This document shows, in pieces, positions 1 to 64,000 of a DNA stretch of 64,000 bases. The notes beneath the pieces were generated by a model that searched no databases, was not told the origin of the DNA, and saw only the letters and a list, made by a program, of their open reading frames with translations. The stretch comes from Brytella acorum (GTDB taxonomy: Bacteria > Pseudomonadota > Alphaproteobacteria > Acetobacterales > Acetobacteraceae): positions 62,001 through 126,000 of the forward strand of contig NZ_JARBJP010000002.1 of assembly GCF_029309905.1 (NCBI RefSeq), read 5' to 3'. The position numbers and the translations under genes are program-made. Positions within the stretch are counted from its first letter, which is position 1; every line of letters begins with the position of its first letter.

Positions 1-390
1 TGGCACTCAGACGATCAGACCATCGGACACCAATATCGATTCCGTCCTTACGGAGGGTCGACCCCCCGGTGATCCACGATGACATGGGCAACCCGGCTAT
101 AGCCAATAGGTTTGCGAGAGAATGTGCTTACGGAAATACCAGATGACATGATCGGTCTTCCTTCTTCACATGGCGCCGCAGCGCACTATTGAGCGTTGGC
201 CGAACTTTACTTCGTCTATCTTCGGTGATTACCGGAAGAAGACTTGGTGCGGTTCGGTTGCCGCAAGGTCACGCTAACGCTGTTTGAATGAAGAATGGAA
301 GAATTTTTTTCGACAAAAACATTACAAATGACGCCTGCTGCGATTCGCCCGCTCTAGCGGCCCGGTCGGGCAAGGCGTCCGGCGGCGGCG
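1..390. other. Left-edge region without a supported gene
   Basis: No gene is supported here. On the plus strand one frame is open from base 3 to a TGA at 144-146 (47 codons) and could be the 3' end of a gene entering from the left, but I do not recognise its product. A 33-codon minus-strand frame starting at 148 is equally unconvincing. A perfect 10-bp palindrome (GGGTCGACCC) lies near base 56. The last ~100 bases are the downstream flank of the helicase gene and contain AT-rich runs but no clear terminator hairpin. Confidence 0.4.
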
Positions 391-2826
391 TTATGACGGA
401 CGGCGGCGCTTCGCATGGGCGCGTGAAGGCGCGGCGCTCGGGCCTGTCCGCCGCGCTCCACTGCGCTCCACATCCCGTCTTGGGCCTTTGTGGCCCTGTG
501 TTTTGCGTTCGTTTTCGCGGACGCGACTCTGCTGCCGCAGGACGGCTTCGATCCAGTCATTGAGGATGACCGTGTTCGTCTCGGCCATCTCACGATCCGG
601 ATAGGCTTCGGGAAATCGAAGCGACAGCCAGCGCCACGCGACCAGTCGCTTATGGCGTTTTTCGGCACGCTCCAGTTCTTCCCGGTCCGCGTGAACGGGC
701 TGTGGCAGTCGGCCTGTTCCGGGCGGCGGAACGGGGCGGCCTGCCGCATGGTCGCTCGCCCATCGTGTCAGGCGGATGATCCCGTTATCGCGCTCATCCA
801 CCGGGCACATGGCGTAGTTCCAGCGCTGGGTGAGATCGAGGCCTTCGATTCCTTCGAGCGCGGAGGCGATCTCACTCGCCTGCTCCATGTCGGCGAGTCG
901 ATAATTGGGATCGTCGGCGCGCAGGACGGCCCGCTTGATCCGGGCCAGCACGCCATACAGACTGTCCGACTCGATTTCATTGGCCACGGCCCGGACGATG
1001 TCCGCGTCCGGCTGTACGAAGGGACGCAACTCGGCGAGCGGCTCGGGAGGGGCGGCCAGTTTCTTGCGGATATAGGTGGGGCTGCCCGCGTCCGAGAGAA
1101 CGGCGACGACGCCGTCTTCATGTTTGCCGTAGCGTCCCGCCCGGCCGCCGATCTGCTTGATCTCCTGGGTCGTCAGGTCGCGTGTCTGCCTGCCGTCGAA
1201 TTTGCGAAGCGCGCTGAAAACAATACGCTTGATGGACAGGTTGAGACCCATGCCGATGGCGTCGGTGGCCACGAGGACGTCGGCATCTCCGTCATTGAAC
1301 CGCGCGGCTTCGGCGCGGCGGACTTCCGGGCTGAGCGCCCCGTAGACGACCGCGACGCGACGACCGCGCGCCAGAAGCTCGGCGCGAAGATCGAGCACTT
1401 CCCGGCGGGAAAACGCGATAACGGCGTCACCCTGCGTCAGTTCGCTGAGGCGCACCGGCAGTTCTGCCGCACGGAGAGGGCTTTTACGCTCAAGGTGGAT
1501 TTCGTCGAGCGGATCGTCGCAGAGTTCGGCGATCCGTCGCACCATCGGAATGCAGTCGGGCGCGCCGAGAACATAGAGATGACGAGCGGGCGCGCCCATG
1601 ATGGCGGCCGTCCAGGCCGCGCCGCGATCGGTGTCGCAGAGCATCTGCGCTTCGTCGATGATCGCGACGTCCACCGGATTGTGGAACGGGCACATTTCGA
1701 CGGTCGCGGCCAGATGGCGCGCACCCGGCATGACAATCCGCTCTTCGCCGGTGGACAGGGACGCCGGGACGCCGCGCGAGAGCAGAGCTTCGCGGAATTC
1801 GTGCGCCAGCAGACGCAGCGGCGCGAGCGCCAGACCGGATTCGGCGCCGGCGAGCGCGTTAAGGGCCGTATAGGACTTGCCGCTGTTGGTGGGGCCGGTG
1901 ACGAGCGTGATGCGCCGTTGCAGCGCCCGCGCGGTCCGGAAATGGGCGGCGTAACGATCGAGCGCCGCCACGCGCGCGATGATCGCGTTGCCAACCTTGC
2001 GCCCTGCGAGCGGCGCATTTTCATCCGCAAGCCCGCTTTCGCGTCCCCGCCACTCCGAGAGATTCCGGCGCAGCCTGACGAGAGCTTCGGGGTCGAACAG
2101 GAAATGTTCGGTGCCGTCATCCTGCGGAACGCGCCGGGCGACAGGAATGCGATTTTCCGCGATCCAGCGCAGAACTTCGCGCGGACTGCAATGCAGAATG
2201 GCGGGAATCTCGTTGAACGAAACGAGACTTTCCTCCCATGCGCGCAGACGTTCGTTCTCACGCGCGCGGCGCGCCTCGGCCCGGGCCTCGATCCGCGCGT
2301 CTTCCTCGCGGCGCGCGCGCTCGGCGGCGAGGATTTCATCTTCGAAAGAAACGTCTTCGATGCCGAACGCGCTGGCGATGGTCTGGGCGAGGCGGTCGAT
2401 CTGGCCGCCGGACAGAAACGTGCCCGCATCGTTCATGTCGGCCTGGATCGACTCCATGACCGCGCGCGGCGTGTGAGCCGTTTCCCGCAGCCGTTCCGCG
2501 ACGACGCCGTCGAGCACCTGCCGCAGGGCCTCGGCTGTGGCGCGTGGATCGTGCATGCGCGCCACGGCTTCGAGAATATCGGGTTTGGTGATCCACTGCT
2601 CGCCCGCGCGGCGCGCCAGGTTCATGAGCTGTGACGCCCATTCCTTACGCCGCACGTCACAGAGGCAGCGTTCGAATTCGTGGACGGGGATCTGGTCCGC
2701 GCCGGGAGCGAGCGCGCGCGCGACGAGTCGGGTCAGGCGCGGTATTTCGCGGTCTGTGGGAGTCAGGCCGCTTTCGGCGGCTCCGTGGGCAACGGCGCGA
2801 TCGGCGGGAGAAGATGCGACATCCAT
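391..2826 (-). CDS. SUV3-like DExH-box RNA helicase
   Basis: An 811-residue superfamily 2 helicase resembling mitochondrial SUV3, which unwinds RNA for the degradosome. Seen: Walker A GPTNSGKS near residue 310, the DEAQ box near 390, motif V DAIGMGLNL near 528 and motif VI QIGGRAGRYG near 557. GPTNSGK plus QxxGRAGR is the SUV3 signature. About 300 residues precede the motor, including a charged, Arg/Glu-rich helix just upstream of a segment that looks like a DNA-binding or excisionase-type helix. The frame stays open another 100 codons upstream, but that part lies inside gmhA and reads as antisense-like Ser/Arg sequence. I therefore start at the first ATG after the gmhA stop. No strong ribosome site is visible. 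Role in RNA turnover is inferred from the family. Confidence 0.85.
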   Translation of the reverse strand: MDVASSPADRAVAHGAAESGLTPTDREIPRLTRLVARALAPGADQIPVHEFERCLCDVRRKEWASQLMNLARRAGEQWITKPDILEAVARMHDPRATAEALRQVLDGVVAERLRETAHTPRAVMESIQADMNDAGTFLSGGQIDRLAQTIASAFGIEDVSFEDEILAAERARREEDARIEARAEARRARENERLRAWEESLVSFNEIPAILHCSPREVLRWIAENRIPVARRVPQDDGTEHFLFDPEALVRLRRNLSEWRGRESGLADENAPLAGRKVGNAIIARVAALDRYAAHFRTARALQRRITLVTGPTNSGKSYTALNALAGAESGLALAPLRLLAHEFREALLSRGVPASLSTGEERIVMPGARHLAATVEMCPFHNPVDVAIIDEAQMLCDTDRGAAWTAAIMGAPARHLYVLGAPDCIPMVRRIAELCDDPLDEIHLERKSPLRAAELPVRLSELTQGDAVIAFSRREVLDLRAELLARGRRVAVVYGALSPEVRRAEAARFNDGDADVLVATDAIGMGLNLSIKRIVFSALRKFDGRQTRDLTTQEIKQIGGRAGRYGKHEDGVVAVLSDAGSPTYIRKKLAAPPEPLAELRPFVQPDADIVRAVANEIESDSLYGVLARIKRAVLRADDPNYRLADMEQASEIASALEGIEGLDLTQRWNYAMCPVDERDNGIIRLTRWASDHAAGRPVPPPGTGRLPQPVHADREELERAEKRHKRLVAWRWLSLRFPEAYPDREMAETNTVILNDWIEAVLRQQSRVRENERKTQGHKGPRRDVERSGARRTGPSAAPSRAHAKRRRPS

Positions 2827-2884
2827 ATCTGCGCTTGTGCGGGAAGTCGCGTCGCCCTGCAATGCCGCGTTTGATGAAGAACGT

Positions 2885-3508
2885 TCAACCGCGCGGGCAG
2901 AGCTGGCGTTCCACGAGACCGCAGACGATATGCGCGGCTGTGATGTGGATCTGCTGAATGACAGGCGTCCAATCCGAAGGCGCGCGGAAGACGTGATCCA
3001 CATGTTCGATCGCGCCGGTTTCCGCGCCGCAGAACGCAATGCTCGTGACGCTCTGCCTGCGCGCTTCCTCGAAAGCGCGCAGGATATTGGGCGAGCGGCC
3101 CGACGTGGTGATGCCGAGGAAGACATCGTCGGGGCGACCGAGCGCGCCGATCTGACGGGCGAAGACGTGATCGTACCCGTAATCGTTGCTGATGGCGGTC
3201 ATGCTCGACGAATCGGTTGTCAGCGCGATGGCCGCCAAGGGCCGACGGTCATACATGAGGCGCGCGGTGAACTCGCCCGAAATATGCTGGGCATCGGCGG
3301 CACTCCCGCCATTGCCCGCCACGAGCAGCTTGCCGCCGCCACGAAGAGAGGCGGCAATGACGTCTCCCAGTTCGATCATCTGCTCGAACAGCGCGGTGTC
3401 CTGCGCGAAAGCGGTCATGGCGGATGCCGAGCGATCGAGGAAGTCGCGCATGAACGCACGATCGGCGTTGTGGCTTGCCGTGGTGGCGACGGACTGCGGG
3501 AGCGACAT
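2885..3508 (-). CDS. gmhA: Phosphoheptose isomerase
   Basis: A 207-residue SIS-domain enzyme converting sedoheptulose 7-phosphate to D-glycero-D-manno-heptose 7-phosphate, the first step of ADP-heptose synthesis for the LPS core. Seen: the nucleotide/sugar-phosphate loop GNGGSAADAQH near residues 65-75, ITTSGRSPN further on, and a C-terminal QQIHITAAH helix typical of GmhA zinc and active-site residues. I chose the ATG at 3508 over one 12 codons upstream because AGAAGG stands 9 bases before it, whereas the upstream ATG has no ribosome site. The gene lies 58 bases upstream of the helicase in the same direction. No other heptose genes are nearby. Confidence 0.93.
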   Translation of the reverse strand: MSLPQSVATTASHNADRAFMRDFLDRSASAMTAFAQDTALFEQMIELGDVIAASLRGGGKLLVAGNGGSAADAQHISGEFTARLMYDRRPLAAIALTTDSSSMTAISNDYGYDHVFARQIGALGRPDDVFLGITTSGRSPNILRAFEEARRQSVTSIAFCGAETGAIEHVDHVFRAPSDWTPVIQQIHITAAHIVCGLVERQLCPRG

Positions 3509-3722
3509 CGGATCGGGCCTTCTGATCGAGAAGCTTGCAGTCATAATCCCGGCTCAGGACCGAGGAAAGCCCGCCTGCCCGTCGTTGAGGCCAACGCGGG
3601 AGAGAGCATGGCGCAACTCTCGACACACGATCGCCGTCCACGACGGAGAAAGTGCTCGACAACATGTTCTTCGGCAAGGCCGCCTTGCTCAGGCGCATGC
3701 AAAGCGTCTTTGGGGGGGAGGG

Positions 3723-4304
3723 TCAGAGATAGGCCGAAAAGGACGCGGGCAGGTAGATTTCGCTGCGCATGGTCTCCAGGAGGGTAGCCATTCCCTTCGG
3801 AGGCCATAATGCGGCCGCGACCGCCTCCCGGCGTAGCGACGCCCGTTCTTCGAGACTGCGGTAAGGCCAGACGTGACAGAAACGCGCGCTGTCATCCAGC
3901 GCAACCATCGCCGTCAGAAGCGGCGAGTAGGGGAGGCGCTTCGGCAAGGCATCCCGGAAGAGACGTTCGACCTCGCTCACGTCATCCTTGAAGATGTCGT
4001 AGCAACGGAATTCGTAGACCGGTCCATAGTCGCCGGGGGACAGGATAGCGTCACCGACGACGCGCCACAGATCCTGCTCCACCTCGACGACAGCCTCTTC
4101 CGGCCAGGGGAGGGCGGGCGGTTGAAACGCCTCCCTCTCGCCGTTGGCCGCCACACGCATCACGATGATCCTGTTCAGGAGGCCGATTTCGGCGACCCAG
4201 CATCCCGCATCCGTTTCCCGCACGAACGGCTCGAGCACGGCCAGCACGGACGGGATGGTTCCCGCCCGGCACTGTATGGTCAGCGTCTCGACGACGATCG
4301 GCAT
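3723..4304 (-). CDS. NIPSNAP family protein
   Basis: A 193-residue soluble protein with the ferredoxin-like fold of the NIPSNAP family. Two related halves are visible: an N-terminal half beginning VVETLTIQCRAGT, and a second half with VYEFRCYDI followed by a tyrosine/tryptophan-rich stretch FCHVWPYRSLEERASLRREA, which is the characteristic NIPSNAP segment. The biochemical role of bacterial NIPSNAPs is unknown. The start codon lies 3 bases after the accC stop, so it is probably the distal gene of the aroQ-accB-accC transcript. A link with acyl-CoA or mitochondrial-type metabolism would be guesswork. Confidence 0.8.
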   Translation of the reverse strand: MPIVVETLTIQCRAGTIPSVLAVLEPFVRETDAGCWVAEIGLLNRIIVMRVAANGEREAFQPPALPWPEEAVVEVEQDLWRVVGDAILSPGDYGPVYEFRCYDIFKDDVSEVERLFRDALPKRLPYSPLLTAMVALDDSARFCHVWPYRSLEERASLRREAVAAALWPPKGMATLLETMRSEIYLPASFSAYL

Positions 4305-4307
4305 GAC

Positions 4308-5654
4308 CTAGCCCTTCTGCGACTCGACGAAGCGCTCCAGCCAGTGAATCGTATAGTCGCCACGCTGGAACTGAGGATCGGCGAGAATTTTGCGGTGAAG
4401 CGGAATGACCGTTTTCACGCCTTCAACGACGCACTCGTCCAGCGCGCGCTGCATGCGGGCAATGGCTTCCGCGCGCGTGGGCGCATGCACGATCAGTTTG
4501 GCGATCATGCTGTCGTAATAGGGCGGAACCTTGTAGCCCGCATAAATCGCGCTATCGATACGCACGCCAAGACCGCCCGGCGGATGGAACACCGTGATCC
4601 GTCCGGGATTTGGCATGAATGTTTCGGGATCTTCCGCATTGATGCGACACTCGATCGCATGACCGCTGAAGCGGATATCGGACTGCTTGTAGCCCAGCGG
4701 CTGGCCTGCGGCGACACGGATCTGTTCGCGGACGAGATCGACGTCACAGACCATTTCCGTCACCGGATGCTCGACCTGAAGTCGCGTATTCATCTCGATG
4801 AAGCAGAACTGGCCGTCCTGGTACAGGAACTCGAGCGTCCCGGCATTCCGATAGCCCATCTTCTTGAGCGCGGAGGTCGCCGTCTCACCGATCGCGTCGC
4901 GTTCCGCCGCCGTCAGCGCGGGTGAACCCGCCTCTTCGAGAAGCTTCTGGTGTCGACGCTGGAGCGAGCAGTCCCGCTCGCCGAAATGCACGACATCTCC
5001 CTGTCCGTCGGCGAGAATCTGGAGTTCGATATGACGCGGCTTGTCGAGATATTTCTCGAGATAGACCTCGTCATTACCGAAGGCCGCCCGGGCTTCAGTC
5101 CGCGCGACGCTCCAGGCTTCTTCGAGATCGTCGGCGGTCTGGGCGACCTTCATGCCGCGCCCGCCGCCGCCCGCCGCGGCCTTGATGAGCACCGGGTAAC
5201 CCACTTTGTCGGCCACGACGCGCGCCTCATCGACGGATTTCAGCGCACCGTCGGAACCCGGCACGAGGGGCACGCCGAGCGCCATCATCGTCGTCTTCGC
5301 GGTGATCTTGTCGCCCATCATGCGGATGTGCTGCGCGGTCGGCCCGATGAAGACCAGTCCGTGGTCCTCCACCGTTTCCGCGAAATCGGCGTTTTCCGAC
5401 AGGAAGCCGTAACCCGGATGAATGGCGTCTGCACCCGTGATCGTGGCCGCCGCCATGATGGCCGCGACATTGAGGTAGGAGTCGCGCGATGCTGGCGGCC
5501 CGATGCAGACGGCCTCATCGGCAAGCCGGACATGCATGGCGTCGGCATCGGCCGTCGAGTGAACCGCGACCGTGGCGATGCCAAGCTCACGACAGGCACG
5601 CTGGATACGCAATGCAATTTCGCCGCGATTGGCGATGAGAATTTTTGAAAACAT
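4308..5654 (-). CDS. accC: Acetyl-CoA carboxylase, biotin carboxylase subunit
   Basis: A 448-residue cytoplasmic enzyme that carboxylates the biotin of AccB using ATP and bicarbonate, the first half-reaction of malonyl-CoA formation for fatty acids. Seen: N-terminus [15 protein letters not shown], the ATP-grasp glycine loop [11 protein letters not shown] near residue 162, and the catalytic/metal segment [15 protein letters not shown] near 288-302. The length is the usual one for AccC, with no fused biotin domain. It follows accB by 15 bases and is almost certainly co-transcribed with it. Confidence 0.97.
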
Positions 5655-5669
5655 ACTGGCTTTCGGGCC

Positions 5670-6110
5670 TTACTCGATAATGGCGAGCGGCTCGCCATAT
5701 TCTACCGGATCGCCGCTGGCGATGAGAATCCGCACCACTTTGCCGGCACGCGGAGCCTTGATCTGGTTGAACGTTTTCATGGCTTCGATCAGCATGATGG
5801 TCTGACCGGCAGCGACCGACTGGCCTTCCGTCACGAACGGCGCCGAAGACGGATCCGGCGTGAGATAGGCCACGCCCACCATGGGGCTGGTCACCGTGCC
5901 GGGATGGTTCGCGACATCGGCCGCGGCCGCCACGGGGACCGCCGCCGGGGCCGCCGCGAACGGGGTCGCCGCAACCTGGGTGACAGTCCCGCCGCGAGCG
6001 ACACGGATCCGGCTGTCGCCTTCCGCCACTTCGATTTCAGTCAGTCCGGTTTCGGTCAGGATGTCAGCCAATGCCCGGATGGCATCCGCGTCCACGAGCA
6101 TAGGGCTCAT
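5670..6110 (-). CDS. accB: Biotin carboxyl carrier protein of acetyl-CoA carboxylase
   Basis: A 146-residue carrier whose biotin shuttles between AccC and the carboxyltransferase. Seen: a short N-terminal helix domain, an Ala/Pro-rich flexible linker (about residues 45-65), then the biotinyl domain with the invariant EAMK motif (IEAMKTFNQI, lysine near 112). Its ATG overlaps the aroQ stop as ATGA at 6107-6110, which suggests translational coupling. The carboxyltransferase genes accA and accD are not in the window. Confidence 0.96.
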   Translation of the reverse strand: MSPMLVDADAIRALADILTETGLTEIEVAEGDSRIRVARGGTVTQVAATPFAAAPAAVPVAAAADVANHPGTVTSPMVGVAYLTPDPSSAPFVTEGQSVAAGQTIMLIEAMKTFNQIKAPRAGKVVRILIASGDPVEYGEPLAIIE

Positions 6111-6562
6111 CGTTCGTCCTCGTCTTCAATCATGTCGTAAAGGGCTTGAACCGCCAGACCGTAGCCGCGCACGCCCAGGCCGCAGATCACGCCGATGGCG
6201 GCCTGCGACGTATAGGTGTGGTGGCGGAAACTCTCGCGACGGTGGATATTCGAAATGTGCACTTCCACTGTCGGCAGTCCCACGGACAGCAGCGCGTCGA
6301 GCAGCGCCACCGATGTGTGACCATAGGCCGCAGGGTTGATGATGATGCCGCGCGCACGGCCCCGGCACTCCTGAATCCAGGAGACCAGCTCGCCTTCGAT
6401 GTTCGTCTGACGGAAGTCGATGGCGATGTCCAGGCGTTCGGCGGCCTGGATGCAGACCTGTTCGACATCGTCGAGCGTCGCCCGTCCGTAGATCTCCGGC
6501 TGGCGCAATCCGAGCATGTTGAGGTTGGGGCCGTTCAGCACGGCAATCAGCGGGCGCTTCAT
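6107..6562 (-). CDS. aroQ: Type II 3-dehydroquinate dehydratase
   Basis: A 151-residue enzyme dehydrating 3-dehydroquinate to 3-dehydroshikimate in the shikimate pathway. Seen: the N-terminal signature NGPNLNMLGLRQPEIYG, whose tyrosine is catalytic, then INPAAYGHTS and HISNIHRRESFRHH, which holds the catalytic histidine and substrate-binding residues. The length is normal for the dodecameric type II family. It is the first gene of the aroQ-accB-accC run, with a 171-base divergent intergenic space facing the NamZ-like gene where the promoter probably lies. Confidence 0.96.
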   Translation of the reverse strand: MKRPLIAVLNGPNLNMLGLRQPEIYGRATLDDVEQVCIQAAERLDIAIDFRQTNIEGELVSWIQECRGRARGIIINPAAYGHTSVALLDALLSVGLPTVEVHISNIHRRESFRHHTYTSQAAIGVICGLGVRGYGLAVQALYDMIEDEDER

Positions 6563-6733
6563 ATCGGCTTGCCCGTTAGCATTTTCGCTGTCTCCGTGAA
6601 AGCCTCCTCTGTCCGGAAGACAAAATCACACGAAGCAGAGGTGCTTGTTCCGCCGCCGTCACAGATTGACAAACCTGCCGCTCTGCCACGCAATCCGATG
6701 CGACTGTCCGAATAACACAGGGGATTCTTGATC

Positions 6734-7999
6734 ATGGGCGCGGGACGACGGAATTTCATGATGGGCGCGGCTGCGCTTGGCGCGGCGACCGTCAACCGAC
6801 GCGCACAGGCCGCATCCTCCTGCCGCCCCCATGAGCCCGTCAAAACCGGTTTCACGGTCATGCGGGACGCCGGATATCAGGCCCTCCGCGGACGAAAACT
6901 GGGATTGATCGCCAATCCCACCAGTGTTGACGAGCGCCTGCGTCACATCGCCGACGTCCTGCACGCCACGCCAAACGTCCGGCTCACAGCCATTTTCGGC
7001 CCGGAGCATGGTTTCCGTGGCACCGCACAGGCGGGATTTTCCGAGAAGCGCTCCACCGACCCGCGCACCGGAATTTCGGTCTACGATATCTATACCATCA
7101 ACGGTCCCGCTCTCGATGCAGTGTTCCGGGCATCGGGCGTCGATCTCATGGTGTTCGATATCCAGGATGTCGGCGCGCGTTTCTATACGTATATCTGGAC
7201 TCTCTTCGACAGCATGGCGGCCTGTGCCCGCACCGGGATTGAAATCCTGGTGCTCGACCGCCCCAACCCGATTTCGGGGCGTCCGGCGTCCGGCCCGGTC
7301 CTCGATCCCGCACTCTCGTCTTTCGTTGGCCGTGCACCCATCGCCCTGCGGCATGGCATGACGATCGGAGAACTCGCGCGGCTGTTCAACACCGCCTTCA
7401 TCCCGCGGATGGCAGGACGCGCCGCCCGCCTCAGTGTCATTCCCATGCGCGGCTGGACACGCGATCTCTATTACGACGAGACGGGCCTGCCATGGGTGCC
7501 CCCCAGCCCCAACATGCCCACGGTGGAAACCGCGCTCGCCTATCCCGGAACCTGCCTGTTCGAAGGCACCGGCCTCTCCGTCGGGCGCGGCACGGCAGCG
7601 CCCTTCCTCACGCTTGGCATGCCGGACACGCCGGAGGACCGGCCGTGGGCCGAACGCGTCATGGCCATGAACCTCCCGGGCTGCCTCTTTCGGGAATGCT
7701 GGTTCACGCCGGGGTCCGACGCCTTTGCGAAACGGCTCTGTCACGGCCTGCAACTCGTCCTGACCGATCGCACGCGGTTCGACGCGGTCCTGACCGGTTT
7801 TGCGCTGCTCCGCTCCGCTCCCGGTCGCCAGCAGCCGGATTTCTGGCGAAGTGGGGGGAAGACCTTCGATATCCTGTCCGGTCAGCGGAACCTGCGAACC
7901 ATGCTGGATCGGAATGCCAGCCTGCCGGACATCATCGCGAGCTGGCAAGGAGATTTGAGACGATTTGAGACCTTGCGGGAGGCTCATCTGCTCTACTGA
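6734..7999 (+). CDS. Exported DUF1343/NamZ family exo-beta-N-acetylmuramidase-like protein
   Basis: A 421-residue exported protein of the DUF1343 (YbbC/NamZ) family. A characterised member cleaves N-acetylmuramic acid from the non-reducing end of peptidoglycan fragments. Seen: a twin-arginine-like leader (GRRNFMMGAAALGAA ending near ARRAQA), then the family blocks GLIANPTS, FGPEHGFRG, VFDIQDVGARFYTYIWT, LDRPNP, PPSPNMPT and YPGTCLFEGTGLS. A TTG two codons upstream is in frame, but the ATG at 6734 is the simpler start. It probably acts in the periplasm in wall recycling. It stands alone, divergent from aroQ. The substrate is inferred from the family only. Confidence 0.85.
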   Translation: MGAGRRNFMMGAAALGAATVNRRAQAASSCRPHEPVKTGFTVMRDAGYQALRGRKLGLIANPTSVDERLRHIADVLHATPNVRLTAIFGPEHGFRGTAQAGFSEKRSTDPRTGISVYDIYTINGPALDAVFRASGVDLMVFDIQDVGARFYTYIWTLFDSMAACARTGIEILVLDRPNPISGRPASGPVLDPALSSFVGRAPIALRHGMTIGELARLFNTAFIPRMAGRAARLSVIPMRGWTRDLYYDETGLPWVPPSPNMPTVETALAYPGTCLFEGTGLSVGRGTAAPFLTLGMPDTPEDRPWAERVMAMNLPGCLFRECWFTPGSDAFAKRLCHGLQLVLTDRTRFDAVLTGFALLRSAPGRQQPDFWRSGGKTFDILSGQRNLRTMLDRNASLPDIIASWQGDLRRFETLREAHLLY

Positions 8000-8421
8000 T
8001 CGCGAACGCGACGATTTCCACCCCATCTTCTCGCCGGGTCTTCCGCTCATCCGTGACGAGGGAGGGCATGCCCATCCGGCCGCACGAGCCATTGGGCTCA
8101 ATACGTCCACGTCGCTTTATCCTCATCCCGGCAGTCTCATTTTCCAAAGCGACCCACCCCTGGCTTTTTCCGAGGCGTCTTCGCGGTTACCCAACAAGCG
8201 ACATGAATGCGGCAGGGGGAGGCGTGAGAGAAGCCATGACGGGATGAGGCGAGGCATCCCATGTGCATGTCTCGTTTGGCTTCGACTCAGCGGGTTCCCG
8301 TCTTCCATGAAGAAAAGGTGGCGAAAGATGTCGTGCTTCGTAAAGGTCGAGGCCAGCGTCTCGAAAATTTCAGACCGGATGCGCCTCGTTCTTTCATGGG
8401 GCGGGGCACATCCGGGGACGA
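8000..8421. other. Convergent intergenic space, no gene supported
   Basis: This 422-base gap separates the convergent NamZ-like and Tricorn-like genes. Open frames cross it on both strands, but they lack ribosome sites, recognisable domains or codon use like the neighbours. A short inverted repeat, GGGATG (8241-8246) with CATCCC (8255-8260), could form a hairpin but has no T-run, so it is at best a weak terminator. Confidence 0.5.
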
Positions 8422-11400
8422 TCAGTGGCTCGGCGCGGGAACCGGCGGCGCGAAAGCTTCGGGCTTGAGGGCGGTGACAGGCGCTCTGGAGAGTGCGTCG
8501 TTCAGGACGTCCAGCGCCTTGGAAAGCTGCTGGTCTTCGCCTTCGAACGTCGCGTGCGGCATGTTTTCCACGACCACATCCGGTTCGACACCGTGGTTTT
8601 CGACCAGCCAGTGGCCGCTCATGTCGAAATACGGATTTTCCGCCGTTCGCGCCGTGCCCTGGTCGATCAGGCGATCGCCATCGGACAGCCACACCCCGGC
8701 GCCAGCGGTGCGCATGCCGACGAGCGGCGCGATCTTCAGGGATTTGATGCCCTGCGAGAAAGTCTCTCCGTCCGAATAGGTGAACTCGTCGCACAGCACG
8801 ACGAGGTGGCCGCGGAAGGCCTGCTGCATGTTCACGCTGGGTGCGTTGTCATAGCGTGCCCAGAACATCCAGGCTTTGCGCATCAGGCTGGACAGGACCC
8901 AGGAATCGATATTGCCGCCCATGTTGCGGCGCACATCGATGACGATCGCGTCCTTGTCCAGATTGGCATAGAACTCGCGCGTGAAAGCCTCGATATCTTC
9001 GCCCCCCATGGCGCGCAGATGGACATAGCCGATGCGGCCCTTGCTGGCCCTGTCGACGAAGGCGGCGCGGCCCCGTTCCCAGTCACCATATTGCAGGGCT
9101 GCCTCACGTTTATGGCTGGTCGCAAGCACGACCACCCGATGATTCTGCCCGTTCCGTCGCAGGGTCAGGAGAACCTGACGTCCGGCCTGATCGGCCAGGG
9201 CGGATGAGAGATCGGGCGCGCCGACCACGTTCTGGCCGTTCACGGCGATGATCAGATCGCCTTCGCGTGCGTCGACATCGGGTTTGCGCAGCGGGGAGCT
9301 GGCGTCAGGAAGATCCGGATCGCTGGCATAGATATGTTCGATGCGGAAGCCGTCATCCTCACGTTCGATCTGCGCTCCGAGACCAGCGATCAGGTCGGCG
9401 GACGGACGCTGGCCGGTATTGGCGGGGCGAAGCTGTGAATGCAGCGCGTTCAGCTCGCCCATCATCTGCCCGAGCAGATCATCGAGATCCGAACGGTCCG
9501 CGAGACGGTCGATCAGGGGACGATAACGCGTGCGCACCGCATTCCAGTCCACGCCGCGCAGATTGCGATCGTAGAAATGGTCACGATGCAGACGCCAGGC
9601 GTCCTCGAACATGTCGCGCCACTCGGCGCCCGGATCGACGCGCAGCCGCAGGTCTTCGAGCCTGATCGAGTCCGGTCCGACGTCGGGCGGCTGTTTGGCC
9701 CCGGCGGGAAGGAGCATCAGCCGGGGCAGCGCGCTTGGTCGTGGCGTCGTGTCGACGAGCAGGGTCTTGCCATCGGGGGTGGCGTCAAAGGTCGAAACCT
9801 TCGGCGCGAAAGTTTCGACCTTGTGTTCCTTGTTGTCGATATGGATCGACTTCAGCGGATTGCTGTCATCCGTGCCGTCCAGGACGAACAGGAACTCGCT
9901 CGATGCGCGGAGATTGCTGAAATCTCCGGCGGGAACCGGCACCTCATAAAGGCGATCCTTGAGGCCCTCGACCACGATGGCAGCGGGCTTCGCTTTCGGG
10001 TCCGGTTTCGCGTCCGGCTTGACGTCGTCCAGTTCGGTCGCCGGGGCGAAGGGAAAACGCGTCTTCGGCTGAAGCGCGAGAGCATAGATCCCCGTGCGCT
10101 TCGGAAACACCGGCCCGAGGTTACGGTCACCCCAGGGCGAAGCATTGGCAAGCGAGAAATTCCGGTCGGAGAGGAACCAGAGCCAGTGACCGTCCGGACT
10201 GAAGCTCGGGGCGTAGGATTCGTATTTCTCGTCCGTCAGCCACGTCGTCTGGCCGGTCGCGAAGCTATAGAGCGCGATCTGTCGTCGGATGCTGTCGCCT
10301 CGCGTGCGGACAAATGCCAGCGCCTTGCTGTCCGCCGACCATTTGGTCTCCGCATAGCTCGTCGTGCCGTCCTTGGTGGCGTCGTCGATCAGACGCTCCG
10401 CAAGCGTGTGAACGTCCAGGACCATAAGACGTCCCGTCATGTCGGTATGGGCGATGTAGCGTCCGTCCGGCGATACGGTCAGGCTGGTCGGGCCGCTATG
10501 ATTGCCGTGAGTGAGCTGTTCGCCCTTGCCGTTGCCATCCGTCGGAAAGCGCCAGATTTCCGATTCGCCCGTCGAATCGCTGAAGGCATAGACGAATTTA
10601 CCGTCCGGACTCACGGTGGCTTCGCGCAGCCGCAGACCTGGATCGTCAGCGATCTGCACGCGGCGACGCGAGCCCGTGCCCGCGAGAATCACATGACCGC
10701 GAAAGGTCAGCGCGACGGTGTTGCCATCGGCGGAGAGAGAGGTGTCGTTAAGATAGCGGAAGGGATGGTCGAGCCATTGCGGTCGCCGGGCTTCATCGTC
10801 GGAGGCGATGCTGACGGCCACGCGGGCGGGTGCTCCATCCGCGAGGTTGAGACGGTAGAGATCGGCACCGAGCTGATAGACGATGTCGTCGCCGGAAATG
10901 GAGGCCTGTCGGACGCCGAAATCGACATGGTGCGTGAGCGGACGCGCATCCGTGCCATCGAGTGCGTAGCTCCAGAGGTTGTCGCGTCCGTTCTGATCGC
11001 TGACGACGATGAGCCGGTCGTGCCAAAGCATGGGACGTCGCAGATTGACGTCCTGCGGGCCGATGCGCTCCGCTTCCTTGCCGTCATGGAGATTGTAGCG
11101 CCAGAGTTGCGATACGGCGCCGCCGCGATAGGCGCGGAGGTGATCCCGGCTCATGGCGGTGCCAAAGCGGACGAAATAGATCCACTGGCCGTCGGCGCTC
11201 AGGGTGGCATCATTCGCATCGGCGAGCGGGAAGACCCTGCGTTCATGCGTTATGGGGTTGACGCTTGCCAGAATGGCACTGAATCCGGGGCCGGATTTGG
11301 GTGTCGTGCGGTAGATCAGGCCCGCCTTCGCGTCCCATCCGACAGGCATGACGACGCTGTTTTCGAAGGTGACGCGTCGCGGCGGGCCGCCAGCGGTCTG

Positions 11401-11676
11401 CATCACATACAGTTCGGTCGGACCGTCGAAGTCGGCGATAAATGCGATCTGCGTGCCGTCAGGCGAGAGGATCGGGTGCGGGTCCGTGCCAATTCGGCCT
11501 GTCAGCCGACGAGCGTCGCCGCCGGTTTTGGCCACGGTCCAGACGGACTGTCCGGCGTCGAAGGTGACGGTGTCTGTTGCGATACTCGGATCGCGCAGAT
11601 ATCCCGGCGCGGCCTGTGCTGTCGCCGCCAGCAGGGAAAAGAGGGCGCAGCCGTTGAGCAGGCGCGAAAGTCGCAT
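8422..11676 (-). CDS. Periplasmic Tricorn-like S41 serine protease
   Basis: A 1084-residue protein with the architecture of Tricorn protease homologues. Seen in order: a signal peptide (to about residue 22, ATAQAA); N-terminal beta-propeller blades made of repeated SPDG-type WD40-like units (HPILSPDG, TLSADG, TVSPDG, SFSPDG); a helical core with AWRLHRDHFYD, whose histidine matches the catalytic one; a PDZ segment (REGDLIIAVNGQNV); and the C-terminal S41 domain with the nucleophile region CDEFTYSDGETFS. It is predicted to degrade peptides in the periplasm. It is preceded by 171 bases that hold the terminator of the Hint gene. Length and domain order match the family; the peptide substrates cannot be read from sequence. 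Confidence 0.92.
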   Translation of the reverse strand: MRLSRLLNGCALFSLLAATAQAAPGYLRDPSIATDTVTFDAGQSVWTVAKTGGDARRLTGRIGTDPHPILSPDGTQIAFIADFDGPTELYVMQTAGGPPRRVTFENSVVMPVGWDAKAGLIYRTTPKSGPGFSAILASVNPITHERRVFPLADANDATLSADGQWIYFVRFGTAMSRDHLRAYRGGAVSQLWRYNLHDGKEAERIGPQDVNLRRPMLWHDRLIVVSDQNGRDNLWSYALDGTDARPLTHHVDFGVRQASISGDDIVYQLGADLYRLNLADGAPARVAVSIASDDEARRPQWLDHPFRYLNDTSLSADGNTVALTFRGHVILAGTGSRRRVQIADDPGLRLREATVSPDGKFVYAFSDSTGESEIWRFPTDGNGKGEQLTHGNHSGPTSLTVSPDGRYIAHTDMTGRLMVLDVHTLAERLIDDATKDGTTSYAETKWSADSKALAFVRTRGDSIRRQIALYSFATGQTTWLTDEKYESYAPSFSPDGHWLWFLSDRNFSLANASPWGDRNLGPVFPKRTGIYALALQPKTRFPFAPATELDDVKPDAKPDPKAKPAAIVVEGLKDRLYEVPVPAGDFSNLRASSEFLFVLDGTDDSNPLKSIHIDNKEHKVETFAPKVSTFDATPDGKTLLVDTTPRPSALPRLMLLPAGAKQPPDVGPDSIRLEDLRLRVDPGAEWRDMFEDAWRLHRDHFYDRNLRGVDWNAVRTRYRPLIDRLADRSDLDDLLGQMMGELNALHSQLRPANTGQRPSADLIAGLGAQIEREDDGFRIEHIYASDPDLPDASSPLRKPDVDAREGDLIIAVNGQNVVGAPDLSSALADQAGRQVLLTLRRNGQNHRVVVLATSHKREAALQYGDWERGRAAFVDRASKGRIGYVHLRAMGGEDIEAFTREFYANLDKDAIVIDVRRNMGGNIDSWVLSSLMRKAWMFWARYDNAPSVNMQQAFRGHLVVLCDEFTYSDGETFSQGIKSLKIAPLVGMRTAGAGVWLSDGDRLIDQGTARTAENPYFDMSGHWLVENHGVEPDVVVENMPHATFEGEDQQLSKALDVLNDALSRAPVTALKPEAFAPPVPAPSH

Positions 11677-11791
11677 TGTGACGATCCCGTTCCAGAAAAG
11701 AAGCGTTATAATGTTACGCAGAAACGGGCGCTTGAAAAGACGTTCGCAAAACGTCTTCGGGAAAACGATTCATACTCGGACAGGGCGCATG

Positions 11792-11821
11792 AAAAAAGGG
11801 CGTGCCGGAAGCACGCCCTTT
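11792..11821 (-). terminator. Rho-independent terminator of the Hint-protein gene
   Basis: An 11-bp perfect stem (11795-11805 with 11811-11821) and a 5-base loop stand 27 bases after the Hint gene stop. On the minus strand the stem is followed by a six-T run (11797-11792). It should insulate the Tricorn-like gene from the Hint gene. Confidence 0.9.
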
Positions 11822-11847
11822 CCTGTTTGCGGCGTCGAACTCGAAAA

Positions 11848-14694
11848 TCAGGCGACCTTGGTCATCTCCGCATCGTCTTCAAGCAGATATGGACCGGACT
11901 GGGCGATCTGAAGGCTCAGAACGCCGACGGAGCCAGGCTGGCGCTCGCCGATGAGCAGGGTCGCCGCGCCATTGGTCCAGCGCAGTGAGGGATGATCGAG
12001 GCCGTGCCATCCGTCGGCTTCCGCATCGACCATATGGGTGTTGACGGATCGTGTGACGTGGGAGTCCCACAGCGTCACTTCGCCAACGAGCAGTCCCAGC
12101 ATACGGCGGTCATCGCAGAAGGGGCCGACGACATCCGACGGGCGCGACGCGCGCGACATGATGCGAACCGCATTCACGCCTTCCGGCAGAGACACGACGA
12201 TCATACCGTCACGCTCCCGCACACGACGCAGCGGCGTGCCGAACATCGTCGTGATTTCGATCCGCGCATCCGTCGTGATGTCGGTTGCGTTTGTGACCGT
12301 CAGACCCAGCGTGTCGGTGGCTCGTGCGGCGAGGCGCGCGTGGATGGGCTCGACGAACGTCCGCGATGTTTCGAGTTCGGCCGCGGCCTGCGACCAGTCC
12401 AGATTGCGCGAGCACAGCGACACCACACGGCCCGACGTGAAGGAACGGCGATTTCCTGTGTCGAGGTAGCTTTCGGTCTCGAGACCCTCGGCGAGAATGA
12501 CGCTATGGACGTCCGTTTCGACGTGGAAGTAACGATACTCGGTGATCGAACGGTCGTAGAAGATGCTCGAACCGTTCACCAGCATGCGCACGGGCACGAA
12601 CCGATCTTCAACATGTATGCAGTGCTCGGCGGTCACGAGCAGATCCCGTGCCGGAAGGTTTTCACCGAACGCATTCCGGACGATCCGGACCGGATAGCCG
12701 GCGGCGTCTTCGGATTTGCCGGTCTGGACGATCACGTGCGCCGAGCCGACCCAGACGACGGGGCGGAACGCTGCATGGTCTCCGACGACGGAGATCATGT
12801 CCCCGATTGTCAGATCTTCGACGGCGACGTCGCCGTGATCCGTGTGGATCAGGGTTCCCTGAAGGAAGCAGGGACCTTCGTTCAGAACGATCCAGTCTCC
12901 ATCGACGTCTTTGGAGATCGTCGTGGCGCCGGGAGTGAAGCCGGCCGTCGCATGGATGTCGGAAATGGTCGTCGTATGACCATTGCTGAACTTCATCGTC
13001 AGCGCATATGAGCCGTCCGTGTTCTGCGAGTAGACGGCGGACGTCAGCGTCAGACCGGAATCTTTGTCGACGGCGAAACGTGTGTTGGCGGAGACGTTGT
13101 TGAATGCCGTGCCGATCGTGCTCTCGTTGCCGTTGAGGACGACTTCGTTGATCGAGTTATCGAAGTTGACGGTGTGGGGCGTGCCATAGAAGGACGCATA
13201 AAACTTGCTGTTATCGGCCATGTTGAGCGTCGGCACATTGACCGAGAGCGAGTGTTCGGCCGTACCCAGAGTGGCATTGTCGAGATTCAGCGTGCCGCCG
13301 CCGTTGATGCTGGACTGATCGAATATGACGTTGCCGTCATTGTTTTTGATGGTGAGCGTGCCATCGATCGCCGAAACGCCCCCGAGTTCGACAGGCGCTG
13401 CCGTATCGATGATGAGGGCGCCGTTTCCACGAATTTCCACGCCCTGCGTTGCGAAGACATAGCTCTCCGGGTTCTCGCCAGCCGGTGCATTAACCAGCAG
13501 CGTGGCATTCTGCATGATCGAAAGGCTGACGAACTGCACGGTCGTGGCCTGCGAGGCCTCGACATAGACCGGGCCGTTCCAGCCCTCGATCGAAGCCTGC
13601 CAGCAGGAATGACCGTTCTGGGGAATGTCCCCCCGGTCCCAGTTCGACGTGTCATACCAGTTCGCCGGGTTTTCAGCGGTGCCGGTGCCGATGAAATGGT
13701 CGTTCGCCATTCCACTATGAGCGGAATAGGTGCCATCCGTGTATTGTGAGGGATCACCGCCGACGGTCTGGGTGTGCTCGGCAACGGCGGCCAGAAACTG
13801 GGCTTCGTCCGTCGTGCTGTAATCTACGCCAGCGCCAGCGGCATTGCTGTCATCGACGTAGTAATTGCCGGAAGCGTCAACAGCGATCGCCGCGTCGCCT
13901 GGAACGAAGCCATCCGCGGTGTGGACACTGCCCACGACGACCGTATGACCACCGCTCATCGTGACTGTCAGGCTGTAGCTACCGTCATCGTTGGCCGAAA
14001 ACGCCGCGCTGACGGGCGTTTGGCCATTGGCGGGATCGATCGCGATGTGCGCGTTTTCCGAATATCCGTAAATCGTCGCGGTGTCGTTGTCCTGCGATCC
14101 GTTCAGAACGAGCGTGTTGACGGTCGTGGGATCGAACGTGACGGACTGACCCGCGGAATACCAACCCGTGTAAAGCGTGCTGCCACCCTGAAGGGAGATA
14201 TTGAGCCCGCCATAATTGCAACCGGGCGCCGTGAGGTTCAGCGGCTGGCTGGCCGAACCCAGTGTCGAATTGATCAGGTTGAGCGTGCCGTCGCCATTCA
14301 GGCTGTTGCCGTCAAATACAACATTGTTATTGTTGTTGACGATCGTCACGGTGCCGCTGTTTTCGGTAAATAGTCCGAGTTCGACTTTCGCGGGCGTGTC
14401 GATGATCAGTTCACCGCCACGCAGAACCTCAAAAGCATGCACGGCAAACACATTTCCGGCAGTGTTGCTGTCGCCTGTCGCGGTAATCTTGAGCGTCGCA
14501 TAGGGACCGACTGTCAGAGAGCTGATCTGGCCGTAGGCCGCCGCATTCGCGACCGCAACGAGCGGATCGCATTCGGAGCCCCAGAGTGTCGTGTCGTCGC
14601 ACGTGTTCTGCTGGGGAATTGTTCCATTCGACCAGTTCGCGGGATCATAGAAATCTTCAGAATTGCTCTGCTGGAAGTAATTCGGTCTGGACAT
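11848..14694 (-). CDS. Large secreted Hint-domain protein with duplicated N-terminal module
   Basis: A 948-residue protein. Two homologous modules of about 300 residues are visible. The first covers roughly 1-290 (DPANWSNGTIPQQN, LRGGELIIDTPAKVELG, GDGTLNLINSTLGSA). The second covers roughly 330-605 (DTSNWDRGDIPQNG, GNGALIIDTAAPVELG, GGGTLNLDNATLGTA). Both are rich in Asn/Gly/Thr and look like beta-helix or autotransporter-like repeats. A Hint_2 domain follows near 606-760, with a start CFLQGTLI whose cysteine is the expected nucleophile and a TAEHCIHV block. About 190 further residues form a C-terminal beta-rich part. No signal peptide is seen, so export by a type I-like route is an inference. 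GGAAAG lies 8 bases before the ATG. It could be an adhesin or matrix protein; self-processing by the Hint domain is untested. Confidence 0.8.
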   Translation of the reverse strand: MSRPNYFQQSNSEDFYDPANWSNGTIPQQNTCDDTTLWGSECDPLVAVANAAAYGQISSLTVGPYATLKITATGDSNTAGNVFAVHAFEVLRGGELIIDTPAKVELGLFTENSGTVTIVNNNNNVVFDGNSLNGDGTLNLINSTLGSASQPLNLTAPGCNYGGLNISLQGGSTLYTGWYSAGQSVTFDPTTVNTLVLNGSQDNDTATIYGYSENAHIAIDPANGQTPVSAAFSANDDGSYSLTVTMSGGHTVVVGSVHTADGFVPGDAAIAVDASGNYYVDDSNAAGAGVDYSTTDEAQFLAAVAEHTQTVGGDPSQYTDGTYSAHSGMANDHFIGTGTAENPANWYDTSNWDRGDIPQNGHSCWQASIEGWNGPVYVEASQATTVQFVSLSIMQNATLLVNAPAGENPESYVFATQGVEIRGNGALIIDTAAPVELGGVSAIDGTLTIKNNDGNVIFDQSSINGGGTLNLDNATLGTAEHSLSVNVPTLNMADNSKFYASFYGTPHTVNFDNSINEVVLNGNESTIGTAFNNVSANTRFAVDKDSGLTLTSAVYSQNTDGSYALTMKFSNGHTTTISDIHATAGFTPGATTISKDVDGDWIVLNEGPCFLQGTLIHTDHGDVAVEDLTIGDMISVVGDHAAFRPVVWVGSAHVIVQTGKSEDAAGYPVRIVRNAFGENLPARDLLVTAEHCIHVEDRFVPVRMLVNGSSIFYDRSITEYRYFHVETDVHSVILAEGLETESYLDTGNRRSFTSGRVVSLCSRNLDWSQAAAELETSRTFVEPIHARLAARATDTLGLTVTNATDITTDARIEITTMFGTPLRRVRERDGMIVVSLPEGVNAVRIMSRASRPSDVVGPFCDDRRMLGLLVGEVTLWDSHVTRSVNTHMVDAEADGWHGLDHPSLRWTNGAATLLIGERQPGSVGVLSLQIAQSGPYLLEDDAEMTKVA

Positions 14695-15072
14695 TGATCA
14701 AGCTTTCCATCGCTATCGGTTCCTTCGAGCGTCGAGGTGTCGCTTTACAGAAACCAGGATGCCGGCTGATGGAGAGTTTCATAATTCTCCGGCAACCCGC
14801 ATTAATGAAACGCCTGTTATCGAAATCGAGATAGAATTGATACAATACAAAAAGAAATAAAACACGAATGACGATTTATTAACGCTATCTGAATTTTCTA
14901 TACGTCAAAAAGCGTTAATCAAGCATCGTTAACGTTATATTAACTATATGAGCCGAGCTTAAATAACGGAATTTCTGACTTTCTATAGACGATTCGCGGC
15001 GTGATCTGAAGATGTGACTGTCCGTCGACGGCGTAATTCCCGCTCCCGAAGCAACTGAAAACCCAACCCTGT
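14695..15072 (-). promoter_or_regulatory. AT-rich upstream region of the Hint gene with inverted repeats
   Basis: This 378-base gap holds no gene. Its central part is strikingly AT-rich compared with the rest of the window. TTAACGCT at 14879-14886 is repeated inverted as AGCGTTAA at 14911-14918 (24 bases apart), and the palindrome CGTTAACG sits at 14927-14934. Such an arrangement fits a promoter with operator sites, or a site for an H-NS-like silencer, serving the Hint gene that starts at 14694. The regulator is unknown. Confidence 0.45.
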
Positions 15073-15768
15073 TCAGGCGTCGGCTGCCGCTTTCAACCCC
15101 GCTGCCGCTGCTAACGGGCACAGAGGGAGAGCAAGGGCCAGAAATGCCCCTAAAAGATTCAGCTCGACACTATAACTCAGGCCGAATTGAGCAGCGTAAC
15201 CTGCTGCTGCGCCGAAAATAAGTATAGGCGTCGCCAGCGGCAGAATAAGAAGGGGTAACAGGACGCCTCCTCGTCTGGCGCCAAGAACAATACCGGCTGC
15301 CATGCCCCCGATCAGTGACAGTGTGGGTGTTCCAAGCGCGAGGCCCATAAGCAGGGGAAGAAGATCGGCCGTATGGATGCCGAGCATGATTGCCAGAGGG
15401 CTTGCGGCGAGCAGGAGCGGCAGGCCCGTGGTCAGCCAGTGAGCGATGATCTTGCCCAAGGCAACGAGCGAAGGAGGAACGCCGAGCATGAGCAACTGGT
15501 CCAGAGAGCCATCCTCAAGTTCGGATCCGAAAAGCCTGTCGAGCGGCAAGAGAGTAGCGAGAAGGGCGCACACCCAGACGATGCCAGGCGCCATGCGCCG
15601 TAAAAGTTCCGGCGATGGTCCAAGGGCCAGAGGAAAAAGACTTCCACAGAGAAAAAAGAAAAGAAGTGCGGCGAGCGTGTCGGCGCCGTGGCGTAGCGCG
15701 AGGCGCAGTTCTCGACCAATGAGGGCGAGCAGGGGGCCGATCATGGCCCCATTCATGGCTCCCTTCAT
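15073..15768 (-). CDS. ccmB: Heme exporter membrane subunit CcmB
   Basis: A 231-residue inner-membrane protein with about six hydrophobic spans, the permease part of the CcmAB complex that releases holo-CcmE during cytochrome c maturation (system I). Seen: the start LLALIGRELRLALRHGADTLAALLFF, then RMAPGIVWVCALLATLLPLDRLF, the cytosolic EDGSLDQLLMLG motif typical of CcmB, and Leu-rich later spans. It starts inside the ccmA stop as an ATGA overlap (15765-15768). CcmC, CcmD and CcmE genes are not adjacent. Confidence 0.95.
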   Translation of the reverse strand: MKGAMNGAMIGPLLALIGRELRLALRHGADTLAALLFFFLCGSLFPLALGPSPELLRRMAPGIVWVCALLATLLPLDRLFGSELEDGSLDQLLMLGVPPSLVALGKIIAHWLTTGLPLLLAASPLAIMLGIHTADLLPLLMGLALGTPTLSLIGGMAAGIVLGARRGGVLLPLLILPLATPILIFGAAAGYAAQFGLSYSVELNLLGAFLALALPLCPLAAAAGLKAAADA

Positions 15769-16409
15769 GAGAAGAGTTCCCGGTGCTGGGCTGGCAGGAC
15801 CAGTTTTCGTGTCTCTGGCATGGGGAGCGGAACATGGGTCGTGACGATCATCATGCCGCCTGCGGCACGATGCCGCGCCAGAACGGTCCCGAAGCGTTCG
15901 ACGGCATCGGCATCCAATCCGAGGCTCGGCTCGTCGAGCAGCCAGAGACGCGCATCGGTCAGCAGGATACGTGCGATGGCGCCACGCCGTTTCTGACCGG
16001 CGGAAAGGAGTCTGGCGGGCAATTCCGCGAGCGCGAGAAGGTCCACCGCCTCTAGAGCCGCTTCGAGGCTGGTTCCGTTCAGGCGTGCGGTCAGGTGAAG
16101 ATTTTCGGCCAGTGTCAGGCCCGGTTTCAGCGCGTCCTGATGACCGAGATACGCGACGCGCGGCGCGGTGGTATCGCTCTCTCCGGTTTCATCGTCGTGC
16201 CACAGGATATCGCCGCCATCGGGACGCCGCAGCCCCGCGACCGTCCGCAGGAGGGTCGATTTTCCGGCGCCGTTCGGGCCGGTGAGCAGAATGGCCTCGC
16301 CATCGTCCACATTGAAGGATACGGCATCCAGAACGAGCCGCTCGCCGCGAATGACGCTGAGGTCGCGGACTTCCAGGCGGGGGGCTATGCGATGCGGATG
16401 TGTGGACAT
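15765..16409 (-). CDS. ccmA: Heme exporter ATP-binding subunit CcmA
   Basis: A 214-residue ABC ATPase that powers the CcmAB release of heme-loaded CcmE. Seen: Walker A TGPNGAGKST near residue 40, the CcmA-type signature LSAGQKRR (not LSGGQ) and Walker B LWLLDEPSLGLD, then THVPLP in place of the usual H-loop context. The length is typical of CcmA, shorter than most importer ATPases. It is divergent from the amino-acid transporter ATPase gene; the ~90 bases between them probably hold both promoters. Confidence 0.95.
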   Translation of the reverse strand: MSTHPHRIAPRLEVRDLSVIRGERLVLDAVSFNVDDGEAILLTGPNGAGKSTLLRTVAGLRRPDGGDILWHDDETGESDTTAPRVAYLGHQDALKPGLTLAENLHLTARLNGTSLEAALEAVDLLALAELPARLLSAGQKRRGAIARILLTDARLWLLDEPSLGLDADAVERFGTVLARHRAAGGMMIVTTHVPLPMPETRKLVLPAQHRELFS

Positions 16410-16500
16410 GGGCCTTGGGTCGGTAGGAATCGTCCTGGGGGCGAGAAGGGCCTGTATAGAGACCTCGACCCCGCAGGGCCAGTTCCGCGCTCATCTTCCC

Positions 16501-17376
16501 ATGGAGTTGTTGCCGTCCGCATGGGTTGCGGACATATCGACAGTCGCATCGGTTTTTGATCGAATCGATGTCGTAAGAGCACCGCATGTTCAGGGGTTAC
16601 GAAAACTGGTCCAGTCCGACGAAGTTGTTCTCGAGGCCCGCGATATCAGAAAGGCTTTCGACACGAACACGGTTCTGAACGGGATGTCGCTTCGTGTGGA
16701 GCGCGGCGAACTGGTGTCGATCATCGGTCCGTCGGGGTGTGGCAAATCGACGTTCCTGCGCTGCCTCAATCTTCTCGAAATTCCGGATGGGGGGCAGGTG
16801 CGGATCGAAGATGTGCTCGTGTCTCGCGCGGGCGGAGAACGTTGGACGCGTGCCGACGAGAAACAGGCCCATCTGCTGCGCGCGCATGTCGGCATGGTCT
16901 TTCAGTCGTTCAATCTCTTTCCCCACTACACCGTGCTTCAGAACGCCATGCTCGCACCGCGCGTCGTGCGCCATGTCACGAGTGAGGCGGCTCGGGAGAC
17001 CGCGAGCCAGCTTCTGGAAAAAGTCGGTCTGGGTCACATGACGGATCGATATCCTCAAACCCTGTCCGGCGGTCAGCAGCAGCGTGCGGCGATCGCGCGC
17101 GCGCTCGCCATGAAGCCTGCCGTCATGCTGTACGACGAACCGACCTCGGCGCTCGACCCTGAAGTTTCGGAGGAGGTTCTCAACGTCATGCGCGCGCTCG
17201 ATGATGACGGCATGACACAGATCGTCGTCACCCATGACATGCGTTTCGCTCGGGCCGCATCGGATCGGGTTCTGTTCGTGGAAGGCGGAGTCATCGTCGA
17301 AGCCGGACCGCCGGAGCACATCTTTTCGGATCCGGTCGATCCTCGAACGCGACGCTTCCTGAGAACCATCCTATGA
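16501..17376 (+). CDS. Polar amino-acid ABC transporter ATPase
   Basis: A protein of 291 residues with a complete GlnQ/HisP-type ATPase: Walker A GPSGCGKST, Q-loop VFQSFNLFPHYT, signature LSGGQQQRAAIARAL, Walker B VMLYDEPTSALDPE and switch histidine VVTHDM. It should energise the fused permease encoded next, whose ATG overlaps its stop (ATGA, 17373-17376). The core begins near LEARDIRKAF, so the chosen start leaves an unusual 40-residue leader. The only other in-frame candidates are TTG codons at 16507 and 16510, and a CTG at 16606 preceded by AGGGG. The true start is therefore uncertain. Substrate is probably a polar amino acid. Confidence 0.88.
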   Translation: MELLPSAWVADISTVASVFDRIDVVRAPHVQGLRKLVQSDEVVLEARDIRKAFDTNTVLNGMSLRVERGELVSIIGPSGCGKSTFLRCLNLLEIPDGGQVRIEDVLVSRAGGERWTRADEKQAHLLRAHVGMVFQSFNLFPHYTVLQNAMLAPRVVRHVTSEAARETASQLLEKVGLGHMTDRYPQTLSGGQQQRAAIARALAMKPAVMLYDEPTSALDPEVSEEVLNVMRALDDDGMTQIVVTHDMRFARAASDRVLFVEGGVIVEAGPPEHIFSDPVDPRTRRFLRTIL

Positions 17377-18905
17377 GGGCGATCCTGCATCTGCTGATGG
17401 GCTGCTTCTCTGTGCTGGCTGTCGCCACGGCCGATGCGGCGCCGGTCGCATCCGAAGCCATGCCGGAAATGGTCTGGGCCTCCGACGGGCAGGCAAATGT
17501 GCCGTATGTTTTTCATGACCCCGCCGATTCCACCCGTGTAGAAGGTTTCGAATACGACATCGCGGCGGCCATCGCGCAACGGCTTCATGAACGGCCGCGT
17601 CTCGTCCAGAACGATTGGGATGGCCTGATTCCCGGGCTGAAGCGCGGGCTGTATCAGATGGTCCTCGACGGCATTGAAATGACGCCTGAGCATCGGGCGG
17701 CAGTGTTGTTCTCGCGTCCGTATTACGTGACGGGCGAGCGGATCGTTGTGCGGCGCGACCGTCAGGGACTGGACAGTTTCGAGGCATTGCGCGGCCATAC
17801 GGTCGGAACGATCAAGGATACGCTTGCGGAAAGAATGCTGACGGGTGAGCCGACGATCAGCACGCGGGCCTATGAAGAGGAAAGCAACGCCTTTTCGGAC
17901 CTGCGAAACGGAAGGCTGGACGCCATTCTGCTCGATGAGCCGATCGCGCTTTATTATGGCGCGGTCTCGCCGGAATTCAGGGTGGTCGGCGAGTCGATCG
18001 GACGCACGCAGTACGGCATCGCCTTCGAAGCGGCCAATCACGTCGAGCGCGACAGGGTCGATGCCGCTCTCGGCGAGATCATTGCCGATGGAACCCTGCA
18101 TCGTATTCTGGCGCGGTGGAATCTCTGGACGCCGATGATGGCGGACGCGCTCGGCGATCATACCGACATCCATGTGCCCCCCGACGCGTGGGAGCGTTAT
18201 CGCACCTCGATCGGAGCGCTGAACGGGTGGGGCGCGCATCTGCGGCGTTATATCGGGTTTCTGCCGCTTGTCCTGCATGGCGCGTGGCTGACGCTTGCGG
18301 TGTCGGCATGCGCCATGATTCTGGCCGTTGCGCTGGGTATCGTGCTGGCGTTGTCACGGCGCTACGGACCTCGTCCGCTCGCCTTTCTTTGTGGGTTATA
18401 TGTCGAGATCGTGCGCGGGACGCCTCTGCTGATCCAGATCCTGTTCATTTTCTATGGATTGCCGTCGTTGGGAGTTACGCTTTCACCCTTCCTGGCGGGC
18501 GTTCTGGCGTTGGGACTGAATTATGCGGCGTATGAGGCTGAAAATTACCGTGCGGGTCTGCAATCCGTTTCACGCGGGCAGATGGAAGCGGCGATCGCGC
18601 TGAACATGACGCACGCCCAGGCCCTGCGTCTGGTGATCGTGCCGCAGGCCTTCCGGACGGTCGTGCCGGTGATGACCAACGACTTCATTTCTCTGTTGAA
18701 AGATTCATCGCTTGTCAGCGTCATCACGCTGACGGAACTGAGCCAGACCTACGTGCGTCTGTCCTCGACGTATTACGATTATGTCGGGACCGGCCTGATG
18801 ATCGGTATGGCCTATCTGCTGCTGGGTCTGCCTTTCGTGCGACTGGCCCGCTTCGCCGAAGCCCGTCTGGGACGGAGCATGGATGCGGCGAGCAGCAAGC
18901 ACTGA
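17373..18905 (+). CDS. Amino-acid ABC transporter binding-protein/permease fusion
   Basis: A 510-residue fusion. After a signal peptide (to about residue 23, ADAAP) comes a periplasmic solute-binding domain of the bacterial family 3 type, about 30-255 (FEYDIAAAIAQRL, DGIEMTPEHRAAVLFSRPYY, LRNGRLDAILLDEP). It is joined to a HisM-type permease, about 290-500 (LHGAWLTLAVSACAM, EIVRGTPLLIQILFIFYGLP, the EAA-like loop AIALNMTHAQALRLVIVPQA). The EAA loop glycine is replaced by Asn. The binding domain is therefore tethered to the outer face of the membrane. With the ATPase just upstream it makes a complete importer, probably working as a permease homodimer. Ligand not predictable. Confidence 0.92.
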   Translation: MRAILHLLMGCFSVLAVATADAAPVASEAMPEMVWASDGQANVPYVFHDPADSTRVEGFEYDIAAAIAQRLHERPRLVQNDWDGLIPGLKRGLYQMVLDGIEMTPEHRAAVLFSRPYYVTGERIVVRRDRQGLDSFEALRGHTVGTIKDTLAERMLTGEPTISTRAYEEESNAFSDLRNGRLDAILLDEPIALYYGAVSPEFRVVGESIGRTQYGIAFEAANHVERDRVDAALGEIIADGTLHRILARWNLWTPMMADALGDHTDIHVPPDAWERYRTSIGALNGWGAHLRRYIGFLPLVLHGAWLTLAVSACAMILAVALGIVLALSRRYGPRPLAFLCGLYVEIVRGTPLLIQILFIFYGLPSLGVTLSPFLAGVLALGLNYAAYEAENYRAGLQSVSRGQMEAAIALNMTHAQALRLVIVPQAFRTVVPVMTNDFISLLKDSSLVSVITLTELSQTYVRLSSTYYDYVGTGLMIGMAYLLLGLPFVRLARFAEARLGRSMDAASSKH

Positions 18906-18939
18906 AACCGCGTCTATCCCGACCGGAGAAAGAGAAAGT

Positions 18940-19869
18940 CTACGGAGCAGCCGGGTCCCGGGCGAGTTCGTCCGGCACTGTACCGCTGATCAGTCCGTGC
19001 GTCATGCCTTCGCGCAGGACGCCGACCCAGTTCGTCATCCATTTGGTCGTGCCGCGCACGAAGTTCTGAGCCAGCGGAGCGTTGGGGAGTTCGGTTTTGG
19101 TCCAGACGGCCAGAGGCGCGATCAGTTCCGTCGATCCAGGCCGCACCGGCGCCAGAAGGGTATCCACCGCGTTGACGTCGGTCGACCCGTCCTTCGTTGT
19201 CGTTGCTCTGAGCCAGACGGCGGTCACGTAAAGTGGTGAGACCGGAAAACCGAATGTATGGAGTCTCTGGAACGCGGTCGTGATCAGTTCGTTCGCGGAA
19301 CCGGTACTTTCAGCGACGCTCCAGCACTCGCGGACGCCATTCTGACCGTCCGACATCACGCGCGCTGCGAAATTTCTGTCATCATGACACGTGTCGTCCA
19401 GCCCGGCCGTCGCATCGGCGGGCAGGGGACGGGTGGTTGTCCTTGCGATGATGACGCCCGTGACGACGCCTCTGTCGGTGCGCGCCAGAATGTTGAAAAG
19501 CTGAACGCCACCCGGCCCGACCTGACCGGTGAGAACCGGATGCCAGGTTCCGGCGGGAAGGGGAAGCGTATGGCCGTTGAATGGCACGCTGCCCACGAAC
19601 GATGCGTTCATGCTTGGTGCGGCGACCCTGTCGGGCGAGTTGCCGGGCTGCTGCGCAGCGCCGGATTGCTGGGCGTCGCTGGACGGCGGACTGCCGCCGC
19701 TGGATGGGGACGCCGGAGCCGTGGTGCCTGGAACGTGGGCAAGCCATGGGGCATGCCGCAACATGAAGGGCGTGGGATAGAGGGCGGCGAGACCGAGAAA
19801 GCCGACAGAGCCGTAGAGCGACCATCTCCAGAGAGGCGCGCGGCGCCACAGACGTGAAAAAGCGGACAT
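18940..19869 (-). CDS. Single-pass membrane protein of unknown function, AAA+ operon
   Basis: A 309-residue protein I do not recognise. Seen: a basic N-terminus and one transmembrane span at about residues 14-34 (WSLYGSVGFLGLAALYPT), a Ser/Pro/Gln-rich linker (about 48-85), then a roughly 220-residue globular domain expected outside the cytoplasm. That domain holds two cysteines (DDTCHDDRNF and VRECWSVAE) that could form a disulfide, and hydrophobic beta-type strands such as GVVTGVIIARTTT. It begins 13 bases after the stop of the Clp-like ATPase gene, so it is very likely co-transcribed. A role as periplasmic partner of that ATPase is an inference from position and topology. Confidence 0.75.
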   Translation of the reverse strand: MSAFSRLWRRAPLWRWSLYGSVGFLGLAALYPTPFMLRHAPWLAHVPGTTAPASPSSGGSPPSSDAQQSGAAQQPGNSPDRVAAPSMNASFVGSVPFNGHTLPLPAGTWHPVLTGQVGPGGVQLFNILARTDRGVVTGVIIARTTTRPLPADATAGLDDTCHDDRNFAARVMSDGQNGVRECWSVAESTGSANELITTAFQRLHTFGFPVSPLYVTAVWLRATTTKDGSTDVNAVDTLLAPVRPGSTELIAPLAVWTKTELPNAPLAQNFVRGTTKWMTNWVGVLREGMTHGLISGTVPDELARDPAAP

Positions 19870-19882
19870 TCTTCGTGGTGGC

Positions 19883-21151
19883 TCAGCTCGTCATGCGGGC
19901 GTGGAGGGATTCGGCCTCGTCGGCGACTTCGGCGTTCACGCCGTTCTCCCCGGCGACGAGCCGGACCATTTTCGCGCCATTCTGACGGGCCATGATCAGG
20001 CTTTCGCTCACCATGTCCTCGATGGAGCGCACGAGATCGCGCGCCGATGCGCCGGTGCCCAGTTTCTGCTGGCGCTGCATGACCTGGAAGAGAACGGCGG
20101 CGTCGATTCCGCCGGGCTCCACGCGAAGGCCGTAGCTGTCGATCATCGCTTCGATTTCCAGTGCGGCAACGCGGGCCAGATCGAGACCGTGCAGTTTGCG
20201 GAACACGAAAATCCGGTCGAGGCGGTTCAGAACCTCCGGCGCGAAACCGGCCTGACGCAGGGCTTCGACCGACTCGGCACGCATGCGGTCGGGATCGGAG
20301 GCGAGACGATCGGCGATCTCGGTCAGGGAGTCTGTCGCAATGTTGGAGGTCAGCATGAAAATGGCGCGCGTGGTGGAAATCTGCGTGCCGGTGGAGGCCT
20401 CCGTGATGTGGCCGTCATTCCAGGCCGTGAGAAACTTCTTGAAAACATCGGGGTGGGCTTTTTCGATTTCATCGAGCAGCACCACGGCGTCGGGCTTTTC
20501 CTGGAGGCCGCCTGTCAGCTTTCCGAATGTGTCTGATCCGACATAGCCCTTCGGCGAGCCGAAAAGCTGTGTCGCGGCGTGAGGGCTCGACATCTGCGTC
20601 ATGTCGAAATGCAGCAGAGGACGGTCCATCTGTCGGGCGATCTGTTTGGCGAGATAGGTCTTGCCGGTTCCCGGAGGTCCCGCCAGCAGGAAAATACCGA
20701 CCGGTTTTCCGCGGACATGCAGGGCGAGACGGCGGCGCAGCTGCTGGGCGATGTCCTCGCAGACCTGATCCTGACCGATCACGCGGGCGCGCAGTGACGC
20801 CGCCAGCTCCTCCGCGTCGATCGTCGTTTCCTTCTGCTCGCGTGCCATGAGCTCTTCAAGCGCATTGCGGTTGGTGAGGCGGGCGAGAACGTCCATCAGG
20901 AATCCCTTTCTGCGGCGGAGCCCTTTACGGGCGAGACGCTCGGCGCGGGTTTCAAACAAAAGCCCCGAGACGGTGAAGAGCGCGCCGAGACCCGCCAGAG
21001 GAAGATAGCCCGGTTCCGCCCATCGCAGGAAGCGTCCGATGGTTGCGAATGACAGATGAAGGGCCATCGCGGCCTGAAGGCTCGCGAGCGCCAGAAAGAT
21101 CACCATCATAACCGGCATCATCCGGTTAAGGAGCGGCATCAGGCTCTTCAT
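19883..21151 (-). CDS. Membrane-anchored Clp-type AAA+ ATPase (single D2-like ring)
   Basis: A 422-residue protein. Two hydrophobic spans (about 11-32 and 48-66) lead through a basic linker into one AAA+ module like the second ATPase domain of ClpA/ClpB. Seen: RVIGQDQVCEDIAQQL, Walker A GPPGTGKT (158-165), pore loop GYVG (202-205), Walker B VVLLDEIEKAHPDVF (223-237), sensor MLTSN, an arginine-finger region PEVLNRLDRIFVF, and a C-terminal small domain (RQQKLGTGASARDLVRSIED). It lacks the Clp N-domain, the D1 ring, the ClpB middle coil and any recognisable ClpP-docking loop. It should pull or remodel substrates at the inner membrane face. Its ATG overlaps the upstream stop (21148-21151). Confidence 0.88.
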   Translation of the reverse strand: MKSLMPLLNRMMPVMMVIFLALASLQAAMALHLSFATIGRFLRWAEPGYLPLAGLGALFTVSGLLFETRAERLARKGLRRRKGFLMDVLARLTNRNALEELMAREQKETTIDAEELAASLRARVIGQDQVCEDIAQQLRRRLALHVRGKPVGIFLLAGPPGTGKTYLAKQIARQMDRPLLHFDMTQMSSPHAATQLFGSPKGYVGSDTFGKLTGGLQEKPDAVVLLDEIEKAHPDVFKKFLTAWNDGHITEASTGTQISTTRAIFMLTSNIATDSLTEIADRLASDPDRMRAESVEALRQAGFAPEVLNRLDRIFVFRKLHGLDLARVAALEIEAMIDSYGLRVEPGGIDAAVLFQVMQRQQKLGTGASARDLVRSIEDMVSESLIMARQNGAKMVRLVAGENGVNAEVADEAESLHARMTS

Positions 21152-21699
21152 TGTTGGATGAGGTCCAGAATGAGCCCGTCACTGGGCCCGGGGATCGTCG
21201 GCATGATCGTCGGTCCGGTTACAAAAAGCGCGCCGATATGAAGCCCGTCGGGGGGCGGCGTGGTCGTGGCGATGATCGTGGCCTGCCCCGCGCCTCTGAT
21301 GGGCAGAACGACGTTCTGGTATTTCGGGCCGAGAACGACATTTTGCGTGATGCCGCTGCTTGTCACGGTTACGACCTGTCCTGCTGCGCCCGTCGCGTCC
21401 CGCATGGGCAGGATACTGAGGCGCATTTCGCGCCGCTTGACGGCGGCCAGGATGTCCGCGCGCGCGGATGGCGGAATCTGACTGTTGGCCAAGGCTTTGG
21501 CCGCGTTCTCGGGCGATATGATCGTGACCTGCGCCAGAGCGTGGGGAAGCGTCGTGCCTGTCGGGGTGCCGGTCGCGGAGCCTGTCGCAGACGCGGGCGC
21601 GACCGCTGTCGCGTCATGTCCCGAGATGTTGTGGGCGGCGAGATAGCCCGTCCCCAGAAGTGCGGCGGCAAGGATCGAGACCTTGGCCGCCATCGCCAT
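21148..21699 (-). CDS. Membrane-anchored or exported protein of unknown function, first gene of AAA+ operon
   Basis: A 183-residue protein I do not recognise. Seen: an N-terminal hydrophobic span (about 4-22, VSILAAALLGTGYLAA), an Ala/Thr/Gly-rich linker, and a domain containing IISPENAAKALANSQIPPSARADILAAVKRREMRLSILPMRD, then beta-rich segments to GLILDLIQQ. I start at the ATG at 21699 because AGGAG lies about 9 bases upstream; the frame is open for 39 more codons upstream with no ribosome site. Translationally coupled to the ATPase gene through ATGA. It probably faces the periplasm. Confidence 0.72.
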   Translation of the reverse strand: MAMAAKVSILAAALLGTGYLAAHNISGHDATAVAPASATGSATGTPTGTTLPHALAQVTIISPENAAKALANSQIPPSARADILAAVKRREMRLSILPMRDATGAAGQVVTVTSSGITQNVVLGPKYQNVVLPIRGAGQATIIATTTPPPDGLHIGALFVTGPTIMPTIPGPSDGLILDLIQQ

Positions 21700-22092
21700 G
21701 GGACTACGCTCCTGCGAACTGTCTTCCCGCGGCTTGAGCCTCATATCGGGTTCTGAAGGGCCATTCATCAATGTCATGTGACAGGGGAATGGATCAGAAG
21801 GCAAGCGCGGGAGCATGTCCGTGGTGTAAACAATCTTTACATCTTCGGCTCCAGCCGTCGCCGTCGGTCGAACCTTGCGCCCATCGTGCTTTCGTGACGG
21901 GTAAAGGAGCCGGGTGAAGCATTCGACGGGCGAGGGATTTATGGGTCATGTCCCGGTTTGAAATTCGGGTTTCGCCTCTTTATGGACGCCAGAGCGCGGT
22001 ATGGTCTTTCCTGAAAGCGGACGTGGCACCATGCCTCCGCGAGGATTGATCTCCGTCGATCCGGTGAGGTTCAAACTGGTTTGTGCTTCCGG
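21700..22092. promoter_or_regulatory. Upstream region of the AAA+ operon with an operator-like repeat
   Basis: This 393-base gap holds no convincing gene. A perfect inverted repeat, TGTAAA (21825-21830) and TTTACA (21836-21841) spaced by 5 bases, stands about 125-140 bases before the operon start and looks like a binding site for a dimeric regulator. It may lie in a promoter for the minus-strand operon. The regulator cannot be named. Confidence 0.4.
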
Positions 22093-22617
22093 TCAGTTGA
22101 AGGCGCCACTGAGATCCTCGTAAGTCGTGCGCTCGGAAACCATTCCGGCTTCGCTGGCGGTGACCTCACGCTCGAGGACGCGGTTCTTGTCAAAGCGGAT
22201 GCGCACCTGCGTTGCCGCCGCCGCGTCGCCGCAGTTCAGGGTCAGGACGAACTGTGTCCAGCCATAGGCCGCCAGACTCGCCGTGTTAACGTCGTTCAGG
22301 GTGGCAACCAAGGAATCAGGAATGTAAACGGTCTTCGGCCCGACCGTGAGCGACAGCTTTTCGACCGGGGAGCAGGTCGTGCGGCCGCCGGAACAGAGGT
22401 GGACCGAGTGGCTCGGCGTAGTGGCGATTACCAGCGTTGCTGTGACTTTCGTGTCGGCGAGGGTTGTCTTAAGGGTAATCGCGCCGGTCGTGGGTATCTC
22501 TGTCAGTGTTGGGGTTGGGGACTCTGCGCTGGCACTTCTCGCGCCGAGAAGCGCGAGAAGTGCGCAGGCGGGCAGCGCCAGGAGGCGGTTGCGCGATGGC
22601 GAGCGGTGCGGGGGCAT
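22093..22617 (-). CDS. Exported protein of unknown function
   Basis: A 174-residue protein with a clear signal peptide (RNRLLALPACALLALLGARSASAES, cut near residue 31). The mature part is beta-rich and Thr-rich with three cysteines: CSGGRTTC, in a spacing that could form a loop or bind metal, and LNCGDAA. I recognise no family. Start chosen at the ATG at 22617, where GGAGAC lies 4 bases upstream; the longer upstream frame has no ribosome site. It points the same way as the AAA+ operon, 393 bases ahead of it, so co-regulation is possible but not shown. Confidence 0.7.
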   Translation of the reverse strand: MPPHRSPSRNRLLALPACALLALLGARSASAESPTPTLTEIPTTGAITLKTTLADTKVTATLVIATTPSHSVHLCSGGRTTCSPVEKLSLTVGPKTVYIPDSLVATLNDVNTASLAAYGWTQFVLTLNCGDAAAATQVRIRFDKNRVLEREVTASEAGMVSERTTYEDLSGAFN

Positions 22618-23068
22618 TGTTGTCTCCGATTGCACTGCAATTCGCAGTTTCAGCAGGAAGAAGGCGGGTAGCCAGAAACATAGGGTAAGCACCTGACGCT
22701 CTTCCATTGAAATGCAATTCACATTACGGCCCAAAAGTTCACTTTTCGTCCTGTGGTAAGATCTTCTAGCTGAAGCAAGGGTCTACCCAGCCGGTATCAC
22801 CCTTCAATACAGCTTAGGGTTCTCGCTGTGCTCCCAGATAAAAGCTGGCCGGGAGTTGCAACTGTATTGGTTAGGACGTCTGCTATCGAGTGTTTCGTGC
22901 TGCGAAGCGGACAGTTACGTCCCCTCCCCAAAAGCGGATATTTCAAACCGGGGCACTGCCGATTTATGGAAAGGCTTGCGTCCGCAGGGGCGATGGCCTA
23001 GGTAAGCGCATCACCTTTATTTCCGTCATGGTTCTGGGGGGTGGCCTTAACGGGCCGCCTTTTTTGCG
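22618..23068. other. Intergenic region between exported-protein gene and rimP operon
   Basis: A 451-base divergent gap, partly AT-richer than its surroundings. It must contain the promoter of the rimP-nusA operon and that of the minus-strand exported protein. I find no tRNA (in enterobacteria a metY tRNA gene sits here). The only clear structure is the hairpin directly before rimP, listed separately. Confidence 0.5.
23040..23065 (+). terminator. Terminator-like hairpin (possible attenuator) in the rimP leader
   Basis: GGTGGCC (23040-23046) pairs with GGCCGCC (23053-23059), with one G-U pair and a 6-base loop, and is followed by six T residues (23060-23065). It ends only 3 bases before the chosen rimP start, so it cannot end an upstream plus-strand gene. 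It more likely acts as an attenuator for the nusA operon. Confidence 0.65.
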
Positions 23069-23692
23069 TTGGAAACTGATCTTCCTCATCTTAACGGTCT
23101 TGAAGCGCGGATCGCGCGGCAGATTACGCCGGCACTTGAAGACATGGGCTTCGAGCTCGTCCGTCTGTCTGTGCTGGGGCGCGAAACGCCGACCATTCAG
23201 GTCATGGCTGATCGTGCCGATGGCAGTCTCATCAATGTGGACGATTGCCAGCAGATCAGTCATGTCGTGGGCGCCGTTCTTGATGTTGACGATCCGATCC
23301 CGGGCGCCTGGACGCTGGAAGTGTCGTCGGCTGGAATCGATCGCCCTCTGACCCGTGCGAAAGACTGGGAACGTTTCGCCGGGCATATCGCCAAGGCCGA
23401 ACTTGACCTGCCGATGGATGGACGCAAGCGCTTTTCCGGAACGGTTCTCGGGTTGAGGGATGGCGCGGCGTTGATGCGCCTCGATGATGGTTCCGAGGTC
23501 GCGTTGCCTCTTGAAAACATCCGCAAGGCCCGCCTGATTCTGACGGATGCGCTGATCGAAGCCAGTGCGACGATGATGGGCGTCCAGGATGAGGAGAGCG
23601 ACGCGCCTCGGCCCAAGACGCCGAAGCTCAACCCGCTGCGGCCGGGTAAGGGGCCTGGAAAAAATACGAAGCCTGGTCGCCGCGTTCACTGA
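23069..23692 (+). CDS. rimP: Ribosome maturation factor RimP
   Basis: A 207-residue protein needed for 30S subunit maturation. Seen: [64 protein letters not shown], the hallmark RimP segment, then a C-terminal SH3-like half and a basic tail ([16 protein letters not shown]). The only sensible start is a TTG at 23069, immediately after a terminator-like T-run and without a ribosome site, so initiation may be weak or regulated. First gene of the series through infB and rbfA. Confidence 0.93.
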
Positions 23693-23750
23693 AGCGCGAC
23701 TGTCTGATTGTTTGTTTTGCGCCCTCGTCGGCGCCTCTTGAGGATCTACT

Positions 23751-25298
23751 GTGATGGACACCTCTGTTACACGGCCTGAACTCCTGCTGGTTGCGGACGC
23801 CGTTTCGCGCGAGAAGAACATCGACCGAGACGAAGTGCTCGAAGCGATGGAGCAGGCCATCCAGAAGGCCGGTCGCGCGAAATACGGCCATGAAAAGGAC
23901 ATTCGCGCGACCATCGATCGCAAGACCGGTGAGGTGCGTCTGTCGCGCTGGACCGAGGCAGTCGAAGTCGTCGAGAACGAAGAGACGCAGATTCCGCTGC
24001 ATATCGCGCGGAAGTTCAAGCCTGAGATCCAGCAGGGCGAGCATCTGGTCGATCCGCTGCCGCCAATCGATTTCGGGCGTATCGCGGCGCAGACGGCCAA
24101 ACAGGTGATCGTCCAGCGTGTGCGTGAATATGAGCGCAAGCGTCAGTATGACGAATTCAAGGACCGCGTGGGCGAGGTCGTCAATGGCACGGTCAAGCGC
24201 ACCGAATACGGCAATCTCATGGTCGAGATCGGTCACACCGAGGCCCTGCTGCGTCGCGACGAACTGATCCCGCGCGAATCGTTCCGCAATTCGGATCGCG
24301 TGCGCGCCTATATCTATGACGTGCGCGATGAGCCCCGCGGCCCGCAGATCTTCCTGAGCCGCACGCATCCCGCATTCCTTGCGAAGCTGTTTGCTCAGGA
24401 AGTGCCCGAGATTTACGACGGCATCATCGAGATCAAGGCCGTGGCCCGTGACCCGGGTTCCCGCGCCAAGATGGCGGTTGTCTCGCGAGATCCGTCCATC
24501 GATCCGGTCGGTGCATGCGTCGGTATGCGTGGTTCGCGCGTGCAGGCGGTCGTCGCCGAGTTGCAGGGCGAAAAGATCGACATCATTCCCTGGAGCGCGC
24601 AGGCGGCGACGTTCGTCGTGAATGCGCTGGCTCCGGCGGAAGTCAGCAAGGTGGTGATGGACGAGGAAGCCGGGCGCGTCGAGGTCGTGGTGCCCGACGA
24701 GCAGCTTTCTCTGGCAATCGGCCGTCGTGGTCAGAACGTGCGTCTGGCCAGTCAGCTGACCCGGTGGGACATCGATATCCTGACGGAGGCGGAAGAGTCC
24801 GAGCGTCGTCAGGAGGAGTTCCGCAAGCGTACGGATCTTTTTGTCAGCGCGCTCGACGTGGACGATGTGATCGCGGGCCTGCTCGTGACCGAGGGTTTCC
24901 ACTCGATCGAGGAACTCGCTTATGCGGACTCGGACGAGCTGCATAACATCGAGGGATTCGATGAGCAGGTTGCGGAAGAGCTGGTTCGGCGCGCTGAAGA
25001 ATGTCTCTCGCGCAAGGAGGACGCGCTCGACGAGCAGCGCAAGGCTCTTGGTGTGGATGATGCGATCGCCGATCTGGGCGTGTTCTCCAACAAGATGCTG
25101 GTGACGCTGGGCGAGAGCGGCGTGAAGTCGCTCGATGACCTCGCGGATCTCGCCGGTGACGAGCTGGTCGAAATTCTCGGCGCGGATGTGATCGACGCGG
25201 AGGCCGCCAACGAAATCATCATGGCGGCGCGCGCTCACTGGTTCGAAGGTGAGGAGGGTGTCGCGGATGCGGCTCCTGCCACCGACAAGGAGGTGTGA
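23751..25298 (+). CDS. nusA: Transcription termination/antitermination factor NusA
   Basis: A 515-residue RNA-polymerase-binding factor acting in pausing, termination and rRNA antitermination. Seen: the N-terminal polymerase-binding domain (LLVADAVSREKNIDRDEVLEAMEQAI), the S1 domain (VGEVVNGTVKRTEYGNLMVEIG, about 140-205), KH1 (DPSIDPVGACVGMRGSRVQAVVAEL) and KH2 (LSLAIGRRGQNVRLASQLT), then two C-terminal helix-hairpin-helix repeats (HSIEELAYADSDELHNIEGF and KSLDDLADLAGDELVEILG). Normal length. It lies 58 bases after rimP; the last codons overlap the start region of the ylxR gene. Confidence 0.97.
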   Translation: MMDTSVTRPELLLVADAVSREKNIDRDEVLEAMEQAIQKAGRAKYGHEKDIRATIDRKTGEVRLSRWTEAVEVVENEETQIPLHIARKFKPEIQQGEHLVDPLPPIDFGRIAAQTAKQVIVQRVREYERKRQYDEFKDRVGEVVNGTVKRTEYGNLMVEIGHTEALLRRDELIPRESFRNSDRVRAYIYDVRDEPRGPQIFLSRTHPAFLAKLFAQEVPEIYDGIIEIKAVARDPGSRAKMAVVSRDPSIDPVGACVGMRGSRVQAVVAELQGEKIDIIPWSAQAATFVVNALAPAEVSKVVMDEEAGRVEVVVPDEQLSLAIGRRGQNVRLASQLTRWDIDILTEAEESERRQEEFRKRTDLFVSALDVDDVIAGLLVTEGFHSIEELAYADSDELHNIEGFDEQVAEELVRRAEECLSRKEDALDEQRKALGVDDAIADLGVFSNKMLVTLGESGVKSLDDLADLAGDELVEILGADVIDAEAANEIIMAARAHWFEGEEGVADAAPATDKEV

Positions 25299-25992
25299 TA
25301 CGTCGGACACGCCGGATAACGCGGAGTCCGTGGTCACGGACTCCGCATTGGATCAGGACGCGGTCGAAGTCGATCGCGGGCATGGCGGTCTGCGTCGCTG
25401 CATCGTGACGCGCAGCCATGCGGCGCCCGAGACGATGTTGCGCTTCGTCGTGTCGCCGGACGGGATTTTGACGCCGGATTTGTCGGCGCGACTCCCCGGA
25501 CGGGGAATATGGTTGAGCGCCCGGCGAGATGTGCTAGAAACCGCCCGGACGCGTCATATGTTTTCAAAAGCGGCGCGTCAGGCGGTTCAAGTGCCGGATG
25601 ATCTCGATGCGGTCATTCGAGCCGGACTGGAACAGCGTGTGATCGAATCGGTGACGCTAGCGCGTCGGGCCGGTCAGGCGTTATGTGGTTTCACGAAGTG
25701 CCGTGAGTGGATCGTCGCCCGCAAGGTCGGAGCGGTGATCCAGAGTTTTGGCGCCAGCCCTGACGAGCTGGCGCGACTGTTGTCAGGGGCGCGGGAGCTC
25801 CCTGTGGCGACGATCCCCGCCGGGATGCTGGCTAAGGCGTTCGGGCGGGAACATGCGGTTTATGGTGTTGTGGCGCGCGGAGCGCTGGCACGACGCCTGC
25901 TGATCGAGCATGAACGATTTTTGGGGTTGGCCGAGGGGCCGGTCCCCGGTGCGCCGGATATGCGCGCCGGAGTGGAACAGGCGGGTAAATGA
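25267..25992 (+). CDS. YlxR/L7Ae-type RNA-binding protein
   Basis: About 241 residues. The N-terminal half is a YlxR (DUF448) domain: [25 protein letters not shown] and [12 protein letters not shown]. The C-terminal half is a ribosomal L7Ae-like RNA-binding domain ([37 protein letters not shown]). This fusion is usual in alphaproteobacteria, and YlxR homologues have been linked to RNase P modulation. Start: the ATG at 25267 has GGAGG upstream but overlaps nusA by 32 bases. A near-perfect ribosome site (AAGGAGG, 25287-25293) points instead to an in-frame ACG at 25300, 6 bases on, which would give [11 protein letters not shown] after the initiator. Its 3' end overlaps infB (ATGA). Confidence 0.9.
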
Positions 25993-28772
25993 GCGAAGGC
26001 AACGAACGGAACCAGGAAAGTCAGGTTCAAGAGGGCCAGGTCGGGCAGGAGTCGCAGACTTCTGACGCCGGGTCTTCTGGCGACCAGGGCAAGGGGCGTC
26101 TGTCCCTGCGCCCGGCTGGGCGTATGGAGGTTGGGCGCACGGTTGATGCCGGTTCGGTTCGGCAGAGCTTCAGCCATGGCCGTTCCAAGGTGGTCCAGGT
26201 CGAGGTGCGCAAGAAGCGTAACCCCAACGCGCCCGCGCAGGGCGGTAGCGGTCCGCGATCCGGTGGTCGTGTGGCGGCCGGAGTCGGGGGGCGTGCCCTG
26301 ACAGCCACGGAATTGCAGCGCCGTCAGCGCGTGCTCGAAGAGCAGCGCCGGGAAGACGCGCGTCGTGAACAGGAAAAAATCAATATTCTTTCCGCGGCCG
26401 AGGAAGCTCGCCGTCGGGAGGAGGATGAGCGTCGCGCCGCCGAACTGGCTGCCAAGGAAGCCGCGGAGCGCCTGGATATCGAGGAGCGCGAGCAGGCTCT
26501 GCGCGCGACCGCTGAGCAGGTCGAAGCCGAGCAGAAGCGCCGAGAAGAAGAAGCTGCCGCCGAAGCCGCGCGGATGGCGCCGCTCGACTCCAACGATCAG
26601 GCTCCCACCGGCGGAGTGCAACTGGCGCCCCCGGTGGAGCGTCTGCGTCCGTTGGCCGAGCGTGCGATCATGCCGACACGTCCGGTTGTGACGCGTCCGG
26701 CTCCTGAAGCCCGCTCGCCCGGCACGGCTGCGGCGCCGCGCAGTGAGACTTTGCATCTCCGTCGGCCCGAAGGTGACGATGACCGCCGTCCTGCGGGTGG
26801 AAAGCGCCCCAACACGCCGGTGGTGCCACCGCGTCGTCCGGCGGGCCCGGCTGCGAAGAAGGGTGGCGATAACCGCCGCGCCGGTCGCATCGACGTGCGG
26901 GCTGCGATTGAAGGCGACGACGATAAAACGCGTTCGCTGGCGTCCGTGCGTCGTCAGCGCGACCGTGAGCGTCGTCAGGCGGAACTGGAGCGTCTGCGTT
27001 CCGATCAGGTTCGTGTCGTTCGTGATGTCGTGCTGCCGGAATCCATCACGGTGGCCGAGCTGGCAAATCGTATGGCGTCGCGTCAGGGTGAAGTGATCAA
27101 GGCACTCATGAAAATGGGTGTGATGGCCACGGCGACACAGAGCATCGATGCCGATACGGCTGAACTGGTGATCGAAGAATTCGGCCATCGCGTCCGCCGC
27201 GTCTCGGAGAGTGATGTCGAGATCGGGATCGAGGGTGTCGAGGATCAGGAAACGGATCTGCAGGCGCGCGCTCCCGTCGTGACGGTGATGGGACATGTCG
27301 ATCACGGCAAGACTTCTCTGCTGGACGCCCTGCGCACGACGGACGTGGCTGGTGGCGAAGCCGGCGGGATCACGCAGCATATCGGTGCCTATCAGGTTAC
27401 CGTGCCTTCCGGCGCGCGGATCACTTTCATCGATACGCCAGGCCATGAGGCCTTCACCTCGATGCGGGCGCGCGGTGCGTCCGTCACCGATGTGGTCGTG
27501 CTGGTTGTCGCGGCGGATGATGGCGTGATGCCGCAAACCATCGAGGCCATCAAACACGCCAAGGCGGCCAATGCCCCGATCATTGTGGCGATCAACAAGA
27601 TCGACAAGCCCGGTGCCAATCCGGCTCGTGTGCGTCAGGAACTGCTGAGCCATGAGATCGTCGTGGAGGAGATGGGCGGCGACGTTCAGGACATCGAGGT
27701 TTCAGCGCTGAAGCGGACGGGGCTTGACAAGCTTGAAGAGGCCATTCTGCTGCAGGCCGAGATCCTCGATCTGAAGGCGAATCCCGATCGCGTGGCGGAA
27801 GGCTCGGTGATCGAAAGCCGCCTTGATCGTGGACGCGGTCCGGTTGCGACCGTGCTCGTCCAGAAGGGCACGCTGAAAAAAGGCGATATCGTTGTCGCTG
27901 GTGCGGAATGGGGCCGCGTGCGTGCGATGCTTGACGATCGTGGTCGTCAACTCGTGGATGCCGGTCCGTCGATGCCGGTCGAACTGCTTGGTCTCATGGG
28001 CGTTCCGGGAGCGGGAGAACCGTTCGTCGTCGTCGAAAATGAAAACCGGGCGCGTGAGATCTGCGAGTTCCGTCAACGCAAGGTGCGTGAGAAGCAGGTT
28101 GCCATGCAGGCTTCGGCCCGCGGCACGCTGGACCAGATGCTAGCCCGTATTCAGGCGGGTGTGCAGAAGGAAGTGGCTCTGCTGATCAAGGCTGACGTCC
28201 AGGGTTCGGCTGAAGCGATCCAGGCGTCCGTGCTCAAGCTTGAGCATGAGGAAGTTCGTATTCGTGTCCTGAACTCGTCTGTCGGGCAGATCACGGAAAG
28301 CGATGTTCAACTGGCGAAGGCTTCGGACGCCATCATCATCGCCTTCAATGTCCGTGCGACGACCCAGGCCCGCGAACTGGCGCATCGCGACGGTGTCGAT
28401 ATCCGCTACTACTCGATCATCTATCAGGTGACCGACGACGTCGAGCAACTCGTCAAGGGCAAGGTCGCGCCGAAGCATCGCGAGAAGTTCCTCGGTTATG
28501 CCGAGATCCGCCAGGTGTTCAATATCACCAAGGTCGGTCGGGTCGCGGGCTGTTACATCACCGAAGGCGTCGTCAAGCGTGGCTGCGGCGTGCGGCTGCT
28601 GCGCGACAATGTGGTCATCCATCAGGGCGATCTCAGCCAGCTCAAGCGCTTCAAGGACGATGTCAAGGAAGTGGCGCGCGGATATGAGTGCGGTCTTTCC
28701 TTCGCGGGCTTCAACGACCTGCGCGAAGGCGACGTCGTCGAGTGCTACGAGATGGAAGTCGTCCCGGCATGA
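25989..28772 (+). CDS. infB: Translation initiation factor IF-2
   Basis: A 927-residue GTPase that brings initiator fMet-tRNA to the 30S subunit. Seen: an N-terminal basic segment followed by a long Glu/Arg-rich predicted coiled coil (about 100-200), a Pro/Arg-rich linker, the IF-2N helper domain ([23 protein letters not shown]), then the G domain with GHVDHGKTS (G1), DTPGHEAF (G3) and NKIDK (G4), and the C-terminal beta-barrel domains ending in EVVPA. Length is typical of alphaproteobacterial IF-2 with a long N-terminus. Both ends are coupled by ATGA overlaps to ylxR and rbfA. Confidence 0.97.
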
Positions 28773-29215
28773 GTCGCTCCCGCGGCAAAACGGACGTAAC
28801 GGGACCGGCGGGGAGACTCGCCGGTCTTGCTTCTCATGGTCCCACGCAGCGTCAGCTGCGTGTCGCCGAGGAAGTGCGGCGTGTGCTCGCGGATCTGTTC
28901 GCGCGGACGGAATTTCGTGATCCCGAGTTGTCCGGCGTCGATGTCACGGTCACGGAAGTGCGTATTTCACCGGATCTGAGACATGCAACGGCGTTCGTCT
29001 GTCGCCTCGGGCGTTCGGATATCGATGCCGTTCTACCCGCTCTGAAGCGTGTGGCGCCTTTCCTGCGTAACGGCCTTTCCAAGACTCTGCGGCTTCGCAC
29101 CGCCCCGGAAATTCACTTCCAGCCAGACACGGCACTTGAGCATGCGATGGAAATCGACACGCTCATGCGCAAGCCGGAAGTTCAGCGCGATCTGAATGAC
29201 GACGAAGACGTCTGA
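28769..29215 (+). CDS. rbfA: Ribosome-binding factor A
   Basis: A 148-residue KH-like protein that helps mature the 5' end of 16S rRNA. Seen: [50 protein letters not shown], and the [24 protein letters not shown] block typical of RbfA. The start ATG at 28769 overlaps the infB stop; an in-frame ATG 27 codons upstream would lie inside infB and is rejected. The short acidic tail ends in NDDEDV. Confidence 0.95.
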
Positions 29216-29265
29216 ACGCCGTTGGCGCTTTTTGAATCCCTGATTTCTTTCGGACACGATTGACC

Positions 29266-30180
29266 ATGGCGCGCAGGCGCGGACAGGATATCGATGGCTG
29301 GCTCGTTCTCGACAAGCCGCTGGAACTCGGATCCACGACTGCGGTGGCCATTGCGCGACGTCTCTATGATGCGCGCAAGGTCGGGCATGCGGGCACGCTC
29401 GACCCACTCGCGACCGGTGTTTTGCCGATCGCATTCGGCAAAGCCACCAAAACCATTCCCTGGATTATGGACGCGACGAAGGAATACCGCTTCACGCTGG
29501 TCTTCGGGGAATCCCGGACGACGGATGACCGTGAGGGGGAGGTCCTTGCCCTTTCTGAAGTCCGTCCGTCAGACACGGCTATTCTGGGCGTGCTGCCGAT
29601 GCTGACCGGAGACGTCATGCAGGTTCCTCCGGTCTATTCCGCTTTGAAAGTCGGGGGTCAGCGTGCGTACGATCTGGCGCGTGCGGGCAAGCCGCCCGAA
29701 CTCCCGCCGCGTCCGGCGCGGATCGATTCGATCACGCTGGTCGAACGCCCTGATCGTGACCATGCCGTGTTCGATGTCCGTTCAGGCAAGGGGGTCTACA
29801 TGCGAAGCCTCGCCCGCGATATCGCGCTGGCTTGTGGGACCGTCGGTCACATCGGTGTCCTGCGACGTACAAAATGTGGCCCGTTTACGGAGATGGAGGC
29901 GATATCTCTGGACAATCTCCGTCAAAGCATGGAGAACGCCGATGCTCTTCCGGTGCCTCTTCGACCGGTTGCGACCGTGCTGGACGACATCCCGGCTCTG
30001 GCCGTCACCGAAGAAGAGGCAAAGGCGCTCCTGTATGGCCAGTCACTCGATCTGAGTGTGTTGGCCGGACGTCTTCCGGCGATGGAGGCGGGTGTTCCGC
30101 TCCGGGCGATCTGCGGAGAGCGCGTGATTGGGCTGTGCCGCACCGAAGACGGACGGCTTCGCCCTTCGCGTATGTTTTAA
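29266..30180 (+). CDS. truB: tRNA pseudouridine(55) synthase
   Basis: A 304-residue enzyme making pseudouridine 55 in the T-loop of tRNAs. Seen: GWLVLDKPLELGST, the catalytic block RKVGHAGTLDPLATGVLPIAFGKATK with its nucleophilic aspartate, KEYRFTLVFGESRTTDD, and GKGVYMRSLARDIALACG. The ATG at 29266 is preferred over a TTG two codons upstream. It sits 50 bases after rbfA in the same series. Confidence 0.96.
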   Translation: MARRRGQDIDGWLVLDKPLELGSTTAVAIARRLYDARKVGHAGTLDPLATGVLPIAFGKATKTIPWIMDATKEYRFTLVFGESRTTDDREGEVLALSEVRPSDTAILGVLPMLTGDVMQVPPVYSALKVGGQRAYDLARAGKPPELPPRPARIDSITLVERPDRDHAVFDVRSGKGVYMRSLARDIALACGTVGHIGVLRRTKCGPFTEMEAISLDNLRQSMENADALPVPLRPVATVLDDIPALAVTEEEAKALLYGQSLDLSVLAGRLPAMEAGVPLRAICGERVIGLCRTEDGRLRPSRMF

Positions 30181-30201
30181 GATTGAAGAATGGAGTAAAC
30201 G

Positions 30202-30471
30202 ATGTCGATTACGGCAGAGCGTCGCACGGCGCTGATCAGTGAATACCAGACCGCCCCGAACGATACCGGTTCGCCGGAAGTTCAGGTTGCGATCCTGAGC
30301 GAGCGTATCGTCAACCTGACGGAACACCTCAAGATTCATGCAAAGGACTTCCACTCGCGTCGCGGTCTGCTGGTGCTGGTCGGTCAGCGCCGCAGCCTTC
30401 TGGACTATCTGAAGCGCAAGAATCAGGGGCGTTATCAGACGCTGATCGGTCGTCTCGGTCTGCGCCGGTAA
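30202..30471 (+). CDS. rpsO: 30S ribosomal protein S15
   Basis: An 89-residue S15 of normal length, a primary 16S rRNA binder. Seen: [50 protein letters not shown] and the ending [25 protein letters not shown] ribosome site GGAG (in ATGGAGTAAACG) lies about 7 bases before the ATG. rpsO-pnp order is the classical one. In many bacteria S15 represses its own translation through its leader; I see no clear pseudoknot here. Confidence 0.97.
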
Positions 30472-30547
30472 CAGGCGCCGTCGGATGCGCGAGGCGGAGA
30501 ACTTGCGTTTTTCGCCTCAAATCCGGCATTTCATGTGTCGTCGTCGT

Positions 30548-30565
30548 CCAGGCCCGGGGGCCTGG
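30548..30565 (+). promoter_or_regulatory. Hairpin in the pnp leader
   Basis: CCAGGCC (30548-30554) pairs perfectly with GGCCTGG (30559-30565) around a 4-base loop, in the 295-base space between rpsO and pnp. A second, weaker pairing (GAGGCG 30491-30496 with CGCCTC 30513-30518) lies just after rpsO. In enterobacteria a long hairpin in this space is cut by RNase III and lets PNPase control its own mRNA; a similar role here is an inference. Confidence 0.45.
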
Positions 30566-30766
30566 CGTGCGTATCAAGCCGTAATCGATGCGGCAGGGAC
30601 CTAAAGCGATCCGGTAGCCGGCGTTTCAGGCCACATGGTGACACGGCGGATGGATTGATGTCCGCGCTCTTGCCATGCCGTCCGAAACGCTGTCCTCGCA
30701 GAGTTGACCCGCGATCCTGAGACGTAAACCTGCCTGACGATTTCCGGCTTTCCTGGAGGAAAACGG

Positions 30767-32920
30767 ATGTTTGAATATTATCGCAAAGAAATCGACTGGG
30801 CTGGCCGTCCGCTGATTCTTGAAACGGGCAAGATTGCGCGTCAGGCCGATGGCGCCGTCCTGGTCACCTATGGCGACACGGTTGTGCTCTGCACCGCGGT
30901 GGGCGCCAAGACGGTCAAGCCGGGACAGGACTTTTTCCCGCTGACTGTCAATTATCAGGAAAAGGCTTATGCGGCCGGCAAGATTCCGGGTGGGTTCTTC
31001 AAGCGTGAAGGTCGGCCGACGGAAGCAGAAACGCTGACGGCGCGCCTGATCGATCGTCCGCTCCGCCCGCTGTTCCCGGAAGGCTTCCGCAACGAGGTCC
31101 AGGTGACGGCCACCGTCATGAGCTATGACGGCGAGAACGATCCCGGCATCGTGGCCCTGATCGGCTGCTCGGCCGCCCTGACCCTGTCCGGCATCCCGTT
31201 CTTCGGCCCGATCGGCGCCTGCCGTATCGGCTATATCGACGGCAAGTTTGTGGTCAATCCCACCTATGCCGAGGCCAAGGAAAGTAATCTGGATCTCGTC
31301 GTGGCGGGAACGAGCGAAGGCGTGCTGATGGTCGAGTCGGAGGCTTCCGAGCTTTCCGAAGCCCTCATGCTCGACGCTGTGGTCAAGGGTCATGAGGCCT
31401 TCCAGCCGGTCATCGAGGCGATCATCTCGCTCGCCGAGCATGCGGCCAAACAGCCTTGGGACCTGCAGGGACCGACCAAGGAGCAGATTGCGCTGCGCAA
31501 GCGTGTCGAAAAGCTCGGCACCAAGCTGATCGCCGATGCCTACAAGGAAAAGGCCAAGCAGGCGCGCTACGAGAAGGTCGCCAAGGCCAAGGCCCGTATC
31601 AACGAGCTTCTCGAAGAGGAAGGTCTGGACCTCGAGGTCGCCAAGCCGATGCTCAAGGAGCTCGAGGCGCAGGTTGTTCGTGGCGCGATCCTCAAGACCG
31701 GCATCCGTATCGACGGTCGTGACCTGAAGACGATCCGCCCGATCGTGTCCGAAGTCGGCATTCTGCCCCGCACGCATGGTTCGGCTCTGTTCACGCGTGG
31801 CGAGACGCAGGCGCTCGTGGTGGCCACTCTGGGCACGGCCCAGGACGAGCAGGTCATGGACGCGCTTGAAGGCGAATACCGTCAGAATTTCATGCTGCAC
31901 TATAATTTCCCTCCGTATTCGGTGGGCGAGTGCGGTCGCATGGGGTCGCCGGGTCGTCGTGAAGTCGGTCACGGCAAGCTCGCCTGGCGCGCGATCCACC
32001 CGGTTCTGCCGGGCAAGGAGGCGTTCCCCTATGCGCTGCGCGTCGTTTCCGAGATCACGGAAAGCAATGGTTCGTCCTCCATGGCGACGGTCTGCGGCGC
32101 GTCGCTCGCGCTCATGGATGCCGGTGTTCCCCTGCCGCGTCCCGTCGCGGGCATCGCGATGGGCCTGATCAAGGAAGAGCGCGGCCACGCCGTTCTCTCC
32201 GACATTCTCGGCGACGAAGATCATCTCGGCGACATGGACTTCAAGGTGGCTGGCACCGAGAAGGGCATTACGGCGCTTCAGATGGACATCAAGATCACGT
32301 CCATCACGCCCGACATCATGAAGGTCGCTCTCGAGCAGGCCCGTGAAGGTCGCGTGCACATCCTCGGCGAGATGTCCAAGGCTCTGACCGAGGGGCGTTC
32401 GGACGTGTCGGTGAACGCGCCGAAGATCACGACGTTGACGGTTCCCAAGGAAAAGATCCGTGATGTCATCGGTTCGGGCGGCAAGGTCATTCGCGAGATC
32501 GTCGAATATTCCGGTGCGAAGGTCGATATTTCCGACGACGGCACGATCACGATCGCGGCTTCGAATGACGAACAGGCCCAGAAGGCCATTTCTCGGATCG
32601 AAGGCATTGTGGCTGAGCCCGAGATCGGCAAGATCTACAATGGCAAGGTTGTCAAAACGGCCGATTTCGGAGCTTTCGTCAACTTCCTCGGCCCGCGTGA
32701 TGGCCTGGTGCACATCTCTGAGCTGATGGACGGGCGTGTCGCGAAGACGACCGATGTCGTGAAGCAGGGCGATGAGGTGAAGGTCAAGGTCATCGGCTTC
32801 GACGATCGCGGCAAGGTCAAGCTCTCGATGCGCGTCGTCGACCAGGCGACGGGTGCGGACGTCAGCGAGAGCGTCGGCGCGAAGGCGGCCCGTGCGCCTC
32901 GCACCCGCGACGCCGACTAA
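30767..32920 (+). CDS. pnp: Polyribonucleotide nucleotidyltransferase (PNPase)
   Basis: A 717-residue 3'-5' phosphorolytic exoribonuclease, the core of bacterial RNA decay. Seen: first RNase PH domain ([52 protein letters not shown]), a helical domain, second RNase PH domain ([60 protein letters not shown] with catalytic Asp residues), KH domain ([15 protein letters not shown]) and S1 domain ([21 protein letters not shown]). AGGAAAA precedes the ATG. Slightly longer C-terminal tail with basic residues. The SUV3-like helicase at the left of the window is a plausible functional partner by family. Confidence 0.98.
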
Positions 32921-33004
32921 GTCACTCGGTTCAAGTCCACTGGCAGGTTTGGAGGCGCGTCCCGCAAGGGCGCGTCATCCGACTTTCGGAGTCCAGATAC
33001 GAGC

Positions 33005-34435
33005 ATGAAGTTGATCAATACCGTTCGCGTGGCCGGAAGGGATGTGCTTCCCCTTGTTGAAGGCGGCAAAGGCGTTTCCGTTTCCACCGGCATTTCGGCT
33101 GGACACTGGGCGGCCGCTGGCGGCATTGGGACGGTGTCGGCAGTGAATGCTGACAGCTACGACGCGGATGGTCATCGCATTCCTCAGACTTATGAGGGGC
33201 GTACGCGCCGCGAACGTCAGGAAGAACTGATCCGCTATGCCATTGATGGCGGCATAGCGCAGGCCCGGCGCGCGCGTGAGATCGCCGGATCATCAGGCAT
33301 GGTCAATGCCAACATCCTGTGGGAAATGGGCGGAGCCGAACAGACGATCGAGGGCATCCTCGAAGGCGCGCCAGGCTGTCTTGACGGCCTGACCTGCGGG
33401 GCGGGCATGCCTTATCGGCTGTCCGAGATCGCGGCGCGCCACAATATTCATTACTACCCGATCGTGTCTTCGGCCCGTGCGTTCAACGCATTGTGGAAGC
33501 GATCCTATCACAAGACGGCCGAACTGCTTGGCGCGGTCGTTTATGAAGATCCCTGGCGCGCGGGGGGGCATAACGGTCTCTCCAATACCGAAAATCCGCT
33601 GGCGCCGGAAGATCCGTTCCCTCGCGTTCTCGCGCTTCGCGAGACCATGCGGAAATACGGTCTCGATACGACGCCCATCGTCATGGCTGGCGGCGTGTGG
33701 TGGCTGGAGGAATGGGAGGACTGGATCGAGAATCCCGATCTTGGTCCGATCATGTTCCAGTTCGGCACCCGCCCGCTCCTGACGCAGGAAAGCCCGATCC
33801 CGGAGGCCTGGAAGCGTCGTCTGTCTACCCTGGCTGAAGGCGATGTCTACCTGAACCGCTTTTCTCCCACGGGCTTTTATTCGTCTGCGGTCAATAATCA
33901 TTTTCTTCAGGATCTGCGGGGGCGGTCCGAGCGGCAGGTCGCTTACAGTTCGGAGCCGGTCGGTGATCACGTCGAGCCTTACGGCGTGGGTCCCCGCAAG
34001 CGTCTGGTTTATGTGACGCGCGAGGACGTGCATCGTATGGCCGCGTGGGAAGACGAGGGGTTCGTTGAGGCGATGCGTACCCCCGATTCAACGCTGATCT
34101 TCGTCACATCCGAAGACTCACGCCAGATCGTGGCGGATCAGGCGGCCTGCATGGGATGCCTGTCGGAATGCCGTTTCTCCAACTGGAGCCAGCGCGGTCC
34201 GGATTATACGACGGCTACCAAGGCTGATCCGCGATCCTTCTGCATCCAGAAGACCCTCCAGACGATGGCCCACACCGATGACAGCCAGGGCAAGGCCGCG
34301 GCAGACAGGATCGTCGATAACAACCTCATGTTCTCCGGAACAAATGGCTGGCGCTTCGGCGCGGATCCTTTCTATGCCGACAGCTTCGTTCCGACAGTCA
34401 GGCAGCTCGTCGAACGGATCATGACCGGGCGATAA
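33005..34435 (+). CDS. Nitronate-monooxygenase-like flavoprotein with a C-terminal four-cysteine segment
   Basis: A 476-residue TIM-barrel flavoprotein of the 2-nitropropane dioxygenase/NADH-dependent reductase group. Seen: VLPLVEGGKGVSVSTGISAGHWAAAGGIGTVSAV at the N-terminus, a phosphate-binding stretch VYEDPWRAGGHNGLSN, VMAGGVWWLEEWEDW, and FQFGTRPLLTQESPIP. The last 100 residues add a cysteine motif C-x2-C-x3-C (CMGCLSEC) followed by FCIQKT, which could bind an Fe-S cluster or zinc. This makes it longer than ordinary nitronate monooxygenases. Stands alone, ended by a strong terminator. Exact substrate unknown. Confidence 0.8.
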   Translation: MKLINTVRVAGRDVLPLVEGGKGVSVSTGISAGHWAAAGGIGTVSAVNADSYDADGHRIPQTYEGRTRRERQEELIRYAIDGGIAQARRAREIAGSSGMVNANILWEMGGAEQTIEGILEGAPGCLDGLTCGAGMPYRLSEIAARHNIHYYPIVSSARAFNALWKRSYHKTAELLGAVVYEDPWRAGGHNGLSNTENPLAPEDPFPRVLALRETMRKYGLDTTPIVMAGGVWWLEEWEDWIENPDLGPIMFQFGTRPLLTQESPIPEAWKRRLSTLAEGDVYLNRFSPTGFYSSAVNNHFLQDLRGRSERQVAYSSEPVGDHVEPYGVGPRKRLVYVTREDVHRMAAWEDEGFVEAMRTPDSTLIFVTSEDSRQIVADQAACMGCLSECRFSNWSQRGPDYTTATKADPRSFCIQKTLQTMAHTDDSQGKAAADRIVDNNLMFSGTNGWRFGADPFYADSFVPTVRQLVERIMTGR

Positions 34436-34464
34436 GTTTCGAGAGTTCTCGACCCGTGTTCAAA

Positions 34465-34494
34465 AGCCGCATCGGTTTCGATGCGGCTTTTTTT
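34465..34494 (+). terminator. Rho-independent terminator
   Basis: A perfect 10-bp stem (34465-34474 with 34479-34488), 4-base loop and a T-run to 34494, 29 bases after the flavoprotein gene stop. A short A-run on the other side may let it also serve the convergent DUF1489 gene. Confidence 0.95.
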
Positions 34495-34514
34495 CTGTCT
34501 GACATCGAGGCGGA

Positions 34515-34937
34515 TCAGAGCAGACAGAGACTTGCCAGTTCGCGACGCAGACGGGGTGGCAACGTCTCCAGTCCTCTTGTGCCGTCCGAGGCATGGCTCA
34601 GATCCGGCGGCGCATCCTCGGGCTTGAGGTAGCGCCAGCCCTGGAAGGGGCGCATGGCGCGTGGCGTGATGGGCACGATCCCGTCGCGAACGAGAATGAG
34701 GGTGCCGGACGTGCCGTCACCCCGCGTCACCGCACGCAAGTCCACGATTTCCTGACGACACAGCATCATGCCGTCCATCACGCGGTAGAGCGATCCTCCT
34801 GCCAGCACCTCATCCGCTTTTTTCGGCATCATGCGGGTCGGCACGGCGCCGAGTCCGTCCACCATATGCGTGCGCATGCGGGTGGCGAGTTCGTCGAGGG
34901 TGCGGCATCCGACGGCGAGTTTGACGATATGCAGCAC
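34515..34937 (-). CDS. DUF1489 family protein
   Basis: A 140-residue protein of the alphaproteobacterial DUF1489 family, function unknown. Seen: LHIVKLAVGCRTLDELATRM, PTRMMPKKADEVLAGGSLYRVMDGMMLCRQEIVDL, and the ending MRPFQGWRYLKPEDAPPDL, all family landmarks. The start is taken at a GTG (34937), giving the common family start MLHIVKL, 5 bases after the nucleoside hydrolase stop; GGGGAG lies upstream. The frame remains open far upstream inside that gene but reads as shadow sequence. Probably co-transcribed with the hydrolase. Confidence 0.85.
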   Translation of the reverse strand: MLHIVKLAVGCRTLDELATRMRTHMVDGLGAVPTRMMPKKADEVLAGGSLYRVMDGMMLCRQEIVDLRAVTRGDGTSGTLILVRDGIVPITPRAMRPFQGWRYLKPEDAPPDLSHASDGTRGLETLPPRLRRELASLCLL

Positions 34938-34942
34938 CGCGT

Positions 34943-36037
34943 TCAGTGGCTCCCCATGGCATTTTTCGCCGAGGCCGCGAAGCCAGCAAGAAAGCGCTGC
35001 GTGTCGATGGCCTGAACGATCTTCACCTTGCGCAGTCCCATGGCTTTCGGTGCGATGGCGTCTGCCCAGATATGGGCGTGACCGTAATTGACCCCGCGCG
35101 CGAGATCGACATCGAAATAGGCGTCGACGGATTTCGTGACCAGCGAGGGATCGGCGGCGACAGCGGCCGTGACTTCGTCCCAGAAGGGCAGCGGTTCGTA
35201 GTACTGTGCGAGATAGGTTGTGACAGGGGTCGGCTTCTCTTTCGCGATGGCCTGGATGGCCTCGTGGGAGAGAGCGATGGCGTTGGTGACATTGGCCAGA
35301 GAGGTGATCTGCGGCCACGGCGCGGTGAGCGTGACATGAGCGGCCTCCGGGTCAAAAATCAGGTTGAAATCGGACGCGTTATCGGAGTTGCCCACCACCG
35401 ATTCCATGCTGAGATCAATGTAGCCCCCCATGAAAACGAGCTGCCTGGCCGTGGCTGCGAAGGTAGGGTCAAGGCGGATCGCGAGTGCGAGGTTGGTCAT
35501 CGGTCCGGCTTCGACGATCGTGACCTCATGAGGATGGGCGTGCACCTGCTGGATCAGGAACAGGGCCGCGGGCGTAGGCTGCGCCTTGAGAGAAGGATTT
35601 CCTTCGACGAGGGCAGGCACAGGCGGTTGTGTGTCCGGGACATGGGCGATGCTGCCCAGCCCACCCCATGCGCCTTTCCACGGGATCGTGCCGAACTCCA
35701 TCTCGCGCAGGCGCATCAGCTCGACGCTGTTGATCAGGGGCATGGTCGCGCCGTCGTAAACGGGGATGTCGGTATGGTGCGAGATTTCCAGAAAACGACG
35801 GATTCGCGCGGATTCCACATTTTCCCAATCGTCGCCGATCACGACCGACACGCCCAGAAGATGGACCCGGGGATTGTTCAGAAGCGGAATGATCGACTGG
35901 ATATTCGATCCGGCGGGACCCTGAAAATCATTGTCCAGAATCATGTATTGAGGTGAGGTTTCCGCACGGGCGGACGCCGGTGGCGGGCCGAAAGCAAGGG
36001 ACGCCAGAGCGCAGAAGGCAAGGGTCACGCGGCGCAT
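34943..36037 (-). CDS. Exported nucleoside hydrolase-like protein
   Basis: A 364-residue protein with a signal peptide (RRVTLAFCALASLAFGPPPASARA). The body follows inosine/uridine-preferring nucleoside hydrolases: YMILDNDFQGPAGSNIQSI, LLGVSVVIGDDWEN, VTIVEAGPMTNLALAIRLDP and LVFMGGYIDLS. The canonical calcium site DxDxxxDD is altered: the second pair of aspartates is replaced by Ser-Asn (GSN), so catalysis by the usual mechanism is doubtful. Start chosen at the ATG at 36037 because GGAG lies 9 bases upstream. Expected in the periplasm. Followed closely by the DUF1489 gene. Confidence 0.85.
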   Translation of the reverse strand: MRRVTLAFCALASLAFGPPPASARAETSPQYMILDNDFQGPAGSNIQSIIPLLNNPRVHLLGVSVVIGDDWENVESARIRRFLEISHHTDIPVYDGATMPLINSVELMRLREMEFGTIPWKGAWGGLGSIAHVPDTQPPVPALVEGNPSLKAQPTPAALFLIQQVHAHPHEVTIVEAGPMTNLALAIRLDPTFAATARQLVFMGGYIDLSMESVVGNSDNASDFNLIFDPEAAHVTLTAPWPQITSLANVTNAIALSHEAIQAIAKEKPTPVTTYLAQYYEPLPFWDEVTAAVAADPSLVTKSVDAYFDVDLARGVNYGHAHIWADAIAPKAMGLRKVKIVQAIDTQRFLAGFAASAKNAMGSH

Positions 36038-36094
36038 GAGAGAGGTCTCCAGACAGGACGAAAAATACGCGCTCCCTTGATCGCGCAAAAACGA

Positions 36095-37384
36095 TCAGAG
36101 AACCAGTGCGCCGAGAAGGGCTTCCAGCCTGAGACGACCGGCGGCCGTCGCCGTCAGGCGCCCATCGCGCCGCTGTAAATACTCTTCCTCAAGGGCTGCC
36201 CCGAGAATGTCGCTGTCGAGGCATGAGTCCAGGGGGCGTCCGGTGCGGGCGGCGAAACGGTGCTCCTCAATGCCTTCCGCAAGCCTCAGTCCCATCAGCA
36301 GGGCTTCGCGGGCGCGTTCCTCGGGCTCGAGCGCCACTTCCGACGTGCTGCCGCTCTCGCGCGCCTCGACGCGCTCCGCCCAGATTTCCGGCGCACGATG
36401 ACGGCGGGTGGCGAGAAGTGCTTCCCCGAGCGTGATGCGCCCGTGCGCCCCGGGGCCGATGCCGAGATAGTCCTGATAGCGCCAGTAGACGAGGTTATGT
36501 CGGCTTTCTTCTCCTGGCCGGGCGTAGTTCGAGACTTCGTAGGGCAGAAGGCCAAATCGGGCCGCGACCTGACCGGTGAGTTCATAGAGTTCCGCCGCGA
36601 GATCTTCGTCGGGAAGGATGATTTCGCCCTTGCGGTGGCGCCCCTCGAAGACGGTCCCGGTCTCGATCGTGAGCTGATAGAGCGACAGGTGATCCGATGC
36701 GAGGTCGAGGGCCTGGGTCAGCTCCTTTTCCCACGAAACGCAGCTCTGTTCCGGGCGGGCATAGATCAGATCGAACGAAATCCGCTCGAAGAGGGAGCGG
36801 GCCGTCTCAAGGGCCGCGATCGCCTGGGATGCGGAGTGCTCGCGTCCCAGCGTCTTCAGGGCGGTTTCATCCAGGCTCTGGACGCCGAGCGACAGGCGAT
36901 TGATGCCCGCGCTTCTGAACGCGGCCAGTTTTTGCTGCTCGACGCTGGTCGGATTGGCTTCCAGCGTGATTTCGAGGTCGGCCGCCGGATCGAAAAAATG
37001 CGTCGCATCGTCAATGAGGGCCGCCACGGTCGCCGGGTCCATCAACGAGGGTGTACCGCCCCCGAAGAAGATCGAGCGCAGGGGGCGGCGGCCCAGACGG
37101 GCGGCGTCATGCGCGAGTTCCCGACGCAGGGCATCGCGGAAACGCGCCTGCGGGATGACGTCACGGACATGACTGTTGAAGTCGCAATAAGGACATTTCG
37201 CCAGACAGAACGGCCAGTGCACGTAAAGCGCCAGCGGTTCGCCCGATGTCCGCGAGAAAAGAGGAGCGGGGTTCAGATCGCGATCCGAACGCCGAGCTCG
37301 ACCACCCGATCCGGCGGAATGCGGAAGAATTCCGTGCTGGGGACGGCGTTGCGCGCCATCAGAAGAAACAGCCACATGCGCCAC
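36095..37384 (-). CDS. hemW: HemW-type radical SAM heme chaperone
   Basis: A radical SAM protein of the HemW family, which binds heme and hands it to respiratory enzymes. It is often mislabelled as coproporphyrinogen III oxidase. Seen: the cluster motif CLAKCPYCDF (C-x3-C-x2-C-x-F), GGGTPSLM, LEANPTSVE, LGVQSLDE and the HemW-specific HNLVYW segment (HNLVYWRYQDYLGIGPGAHG). The start is unclear: the ATG at 37384 lies inside kup (112 bases overlap), and between the kup stop and the essential LALYVHWPF strand there is no ATG, GTG or TTG, only a CTG near 37273. The next standard start is a GTG at 37222, within that strand. Confidence 0.92.
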   Translation of the reverse strand: MAHVAVSSDGAQRRPQHGILPHSAGSGGRARRSDRDLNPAPLFSRTSGEPLALYVHWPFCLAKCPYCDFNSHVRDVIPQARFRDALRRELAHDAARLGRRPLRSIFFGGGTPSLMDPATVAALIDDATHFFDPAADLEITLEANPTSVEQQKLAAFRSAGINRLSLGVQSLDETALKTLGREHSASQAIAALETARSLFERISFDLIYARPEQSCVSWEKELTQALDLASDHLSLYQLTIETGTVFEGRHRKGEIILPDEDLAAELYELTGQVAARFGLLPYEVSNYARPGEESRHNLVYWRYQDYLGIGPGAHGRITLGEALLATRRHRAPEIWAERVEARESGSTSEVALEPEERAREALLMGLRLAEGIEEHRFAARTGRPLDSCLDSDILGAALEEEYLQRRDGRLTATAAGRLRLEALLGALVL

Positions 37385-39303
37385 AGCGACATTTTGGGCA
37401 CGGTCGAGCGCACGACCAGTTCCCGCGATACGAAATAGGAAGCCTGGATCGCATCGAACTCGATGCCGATGCCGTTCAGTTCTTCCAGCGCGCGCGGGAG
37501 ATTGGGCATTTCCATGAAGCCGTAGCGGACGATGATACGGTGAATATTGGGCGCCAGTTCCTGAACCATCGCACGATGACCGCGCTGGGCTTCCGGCTGA
37601 TCGAGCGTCTGCACGGTCACGAAAAGGACGTGGTCGTGCAGAACCTTGTTATGCTTGAGGTTGTGCAGGAGGCAGGTGGGCGTCTGATCCGGATTGGCGG
37701 TCAGGAAGACGGCCATGCCCGGAACGCGCACCGTGCGGGACTGGGGCAGGCGGGTCAGGAAAGAGGCCACGGGCAGGCTGTCGGCCTGCTGCCGGACGCG
37801 AATGAGGTTTCGTCCCCGCTGCCACGTCGTCATCAGCACGGTGGCGATCACGCCGATCGCGACCGGCACCCAGCCGCCATCGGGAATTTTCAGCACGTTG
37901 GCTGAAAAGAACATGCTGTCGCTCAGGAAGAAGAAGCCAAAGATCGCGCCCACCTTGAACGCCGACCATTTGAAGACGCGCCGGAACACGACCATCGCCA
38001 GCACGGCCGTGCACATGAACGTTCCCGTTACGGCGATGCCATAGGCCGCCGCCAGCGCCGAAGACGAACGAAACGAGACGACCAGCAGGATCGCGCCGGT
38101 CGCCAGCATCCAGTTGAAGACGGGCAGGTAGATCTGGGCTTCTTCGTCCGCATTCGTGTGCATGACGCGCATGCGGGGCAGATAGCCCAGCTGGATGAGC
38201 TGGCGGCAGAGTGAAAAGCCGCCCGAGATGCCCGCCTGGCTCGCGATGACGGTTGCGAAGGTTGCGAGGATCAGGAGCGGGATCTGACCCCATCTCGGCG
38301 CGAGGTGGAAAAACGGATTGCTGAGGGCCTCGGGGTGATGAAGCAGCAGCGCGCCCTGTCCCAGATAATTCAGCGTGAGAGCGGGGAGGACGAAGAAGAC
38401 CCAAGTGTAGCGGATGGGGCTGCGTCCGAAATGACCCATATCGGCGTAGAGGGCTTCCGCGCCGGTCACGGAGAGCACCACGGAGCCCAGGGCTATGAAG
38501 GCGAGCCAGCCATGCATCATGACGAACTCTGCCGCATAGACCGGCGAGAGCGCCCATAAAACTTCCGGCGCGTGAACGATGCTGGCGACGCCCATCAGGG
38601 CGATGGTGACGAACCAGATCAGCATGACAGGCCCGAAAGCCTTTCCGATCGTGCCGGTGCCCAGAGCCTGGACGCTGAACAGCCCGATCAGGATGATGAT
38701 CGCGACCGGGATGATGACATGCGACGCGGATGGCAGGGAAACCTCGACCCCCTCGATCGCCGACAGTACCGAAATGGCGGGGGTGATGATGCCATCCCCG
38801 AAGAAAAGACACGCGCCGCCGATGCCGATGATCCCGAGAACCCAGCGATAGCGCGGCGTTCTGGCCACGCGCTGCGCCAGTGACATCAGCGCGATGATGC
38901 CGCCTTCGCCGTCATGATCGGCGCGCATGACGAGCAGCACGTATTTGATCGTGACGACCAGCATCAACGCCCAGAAGATCAGGCTGGCGATGCCGAGGAC
39001 TTCCCATGCCGCCGCCGGATGTTCCCGGGAGCCGACAATGGCGACGGAAGACTGGAACGCATAAAGCGGACTCGTGCCGATGTCGCCATAAACGACGCCG
39101 AGCACGGCCAGCATGGCGGCCATACCCACAGGGCGCTGATGATGGTTGGTGTCATCATCAGCACCGATTTCCCGCGCGCCCCCATGCTTGTTGGACGTAT
39201 TGCTTGTTTCGGCGGCGGTTTCCTCGGCGTACGAAATTGGCTTTCGCGGTTCCGCGCCTGCAGGCGGATTCAACGCTGACGTGTCGTCCGGGCTCTGTGT
39301 CAT
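37273..39303 (-). CDS. kup: Potassium uptake protein Kup
   Basis: A 676-residue inner-membrane potassium/proton symporter. Seen: an acidic/polar N-terminal tail of about 60 residues, the family start LAVLGVVYGDIGTSPLYAF, the charged loop MRADHDGEGGIIALMSLAQR, FFGDGIITPAISVLSAIEG, YADMGHFGRSPIRYTW, about twelve membrane spans, and a cytosolic C-terminal domain (HVLFVTVQTL, RIIVRYGFMEMPN). Length is normal. It overlaps the long form of hemW at its 3' end. Confidence 0.96.
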   Translation of the reverse strand: MTQSPDDTSALNPPAGAEPRKPISYAEETAAETSNTSNKHGGAREIGADDDTNHHQRPVGMAAMLAVLGVVYGDIGTSPLYAFQSSVAIVGSREHPAAAWEVLGIASLIFWALMLVVTIKYVLLVMRADHDGEGGIIALMSLAQRVARTPRYRWVLGIIGIGGACLFFGDGIITPAISVLSAIEGVEVSLPSASHVIIPVAIIILIGLFSVQALGTGTIGKAFGPVMLIWFVTIALMGVASIVHAPEVLWALSPVYAAEFVMMHGWLAFIALGSVVLSVTGAEALYADMGHFGRSPIRYTWVFFVLPALTLNYLGQGALLLHHPEALSNPFFHLAPRWGQIPLLILATFATVIASQAGISGGFSLCRQLIQLGYLPRMRVMHTNADEEAQIYLPVFNWMLATGAILLVVSFRSSSALAAAYGIAVTGTFMCTAVLAMVVFRRVFKWSAFKVGAIFGFFFLSDSMFFSANVLKIPDGGWVPVAIGVIATVLMTTWQRGRNLIRVRQQADSLPVASFLTRLPQSRTVRVPGMAVFLTANPDQTPTCLLHNLKHNKVLHDHVLFVTVQTLDQPEAQRGHRAMVQELAPNIHRIIVRYGFMEMPNLPRALEELNGIGIEFDAIQASYFVSRELVVRSTVPKMSLWRMWLFLLMARNAVPSTEFFRIPPDRVVELGVRIAI

Positions 39304-39436
39304 CTACTTCCCGTATAGCCGGGCGTCGCGAAAGGAGCGGCGCTCTGGGTAACCGTGGTTGTCGAGATACGATCCTTTCGTCAAAGATCGCAAGTTATCC
39401 ATAAGTCATGTCTTTCGCACATCTGACCCATGCGTG

Positions 39437-40141
39437 TCATGGCACGGTGTCCGCGTCGCCTGTCCCGGTCCGCGGGCGGGGGCCGAAAATGGCCGATCCG
39501 ACCCGGACCAGCGTCGCGCCTTCCGCGATCGCCGCTTCAAAATCTCCCGACATCCCCATGGACAGCGTCGCCAGTCCGTGTTCACCGGCAAGGGCGGCGA
39601 GCCAACGGAAATGCGGACGAGGATCTTCATTCTCCGGGGGGATGCACATCAGCCCCCTGACCTTGGCGCCGAATCTTTCCCTGCATTCCGCGATGAAGGC
39701 TGAGGCCTGCTCACGCGGAATCCCGGCTTTCTGGGGTTCGTCGCCGGTATTCACCTGCACGAAAAGATCCGGCAGGATGCCGAGACGGTCTCCCGCCCGG
39801 GCGATCGCATCGCTCAGGGATGGGCGGTCGAGCGTTTCGATGACGTCGGCCACGCGGCAGGCGGCGAGCGCCTTGTTCGTCTGTAGACCGCCAATGAGGT
39901 GCAGACGAAGATCCGGCCACCTTTCCCTCAGTAGCGGGAACTTGGTCTCGGCTTCCTGTACGCGGTTTTCACCGAAAAGGCGTTGCCCGGCCAAAAGCGC
40001 GGCCACGACAGATGAGGCCGGATGAAACTTGGTGACGGCCAGAAGATCGACGTTCGCCCTGTCTCGCCCGGCGACCGCGACGGCCGCGTCGATCCGCGCG
40101 CGAATGGCCTGAAGTCGCCCGGCAATCTCGTCGTCGCTCAT
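39437..40141 (-). CDS. YggS/PLPBP family pyridoxal phosphate-binding protein
   Basis: A 234-residue alanine-racemase-fold protein that carries PLP and controls vitamin B6 and amino-acid balance rather than catalysing. Seen: LLAVTKFHPASSV with the PLP lysine, LFGENRVQEAETKF, LHLIGGLQTNK, FVQVNTGDEPQKAG, LSMGMSGDFEAAIAEG and VRVGSAIFGPR, all standard family blocks. Divergent from rsmB, about 60 bases apart. Confidence 0.94.
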   Translation of the reverse strand: MSDDEIAGRLQAIRARIDAAVAVAGRDRANVDLLAVTKFHPASSVVAALLAGQRLFGENRVQEAETKFPLLRERWPDLRLHLIGGLQTNKALAACRVADVIETLDRPSLSDAIARAGDRLGILPDLFVQVNTGDEPQKAGIPREQASAFIAECRERFGAKVRGLMCIPPENEDPRPHFRWLAALAGEHGLATLSMGMSGDFEAAIAEGATLVRVGSAIFGPRPRTGTGDADTVP

Positions 40142-40201
40142 GACGGTGGTCCATCTCCTGTTATGCGGTCATAAGAAGGGGGTAGCGCGGCGACGCGCGA
40201 A

Positions 40202-41518
40202 ATGCCATTGGCTGCCAGAATGTCCACTCCCGTTTCTCATGGCTCCGCTTCGTCCCGCCGTTCTCCGCCTCGCACGGAGGCCGACCCCACGCGCGATCTC
40301 GCATTCGATATCCTGTGCGGTGTCGTGGAGCACCGGCGGATGCTGGAGACGACGCTCGACCGGAGCACGACGAGCGATCCCCGGGATCGGGCCAGCGCTC
40401 ATCGCCTCGCGGCAACGGTCCTGCGTTATATGGGCAGCATGACGGAACTCCTCCAGCCGCTGCTGCGCCGGGAGCCGCCAGCGCCGGTGCGTTGCGCCCT
40501 GCTGATGGGTGTCGCGCAGCTTCGCCATCTCGGCACGCCTCCGCATGCCGCCGTCGGGACGATCGTCTCGCTTCTGCGCCGGCGTGGACTGACGCCTTTC
40601 GCGGGGCTGGCCAATGCCGTGCTGCGGCGCGTCGCGCGTGAGGGAGATACGCTGGCCGAAGGGCTGGATCAGGATCGTCTGGACGTGCCGCCCTGGCTCT
40701 GGTCCGCCTGGGGTGGACGCGCGCGCGCCATAGCGTCGGGGATGCATCGCGAGGCGCCGCTGGATCTGACCCTCCGTCCGGGCGCTGAGGTGCCGGACGG
40801 CGGCGTGGTCATGCCCAATGGAAGCGTGCGCTTTCCGGCTGGCACGCGCGTGACGGAGATTCCGGGGTTCGAGGAGGGGGCTTTCTGGGTGCAGGATGCC
40901 GCGGCGTCCATGCCCGCGCGTCTGCTGAACGCACAACCCGGCTGGCACGTGATCGATCTCTGCGCCGCGCCGGGGGGCAAGACGGCCCAGCTCGCTCTCG
41001 CGGGCGCGCAGGTCAGCGCCGTCGAGCGTGATGCCGGGCGCATGCGCCGCATGAGCGAAAACCTGGAGCGGCTGCGCATCGCGGGCGTGGAAGAGATCGT
41101 CGCCGACGCGCTGCAGTGGAAGCCCGCGAGTCCCGCCAACGCGGTTCTCCTGGATGCTCCATGCTCGGCCACGGGAACGCTGAGGCGTCATCCGGACGTG
41201 CTCTGGGTCAAGCGCCCGCGCGACGTCACGGCCCTGGCCCAGGGGCAGGATGCGCTGATCGACGCAGCCGCGAACATGCTCGCTCCAGGCGGTATTCTTC
41301 TATACGCCGTCTGTTCGCTTCAGGACGAGGAGGGGGCCGCCCGCGTGGAGGCCGCGCTGACGCGTGGATGGGAATTGCTGCCATTTGCCGAGGATGAATT
41401 CCAGGGGATGCCCATTGCGCGCACGCGCGAAGGCTATTTCCGGACTCATCCCGGCATGTGGCACGACGAGGGCGGCATGGATGGTTTTTTCGCGGCCCGT
41501 CTGAGGCGGAAGTCGTAA
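40202..41518 (+). CDS. rsmB: 16S rRNA (cytosine(967)-C5)-methyltransferase
   Basis: A 438-residue enzyme. An N-terminal NusB-like helical domain (DLAFDILCGVVEHRRMLETTL, TPPHAAVGTIVSLLRRRGLTPFAGLANAVLRRVA) precedes the Rossmann methyltransferase core: VIDLCAAPGGKTAQLA (SAM loop), DAPCSATGTLRRHPD (motif IV with the general Cys) and LLYAVCSLQDEEG (motif VI catalytic Cys). An in-frame ATG six codons downstream (40220) is a possible alternative start. It fits RsmB better than the shorter NusB-less relatives because of the intact helical domain. Confidence 0.9.
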   Translation: MPLAARMSTPVSHGSASSRRSPPRTEADPTRDLAFDILCGVVEHRRMLETTLDRSTTSDPRDRASAHRLAATVLRYMGSMTELLQPLLRREPPAPVRCALLMGVAQLRHLGTPPHAAVGTIVSLLRRRGLTPFAGLANAVLRRVAREGDTLAEGLDQDRLDVPPWLWSAWGGRARAIASGMHREAPLDLTLRPGAEVPDGGVVMPNGSVRFPAGTRVTEIPGFEEGAFWVQDAAASMPARLLNAQPGWHVIDLCAAPGGKTAQLALAGAQVSAVERDAGRMRRMSENLERLRIAGVEEIVADALQWKPASPANAVLLDAPCSATGTLRRHPDVLWVKRPRDVTALAQGQDALIDAAANMLAPGGILLYAVCSLQDEEGAARVEAALTRGWELLPFAEDEFQGMPIARTREGYFRTHPGMWHDEGGMDGFFAARLRRKS

Positions 41519-41634
41519 ATTCGCGGCAGGTGGGAATCCGTTTTTCGCTTTCCGGCGAGAAAACCTGTCAGAAGTCTGTGCATATTGGAAACATGGGTTG
41601 AATTTCTGCCATAAATCGAAGTTAACATAGCATC

Positions 41635-42333
41635 ATGCCGATGTTGACGCGCCCCCTGATCGCCCCGAGTATTTTATCCGCCGACTTCGCCCGGATGGGC
41701 GAGGAAGTCATCGCCGCGACGGAGGCGGGCGCTGACTGGCTTCATCTCGACGTGATGGACGGCCATTTCGTGCCGAACATGACGTTCGGACCGGGCATGG
41801 TGGCCGCCATCCGGAAACATACGGCGATCCCGCTCGACGTTCATCTGATGATCGATCCGACGGACCCCTTCATAGAGGCCTTCGCCAAAGCGGGCGCGGA
41901 CCATATTCATGTGCATGTCGAGGGCAACCCGCATGTGCATCGCTCCCTGCAAACCATCCGTGCGCTGGGCAAGAAGGCGGGAATCGCGATCTGTCCGGCG
42001 ACTCCGACCGACATGCTTCAATATGTGATGGACCTCGTGGACATCATCCTGGTGATGACCGTCAATCCGGGCTTCGGTGGCCAGAAATTTCTTGAGAGCC
42101 AGGTGCCCAAGATCCGCATGCTGCGTGAAATGGCCGACATGACGGGCCGCGATATCCGTATTGGTGTGGATGGCGGGATCGATGCACATACGGCGCCCGT
42201 CGCCATGGCGGCCGGTGCGGATATGCTGGTCGCGGGCACGGCGGTCTACGGCCAGAAGGATTATGCGGCGGCGATCGCCGGTCTTCGGCATGCTCCCGGA
42301 TCGGAGAGCCAACCCGCTTCTCCTGCTTCATGA
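41635..42333 (+). CDS. rpe: Ribulose-phosphate 3-epimerase
   Basis: A 232-residue TIM-barrel enzyme interconverting ribulose 5-phosphate and xylulose 5-phosphate in the pentose phosphate pathway, the main sugar route in acetic acid bacteria. Seen: [28 protein letters not shown] with metal ligands, [19 protein letters not shown], and the phosphate site [11 protein letters not shown]. Its stop overlaps the start of the heparinase-like gene (ATGA, 42330-42333). Confidence 0.97.
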
Positions 42334-44231
42334 TCCGTCAATGGGCCCGGGATGCCAAGCTTTCCATCGCGCGGTTGCCGGGCCTTTCCCGCGCACCCGA
42401 GGCACCGGCCAACCTGCTTCGCGATCTCTGGCCCGGAGACGCGACCATTGGCGCCCGGTTGCTCTCGGGTCGCTTCCGTTTCGATTTTCGCGACTATGTT
42501 CTCGATACCGCCAACTGGGAGCAGCCGGGTCTGCCGGATCCGGTGCGCCAATGGTTGCACGGTTTTACCTGGCTGCGCGATCTGAGGGCGCTTGGAAGCG
42601 ACGAGGCGCGGCTGGGCGCGCGTGCCATCGTCGATAGCTGGCTCGATCACCCTGCTACCGACCCGCTCGTCGCGGACGCTGCGACGACGGGCGCCCGACT
42701 TGGCGCGTGGACAGGTCAATACGATTTTTTCGCGGCGTCGGCGGATATCAGTTTCCGACGACGTCTCATGGATCGGCTCCTGCTCGAAGCGCGGACCATT
42801 TCCGCTCTGCTGCCGCTGCCCGCACAGGGATGGCGCGGCCTGTCGGCGTTGAAGGGCCTGCTTGCAGCCGCGGTCTCGATCCCGTCCCAGCGCGGATTTT
42901 TCACGCGTTACCTGCGATATCTGGAACCGGAAATCGAGCGTATCCTGCTGTCCGACGGATGCCTCGTCGAGCGCAGCCCGGAAGCGCAGTTGCAGGCGGC
43001 GCGTGAACTTGCCGAAATGAGCGCCATCCTGCGCATGGCGCAGATGCCGCTTCCACCGGTTCTGGTGACCGGACTCGCGCGGGTCTGTCCGGTGCTGCGG
43101 GCCATGCGTCATGCCGATGGCGGACTGATGCTGTTCAATGGCGCGAATGCGCATGCGTCGAGTTTCATCGACACGGTGCTGCAATACGGTGCCCGCCAGC
43201 GGCTTCTCGCGCCGAGTCTGGCGGATGGGCGTTTTTTTCGTCTGACTGCCGGAAAGTCGTTGCTGATGGCCGATGGAGGCGTTCCGGCGCCCGCGGGTTT
43301 TGACGGGCAGGCTCATGGTGGCCCGCTTTCTTTCGAATTCTCCCATGGCCGTCACCGGATCTTCGTGAACTGCGGAAGTGCTTCGACAGGGGCGTGGGAA
43401 CGCGCCCTGAGAGGGACGGCGGCTCACACGACGATGGTGCTCGACGGGCGATCCTGTGTCGATTTCTCCTCGAATGGCGGCCTGTCCAGGCGTCCCGCCC
43501 ACGTCAAGGCGAAGCACGAAACACATGATGGTTCGCACTGGCTCGAAATGTCGCATGACGGCTACAGAGCGACGCTCGGCGCGGACTGGCAACGACGCCT
43601 CTACCTCTCCGATGACGGTTTCAGCCTGCGGGGCGAGGAAACGGTGTCCTGCGAACGCGTCGTGCCCTTCGCGCTGCGTTTTCACCTTCATCCCGATGTC
43701 GAGGCGCGCCTTTCCGACGAGGGGGATGAGGTTCTTCTTGACGTCGGTGGCCTGTCCTGGCGGTTCCGTCAGGAGGGGGGAACGCTTGCGCTCGAACCGG
43801 GCGTCTATGTGGGAAACGGCGAGATCGAGGCCACGCTTCAGATCGTTGTGACCAATCCCCGTCCGAGAGCTGTCGTCGAGATGTCCCGGCCCGAGGTTGC
43901 CCGGTCCGAGGCTGCCGGGCCCGAGGCTGCCCCGCGCGTGACTACCGAGTCCGTGACAGCGATGGAAGAGGCTCCGAGCTCGATCCCGGTTGCGGAAACA
44001 GTTCCGGTCGCGGTTCCCGAACTGTCGGAAACCGAACCTCCCGATCGGGCCGTCGAGGGGGTGGCGCAAGAGGCCGCGCCTGTTTCCGAAGTCTCTTCCC
44101 AGGACATGAAAAACGCCGCTCCCGTCATGCAACCGACGGAAGCGGGAGCAGGCAAGCCTCCGGCGGACGGCACGCGCGAAGCGCCGTTCCGCTGTGTGGT
44201 TCAATGGCTTGCGGAGCGTCTGCCGGTATGA
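42330..44231 (+). CDS. Heparinase II/III family protein
   Basis: A 633-residue protein with the helical toroid plus beta-sandwich layout of heparinase II/III-like polysaccharide lyases. Seen: [45 protein letters not shown], and the beta-sandwich part [49 protein letters not shown]. It ends in a roughly 120-residue low-complexity Pro/Glu/Val/Ala tail. No signal peptide is seen. Translationally coupled to rpe before it and to the glycosyltransferase after it (ATGA at 44228-44231), which suggests a role in making or remodelling a surface polysaccharide. Substrate unknown. Confidence 0.85.
43887..43931 (+). repeat. Three tandem 15-bp repeats in the heparinase tail
   Basis: Three near-identical in-frame units (43887-43901, 43902-43916, 43917-43931) encode [10 protein letters not shown] and GPEAA. 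They lie at the start of the low-complexity C-terminal tail and look like slippage-type expansion. Confidence 0.8.
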
Positions 44232-45367
44232 GACGTCGCAGGACGGGCACGGCGAAAATTCTCGAAGTGACCAATGTCGATTTTTCGATGCGACAGTTCC
44301 TCCTGCCGCTCATGGTCGCTTTGAGGGACGCCGGATGCACCGTCGTCGGCGCCTGCGCCGACGGGCCGGATCTGGCGGTCGTCCGGCAGGCCGGCTTTCG
44401 TGTGGAAGCCCTGCCTTTCCAGCGGTCTCTGGCCCCCTTGGCGCAATGGCGTGCCTTTCTGGCCGTGCGGTGTCTGATCAGGCGTGAACGACCGGATATC
44501 GTGCATGCCCATATGCCGATCAGCGGCCTGTTGACCCGCTTTGCCGCCTGGAGTTGCGGCGTGCCGGTCGTCGCCTATACGTGCCACGGTTTTCTGTTCA
44601 ACCAGCCGGGCTCCTGGCGCCGTCGGGCGCTGTCTTTCGTCCTGGAGTGGCTGGCCGGAAAAGTGACGGATCTCTACATGACCGTCTCGCGCGCGGAGGC
44701 GGACGATGCGCGGCGCTGGCATATTCATCCAGCCCCCTTTGCCGTCGGCAACGGGCGTGACAGTGACGTGTTCCGTCCGGATGCTGCCCTGCGAAATGCC
44801 GTCCGGTCCACGATGGGTGTTGATGCGGCGCGGGTCGTCGTCATCGCCGTGTCGCGGATTGTCCGGCATAAAGGCTTTCCCGAGCTTCTGCGCGCGATGG
44901 ACCAGGTGCCGGATGTCGAACTCTGGATCGTGGGTGAGAGGCTGGCCTCCGATCACGGCGATGACATGTCCGGGGAATTCGCGCGCGCGCGTGAGCGTCT
45001 GGGCGATCGGCTTCGACTGCTGGGTCGGCGGGATGACGTCGCCGCTCTCATGGCGGCAGCTGATATTTTTGTTCTTCCGAGCCATTTCGAGGGGCTGCCG
45101 ATGTCGGTCATCGAGGCCATGCTCTGTGGCCTGCCTGTCGTGACGACCGATATTCGCGGGCCGCGCGAGCAGATCATCGACGGCGATACCGGCTTTCTCG
45201 TGCCCCCAGGCCTGGCCATGCCGCTTGCGCGCGCCATCGAGCGACTGGCGCGGAATACCGAATTGCGCAGGGCCATGGGAGATGCCGCACGTCTGCGCGC
45301 CTGCGCTCTTTACGACAGCCGGGCCGTCAACCGGCAGACCGTCGCGCTCCTTTTGGGCACGGACTGA
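44228..45367 (+). CDS. Family 4 glycosyltransferase
   Basis: A 379-residue GT-B glycosyltransferase. Seen: an N-terminal acceptor domain (ILEVTNVDFSMRQFLLPLMVALRDAGC, PDIVHAHMPISGLLTRFAAW, VVAYTCHGFLF) and a C-terminal nucleotide-sugar domain (VVIAVSRIVRHKGFPELLRAM, LLGRRDDVAALMAAADIFVLPS, and the retaining E-x7-E motif HFEGLPMSVIEAM). The start ATG overlaps the heparinase stop. The group resembles capsule and exopolysaccharide transferases; the sugar donor cannot be told. Downstream it converges with the response regulator gene after 1 base. Confidence 0.92.
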   Translation: MRRRRTGTAKILEVTNVDFSMRQFLLPLMVALRDAGCTVVGACADGPDLAVVRQAGFRVEALPFQRSLAPLAQWRAFLAVRCLIRRERPDIVHAHMPISGLLTRFAAWSCGVPVVAYTCHGFLFNQPGSWRRRALSFVLEWLAGKVTDLYMTVSRAEADDARRWHIHPAPFAVGNGRDSDVFRPDAALRNAVRSTMGVDAARVVVIAVSRIVRHKGFPELLRAMDQVPDVELWIVGERLASDHGDDMSGEFARARERLGDRLRLLGRRDDVAALMAAADIFVLPSHFEGLPMSVIEAMLCGLPVVTTDIRGPREQIIDGDTGFLVPPGLAMPLARAIERLARNTELRRAMGDAARLRACALYDSRAVNRQTVALLLGTD

Positions 45368-45368
45368 G

Positions 45369-45989
45369 TCAGAGCCACCCGTTCTGACGGGCGATACGTC
45401 CGGCCTCGATGCGGTTGCGCGCGCCGAGTTTCTGGACGGCCTCAGAGAAATAATTGCGCACCGTGCCGGGCGACAGCGCCAGGGCATCCGCGATTTCCTG
45501 ATTGCTGCGACCGGCTTCGGCCAGCCGCAGCATTTCGCGATCGCGATCCGTAAGGGGGTCCGAAGCCGCCTCCCAGACGGATTCGGCCAGTTCGCGCGCG
45601 ATGGCGCGCCCCCCCGATGCGACCTTGCGGATCGCGTCCGCGAGGTGGGTGATCGGTGCGTCCTTGAGCAGATACCCCTTGACCCCCGCATCGAGCGCGC
45701 GTTTGAGGTAGCCCGCGCGGCTGAAGGTTGTGACGATCATGACGCGCGTCGGCGAGCGTTCCGCCCGCAGCGCCACGGCGACATCGATGCCGCTCATGCC
45801 GGGCATTTCGATATCGGTGAGCAGCACGTCCGGTTTCGTGGCGCGGACCTGGGCCAGAGCGTCCGTGCCATTGGGAGCGTGGCTTATGACGTCGATGTCC
45901 GTCTCGAGCGCGAGCAGGGCGCCGATGGCGTCACGCAGCATGGCCTGATCTTCGGCGATCACAACGCGTATGGTCTGGGTAGTCATCAC
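45369..45989 (-). CDS. NarL/FixJ-type response regulator
   Basis: A 206-residue DNA-binding response regulator. Seen: the receiver domain (IRVVIAEDQAMLRDAIGALL, phosphoacceptor in LLTDIEMPGMSGIDVAVAL, then VMIVTTFSRAGYLKRALDAGVKGYLLKD) and a LuxR-type helix-turn-helix (DREMLRLAEAGRSNQEIADALALSPGTVRNYFSEAVQKLG). Its start overlaps the stop of the sensor kinase gene (ATGA, 45986-45989), so the two form one system. Targets are unknown. Confidence 0.95.
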   Translation of the reverse strand: MMTTQTIRVVIAEDQAMLRDAIGALLALETDIDVISHAPNGTDALAQVRATKPDVLLTDIEMPGMSGIDVAVALRAERSPTRVMIVTTFSRAGYLKRALDAGVKGYLLKDAPITHLADAIRKVASGGRAIARELAESVWEAASDPLTDRDREMLRLAEAGRSNQEIADALALSPGTVRNYFSEAVQKLGARNRIEAGRIARQNGWL

Positions 45990-47065
45990 GATGCCTTCAA
46001 TGTTGCGGTCACACGCAGTCCTTTTGTGCCGTGTCGTATGTCGAGCATGCCACCGGCTGCGGCCAGACGGCTGCGCATGCCGCGCAGGCCCGTACCCTCC
46101 GCGATCGAGGGACGTCGGGCGAATGGGATATCAGCCTGCCCGTCGTCTTCCACCGCCATCATGGCCACGCCCGTTTTGTCGGTAAACAGGTGAATATAAC
46201 AGTTCGCCGCGCCCGAATGCCGGATGACATTCGTGACGGCTTCGCGCAACGCCATCGCCAGAACCCCGTCCTGGGAAGGACTGATGCCATCGGCGGAGCC
46301 CTCGTTATGCAAGGCGATCCCGGCACTCGCCAGTGCGCTGCGGGCCCGCTCGACTTCATGCGGCAGGGACGCGCCGTGCATGCCGCGAACGGCGGCCCGG
46401 ACCTCGCGCAGGGCCTGTCGCGCCGTCTCCGCGATTTCATGAACTTCCGTCTGGGCGCGCTCGGGATGGGTCGGCGCGATCCGCTCGGCCAGTTCCGCCT
46501 TGACGGCGATCACGGTCAGCGAGTGGCCAAGCAGATCGTGGATATCGCGTGCGATGCGTTCGCGTTCATTGCTCGCCGCGAGGGCGCGGACTTCCCCCTG
46601 CGCTTCGAGAAGCTGCGCATGGCGCACGGCCAGATCGTTCATGAGCGACGTGCCCATGAAGGACGCGAAGCCGAATGTGGCTCCGAAAACGATGTCGGGC
46701 CAGTGACGTCCGCTCAGCCAGCAGAAGATCGCCAGTGCGAGGAGGAGGAAACCGAAGGCGGCCTGGGCGCGACGTCGTGGCGTGGTTCCGGCAATGGTTG
46801 CAGCGGCATAGATGAAGATGACCGGCCAGATCGCGTGAAACGGCGACATGGCAAAGGCGATCGCCGCGATCGCGACGCCCTGCCACAAGCGCGGGCGCAG
46901 CGGATTATGCGAGAAATACAGCGCCAGGAAGGAGATGAGGCCAGCCAGCGAGCCGACCACATCGATCGTGTGGACACCGTCGAAAAACCACGGAATCGGA
47001 TAGATCACGAGATAGACGAGATGGGCGATCCGGTACCGCAGACTGCCAAGCCGCGCGCGGTCCAT
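45986..47065 (-). CDS. DesK-type sensor histidine kinase
   Basis: A 359-residue membrane kinase. About five or six N-terminal hydrophobic spans with very short loops (LVYLVIYPIPWFF, FALSPFHAIWPVIFIYAAAT, FGFLLLALAIFCWL) are followed by a HisKA_3 dimerisation domain with phospho-histidine box ERIARDIHDLLGHSLTVIAVKAEL and an ATPase domain (REAVTNVIRHSGA, VEDDGQ, GTGLRGMRSRLAAAGG). This is the DesK/LiaS style, in which the membrane part itself senses the envelope or lipid state. A GTG seven codons upstream (47086) is an alternative start. Pairs with the response regulator. Confidence 0.93.
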   Translation of the reverse strand: MDRARLGSLRYRIAHLVYLVIYPIPWFFDGVHTIDVVGSLAGLISFLALYFSHNPLRPRLWQGVAIAAIAFAMSPFHAIWPVIFIYAAATIAGTTPRRRAQAAFGFLLLALAIFCWLSGRHWPDIVFGATFGFASFMGTSLMNDLAVRHAQLLEAQGEVRALAASNERERIARDIHDLLGHSLTVIAVKAELAERIAPTHPERAQTEVHEIAETARQALREVRAAVRGMHGASLPHEVERARSALASAGIALHNEGSADGISPSQDGVLAMALREAVTNVIRHSGAANCYIHLFTDKTGVAMMAVEDDGQADIPFARRPSIAEGTGLRGMRSRLAAAGGMLDIRHGTKGLRVTATLKAS

Positions 47066-47224
47066 GCCGGAGGTGATCCTGTTCACCTCATGGGGTGGAT
47101 TGCCTTCCGGGATGGCCGCCGTCGTGTTCAGGGCTTCCGTTCCTTGTGAGGTGCTGGTCCCGAATGGACCACCACGTCGCCCGCCACGCCAGTGAGGGCG
47201 ATCATGCGGAACGACTGACAGCCG

Positions 47225-48502
47225 TCATGCGGGCTCTGCAAGTACATGATGCTTGCGACCCGAGGAGAGCTTGATCACACCGTCGATCACCGACTCGTTC
47301 GAGATGATGGCGTTTTCGTCCGCGACCACCACATCGTTGACGCGGGCGCCACCGCCGCGGATGAGGCGGCGGGCCTCACCGTTGCTCGCGGCCAGCCCCG
47401 CTTCGGCGAACAGACGAAAAGCGGGCACACCGTCCTCGACAAGGGCTCGCGCGATGGAACGGCGCGGCAGATCGGCGGCGAGCGCACCCTGCTCGAACGT
47501 GCGACGCGCGGTCTCCGCGGCGTCCTCGGCGGCGGCGCGACCGTGGCAGATCGCCGTGGCTTCGGTGGCCAGGATTTTCTTCGCTTCGTTGATTTCGGCA
47601 CCTTCCAGACTGCCGAGACGCGCGCATTCCTCGACGGGAAGCTCCGTGAACAGCTTGAGGAAGCGACCCACATCCGCATCTTCGGTATTGCGCCAGAACT
47701 GCCAGTATTCGAACACGGACAGGCGCTCGGCGGAGACCCATGTCGCGCCATTGGCGGACTTGCCCATCTTGGCGCCCGAGGCGGTCGTCAGGAGCGGCGT
47801 GGTGAGGCCGAAAACCTGCTTGCCATCCGTGCGGCGCACGAGGTCGATGCCTGCGACGATATTGCCCCACTGATCCGAACCGCCCATCTGCAGCGTCACG
47901 CCGTGGCGGCGGTTCAGTTCGCGGAAATCATAGGATTGCAGAATGGAGTAGTTGAACTCCAGGAAGGTCAGTCCCTGTTCGCGCTCGAGGCGCTGCTTGA
48001 CGCTGTCGAAGGAGAGCATGCGCGCGACGGAGAAATGAACGCCGACATCCTGAAGGAGATCGATGTAGGAAAGTCTGTCCAGCCAGTCGGCATTGTTGGC
48101 GAGCATCGCGTCGGAGGGTTCGTTTCCGAAAGAGAGAAACTGGCGCAGGCTGCCCTCGATGCCGCTCAGGTTATGAGCGAGTTTTTCAGGACTGAGCATC
48201 GAGCGGGCTTCGTCACGGAAAGACGGGTCGCCGATCCTGGCCGTGCCGCCGCCCATCAGGGCGACCGGGCGATGGCCGTGGCGCTGGAGCATGCGCAGAG
48301 CCATGAGGGAGAGCGCGTTGCCCACATGCAGGGAGTCCGCTGTGGGATCAAAGCCGATGTAAGCCGTGATGGGACCCGCCAGCATGGCTTCGTCCAGTGC
48401 TTCGAGGTCAGTGCACTGGAAAATGAAGCCGCGCGCCTGGGCGTCGCGGAGAAAGGCGCTCTTGGGCATGTCTCGGGGGTCCGTCAGTCTCTTGCTGGGC
48501 AT
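47225..48502 (-). CDS. tyrS: Tyrosyl-tRNA synthetase
   Basis: A 425-residue class I synthetase. Seen: [18 protein letters not shown], where HVGN stands for [31 protein letters not shown]; and the KMSKS variant [11 protein letters not shown]-terminal S4 RNA-binding domain follows ([18 protein letters not shown]). Length is standard for TyrRS-S type. Single gene, with the sensor kinase gene downstream of a gap of about 140 bases. Confidence 0.97.
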
Positions 48503-48635
48503 GAATGGATCATGGCGGTCCTACCATGGGCGGCGAGCATGGAGAACACTTCTGTCGGAAAAAGCGGCGAAATGAAGAAGGGCGGGGCTTCCGGAAGTAG
48601 CCGCGCCCCTGGAGAGCGTGTCGAGGTGGCGACGG

Positions 48636-49301
48636 TCAGTCCGCAGCCAGCGCCAGGGACTTCCGCGCCATCATCGTGGTCACGTGATCCTCGAGAGCCT
48701 CTCCCACCTGATCGGCCTGACGGGCGAAGATATGATCCGCGTCGTCGAAAACGCGATAATCGACCGTCACGTTCTTCTGCGTGTTCAGCTTGTCGACCAG
48801 CTTGCGGATGCCTGGCTCGGGAGCCAGTTCGTCCTTTCCGCCGGCAATCATGAGACCGCCGCACGGACATGGCGCGAGAAAGCCGAAATCATAATCGTTG
48901 GCGGGAGGAGCCACACTGATCCACCCGCTGACTTCAGGTCGGCGCATGAGAAGCTGCATGCCGACGAACGCGCCGAAGGAATACCCAGCGATCCAGATCG
49001 TGCTGGAGTTGGGATTGATCATCTGCATCCAGTCGAGCGCGGCCGCGGCGTCGGAAATTTCCCCGATGCCACCGTCATAACGTCCCTGGCTGCGACCCAC
49101 GCCGCGCGAATTGTATCGCATCACGGAGAAGCCGAGCTTCTCGAAGCTGCGATACATCGTGTAGGTGATACGATTGTTCATCGTGCCGCCATGCAGCGGA
49201 TGGGGATGCAGGATCAGAGCAAGCGGCGCATTGGGCTCGTCCGAATGATGATAACGTCCCTCCAGCCGGCCGTCCGGGCCGGCGAACATGACTTCTGGCA
49301 T
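48636..49301 (-). CDS. Alpha/beta hydrolase
   Basis: A 221-residue serine hydrolase of the short dienelactone-hydrolase-like type (COG2945). Seen: LALILHPHPLHGGTMNNRI (oxyanion region), MRYNSRGVGRSQGRYDGGIGE, the nucleophile elbow GYSFGAF, then IAGGKDELAPE (acid) and DDADHIF (catalytic histidine). Substrate unknown; the family is cytoplasmic. A perfect 7-bp hairpin (49327-49333 with 49343-49349) lies 26 bases before its start. Confidence 0.88.
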   Translation of the reverse strand: MPEVMFAGPDGRLEGRYHHSDEPNAPLALILHPHPLHGGTMNNRITYTMYRSFEKLGFSVMRYNSRGVGRSQGRYDGGIGEISDAAAALDWMQMINPNSSTIWIAGYSFGAFVGMQLLMRRPEVSGWISVAPPANDYDFGFLAPCPCGGLMIAGGKDELAPEPGIRKLVDKLNTQKNVTVDYRVFDDADHIFARQADQVGEALEDHVTTMMARKSLALAAD

Positions 49302-49796
49302 TCAATGACTTTCCACAATCGTCTGACGCCGCCTTGTGGCATGGCGGCGCAGTGTTAAAATACCGCAGCCCGGAAAATGATGCCCCATCTCCGGACCGGA
49401 TGAAAACGGATGCTGCGTTGTCGGACGATCCGTTCAGTAGTCGTCGGAATTCAGGACCGAAATTGGGCGTCCGGGAGCGGCGCTTCGGCACTGCCGGGCG
49501 AGGCGGGGTGGAGCGCTGACACAGGCATAGAGGCTTACTCCTTGATCCTGGCTGGCGGCTCCGGCATGTCGCAGGTCCCGCCTGACGGCTTTCACATGGT
49601 CCCGCTAATGCCCCACATGGGACGCGGGACTGTTCCGACCGTCTTTCCGTTGGGGCCGTGTATAACGGTCGGGACAAGAGAAAAGCCACATGAATCGTCA
49701 CAAACCGATCGCAGATTGGTATTTTTGTGAATTTACCTTGTATTTTCGGTGTCATCCGCTTGTCACAAGTGCCCGCTGTCACGAGTTGGAGACTCC
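49302..49796. other. Structured divergent intergenic region before the cysteine desulfurases
   Basis: A 495-base gap with no believable gene. Several structures are visible: a hairpin CGCCGCC/GGCGGCG (49327-49333, 49343-49349); two direct copies of GTCCCGC (49575-49581, 49599-49605) with an inverted copy GCGGGAC (49624-49630); and a 10-bp stem with one wobble pair (49632-49641 with 49666-49675). The last 100 bases are AT-rich and probably contain the promoter of the desulfurase operon. An unlisted small RNA or a cis-regulatory leader is possible. Confidence 0.4.
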
Positions 49797-50888
49797 ATGA
49801 CCGTCTATCTTGATGCCAACGCTACCGAACCTCCGAGGCCCGCAGCACTTGAAGCGCTGACCGAGGTTGCGCGTCTAACGGGAAACCCGTCCTCGGTTCA
49901 TGCTTTCGGGCGCGAGGGCCGCCGCGTGCTGGAAACCGCCCGACGAAGTCTTGCCGAGCCGTTCGGCACCCACGCCGAGCAGGTGATTTTCACGTCTGGG
50001 GGGACCGAAGCAGATGCGCTGGCCGTGCATGGTTTTGGTCATGGCCGTCGCCTGCTGGTTGGCGCGACCGAACATGACGCCGTGCTCCAGGCGCGACCCG
50101 AGCGCGATATATTGCCCGTTCACGCCGATGGCACCCTGGATCTGGCGGCTCTGGAGCGGGCCCTGGCAGGAGACAGCCCTGCGATGGTCTGCGCGATGGC
50201 GGCCAATAACGAGACGGGCGTTCTGCATCCCCTGCACGACATCGCGGCTCTGTGCCGAAAAGCCGGTGCCTGGCTGCATGTCGATGCGGTGCAGGCGCCC
50301 GGGCGTCTGGCGCTCGATTTTGCGGCGTCTGGCGCGGACAGCATGGCGATCTCGGGTCATAAGTTTGGCGGCGTTAAAGGGGCGGGAGCGTTGCTGCTGA
50401 GGGGGCCGTCGCGCGTCGAACCGTTGATGGTCGGGGGAGGGCAGGAGCGCGGTCGCCGTGGCGGCACGCCCGCATTGCCGGCCATAGCCGCCATGACGGC
50501 CGCCCTGACGGAGGCGCTGGGCGATGACGTCCGGCGTATCGCCGTTCTGCGCGACCGCCTTGAGAACGACGCGCGGGCGGCGGGAGCCATGGTGGTCGGA
50601 GACAGAGCCTCGCGCCTCGGAAATACGACGTGTCTCGTGCTTGCGGGCGTATCGGCGCAGACCCAGCTTATGACGCTCGATCTCGATGGCATCGCGGTCT
50701 CGGCGGGGTCTGCCTGTTCTTCGGGCAAGGTTTCGGCCTCCCATGTTCTCAGAGCGATGGGATACGGGCCGGAGGCGGGACAGGCGATCCGGGTCTCTCT
50801 GCCCTGGAACGTCGCCGAAGGGGACGTTGAGGCTTTCCTGTCTGCCTATCAGCGGATGACCGCACGATTGGGAAGGCGCGATCCATGA
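49797..50888 (+). CDS. Cysteine desulfurase family protein (first of tandem pair)
   Basis: A 363-residue class V aminotransferase-fold enzyme. Seen: YLDANATEPPRP, NPSSVHAFGREGR, FTSGGTEADALA, GATEHDAVLQA (catalytic His), WLHVDAVQAPGRL, the PLP lysine in AISGHKFGGVKGAG, and the catalytic cysteine loop SAGSACSSGKVSASHVLRAMG. The substrate-sulfur site is intact, so it should form a persulfide from L-cysteine. GGAG precedes the ATG at 49797. It overlaps the next desulfurase gene by 4 bases. It is the more divergent of the two and may serve a dedicated acceptor. Confidence 0.88.
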   Translation: MTVYLDANATEPPRPAALEALTEVARLTGNPSSVHAFGREGRRVLETARRSLAEPFGTHAEQVIFTSGGTEADALAVHGFGHGRRLLVGATEHDAVLQARPERDILPVHADGTLDLAALERALAGDSPAMVCAMAANNETGVLHPLHDIAALCRKAGAWLHVDAVQAPGRLALDFAASGADSMAISGHKFGGVKGAGALLLRGPSRVEPLMVGGGQERGRRGGTPALPAIAAMTAALTEALGDDVRRIAVLRDRLENDARAAGAMVVGDRASRLGNTTCLVLAGVSAQTQLMTLDLDGIAVSAGSACSSGKVSASHVLRAMGYGPEAGQAIRVSLPWNVAEGDVEAFLSAYQRMTARLGRRDP

Positions 50889-52015
50889 TCTATCTCGACA
50901 ATCAGGCGACGACACGCTGCGATCCGCGTGTCGTCGAGGCGATGCTTCCATATTTCTCCGAGATGTTCGGCAATCCGCACAGCGCGGAACACGCGGCCGG
51001 TCAGGCCGCCGCGGCGGCCGTGGAGACCGCGCGGGAACAGGTGGCGGCACTCCTGGAGGCCGATGCGCGGGAGATCGTCTTCACATCGGGGGCCACGGAA
51101 GCCAACAACATCGCCATCAAGGGTGGCGTCCGTCACAGGCTGAGGCAGGGCGATGCGGCGCGACGGGTCATAACGACCGCCACGGAGCATAAATGCGTGC
51201 TCGAATCCGTCCTGTCCCTGCGGGCGGAAGGCTGTGAGCCGGTCATTCTTCCCGTCGAGCATGACGGTCGCCTCAATCCGGCGAAGCTGGAAGCCGCGTT
51301 GCAGGTGCCGACCCTGCTCGTCAGCATCATGGGGGCCAATAACGAAACGGGGGTTCTACAGGACCTCGCGACGCTGGCGCCCATGGTTCGCCGTCACGGT
51401 GCCCTGATGCACAGTGATCTTGCCCAGATCGCGGGAAAACTGCCGGTGTCGGTCGCCAGTCTCGATCTCGCCTCCGTGTCCGGTCACAAGATGTATGGCC
51501 CCAAGGGGATCGGCGCTCTTTACGTGAGGCGCCGTCCTCGGGTCCGGCTCGAGCCGCTTTTTTCCGGGGGCGGACAGGAGCGGGGCGTGCGGTCGGGCAC
51601 TTTGCCGACCGCTCTTGTGGTGGGGCTGGGTCGCGCCTGTGCGATCGCAATGGCGGAACTGTCCGAGGAAGCGCGGCGGTCCGCCGCCCTGCGGGATCGG
51701 CTCTGGGACGCATTGCAGGCCATGGATGGCAGGATATGCCGGAACGGGTCGTCCGAGCACGTCCTGCCGGGCGCGCTGAACCTGTGTTTCGGGCCTGGAC
51801 GGCGCGCTCAGGATCTGATGGGCGCATTGCCCGAACTGGCGGTGTCCACGGGCTCGGCCTGTTCGTCGGCGGAGGTGGTGCCATCCTACGTCCTGACGGC
51901 GATGGGCCTGACCGAAGATGAGGCGTCGAGAAGCTTGCGTCTCTCGGTGGGACGCTTTACGTCGGGCCCGCAAATAGAACAGGCCGCCGCGATGTTCCGG
52001 CGCGCTTTGTCATAG
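50885..52015 (+). CDS. Cysteine desulfurase, IscS-like (second of tandem pair)
   Basis: A 376-residue PLP enzyme that moves sulfur from cysteine to Fe-S scaffold and tRNA-thiolation acceptors. Seen: [57 protein letters not shown], the PLP lysine in [17 protein letters not shown], and the catalytic loop [21 protein letters not shown]. Translationally coupled to the preceding desulfurase by ATGA and followed by ferredoxin and mnmA. It is the likelier sulfur donor for MnmA, but that is an inference. Confidence 0.93.
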
Positions 52016-52038
52016 CCATTTTTCCAGGACAGAACCAC

Positions 52039-52353
52039 ATGCCTCACATGACCTTTATCGAGCGGGACGGCACGAAGCGCGAAGTGGACGCGCCCGTCGG
52101 ACTCTCCGTGCTCGAAATCGCGCATAAGCATGACATTGATCTCGAAGGTGCGTGCGAGGGGTCCCTAGCATGCGCTACGTGCCATGTGATCGTCGATCCC
52201 GAATGGGCGGGACGTCTCTCCGCGCCGACCGACGATGAGGAAGACATGCTCGATCTGGCGTTCGGACTTGAAAAGACCTCCCGTCTCGGCTGTCAGATTG
52301 TTATGACGGATGGTCTCGACGGCCTGACTGTCCGTCTGCCGAAGGTCGGCTGA
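52039..52353 (+). CDS. fdx: [2Fe-2S] ferredoxin, adrenodoxin/Isc type
   Basis: A 104-residue electron carrier. Cysteines at 39, 45, 48 and 85 give the spacing C-x5-C-x2-C...C of Isc/adrenodoxin ferredoxins ([20 protein letters not shown]), with the acidic partner-binding helix [12 protein letters not shown]. It should supply electrons for Fe-S cluster assembly. It sits between a cysteine desulfurase gene (23 bases before) and mnmA (27 bases after), consistent with one sulfur-handling operon. Confidence 0.95.
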
Positions 52354-52380
52354 TCGTCACGCACCGCGTGCGGGGTATCC

Positions 52381-53457
52381 ATGCGTATTCTTGTCGCCAT
52401 GTCAGGGGGAGTCGACAGTTCGGTCGTCGCCGGACTGCTCAAGCACGAAGGCCATGAGGTCATCGGTGCGACGCTCCAGCTTTATGATCACGGCCAGACC
52501 GCCAAGGCGGGAGCCTGCTGCGCGGGTCGCGATATCATGGATGCGCGCGCGGTCGCCGACCAGCTCGATATTCCCCATTATGTCGTCGATGCCGAGGAAC
52601 GGTTCCGGTCCAGCGTCATCGACCAGTTCGCGGAAAGCTACGCGCGCGGCGAGACCCCCGTGCCCTGTGTGGCCTGCAATCAGGGCGTGAAATTTACCGA
52701 TCTGCTCGGCATGGCGCGTGATCTTGGTTGCGAGGCCATGGCGACGGGCCATTATGTGCGACGCGTGGAAACCGCTACGGGTGCGGAACTGCATCGCCCG
52801 GCGGACGTCGATCGCGATCAGTCGTGGTTTCTGTTCGCGACCACGCAGGATCAGCTGGATTTTCTGCGTTTCCCGCTGGGAGGGATGCCGGACAAGGCCG
52901 TCGTGAGAGCCCAGGCGGACGCCATGGGGCTTGCGATCGCCGCCAAACCCGACAGCCAGGATATCTGTTTCGTCCCCAATGGGTCTTACGCCGATATCGT
53001 GGCGCGGATGAAGCCGGAGACACGCGAGCCGGGCGAAATTGTCGATGAGCAAGGGCGTGTTCTTGGCCGTCACGACGGCATCGCGCGCTATACGGTCGGG
53101 CAAAGCAAGAGGCTCGGCGATATCAATACGCAGTCTGCGAACGGCGTGCGCCAGATGGTTACGGGCATCGACGCGCCTTCGCGCCGCATTATCGTCGGAC
53201 CGCGCCAGGGCAGTGGGCGCACGATTTTCGGGTTGCGGAATATGAACTGGCTTTTCGACGTGCCGCCTGATGGCGTGGAATGCTCCGTTCAGATCCGCGC
53301 CAGGGAAACGCCGCGCGCGGCCATGGTCAGGCGGGATGGCGACGGCGCTCAGGTGACGCTATTGGAACCCGCCATGCCGGCACCTGGACAGGCATGTGTT
53401 CTGTATCAGGGCAGCCGGGTTCTGGGTGGTGGGTTTATAAGGCGCGAACGCATTTGA
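52381..53457 (+). CDS. mnmA: tRNA-specific 2-thiouridylase MnmA
   Basis: A 358-residue enzyme that adds 2-thio groups to wobble uridine 34 of tRNAs for Lys, Glu and Gln. Seen: the PP-loop AMSGGVDSSVVAGLL, the catalytic cysteine in PCVACNQGVKF, MATGHYVRR, DRDQSWFLFA, the second cysteine in PDSQDICFVPNG, and the C-terminal beta-barrel (IARYTVGQSKRLG). It needs sulfur relayed from a cysteine desulfurase, two of which are encoded just upstream. Confidence 0.97.
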   Translation: MRILVAMSGGVDSSVVAGLLKHEGHEVIGATLQLYDHGQTAKAGACCAGRDIMDARAVADQLDIPHYVVDAEERFRSSVIDQFAESYARGETPVPCVACNQGVKFTDLLGMARDLGCEAMATGHYVRRVETATGAELHRPADVDRDQSWFLFATTQDQLDFLRFPLGGMPDKAVVRAQADAMGLAIAAKPDSQDICFVPNGSYADIVARMKPETREPGEIVDEQGRVLGRHDGIARYTVGQSKRLGDINTQSANGVRQMVTGIDAPSRRIIVGPRQGSGRTIFGLRNMNWLFDVPPDGVECSVQIRARETPRAAMVRRDGDGAQVTLLEPAMPAPGQACVLYQGSRVLGGGFIRRERI

Positions 53458-53468
53458 GGAGTGCATCC

Positions 53469-54146
53469 ATGGCGGATGTTCATGATGGGCGGCTGGTGAT
53501 CGGCACGCGTCGTTATTCGTCCTGGTCGTTGCGGGGCTGGCTTGCCGTACGCCTTGCGGGGCTGAATGTGGTCGATCAGGTCGTGCCACTGCGCGGAGGG
53601 GGCCAGACTTTCGAGCTTCGTGAGATTTCTCCCAATGGCCTCGTTCCTTATCTCGAACATAAGGAAGCGAGAATTTGGGAAAGTCTGGCCATCTGCGAAT
53701 ACTGTGCGGAAATCTCACCCGCACTTTGGCCTGAAAACCGCCTCGCCCGGGCCTGGGCGCGAAGCATCAGTGCCCAGATGCATGGTGGGTTTCCGGCTCT
53801 GCGTCAGGCCTTGCCCATGAATCTCGGCCGCAGGATGCGTCCTCGCGCAGACGGACTTTCCGAAGACGTGCAGGCCGATATCGCAGCGCTTCTCGATGTC
53901 TGGGAACGAACTCTGGACGCATTTTCCGGTCAGGGTCCGTATTTGTTCGGCCCCGAGATGGGTATCGCCGATGCGATGTTCGCCCCTATCGCGACACGTT
54001 TTTATAGCTACGGAGTCGAACTTACGGATGCGACGCAAGCTTATAGCAACGCGGTTCGCGCGCATCCCCTGATGAAGGAATGGGCGCGGCTCGCGGAGGC
54101 AGAGCCTCAGGCATGGCAGCTTGAACGCTACGAGTCTCTGAGCTGA
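53469..54146 (+). CDS. Glutathione S-transferase family protein
   Basis: A 225-residue protein with an N-terminal thioredoxin-like domain (LVIGTRRYSSWSLRGWLAVRLAG, ISPNGLVPYLEHKEARIWESLAICEY, where the serine pair binds glutathione gamma-glutamate) and a C-terminal helical domain (YLFGPEMGIADAMFAPIATRFYSYGV). It starts 11 bases after mnmA; GAGGAG precedes the ATG at 53469, ruling out the longer in-frame extension into mnmA. Substrate unknown. Confidence 0.9.
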   Translation: MADVHDGRLVIGTRRYSSWSLRGWLAVRLAGLNVVDQVVPLRGGGQTFELREISPNGLVPYLEHKEARIWESLAICEYCAEISPALWPENRLARAWARSISAQMHGGFPALRQALPMNLGRRMRPRADGLSEDVQADIAALLDVWERTLDAFSGQGPYLFGPEMGIADAMFAPIATRFYSYGVELTDATQAYSNAVRAHPLMKEWARLAEAEPQAWQLERYESLS

Positions 54147-54152
54147 GACGTC

Positions 54153-54530
54153 TCACGTCTCGGCTGAAATGACGACAGGAGCCAGTCTCTGAACGGTCGC
54201 ATAGCTGCCGCTGCGACCATAGCAGCTCTGCTCATTCGGTTCCTGCGGTATGGTCAGGAGACGAATGACATTTTCCTGCGCCTTGATCGCCAGTTGAAGC
54301 AAAGTCGCGTTTTTCCCGGATAATTCACGCACTTTTATGAGTGACTGGCGGAGGGTTTCGTCCGCATCGGACGCGTCCAGACGCATCTCCGCGAGTCGTG
54401 CCGCCACCAGTTTTTTGACGGGCAGCATGGCGATGGCGTCATGGGGGCGGCAGGCCTCTAATGCCAGATTTTCGGCCTCGATCAGCGTTGTCAGCTCATT
54501 GAGAGTCTTGAGCAATGCGTCCTGAGTCAT
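54153..54530 (-). CDS. FlgN-like flagellar protein
   Basis: A 125-residue, mostly helical protein whose position after flgJ suggests a FlgN-type chaperone for hook-associated proteins. Seen: an N-terminal helix LLKTLNELTTLIEAENLALEA with the FlgN-style leucine pattern, ARLAEMRLDASDADETLRQSLIKVRELSGKNATLLQLAIKAQENVIRL, and a short C-terminal tail. Sequence similarity alone is weak; the call leans on neighbours. Its start overlaps the flgJ-like stop by 4 bases. Confidence 0.6.
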   Translation of the reverse strand: MTQDALLKTLNELTTLIEAENLALEACRPHDAIAMLPVKKLVAARLAEMRLDASDADETLRQSLIKVRELSGKNATLLQLAIKAQENVIRLLTIPQEPNEQSCYGRSGSYATVQRLAPVVISAET

Positions 54531-54856
54531 TTCTTTTCCTGCAGTTCGAGCATCTTTTGATAAATGGCCGGGGCTAGTCCCAGGCCGCCTGCCTTTTGCA
54601 TGTTCTTCGCGAATTCGTTGATCAGCATCGGCTTGAACTGTTTTTCGCCGATGCCTCCGCCGAAAACGCCGCCATTTGCATCGCCTTCGGTCTCGAACAT
54701 GGGAGAAAGCATTTCGTTGATGGCCATCGCCTCAAAATCCTGCGCCGCCTTCCAGGTTTTTTCTTTCCTGGCATCACTCACCGATGATGAGCTTGCTGTA
54801 AGCGAAGAGGTCGGACTATTGGCCTGCGGGATATGGGTGGGGCGGATTGAGGTCAT
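54527..54856 (-). CDS. Rod-binding protein (FlgJ N-terminal/CheL-like)
   Basis: A 109-residue protein equal to the rod-capping half of FlgJ, without the peptidoglycan hydrolase half, as in CheL of other alphaproteobacteria. Seen: KTWKAAQDFEAMAINEMLSPMFE, GGGIGEKQFKPMLINEFAKNMQKAGGLGLAPAIYQKM. It guides rod assembly in the periplasm. It starts 1 base after the flgI stop. Confidence 0.88.
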   Translation of the reverse strand: MTSIRPTHIPQANSPTSSLTASSSSVSDARKEKTWKAAQDFEAMAINEMLSPMFETEGDANGGVFGGGIGEKQFKPMLINEFAKNMQKAGGLGLAPAIYQKMLELQEKK

Positions 54857-54857
54857 G

Positions 54858-55979
54858 TCATCGCATCTCCAGGTCGGCCTGCAACGCGCCGTCTGCTTTG
54901 ATGGCTTGCAGGATACTGATCATGTCACGCGGGCTGACGCCGAGGGCATTGAGGCCACTCACCAGATCTCGCAGGGTCGCTCCACCATTGAGCATGGCGA
55001 GATGGTGATCCTTGTCGATACTGACATTCAGATTGGTTCGCGGCACCACGGCGGTCTGACCGCCGGAGAATGGGCCGGGCTGCGCCACCAGCGGCGTTTC
55101 CGTGACCTGTACCGTCAGGTTGCCCTGGGCGACGGCGACCGTGCTGATACGCACGTCCGCGCCCATGATGATCGTGCCGCTCGCTTCGTCCACGACAACC
55201 TTGGCGGGCGTATCCGGCTGAACCAGAAGGTCGCCGATCCGGGAGAGCGTCTGTACCGGATCGCGTCCTTCAAGGTTGATAAGGATCGTGCGTGGATTTT
55301 CGACGGTTGCGATGGGACCGACATGTTGAGCGATCGCCGCCGCGATGCGTGAGGCGGTTGTAAGGTCGGGATTGCGCAAACTCATATGAATGTGTGTGCG
55401 GGCTCCCATATCGAAGGGAACTTCACGTTCGACAATCGCGCCATTGGCGATATGGCCGCTCGTCGGCACATTGCGAACCATGGTCGCCGCTTCGCCGCGC
55501 ACGGAAAACGCGTTTGTCGCCAGAGAGCCCTGCGCTACGGCATAGACCTCGCCATCCGCCGCCATGAGCGGGGTGACGAGAAGGGTGCCTCCCGTCAGCG
55601 ATGAGGCATCTCCCGCCGCTGATACCGTGACATCGATTCGATTTCCGCCATGCGAAAATGCCGGGAGATCGGCTGTCACCATGACGGCCGCGACGTCATG
55701 GGTTTGAAGCTGGGTTTCGCGATCGCGGATATTCACGCCCAGGCGATTGAGCATGCTGATCAGCGTTTCCCGTGTGAAAATCGAGTTCGTCAGACGATCG
55801 CCGGTCCCGTAGAGACCGACGACGAGACCGTAACCGATCAACTGGTTGGCGCGAACGCCTTCGGTATCGGTGATGTCCTTGATACGGACGGTCGCCCCCT
55901 GCGCCGCCGCAGTCGTGACAACGACGGTCACGACCCAGGAAAGGATGATCCGCCTGAAGATACGAAAGGATCTCGACAT
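54858..55979 (-). CDS. flgI: Flagellar P-ring protein FlgI
   Basis: A 373-residue periplasmic protein that forms the ring around the flagellar rod in the peptidoglycan. Seen: a signal peptide (FRIFRRIILSWVVTVVVTTAAAQGA), RIKDITDTEGVRANQLIGYGLVVGLYGTGD, SMLNRLGVNIR, AVMVTADLPAFSHGGNRIDVTVSAAGDASSL, VNLNVSIDKD-like region TNLNVSIDKDHHLAM and LNALGVSPRDMISILQAIKADGALQADLE. Length is typical. First gene of a three-gene flagellar run, divergent from dksA. Confidence 0.96.
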   Translation of the reverse strand: MSRSFRIFRRIILSWVVTVVVTTAAAQGATVRIKDITDTEGVRANQLIGYGLVVGLYGTGDRLTNSIFTRETLISMLNRLGVNIRDRETQLQTHDVAAVMVTADLPAFSHGGNRIDVTVSAAGDASSLTGGTLLVTPLMAADGEVYAVAQGSLATNAFSVRGEAATMVRNVPTSGHIANGAIVEREVPFDMGARTHIHMSLRNPDLTTASRIAAAIAQHVGPIATVENPRTILINLEGRDPVQTLSRIGDLLVQPDTPAKVVVDEASGTIIMGADVRISTVAVAQGNLTVQVTETPLVAQPGPFSGGQTAVVPRTNLNVSIDKDHHLAMLNGGATLRDLVSGLNALGVSPRDMISILQAIKADGALQADLEMR

Positions 55980-56295
55980 GGGTGGATGTGGGGCTTCCGG
56001 CGAAGGATCAGGGGGAGGACCGTCCCCCGCGGATTAAGTCTGTGATCGCCAGAATGAGCCTCAAAAATGAAAAATTCGCTAATCCGCCATGGGATTGGCA
56101 GGTTTTGAGCGGCGGTTTACTCCCAGATGTAACGTTTCGGAGGTTGGCGGAACGCTGTCTCGCCGCTATAAGCCGCGCCAAGTGGCGCCTTGTCTGGACG
56201 CCTGGCTCATCCACAGCGGCCTCGGGTTCGTGGATGGGCGGGGTGTGAGGATATCGTGCTCCACTTGGCTCAGGGGCTTACAAGGACAGACGCGG
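55980..56295. promoter_or_regulatory. Divergent flgI-dksA intergenic region
   Basis: A 316-base gap with both promoters expected. A short perfect hairpin, GGGGGA (56011-56016) with TCCCCC (56023-56028), lies in the flgI leader. A wider 8-bp inverted repeat, GCGGATTA (56029-56036) with TAATCCGC (56080-56087), flanks an AT-rich stretch and might be an operator. No gene is supported. Confidence 0.4.
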
Positions 56296-56709
56296 ATGAT
56301 GACGCTGCCTCCCGATTACCGACCGTCCGAAAACGAAGAGTTCATGAACGCTCTTCAGGTTGAATATTTTCGCCAAAAACTCTTGCGCTGGCGCGCGGAT
56401 CTGCTGCGTGAGGCTGACGGCACGCTGGCAAGCCTCTCGGAAGGCGGCATCCACGAGGCTGACGTGACGGACCGGGCCAGTGTCGAGACGGATCGTGCCC
56501 TTGAACTGCGTACGCGCGACCGTGCGCGCAAGCTGATCGTCAAGATCAATATGGCGCTGCAGCGGGTCGAGAACGGCTCCTACGGGTTCTGCGAGGAAAC
56601 AGGAGAGCCGATCGGCCTCAAGCGTCTGGAAGCACGCCCGATTGCCACGCTTTCCATCGAGGCGCAGGAGCGCCACGAACGCATGGAAAAAATTCATCGC
56701 GACGACTGA
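56296..56709 (+). CDS. dksA: RNA polymerase-binding transcription factor DksA
   Basis: A 137-residue protein that binds the polymerase secondary channel and, with ppGpp, tunes rRNA and amino-acid promoters. Seen: EYFRQKLLRWRADLLREADGTLASL, ADVTDRASVETDRALELRTRDRARKLIVKI (coiled coil whose tip DR/TDRA pattern holds the acidic residues), and the globular part YGFCEETGEPIGLKRLEARPIATLSIEAQERHE. The four-cysteine zinc finger is reduced to one cysteine (C-x2-T, then Ala replacements), as in many alphaproteobacteria. A second ATG directly follows the first. Confidence 0.95.
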   Translation: MMTLPPDYRPSENEEFMNALQVEYFRQKLLRWRADLLREADGTLASLSEGGIHEADVTDRASVETDRALELRTRDRARKLIVKINMALQRVENGSYGFCEETGEPIGLKRLEARPIATLSIEAQERHERMEKIHRDD

Positions 56710-56717
56710 GTTCCTGG

Positions 56718-56754
56718 GGAGTGACGTCCCTAAAAAAGGGGGTTGCGTCACTCC
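56718..56754. other. Hairpin between dksA and tRNA-Thr
   Basis: GGAGTGACG (56718-56726) pairs with CGTCACTCC (56746-56754), and the inner TCCC/GGGG can extend it. There is no T-run. It may act as a weak terminator or an mRNA 3' end stabiliser for dksA. Confidence 0.55.
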
Positions 56755-56783
56755 GGGCGAGAAGCTACGAAGCGCACCAAGTT

Positions 56784-56858
<75 letters not shown>

Positions 56859-57102
56859 TGAAATCGTTGAAGTTTTACTTTGTTTAGTCAGTGGTCTTCT
56901 GTGCCATCCGGCACATGAAACCACTTTTCCCTGTACACCCCCGCCATTCCATGCGATTTCGCGCGGGCTGCGGCGGCGTGGATGGGCACGCAGTGAACGC
57001 AATTCGAGCATGCCGGACGCGCAACGGCGTCATGCCCACCCAACGGCTATAATGGCCCAGGGTCTCGACGGCAGCCGGTGTCAAGCCACGGCCCGTGGCA
57101 AC

Positions 57103-57460
57103 TCAGAACGCGCTCAGCGCAACGCGCCTCCACGTATTCGCAGCATGATAATTGGCATCGTCGGTGAACTGGCCCGCTGTGCATTGGGCGCACCTGGACG
57201 AAGGGGTCGCAAGCGCCTCTTGAAACTGCGCCGCTACCGCCGTGCTGCCGACGTTCAACTTCCATGTATCGAACGTGATACCGTTTTCGCCATTATCACG
57301 CAGATTCATTTGCGATGGCGAGGCCGCCTAAAGAATAGGCGCAGTTGATCTGCGCCGTCACGGTCGGATCCGCTGCGGCGTTCTGCATGTAGTCGAGAGC
57401 GAGAGGGGCCGCGACGTTATAAGCCGCGATCGTGTCGTGAACCGCCCTGTGACAGGGCGG
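57103..57460 (-). pseudogene. Decayed, frameshifted reading frame of unknown family
   Basis: Two overlapping minus-strand frames look like one broken protein. The first (57460 to a TGA at 57298-57296) reads HDTIAAYNVAAPLALDYMQN and ends near CAYSLGGLAIANE. The second (57309 to 57103) continues with LRDNGENGITFDTWKLNVG and FTDDANYHAANTWRRVALSAF. The switch of frame near base 57300 suggests a small indel. It has no start codon at its 5' side: a TAG precedes it and a perfect 8-bp hairpin (57442-57460) sits in its first codons. I do not recognise the family. Remainder of 56859-57503 holds nothing else I can support. Confidence 0.45.
57442..57460. terminator. Short perfect hairpin downstream of the family 2 glycosyltransferase
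   Basis: CCGCCCTG (57442-57449) pairs with CAGGGCGG (57453-57460) around a 3-base loop. It lies 43 bases past the glycosyltransferase stop on the minus strand, without a good T-run on that side, so its role as terminator is uncertain. Confidence 0.45.
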
Positions 57461-57503
57461 CTATATAATTTCTGCATATTGGCGCGGCGTCGCAGAGAGA
57501 CAA

Positions 57504-58445
57504 TTATTTTCCCAAATGCCGTCCTTCCTGATATCCGTGGCGCAAATAATGATGCAGCCCGCATAGTTCGTATCCGACAACGTCTGGATTGGCGGCCAGA
57601 TAAGCTGCTGCATTCCAGAGGAAAGTATTGTTTTTAAAAGTCAGAAAGTTGCTTCCACTGAATGTTGGAACGAAAATCTGTATTTCTCCATCGTATTTAC
57701 GTTTGTATTCTTCTTCTGTGGAAAGAAGAATTTCTATGAGATGGCTTCCAGGTATCTTCGGGGAATGTAAATTGCGCTGCAATTCCTCCCGGTTATCAAT
57801 ATCCATTAAATCAGAGAGTTTTGAGCGGGTCCGTTCAATCAGCTCAGTATATGGTCTGTTGTGGTAGTGCAGATATGTAAGCCTGACTCCAAGATAGTCT
57901 CGGGTGAATTTCGTCCACGGCTCATGCTGGCCGTTGTCGATCCCTTCTAGGCTTTTGGCGGCAACGAACCCTTTATGGAAGTGGCGCACGGGCGCGAACC
58001 ACTCGGGTCGTCCGGGAACATTAAAAAGCGACATATCCAGACGGAGTGCCCGCTGCTCATTTTTTAAAGTATCTAAGACAGAATGGATATCCTGCGATCC
58101 ACGAGAAATGCCTGTATCTGTGAATGCAGCAATAATTTCGTCGCAATCGACCGGGAGTGCAAAATCATAGTCACACTCGGCGTCCCAGGATTTTATAATA
58201 TTATTAAAGTGACCCCCCTTATTTTGAAAATCATGCTGCGTATCGTAACCACGAATAATTTTACACCCACCACCTTCAGCCGATCTTAGGAGATCAAGGG
58301 TAAATTCATCTGACGAGCCATTATCCATAATGGTCAGATTGTTCATTCCGAATAAATTTGAATAATGAGAAAGCCAGCGAGAGAGGTTTTCTCCCTCATC
58401 TTTCTGCATCATGAGAACTTTAACGTGGGCCATGAGTGCCGCCAT
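57504..58445 (-). CDS. Family 2-like glycosyltransferase, AT-rich, probably acquired
   Basis: About 313 residues. The N-terminal part resembles the glycosyltransferase family 2-like/family 92 fold: VKVLMMQKDEGENLSRWLSHY, LTIMDNGSSDEFTLDLLRS, and FALPVDCDEIIAAF, an aspartate-rich donor site. Then comes a region with APVRHFHKGFVAAKS. The last 40 residues (WNAAAYLAANPDVVGYELCGLHHYLRHGYQEGRHLG) look like a separate carbohydrate-related repeat found after glycosyltransferases. Start is unclear: the ATG at 58445 or 58433, or a TTG at 58505, none with a good ribosome site. Base composition is plainly AT-richer than its neighbours, and it lies between tRNA-Thr and yraN, which suggests horizontal transfer. 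Confidence 0.8.
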   Translation of the reverse strand: MAALMAHVKVLMMQKDEGENLSRWLSHYSNLFGMNNLTIMDNGSSDEFTLDLLRSAEGGGCKIIRGYDTQHDFQNKGGHFNNIIKSWDAECDYDFALPVDCDEIIAAFTDTGISRGSQDIHSVLDTLKNEQRALRLDMSLFNVPGRPEWFAPVRHFHKGFVAAKSLEGIDNGQHEPWTKFTRDYLGVRLTYLHYHNRPYTELIERTRSKLSDLMDIDNREELQRNLHSPKIPGSHLIEILLSTEEEYKRKYDGEIQIFVPTFSGSNFLTFKNNTFLWNAAAYLAANPDVVGYELCGLHHYLRHGYQEGRHLGK

Positions 58446-58581
58446 GCTGTTTTGCTCATAGAATAGCGCTTTGAGACGCGAGTGAACAGGAGATGAGGTG
58501 CCCAATGCTACATTCTTGTGTGGTCGGCTTGCTGAAAAATTCCGGGGAAATAGTGTCTTTGCTGCGCCACGCCTACCGTAT

Positions 58582-58959
58582 TCAGCTTATGCGCAGGGCA
58601 TCCTGGATGCGGCGTGCGCGCATGGCGGCGTCGAAAATGATGACGTCAATGCGGATGGAATCACGATGCCACTCGGGATGGGCGCCCAGGACATAGTCAG
58701 CCGCTGAAAGCAGGCGTTGCGACTGGCGAACTGTCAGAGCATAGGCCGCGTCCCGCAGGGTGGGGCGGCGTTTGATTTCGACAATGAGTAAAAGCGCCGG
58801 GTCTACGGCGATCAGATCAATTTCCCCGACCGGAGTGCGCAGTCGGCGTGCGAGCACCGTAAAACCCAGATCACCGAGAATGACGGCCGCCCGGTGCTCG
58901 GCTTCTAGGCCGCCGGAATAGGCGGCGCGACCTCGTAAGGACCGGCCGCCACCGGTCAT
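58582..58959 (-). CDS. YraN/UPF0102 family protein
   Basis: A 125-residue protein of the UPF0102 family, which has a restriction-endonuclease-like fold of unknown role. Seen: EAEHRAAVILGDLGFTVLARRLRTPVGEIDLIAVDPALLLIVEIKRRP, with the D...ExK-type acidic/lysine pattern, and SAADYVLGAHPEWHRDSIRIDVIIFD. Follows hemB by 4 bases and is likely co-transcribed with it. Confidence 0.9.
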   Translation of the reverse strand: MTGGGRSLRGRAAYSGGLEAEHRAAVILGDLGFTVLARRLRTPVGEIDLIAVDPALLLIVEIKRRPTLRDAAYALTVRQSQRLLSAADYVLGAHPEWHRDSIRIDVIIFDAAMRARRIQDALRIS

Positions 58960-58963
58960 CGTG

Positions 58964-60058
<1,095 letters not shown>

Positions 60059-60103
60059 TCATGGAACTTTGTTCACGCGCGTTCCCGTGGAGCGCGCAGG
60101 TGT

Positions 60104-61606
60104 CTATGACGACGACGGATCCCTGCTCTGGTCTGTCGCGGCCTGATCTGTGGCACTCTGGCCTGTCGCGAGGTGACTGTGTCGAAAGCCATATACGCCG
60201 TAAATGACGAACCCGACGATCAGCCACACGATGAGCCTGATCCATGTCAGGCGGTCGAGCGAGGCCATGACGACGAGGCAGCAGGCCACTCCGAGGACCG
60301 GAGCCGTCAGGCCGCCCGGGACGCGGAAGGCACGAACACGGTGGGGATCGCGTATGCGCAGGACGCCGACGCCCACGCAGACCAGAACAAAGGCCAGGAG
60401 CGTGCCGATGGAAGTCATGCTGCCGAGCACGGCGATGGGCAGCGTGCCCGCGAGGATGCAGGTCAGTGTCCCGAAGATGAGGTGCGATGCCACCGGGGCG
60501 CGCCGACGGGCACTGAGACGACCGAAAAGAGGGGGCAACAGGCCGTCGCGCGACATGGCGTAGAAAACGCGAACCTGTCCGAGCAGCAATCCGAACAGCA
60601 CCGAAATATAGCCGAGCAGAACGCTGATCTTCACGAGATTCTGGAGCCACGTCCTGTGGGTATGGTCGATGGCCGTTGCGACCGGACTGGAATCGTTGAT
60701 CATCGCACGATAATCGACCACGCCCGTCAGGATCAGCGAGAAGACGATATAAATGAGCGTGCAGATCGCGAGGCTGCCGAGAATGCCGATCGGCATCGTC
60801 CGGGCCGGATTTTTCGTATCCTGCGCCGTCGTCGAAACGATGTCGAAGCCGAGATAGGCGAAGAACACCATGCCTGCCGCGCGCATGACTCCCGAGAAGC
60901 CGAAATGCCCGAATTCGCCTGTGTTGGCTGGGATGAAGGGGACGTAATGCGCGGTGTCGATATAGGGCGCGCAGAAAATGATGACGACGGCGACGACCAG
61001 AATTTTGAGCGCCACCACGATGGCATTGATTTTCGTGGATTCAGAGATGCCGCGCAGCAGCAGTCCCGTGATCAGCCAGATCGCGATCATGGCCGGAACG
61101 TTGAGGAGTCCCGTCGTGACCGTGCCGTCGGCCAGGGTGACGGGCGTGAAAGGCGCGGCTGTCCAGCGCGGGCTGATATGAATTCCCCACCCGGCCAGCA
61201 TGGAGTTCAGATAGCCTGACCAGCTGACGGCGACCGTCGCGGCGCCGACGGTGTATTCGAGCACGAGATCCCATCCGATGATCCACGCCACGAATTCCCC
61301 GAGCGTCGCATAGCAGTAGGAATAGGCCGATCCCGCCGCCGGGATCATCGCCGCGAGTTCCGCGTAACACAGACCGGCAAAACCGCAGGCGACGGCCGCG
61401 ATCGCAAAGGCGAGGACGACGGCGGGGCCGGCATTCTGCGCGGCGGCCACGCCGGTCAGGGAGAACAGCCCCGCTCCGATCGTGGTGCCGACACCGAGAA
61501 GGATAAGGTCGAGAGGCCCGAGAACGCGCCGCAGGCCGCCGGAGTCCTCGGTTGTCTCGGTCGCTATGGGCTTGCGTCGAGTCAGGGCTCCGTCGAGGAG
61601 TGACAT
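60104..61606 (-). CDS. APC family amino-acid permease
   Basis: A 500-residue inner-membrane transporter with about twelve to fourteen spans, of the cationic-amino-acid transporter type (YfnA/YhdG). Seen: [24 protein letters not shown] (TM1 with the unwound GAGLF region), [54 protein letters not shown], and [31 protein letters not shown]. The C-terminal tail carries a small repeat of ATDQ. It is divergent from glyA. Substrate unknown. Confidence 0.92.
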
Positions 61607-61744
61607 ACGGTCGTCCTTGCTATCGGTTGGCTCATGGAGCCGGATTTCGTGCCGCGAGCCTTTGCGGCGGCTGGCAAACTGCGATATTGGCGCTGTTCAC
61701 GCGAATTTTCTCGCCTGCCTCAGAGCGTCCCGTGGAGAGATACG

Positions 61745-63052
61745 ATGTCGGAACAGATCAGTCAGCCCTTTCTGCATGATTTCTTTCATGCCGGTCTCAG
61801 CAAGGTCGATCCCGAGGTCGCGGCGATCGTGCGGGACGAGCTTCACCGTCAGCAGGACGGGATCGAACTCATCGCGTCGGAAAACATCACGTCCTTTGCT
61901 GTGCTCGAGGCGCAGGGTTCGGTCCTGACCAACAAATACGCCGAAGGTCTGCCCGGCAAGCGTTATTACGGCGGCTGTGCGGATGTCGATCGCGTCGAGG
62001 AGCTGGCGATCGCCCGCGTCTGCGAGATTTTCGGTGCGAAATTCGCCAATGTGCAGCCTCATTCGGGCGCCAACGCCAATCAGGCGGCCTTCATGGCCAT
62101 GGCCAAGCCGGGCGATGTGGTCATGGGCATGAGCCTCGCATCCGGCGGCCATCTGACGCATGGCGCCGCCCCCAATTACTCGGGCAAGTGGTTCCAGCCT
62201 GTTCAGTATGGCGTTCGCGCGCAGGACGGCATTCTGGACTATGACGAGATGGAGCGTCTGGCCCGCGAGCATAAGCCGAAGATCATCGTGGCCGGTGGCT
62301 CGGCCTATCCGCGCGAAATCGACTTCGCGCGCTTTCGCCGGATCGCGGATGAAGTCGGCGCCTACCTGATGGTGGACATGGCGCATTTCGCGGGGCTGGT
62401 GGCGGCGGGTCTGTTCCCGAACCCCATGCCGCATGCCCATGTCGTCACCAGCACGACGCATAAGACCCTGCGGGGGCCGCGCGGCGGCATCGTGCTGACC
62501 AATGACGCGGATCTGGCCAAGAAGATCAACTCGGCGGTGTTCCCGGGCTTGCAGGGCGGTCCCCTCATGCATGTCATCGCGGGCAAGGCCGTGGCGTTCG
62601 GCGAGGCCCGGCAGCCTGAGTTCAAGGCTTACCAGAAGGCCGTCAAGGAGAACGCGGCAGCACTCGCCGATGAGCTGCTCGCGCGCGGTTTCGATATCGT
62701 GACCAATGGGACGGACTGCCATCTCGTGCTTGTCGATCTTCGTCCGAAGAAAGTGACGGGCAAGCTCGCCGAGGCCGCGCTGGAGCGCGCGGGCATTACG
62801 GCCAACAAGAATGCCGTGCCCTTCGATCCCGAGAAGCCGTTCGTGACGTCCGGCGTCCGCCTCGGCAGCCCGGCCGCGACGAGCCGTGGCTTCGGCGTTC
62901 CGGAATTCCGCGATATCGCGCGTATGATCGACGAAGTGCTGACGGCGCAGGGTACGCCGGAAGAGGTCGAGGTCGAGGCGCGCGTGCGCGCGGAAGTGCA
63001 GATGCTCTGCCGCCGCTTTCCGATCTATGACGTCGCCTATCCGGGCGCGTGA
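61745..63052 (+). CDS. glyA: Serine hydroxymethyltransferase
   Basis: A 435-residue PLP enzyme making glycine and 5,10-methylene-tetrahydrofolate from serine. Seen: [69 protein letters not shown], and the PLP lysine in [14 protein letters not shown]. Start at 61745 has GGAGAG upstream; the frame is open 37 codons more without support. Its 3' end overlaps the convergent aspartoacylase-like gene by 16 bases. I see no glycine riboswitch in the leader. Confidence 0.97.
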
Positions 63053-64000
63053 TCGTCTCTTAAATATCGTGCGAGGCGGATCGCGAGTTGTCCGCGTCGC
63101 GCGTAGAGATTGGGCATGATCAGCAGGCACCGGTCATAAGGCGTGCAGATTTCGTCCACGCCATCCTGGGCGATGACGGTGCCTGCCTTTGAAACCACCT
63201 CTCCGCCACGGTAGGGATGGGTAAAAGTGAAGGTCGCGCTTCGGGCGATGACGTTGTCGGTGACGACCGCGCGTTCGGGCGCTTCGGGTAAGGCGTCACA
63301 GCGGATGGTCCCGAAAAACAAATCGCCGGAGACTTCAAAAATTTTCCTGGCGACCTGATAACTCGTATCGACGGTCGTCTCCTCCCAGTGGCGGCCGGCC
63401 TCCAGAAGCACGCTGCGGGCCTTGTGACGGGCGCGCGTGAATCGGGTCTGCTCGATCAGCCGGGGTCCGCCCGCATGACCCAGATCGGTCAGCACCAGCC
63501 TTGGCGCGCTTTGCGGCTCCACAAGAGCGCTCGCCAGTTCGACCGAGCGTTGTGTGTCGGGGGTGATGAGCAACGGGTCCGACTCCCACAGCATCGAGTG
63601 CATGTCGATCAGGATATCGGCGCTCGCGATGATCGGCAGCAACGCGCGCGCGCGCGTCAGTTCCCGGCTTTCCTTCTGGCTGTGGAGGCGTTTTTCGTCC
63701 CAGAGGCGGTTCATGTCCTCGTCGATGAAACGCGACGCCGCCGGATTGGCCGGGTCGAATCGGGCAAAGGCTTCGAGGTTGCCGAAGACGATGCTGATCG
63801 TCCCGTTTCGGGGAGTCACGCCGCTGCGCATGAGGCGGTCAAGGGCGATGGCGCTGGCGAACTCGTTGCCATGCATGAGCGAAACCATCACGACATGAGG
63901 GCCGGGTCGCGGCGCCTGGAACTGCATCACGCCCGCAATCCCGGTATTGCCGTGCATCCAGGGCGTGAGATCGGGCGGCGCGATGGAAACGTCAAACCGG
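63037..64000 (-). CDS. Succinylglutamate desuccinylase/aspartoacylase family protein, partial
   Basis: A zinc-carboxypeptidase-like protein whose 5' end lies beyond the right edge; the frame stays open from an internal ATG at 63957 to the window end ([17 protein letters not shown]). Seen: MHGNTGIAG, then [21 protein letters not shown], with the metal-binding H-x-x-E (HGNE), [26 protein letters not shown] and the second metal histidine in [11 protein letters not shown] lipoyl-like beta barrel is suggested near the C-terminus ([17 protein letters not shown]). It overlaps the glyA stop by 16 bases, tail to tail. Substrate unknown, an N-acyl amino acid or an ester. Confidence 0.88.

Follow-up and report, generated by a model that had tools for sequence, protein, structure and literature searches.

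Acetic acid bacteria, whose envelope hosts a large share of their chemistry, carry a conserved three-gene operon that is apparently undescribed so far. Its central gene encodes a membrane-tethered ATPase (P0002) whose one AAA+ module resembles the second ring of Clp proteins, and its two other genes encode the envelope proteins P0001 and P0004. Among the 103 genomes bearing P0001, seven have an ATPase changed at its pore loop and Walker B; P0004 is missing from each of these seven, and P0001 is present. This joint loss of P0004 and decay of the motor points to P0004 as the motor's target. The operon is conserved across many acetic acid bacterial genera and, as a set, has no counterpart among the named families of the libraries searched; a first-pass annotation of the DNA had known of no described pathway with this layout. 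We found no published description of it in the open-access literature searched, and the main texts on the Gluconobacter knockout collection (PMC8602642 and PMC12041372) mention neither ClpA, ClpB, AAA, nor nusA.

Locus organization and distribution

The window, a 64,000-nucleotide stretch of the Brytella acorum genome, holds the trio on its minus strand as three open reading frames: P0004 (21148..21768), P0002 (19883..21151; 422 aa), and P0001 (18940..19869; 309 aa). The first-pass positions proved real (the start of P0004 is treated below), as did the ATGA overlap coupling P0004 to P0002 (21148–21151) and the 13-base gap between P0002 and P0001. A profile search across the Acetobacteraceae, proposed at the same stage, finds that the three genes co-occur, in the same order in all 80 named acetic acid bacterial loci, a constancy beyond what chance would give. 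Upstream and divergent lies rimP in 79 of the 80, and an ABC permease is the convergent neighbor in 61. The trio is a vertically inherited chromosomal locus; the constancy of these neighbors leads us to reject an origin in secretion (including type VI), conjugation, or phage, the first two having been raised earlier as a possible affiliation. No promoter-like sites were found, and the three terminator-like sites are no more than in shuffled sequence.

Among 150 genomes of the family, 32 carry the ATPase; P0001 is present in all 32, and the 30 genomes bearing P0004 all fall within them. An ATPase, canonical or decayed, adjoins P0001 in 102 of the 103 P0001-bearing genomes, the exception (G049) being a contig end that is counted in the 103 but uninformative. 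A canonical ATPase together with a P0004 match occurs in 95. Pore loops that differ by one residue (GYMG, GFVG) are placed in this class, and so is G100, taken as P0004-positive though just a fragment of its P0004 lies in frame; the end of the P0004 profile is reached in one frame in 94 of the 95. Flanking proteins apart from the ATPase, named at first pass as a refuting observation, are not seen within these sets, but P0001-like ectodomains without the ATPase are found elsewhere (L127–L131). P0001 matches come in pieces in four of the 103 genomes (G125, G570, G611, and G674).

A search with P0002 (E 1e-46) across 289 sampled genomes of the class returned its own genome alone, as did a profile of its N-terminal module across 299 sampled genomes of the phylum. 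A single close relative of the ATPase turned up outside the family, on a plasmid of Microvirga sp. VF16. Used in turn as a query, it retrieved two of 385 sampled genomes (E 1e-48), both in the trio's family, and among plasmids (E 1e-40) only itself. Among the plasmid matches listed (12 of 1936 records), nine are annotated as clpB, tssH, or Clp, two, from Aeromonas caviae and Microvirga ossetica (33.7% identity for the latter), are unannotated, and the twelfth is that of Microvirga sp. VF16; among the viral-contig matches listed (80 of 474 loci), identity is 27–38%, chiefly over the AAA+ part. The Microvirga plasmid limits the constancy of the trio outside the family: its ATPase has intact Walker motifs but no accompanying P0004 match, while an unannotated ORF 10 bases after it corresponds to the P0001 tail and span only, scoring 19.2 bits as compared to at most 8.6 in 2000 shuffles. 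At the level of sequence this short ORF supports a docking of P0001 on the ATPase; it is uninformative on P0004.

The membrane-anchored ATPase

P0002 matches Pfam AAA_2 (PF07724) at 1.4e-35 and 123.2 bits (cut-off 27), which places it in the Hsp100/Clp AAA+ group. Its top NCBIfam matches, ClpB (1.2e-48) and ClpA (1.7e-47), cover the second ring alone, the ClpB match spanning positions 553–836 of 853. The earlier description of a membrane-tethered, single-ring Clp-like ATPase is thereby borne out, with two hydrophobic spans and one AAA_2 module. P0002 shares that module, with all its motifs, with the second ring of ClpB and ClpA, but lacks their N-domain, first ring, and middle coil, having instead one ring and an N-terminal hairpin. 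With one module in 422 aa and scores far under the cut-offs (166 of 1232 bits for TIGR03346, 162 of 993 for TIGR02639, and 146 of 885 for TIGR03345), it is not a ClpA, ClpB, or TssH (ClpV). It is 38% and 31% identical to two Clp-like proteins of its own genome.

The motifs named at first pass are all found: Walker A GPPGTGKT (residues 158–165; 20657..20680), pore loop GYVG (202–205; 20537..20548), Walker B VLLDEIEK (224–231; 20459..20482), and the arginine finger, which by analogy to ClpB we take to be R310 (20222..20224), all on the minus strand. By the same analogy, we presume N270 to be sensor 1 and R371 sensor 2. These catalytic-motif residues are 98–100% conserved in the 95 canonical homologues. 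The hairpin occupies residues ∼12–66 (20954..21118, minus strand) by hydropathy and alignment, with hydrophobic spans at about 13–31 and 48–66; from the basic residues that follow it and the positive-inside rule, we infer that both its ends are cytoplasmic.

A ClpP loop (hydrophobic-Gly-hydrophobic, between sensor 1 and the arginine finger) was likewise reported as not visible, and none is present in P0002 or its Microvirga relative in one alignment, made against a single reference, the ClpA-like L003 of the same genome (loop VGF); L004 is Lon-like. The tripeptide AGF ahead of the PEVLNR motif aligns elsewhere (at LF of LFTPEF) and not at the L003 loop.

FtsH and the i-AAA and m-AAA proteases are AAA+ proteins in which two membrane spans form a hairpin anchor and the module faces the cytoplasm, an arrangement that P0002 shares. 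However, the P0002 module is Clp-type and has no HExxH zinc protease motif, and the match to NCBIfam TIGR01241 reaches 19.7 of 600 bits; an FtsH-type protease is rejected. Torsin, which works in the ER lumen, is a single Clp-like ring at the membrane with membrane-protein partners and in this resembles P0002, but PF06309 narrowly misses its cut-off (26.1 bits against 27) and covers residues 106–187 only, so this identity is rejected as well. Defense-system models of PADLOC (PDC-M37B, 2e-24; DolB, 8.5e-22) match more weakly than ClpB at 1.2e-48, E-values that come from different libraries, and were set aside.

The envelope partners

Among aligned representatives, picked at different identity cut-offs for the three proteins, identity to the window protein is 76–92% for the ATPase, 29–61% for P0001, and 27–46% for P0004. 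P0001 consists of a cytoplasmic tail, one span, and an extracytoplasmic alpha/beta domain, as judged from the alignment, a structure model (mean pLDDT 88), and fold neighbors. The conserved tail, MSAFSRLWRRAPLWR (residues 1–15; 19825..19869, minus strand), is present as a relaxed motif in 102 of the 103 genomes, and C161 and C182 are invariant in 30 aligned members. P0001 falls under every Pfam and NCBIfam cut-off: the window protein has two sub-threshold Pfam matches (E 0.1), two orthologues give E 0.11 or worse, and five P0001-like paralogues have no Pfam match. The ectodomain aligns with VIA-align to two Mog1 structures (Z 8.2 over 151 residues, and 7.9), as well as to the type VI immunity protein Tli4 (6.5), PsbP (6.2), and the type VI immunity protein Tsi3 (5.8); the Mog1 and PsbP scores are middling on the tool's scale. 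These likenesses concern the ectodomain alone, at rmsd above 4 Å and 4–14% identity; at most, the modeled ectodomain may share a fold with the Mog1/PsbP group.

P0004, predicted to be exported or membrane-anchored, has a short cytoplasmic tail, one span, and an Ala/Pro/Thr-rich linker ahead of an extracytoplasmic domain modeled as a helix pair and beta sandwich (mean pLDDT 83, the domain mostly over 90). The ORF at the upstream end of the trio is real and ends at 21148, as annotated, but its true start is probably 21768 rather than 21699: the cytoplasmic tail reads MNGPSEPDMRLKP in the window, near relatives carry an RPEPELxRLP-like tail in frame, and in L007 the stretch from tail to span has no methionine. 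The 21699 start is a possible alternative because its ribosome-binding site (AGGAG) is better. P0004 too lies under every Pfam and NCBIfam cut-off; a Pfam search on 28 members brought up seven families, one member each, at a best E of 0.029. Its VIA-align scores reach Z 5.9, to varied beta-sandwich proteins, and are uninformative on identity. For both partners, Foldseek gave no match at E 0.001, and profiles run against PDB sequences gave only E-values above 0.4.

Loss of P0004 together with motor decay

The distance from rimP to the ATPase is 267–316 bases in the seven genomes with a decayed ATPase, as compared to 714–1077 in 83 canonical loci. No P0004 remnant is found in the seven loci at E 0.05 except for one weak match, in G070, that covers 57 N-terminal residues of a single member at E 0.004 and is perhaps low complexity. 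Supported tree branches separate decayed from intact genomes in three places (G115 versus G029, G442 and G485 versus G100, and G618 versus G580); at least three separate events are supported. The first tree comprised the 69 genomes, out of 103, whose retrieved region contained 120 or more NusA residues; the second had 74 rows, five being added (L308 and L309 yielded no NusA); and the third had 38 hand-picked rows, with change counts excluding ungrouped rows. A sign test on the three independent contrasts gives p 0.25, and three contrasts are unable to reach 0.05.

The decayed frames are open, at 402–472 aa. The ATPases of G442 and G485, the single decayed pair for which dN/dS is informative, are identical at 413 of 427 residues with dN/dS 0.057, and are still under purifying selection. 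In all seven genomes the relaxed P0001 tail is retained, and the ATPase is better kept over the 11 invariant positions of its hairpin segment than over the 40 of the segment from pore loop to Walker B; the juxtamembrane segment is only 0.43–0.57 kept. Because the Walker A lysine is retained in all seven and other residues are retained unevenly (R310 in three of the seven, an aligned pore-loop tyrosine in G618, and two acids, ED, in Walker B of G442 and G485), the decayed ATPases may still bind ATP or hydrolyze it residually. In G100, P0004 is split over two frames and the adjoining ATPase motifs are intact.

Proposed mechanism and alternatives

We propose, at a little short of an even chance, that the operon encodes an inner-membrane machine in which P0004 is the client of P0002, and in which P0001 and the hairpin together make up a scaffold whose role does not depend on the motor. 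P0002 would be tethered through the hairpin, its AAA+ module lying on the cytoplasmic side, a topology derived from hydropathy, and would assemble into a ring. Most likely it would thread polypeptide without transfer to ClpP, since all the residues expected of an active Clp-type unfoldase are there and the alignment shows no ClpP loop. P0001, the constant partner, would dock on the ATPase through its tail and span and act in the periplasm through its ectodomain. The ring would grip the short cytoplasmic tail of P0004 and pull, leading to extraction, turnover, or switching. We name P0004 as client because genomes in which it is deleted altered the ATPase pore loop and Walker B and kept its open frame, a good part of its hairpin, and P0001. 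Against this stand the intact Walker motifs of the Microvirga ATPase, which has no P0004 match, the small number of independent contrasts, the small genomes, the uneven decay, the modest retention of the juxtamembrane segment, and the P0001 matches that come in pieces. If correct, the proposal describes a Clp-type unfoldase built into the membrane with a dedicated client, and nature would have removed client and motor jointly several times, giving comparisons for AAA+ hydrolysis versus a scaffold role. A sharper form, which we regard as conceivable but doubtful, is that P0002 is a single-client Hsp100 whose motor, once P0004 is lost, becomes a selected pseudo-ATPase and membrane scaffold for P0001; nature would then have parted the motor and scaffold roles of one AAA+ protein more than once.

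Erosion might instead have struck both genes, since all seven decayed genomes are small (1.9–2.4 Mb), the operon turning dispensable in genome-reduced lineages with P0004 deletion and motor decay as separate steps. G066, the sister of decayed G070 (support 100/99), fits such a course in having no P0001 match (E 1e-3) and no ATPase match (1e-60), as does the fragmentation of P0001 in four genomes. Yet the open frames, the purifying selection between G442 and G485, the retained P0001 tail, and the better-kept hairpin speak against this course, and we consider erosion alone unlikely. Small genomes with an intact trio also occur (ten of genus g33, plus G029).

Somewhat less improbable, though still rather unlikely, is that P0002 is a general membrane quality-control unfoldase, with P0001 and P0004 as adaptors or periplasmic folding-state sensors. 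The complete AAA+ motifs, the FtsH-like hairpin, and the rapid divergence of the envelope domains next to a conserved ATPase all suit that role, in which P0004 loss would be adaptor loss; but one family and one plasmid in the samples searched is a narrow range for a general function, and motor decay is confined to genomes lacking P0004. MoxR/NorQ-type and torsin-type ATPases are thought to act as activases, and P0002 could likewise remodel P0001, by itself or as part of an envelope complex, with P0004 modulating the ATPase. P0001 is indeed the most faithful partner, and its tail and span adjoin the Microvirga ATPase. We nonetheless find this improbable, for P0001 persists in the genomes with a decayed motor, and whatever role it retains there does not require motor activity.

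Operon layout and conservation

The three minus-strand genes described in the first-pass annotation are present in an ORF reading of the window: in transcription order, those for an exported or anchored protein (P0004), the ATPase P0002 (19883-21151, minus strand), in which a membrane hairpin precedes a single AAA+ module, and P0001, a single-span protein with a cytoplasmic tail and an extracytoplasmic ectodomain. Alignment bears out that this module is like the second ring in ClpB and in ClpA, and we rate the ATPase as of the Clp/Hsp100 kind. As had been noted, the end of P0004 overlaps the start of the ATPase gene by four bases (ATGA coupling), and P0001 lies 3′ of the ATPase after a gap of 13 bases. 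The earlier P0004 start at 21699 is possible and has the better ribosome-binding site, but the start is probably upstream at 21768, since in near relatives a cytoplasmic tail bearing a Pro-rich motif can be read in frame. A further exported-looking protein (22093-22734, minus strand), encoded in the interval that separates rimP from the trio, finds a match in none of 80 named loci (E 1e-3) and is possibly specific to the B. acorum genome.

These 80 acetic acid bacterial loci (Acetobacter, Gluconobacter, Komagataeibacter, Asaia, Gluconacetobacter and others) all carry the trio on one strand and in order, as the suggested co-occurrence check had asked. The divergent rimP gene lies upstream in 79, the lone exception being a 9.5-kb contig, and a convergent ABC permease gene lies downstream in 61. 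The four-base overlap of P0004 and ATPase recurs in 72 of 107 loci, with P0004 found by pairwise search and some species counted twice. Among aligned representatives, picked at different identity cut-offs, the ATPase shares 76-92% identity with its counterpart in the window, P0001 29-61% and P0004 27-46%. The C-terminal Q of P0004 is invariant in 28/28 aligned members.

Co-loss of P0004 and the motor residues

In a larger sample of 397 Acetobacteraceae genomes, 103 have P0001, and the ATPase was read in each. Canonical motifs and a P0004 match occur together in 95, with the end of the P0004 profile reached in one frame in 94 of these. Seven genomes (G618, G442, G485, G061, G070, G135 and G115) instead carry a decayed ATPase-derived gene. 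All seven have an altered GYVG pore loop (the tyrosine still aligned in G618, a gap there in four) and an altered Walker B DE pair (ED in G442 and G485); Walker A has lost its threonine in six and kept its lysine in seven, sensor 1 N is lost in six, and the arginine finger R310 in four. P0004 is absent from all seven, where the rimP-to-ATPase distance is short (267-316 bases, versus 714-1077 in 83 canonical loci), while P0001 and a relaxed form of its tail are kept in every one. Of the 11 invariant positions in the hairpin segment 0.45-0.91 are retained, and of the 40 from pore loop to Walker B 0.07-0.45; in each genome the hairpin is the better kept. Intermediate values apply to the half with Walker A (0.58-0.79) and to the small domain at the C terminus (0.46-0.72), and the juxtamembrane segment retains 0.43-0.57.

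Plain erosion in small genomes, a main rival explanation of this decay that may still apply, is weakened by two observations. In genus g33, ten genomes that are also small (1.9-2.1 Mb) have the trio intact, and the decayed ATPase compared between G442 and G485 gives dN 0.016 and dS 0.289, a ratio of 0.057. This is the informative pair, the remaining decayed comparisons having saturated dS or mixing two classes. P0001 in the same pair is similar (0.070); canonical ATPase pairs give 0.022-0.051 in four cases and 0.244 for G046-G125, and the proteins of one further pair do not differ in any residue. G100, sister of G442 and G485, has a canonical ATPase and a P0004 spread over two frames (locus L305, about 2600-3051, minus strand): P0004 may go first, before the motor, or the two frames may be a sequencing error.

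In the NusA trees, the best topology needs four changes, of which well-supported branches force three. A tree of 38 rows groups decayed G115 with intact G029 (100/100), G442 and G485 with G100 (98/80), G618 with intact G580 (100/94), and G070 with G066, which is without P0001. Taken at face value, and with decay assumed irreversible, this tree would require five decay events by our count; the branches separating G070 from G061 and G135 are weaker (90/80, 93/77). A sign test on the three supported contrasts gives p 0.25, so the co-loss claim rests on the pattern, the G442/G485 dN/dS and the G100 P0004 rather than on this test.

Proposed mechanism

Motifs, hydropathy, gene order and co-loss are the direct basis of our model. 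P0002 would form a hexamer and thread polypeptide, with the P0001 tail docking on its hairpin. P0004 is read as the putative client because it vanishes together with the motor residues while the hairpin and P0001 remain; the other main rival is a wider membrane quality-control role for the operon. The open-access literature searched yielded no description of the trio.

Docking on the hairpin is in keeping with a relative from beyond the family, a hairpin ATPase of 412 aa on plasmid pMVF16-3 of Microvirga sp. VF16. It is 48.8% identical to P0002 over residues 85-406 of the latter, with pore loop GYSG and intact Walker motifs, and the 17 kb read contained no P0004 match. Ten bases behind the plasmid ATPase lies an unannotated ORF (locus L221, 9001-9192, ATG at 9001) with the tail RRLWNEASVWRW, compared with SRLWRRAPLWRW in P0001; it comprises the P0001 tail and span, stops after about 64 residues without an ectodomain, and matches the P0001 tail and span at 19.2 bits, against 8.6 for the best of 2000 shuffles. 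Since it holds just those parts, tail and span appear to accompany the ATPase even without the ectodomain, though this single sequence may be a truncation. A small protein upstream of this ATPase resembles an ASCH domain.

Partner structures and distribution

Neither partner is named by any family of Pfam, NCBIfam, PHROGs or PADLOC. AlphaFold models show an alpha/beta ectodomain for P0001 (mean pLDDT 88) and a two-helix plus beta-sandwich domain for P0004 (83), and Foldseek returned zero matches to either at E 0.001. The top VIA-align match for P0001 is a middling one to Mog1 (Z 8.2, 151 residues, rmsd 4.5), followed by PsbP and T6SS immunity proteins, suggesting at most a Mog1/PsbP kind of fold.

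The first-pass annotation raised the question whether the flanking proteins occur without the ATPase. In a sample of 150 family genomes P0004 is found in 30, every one within the 32 with the ATPase (E 1e-60); P0001-like ectodomains also occur at other loci. The P0001 profile matches 37 of the 150; the five beyond the ATPase set are G061 and G070 (decayed loci with the ATPase under threshold), G049 (a contig end), and G011 and G063 (weak paralogue matches). P0001 matches in two or more pieces in G125, G570, G611 and G674 suggest broken frames or sequencing errors. At the other loci, secreted proteins carry P0001-like ectodomains without the LWxRAPLWR tail. Locus L127 (4229-6669) has two, perhaps three (the third weak), such genes in tandem, in a genome with no match to the trio ATPase (E 1e-60). 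At locus L128 (4671-6053), in a fusion protein without a Pfam match, one P0001-like domain follows another domain, which we take to resemble a periplasmic ClpP-class protein.
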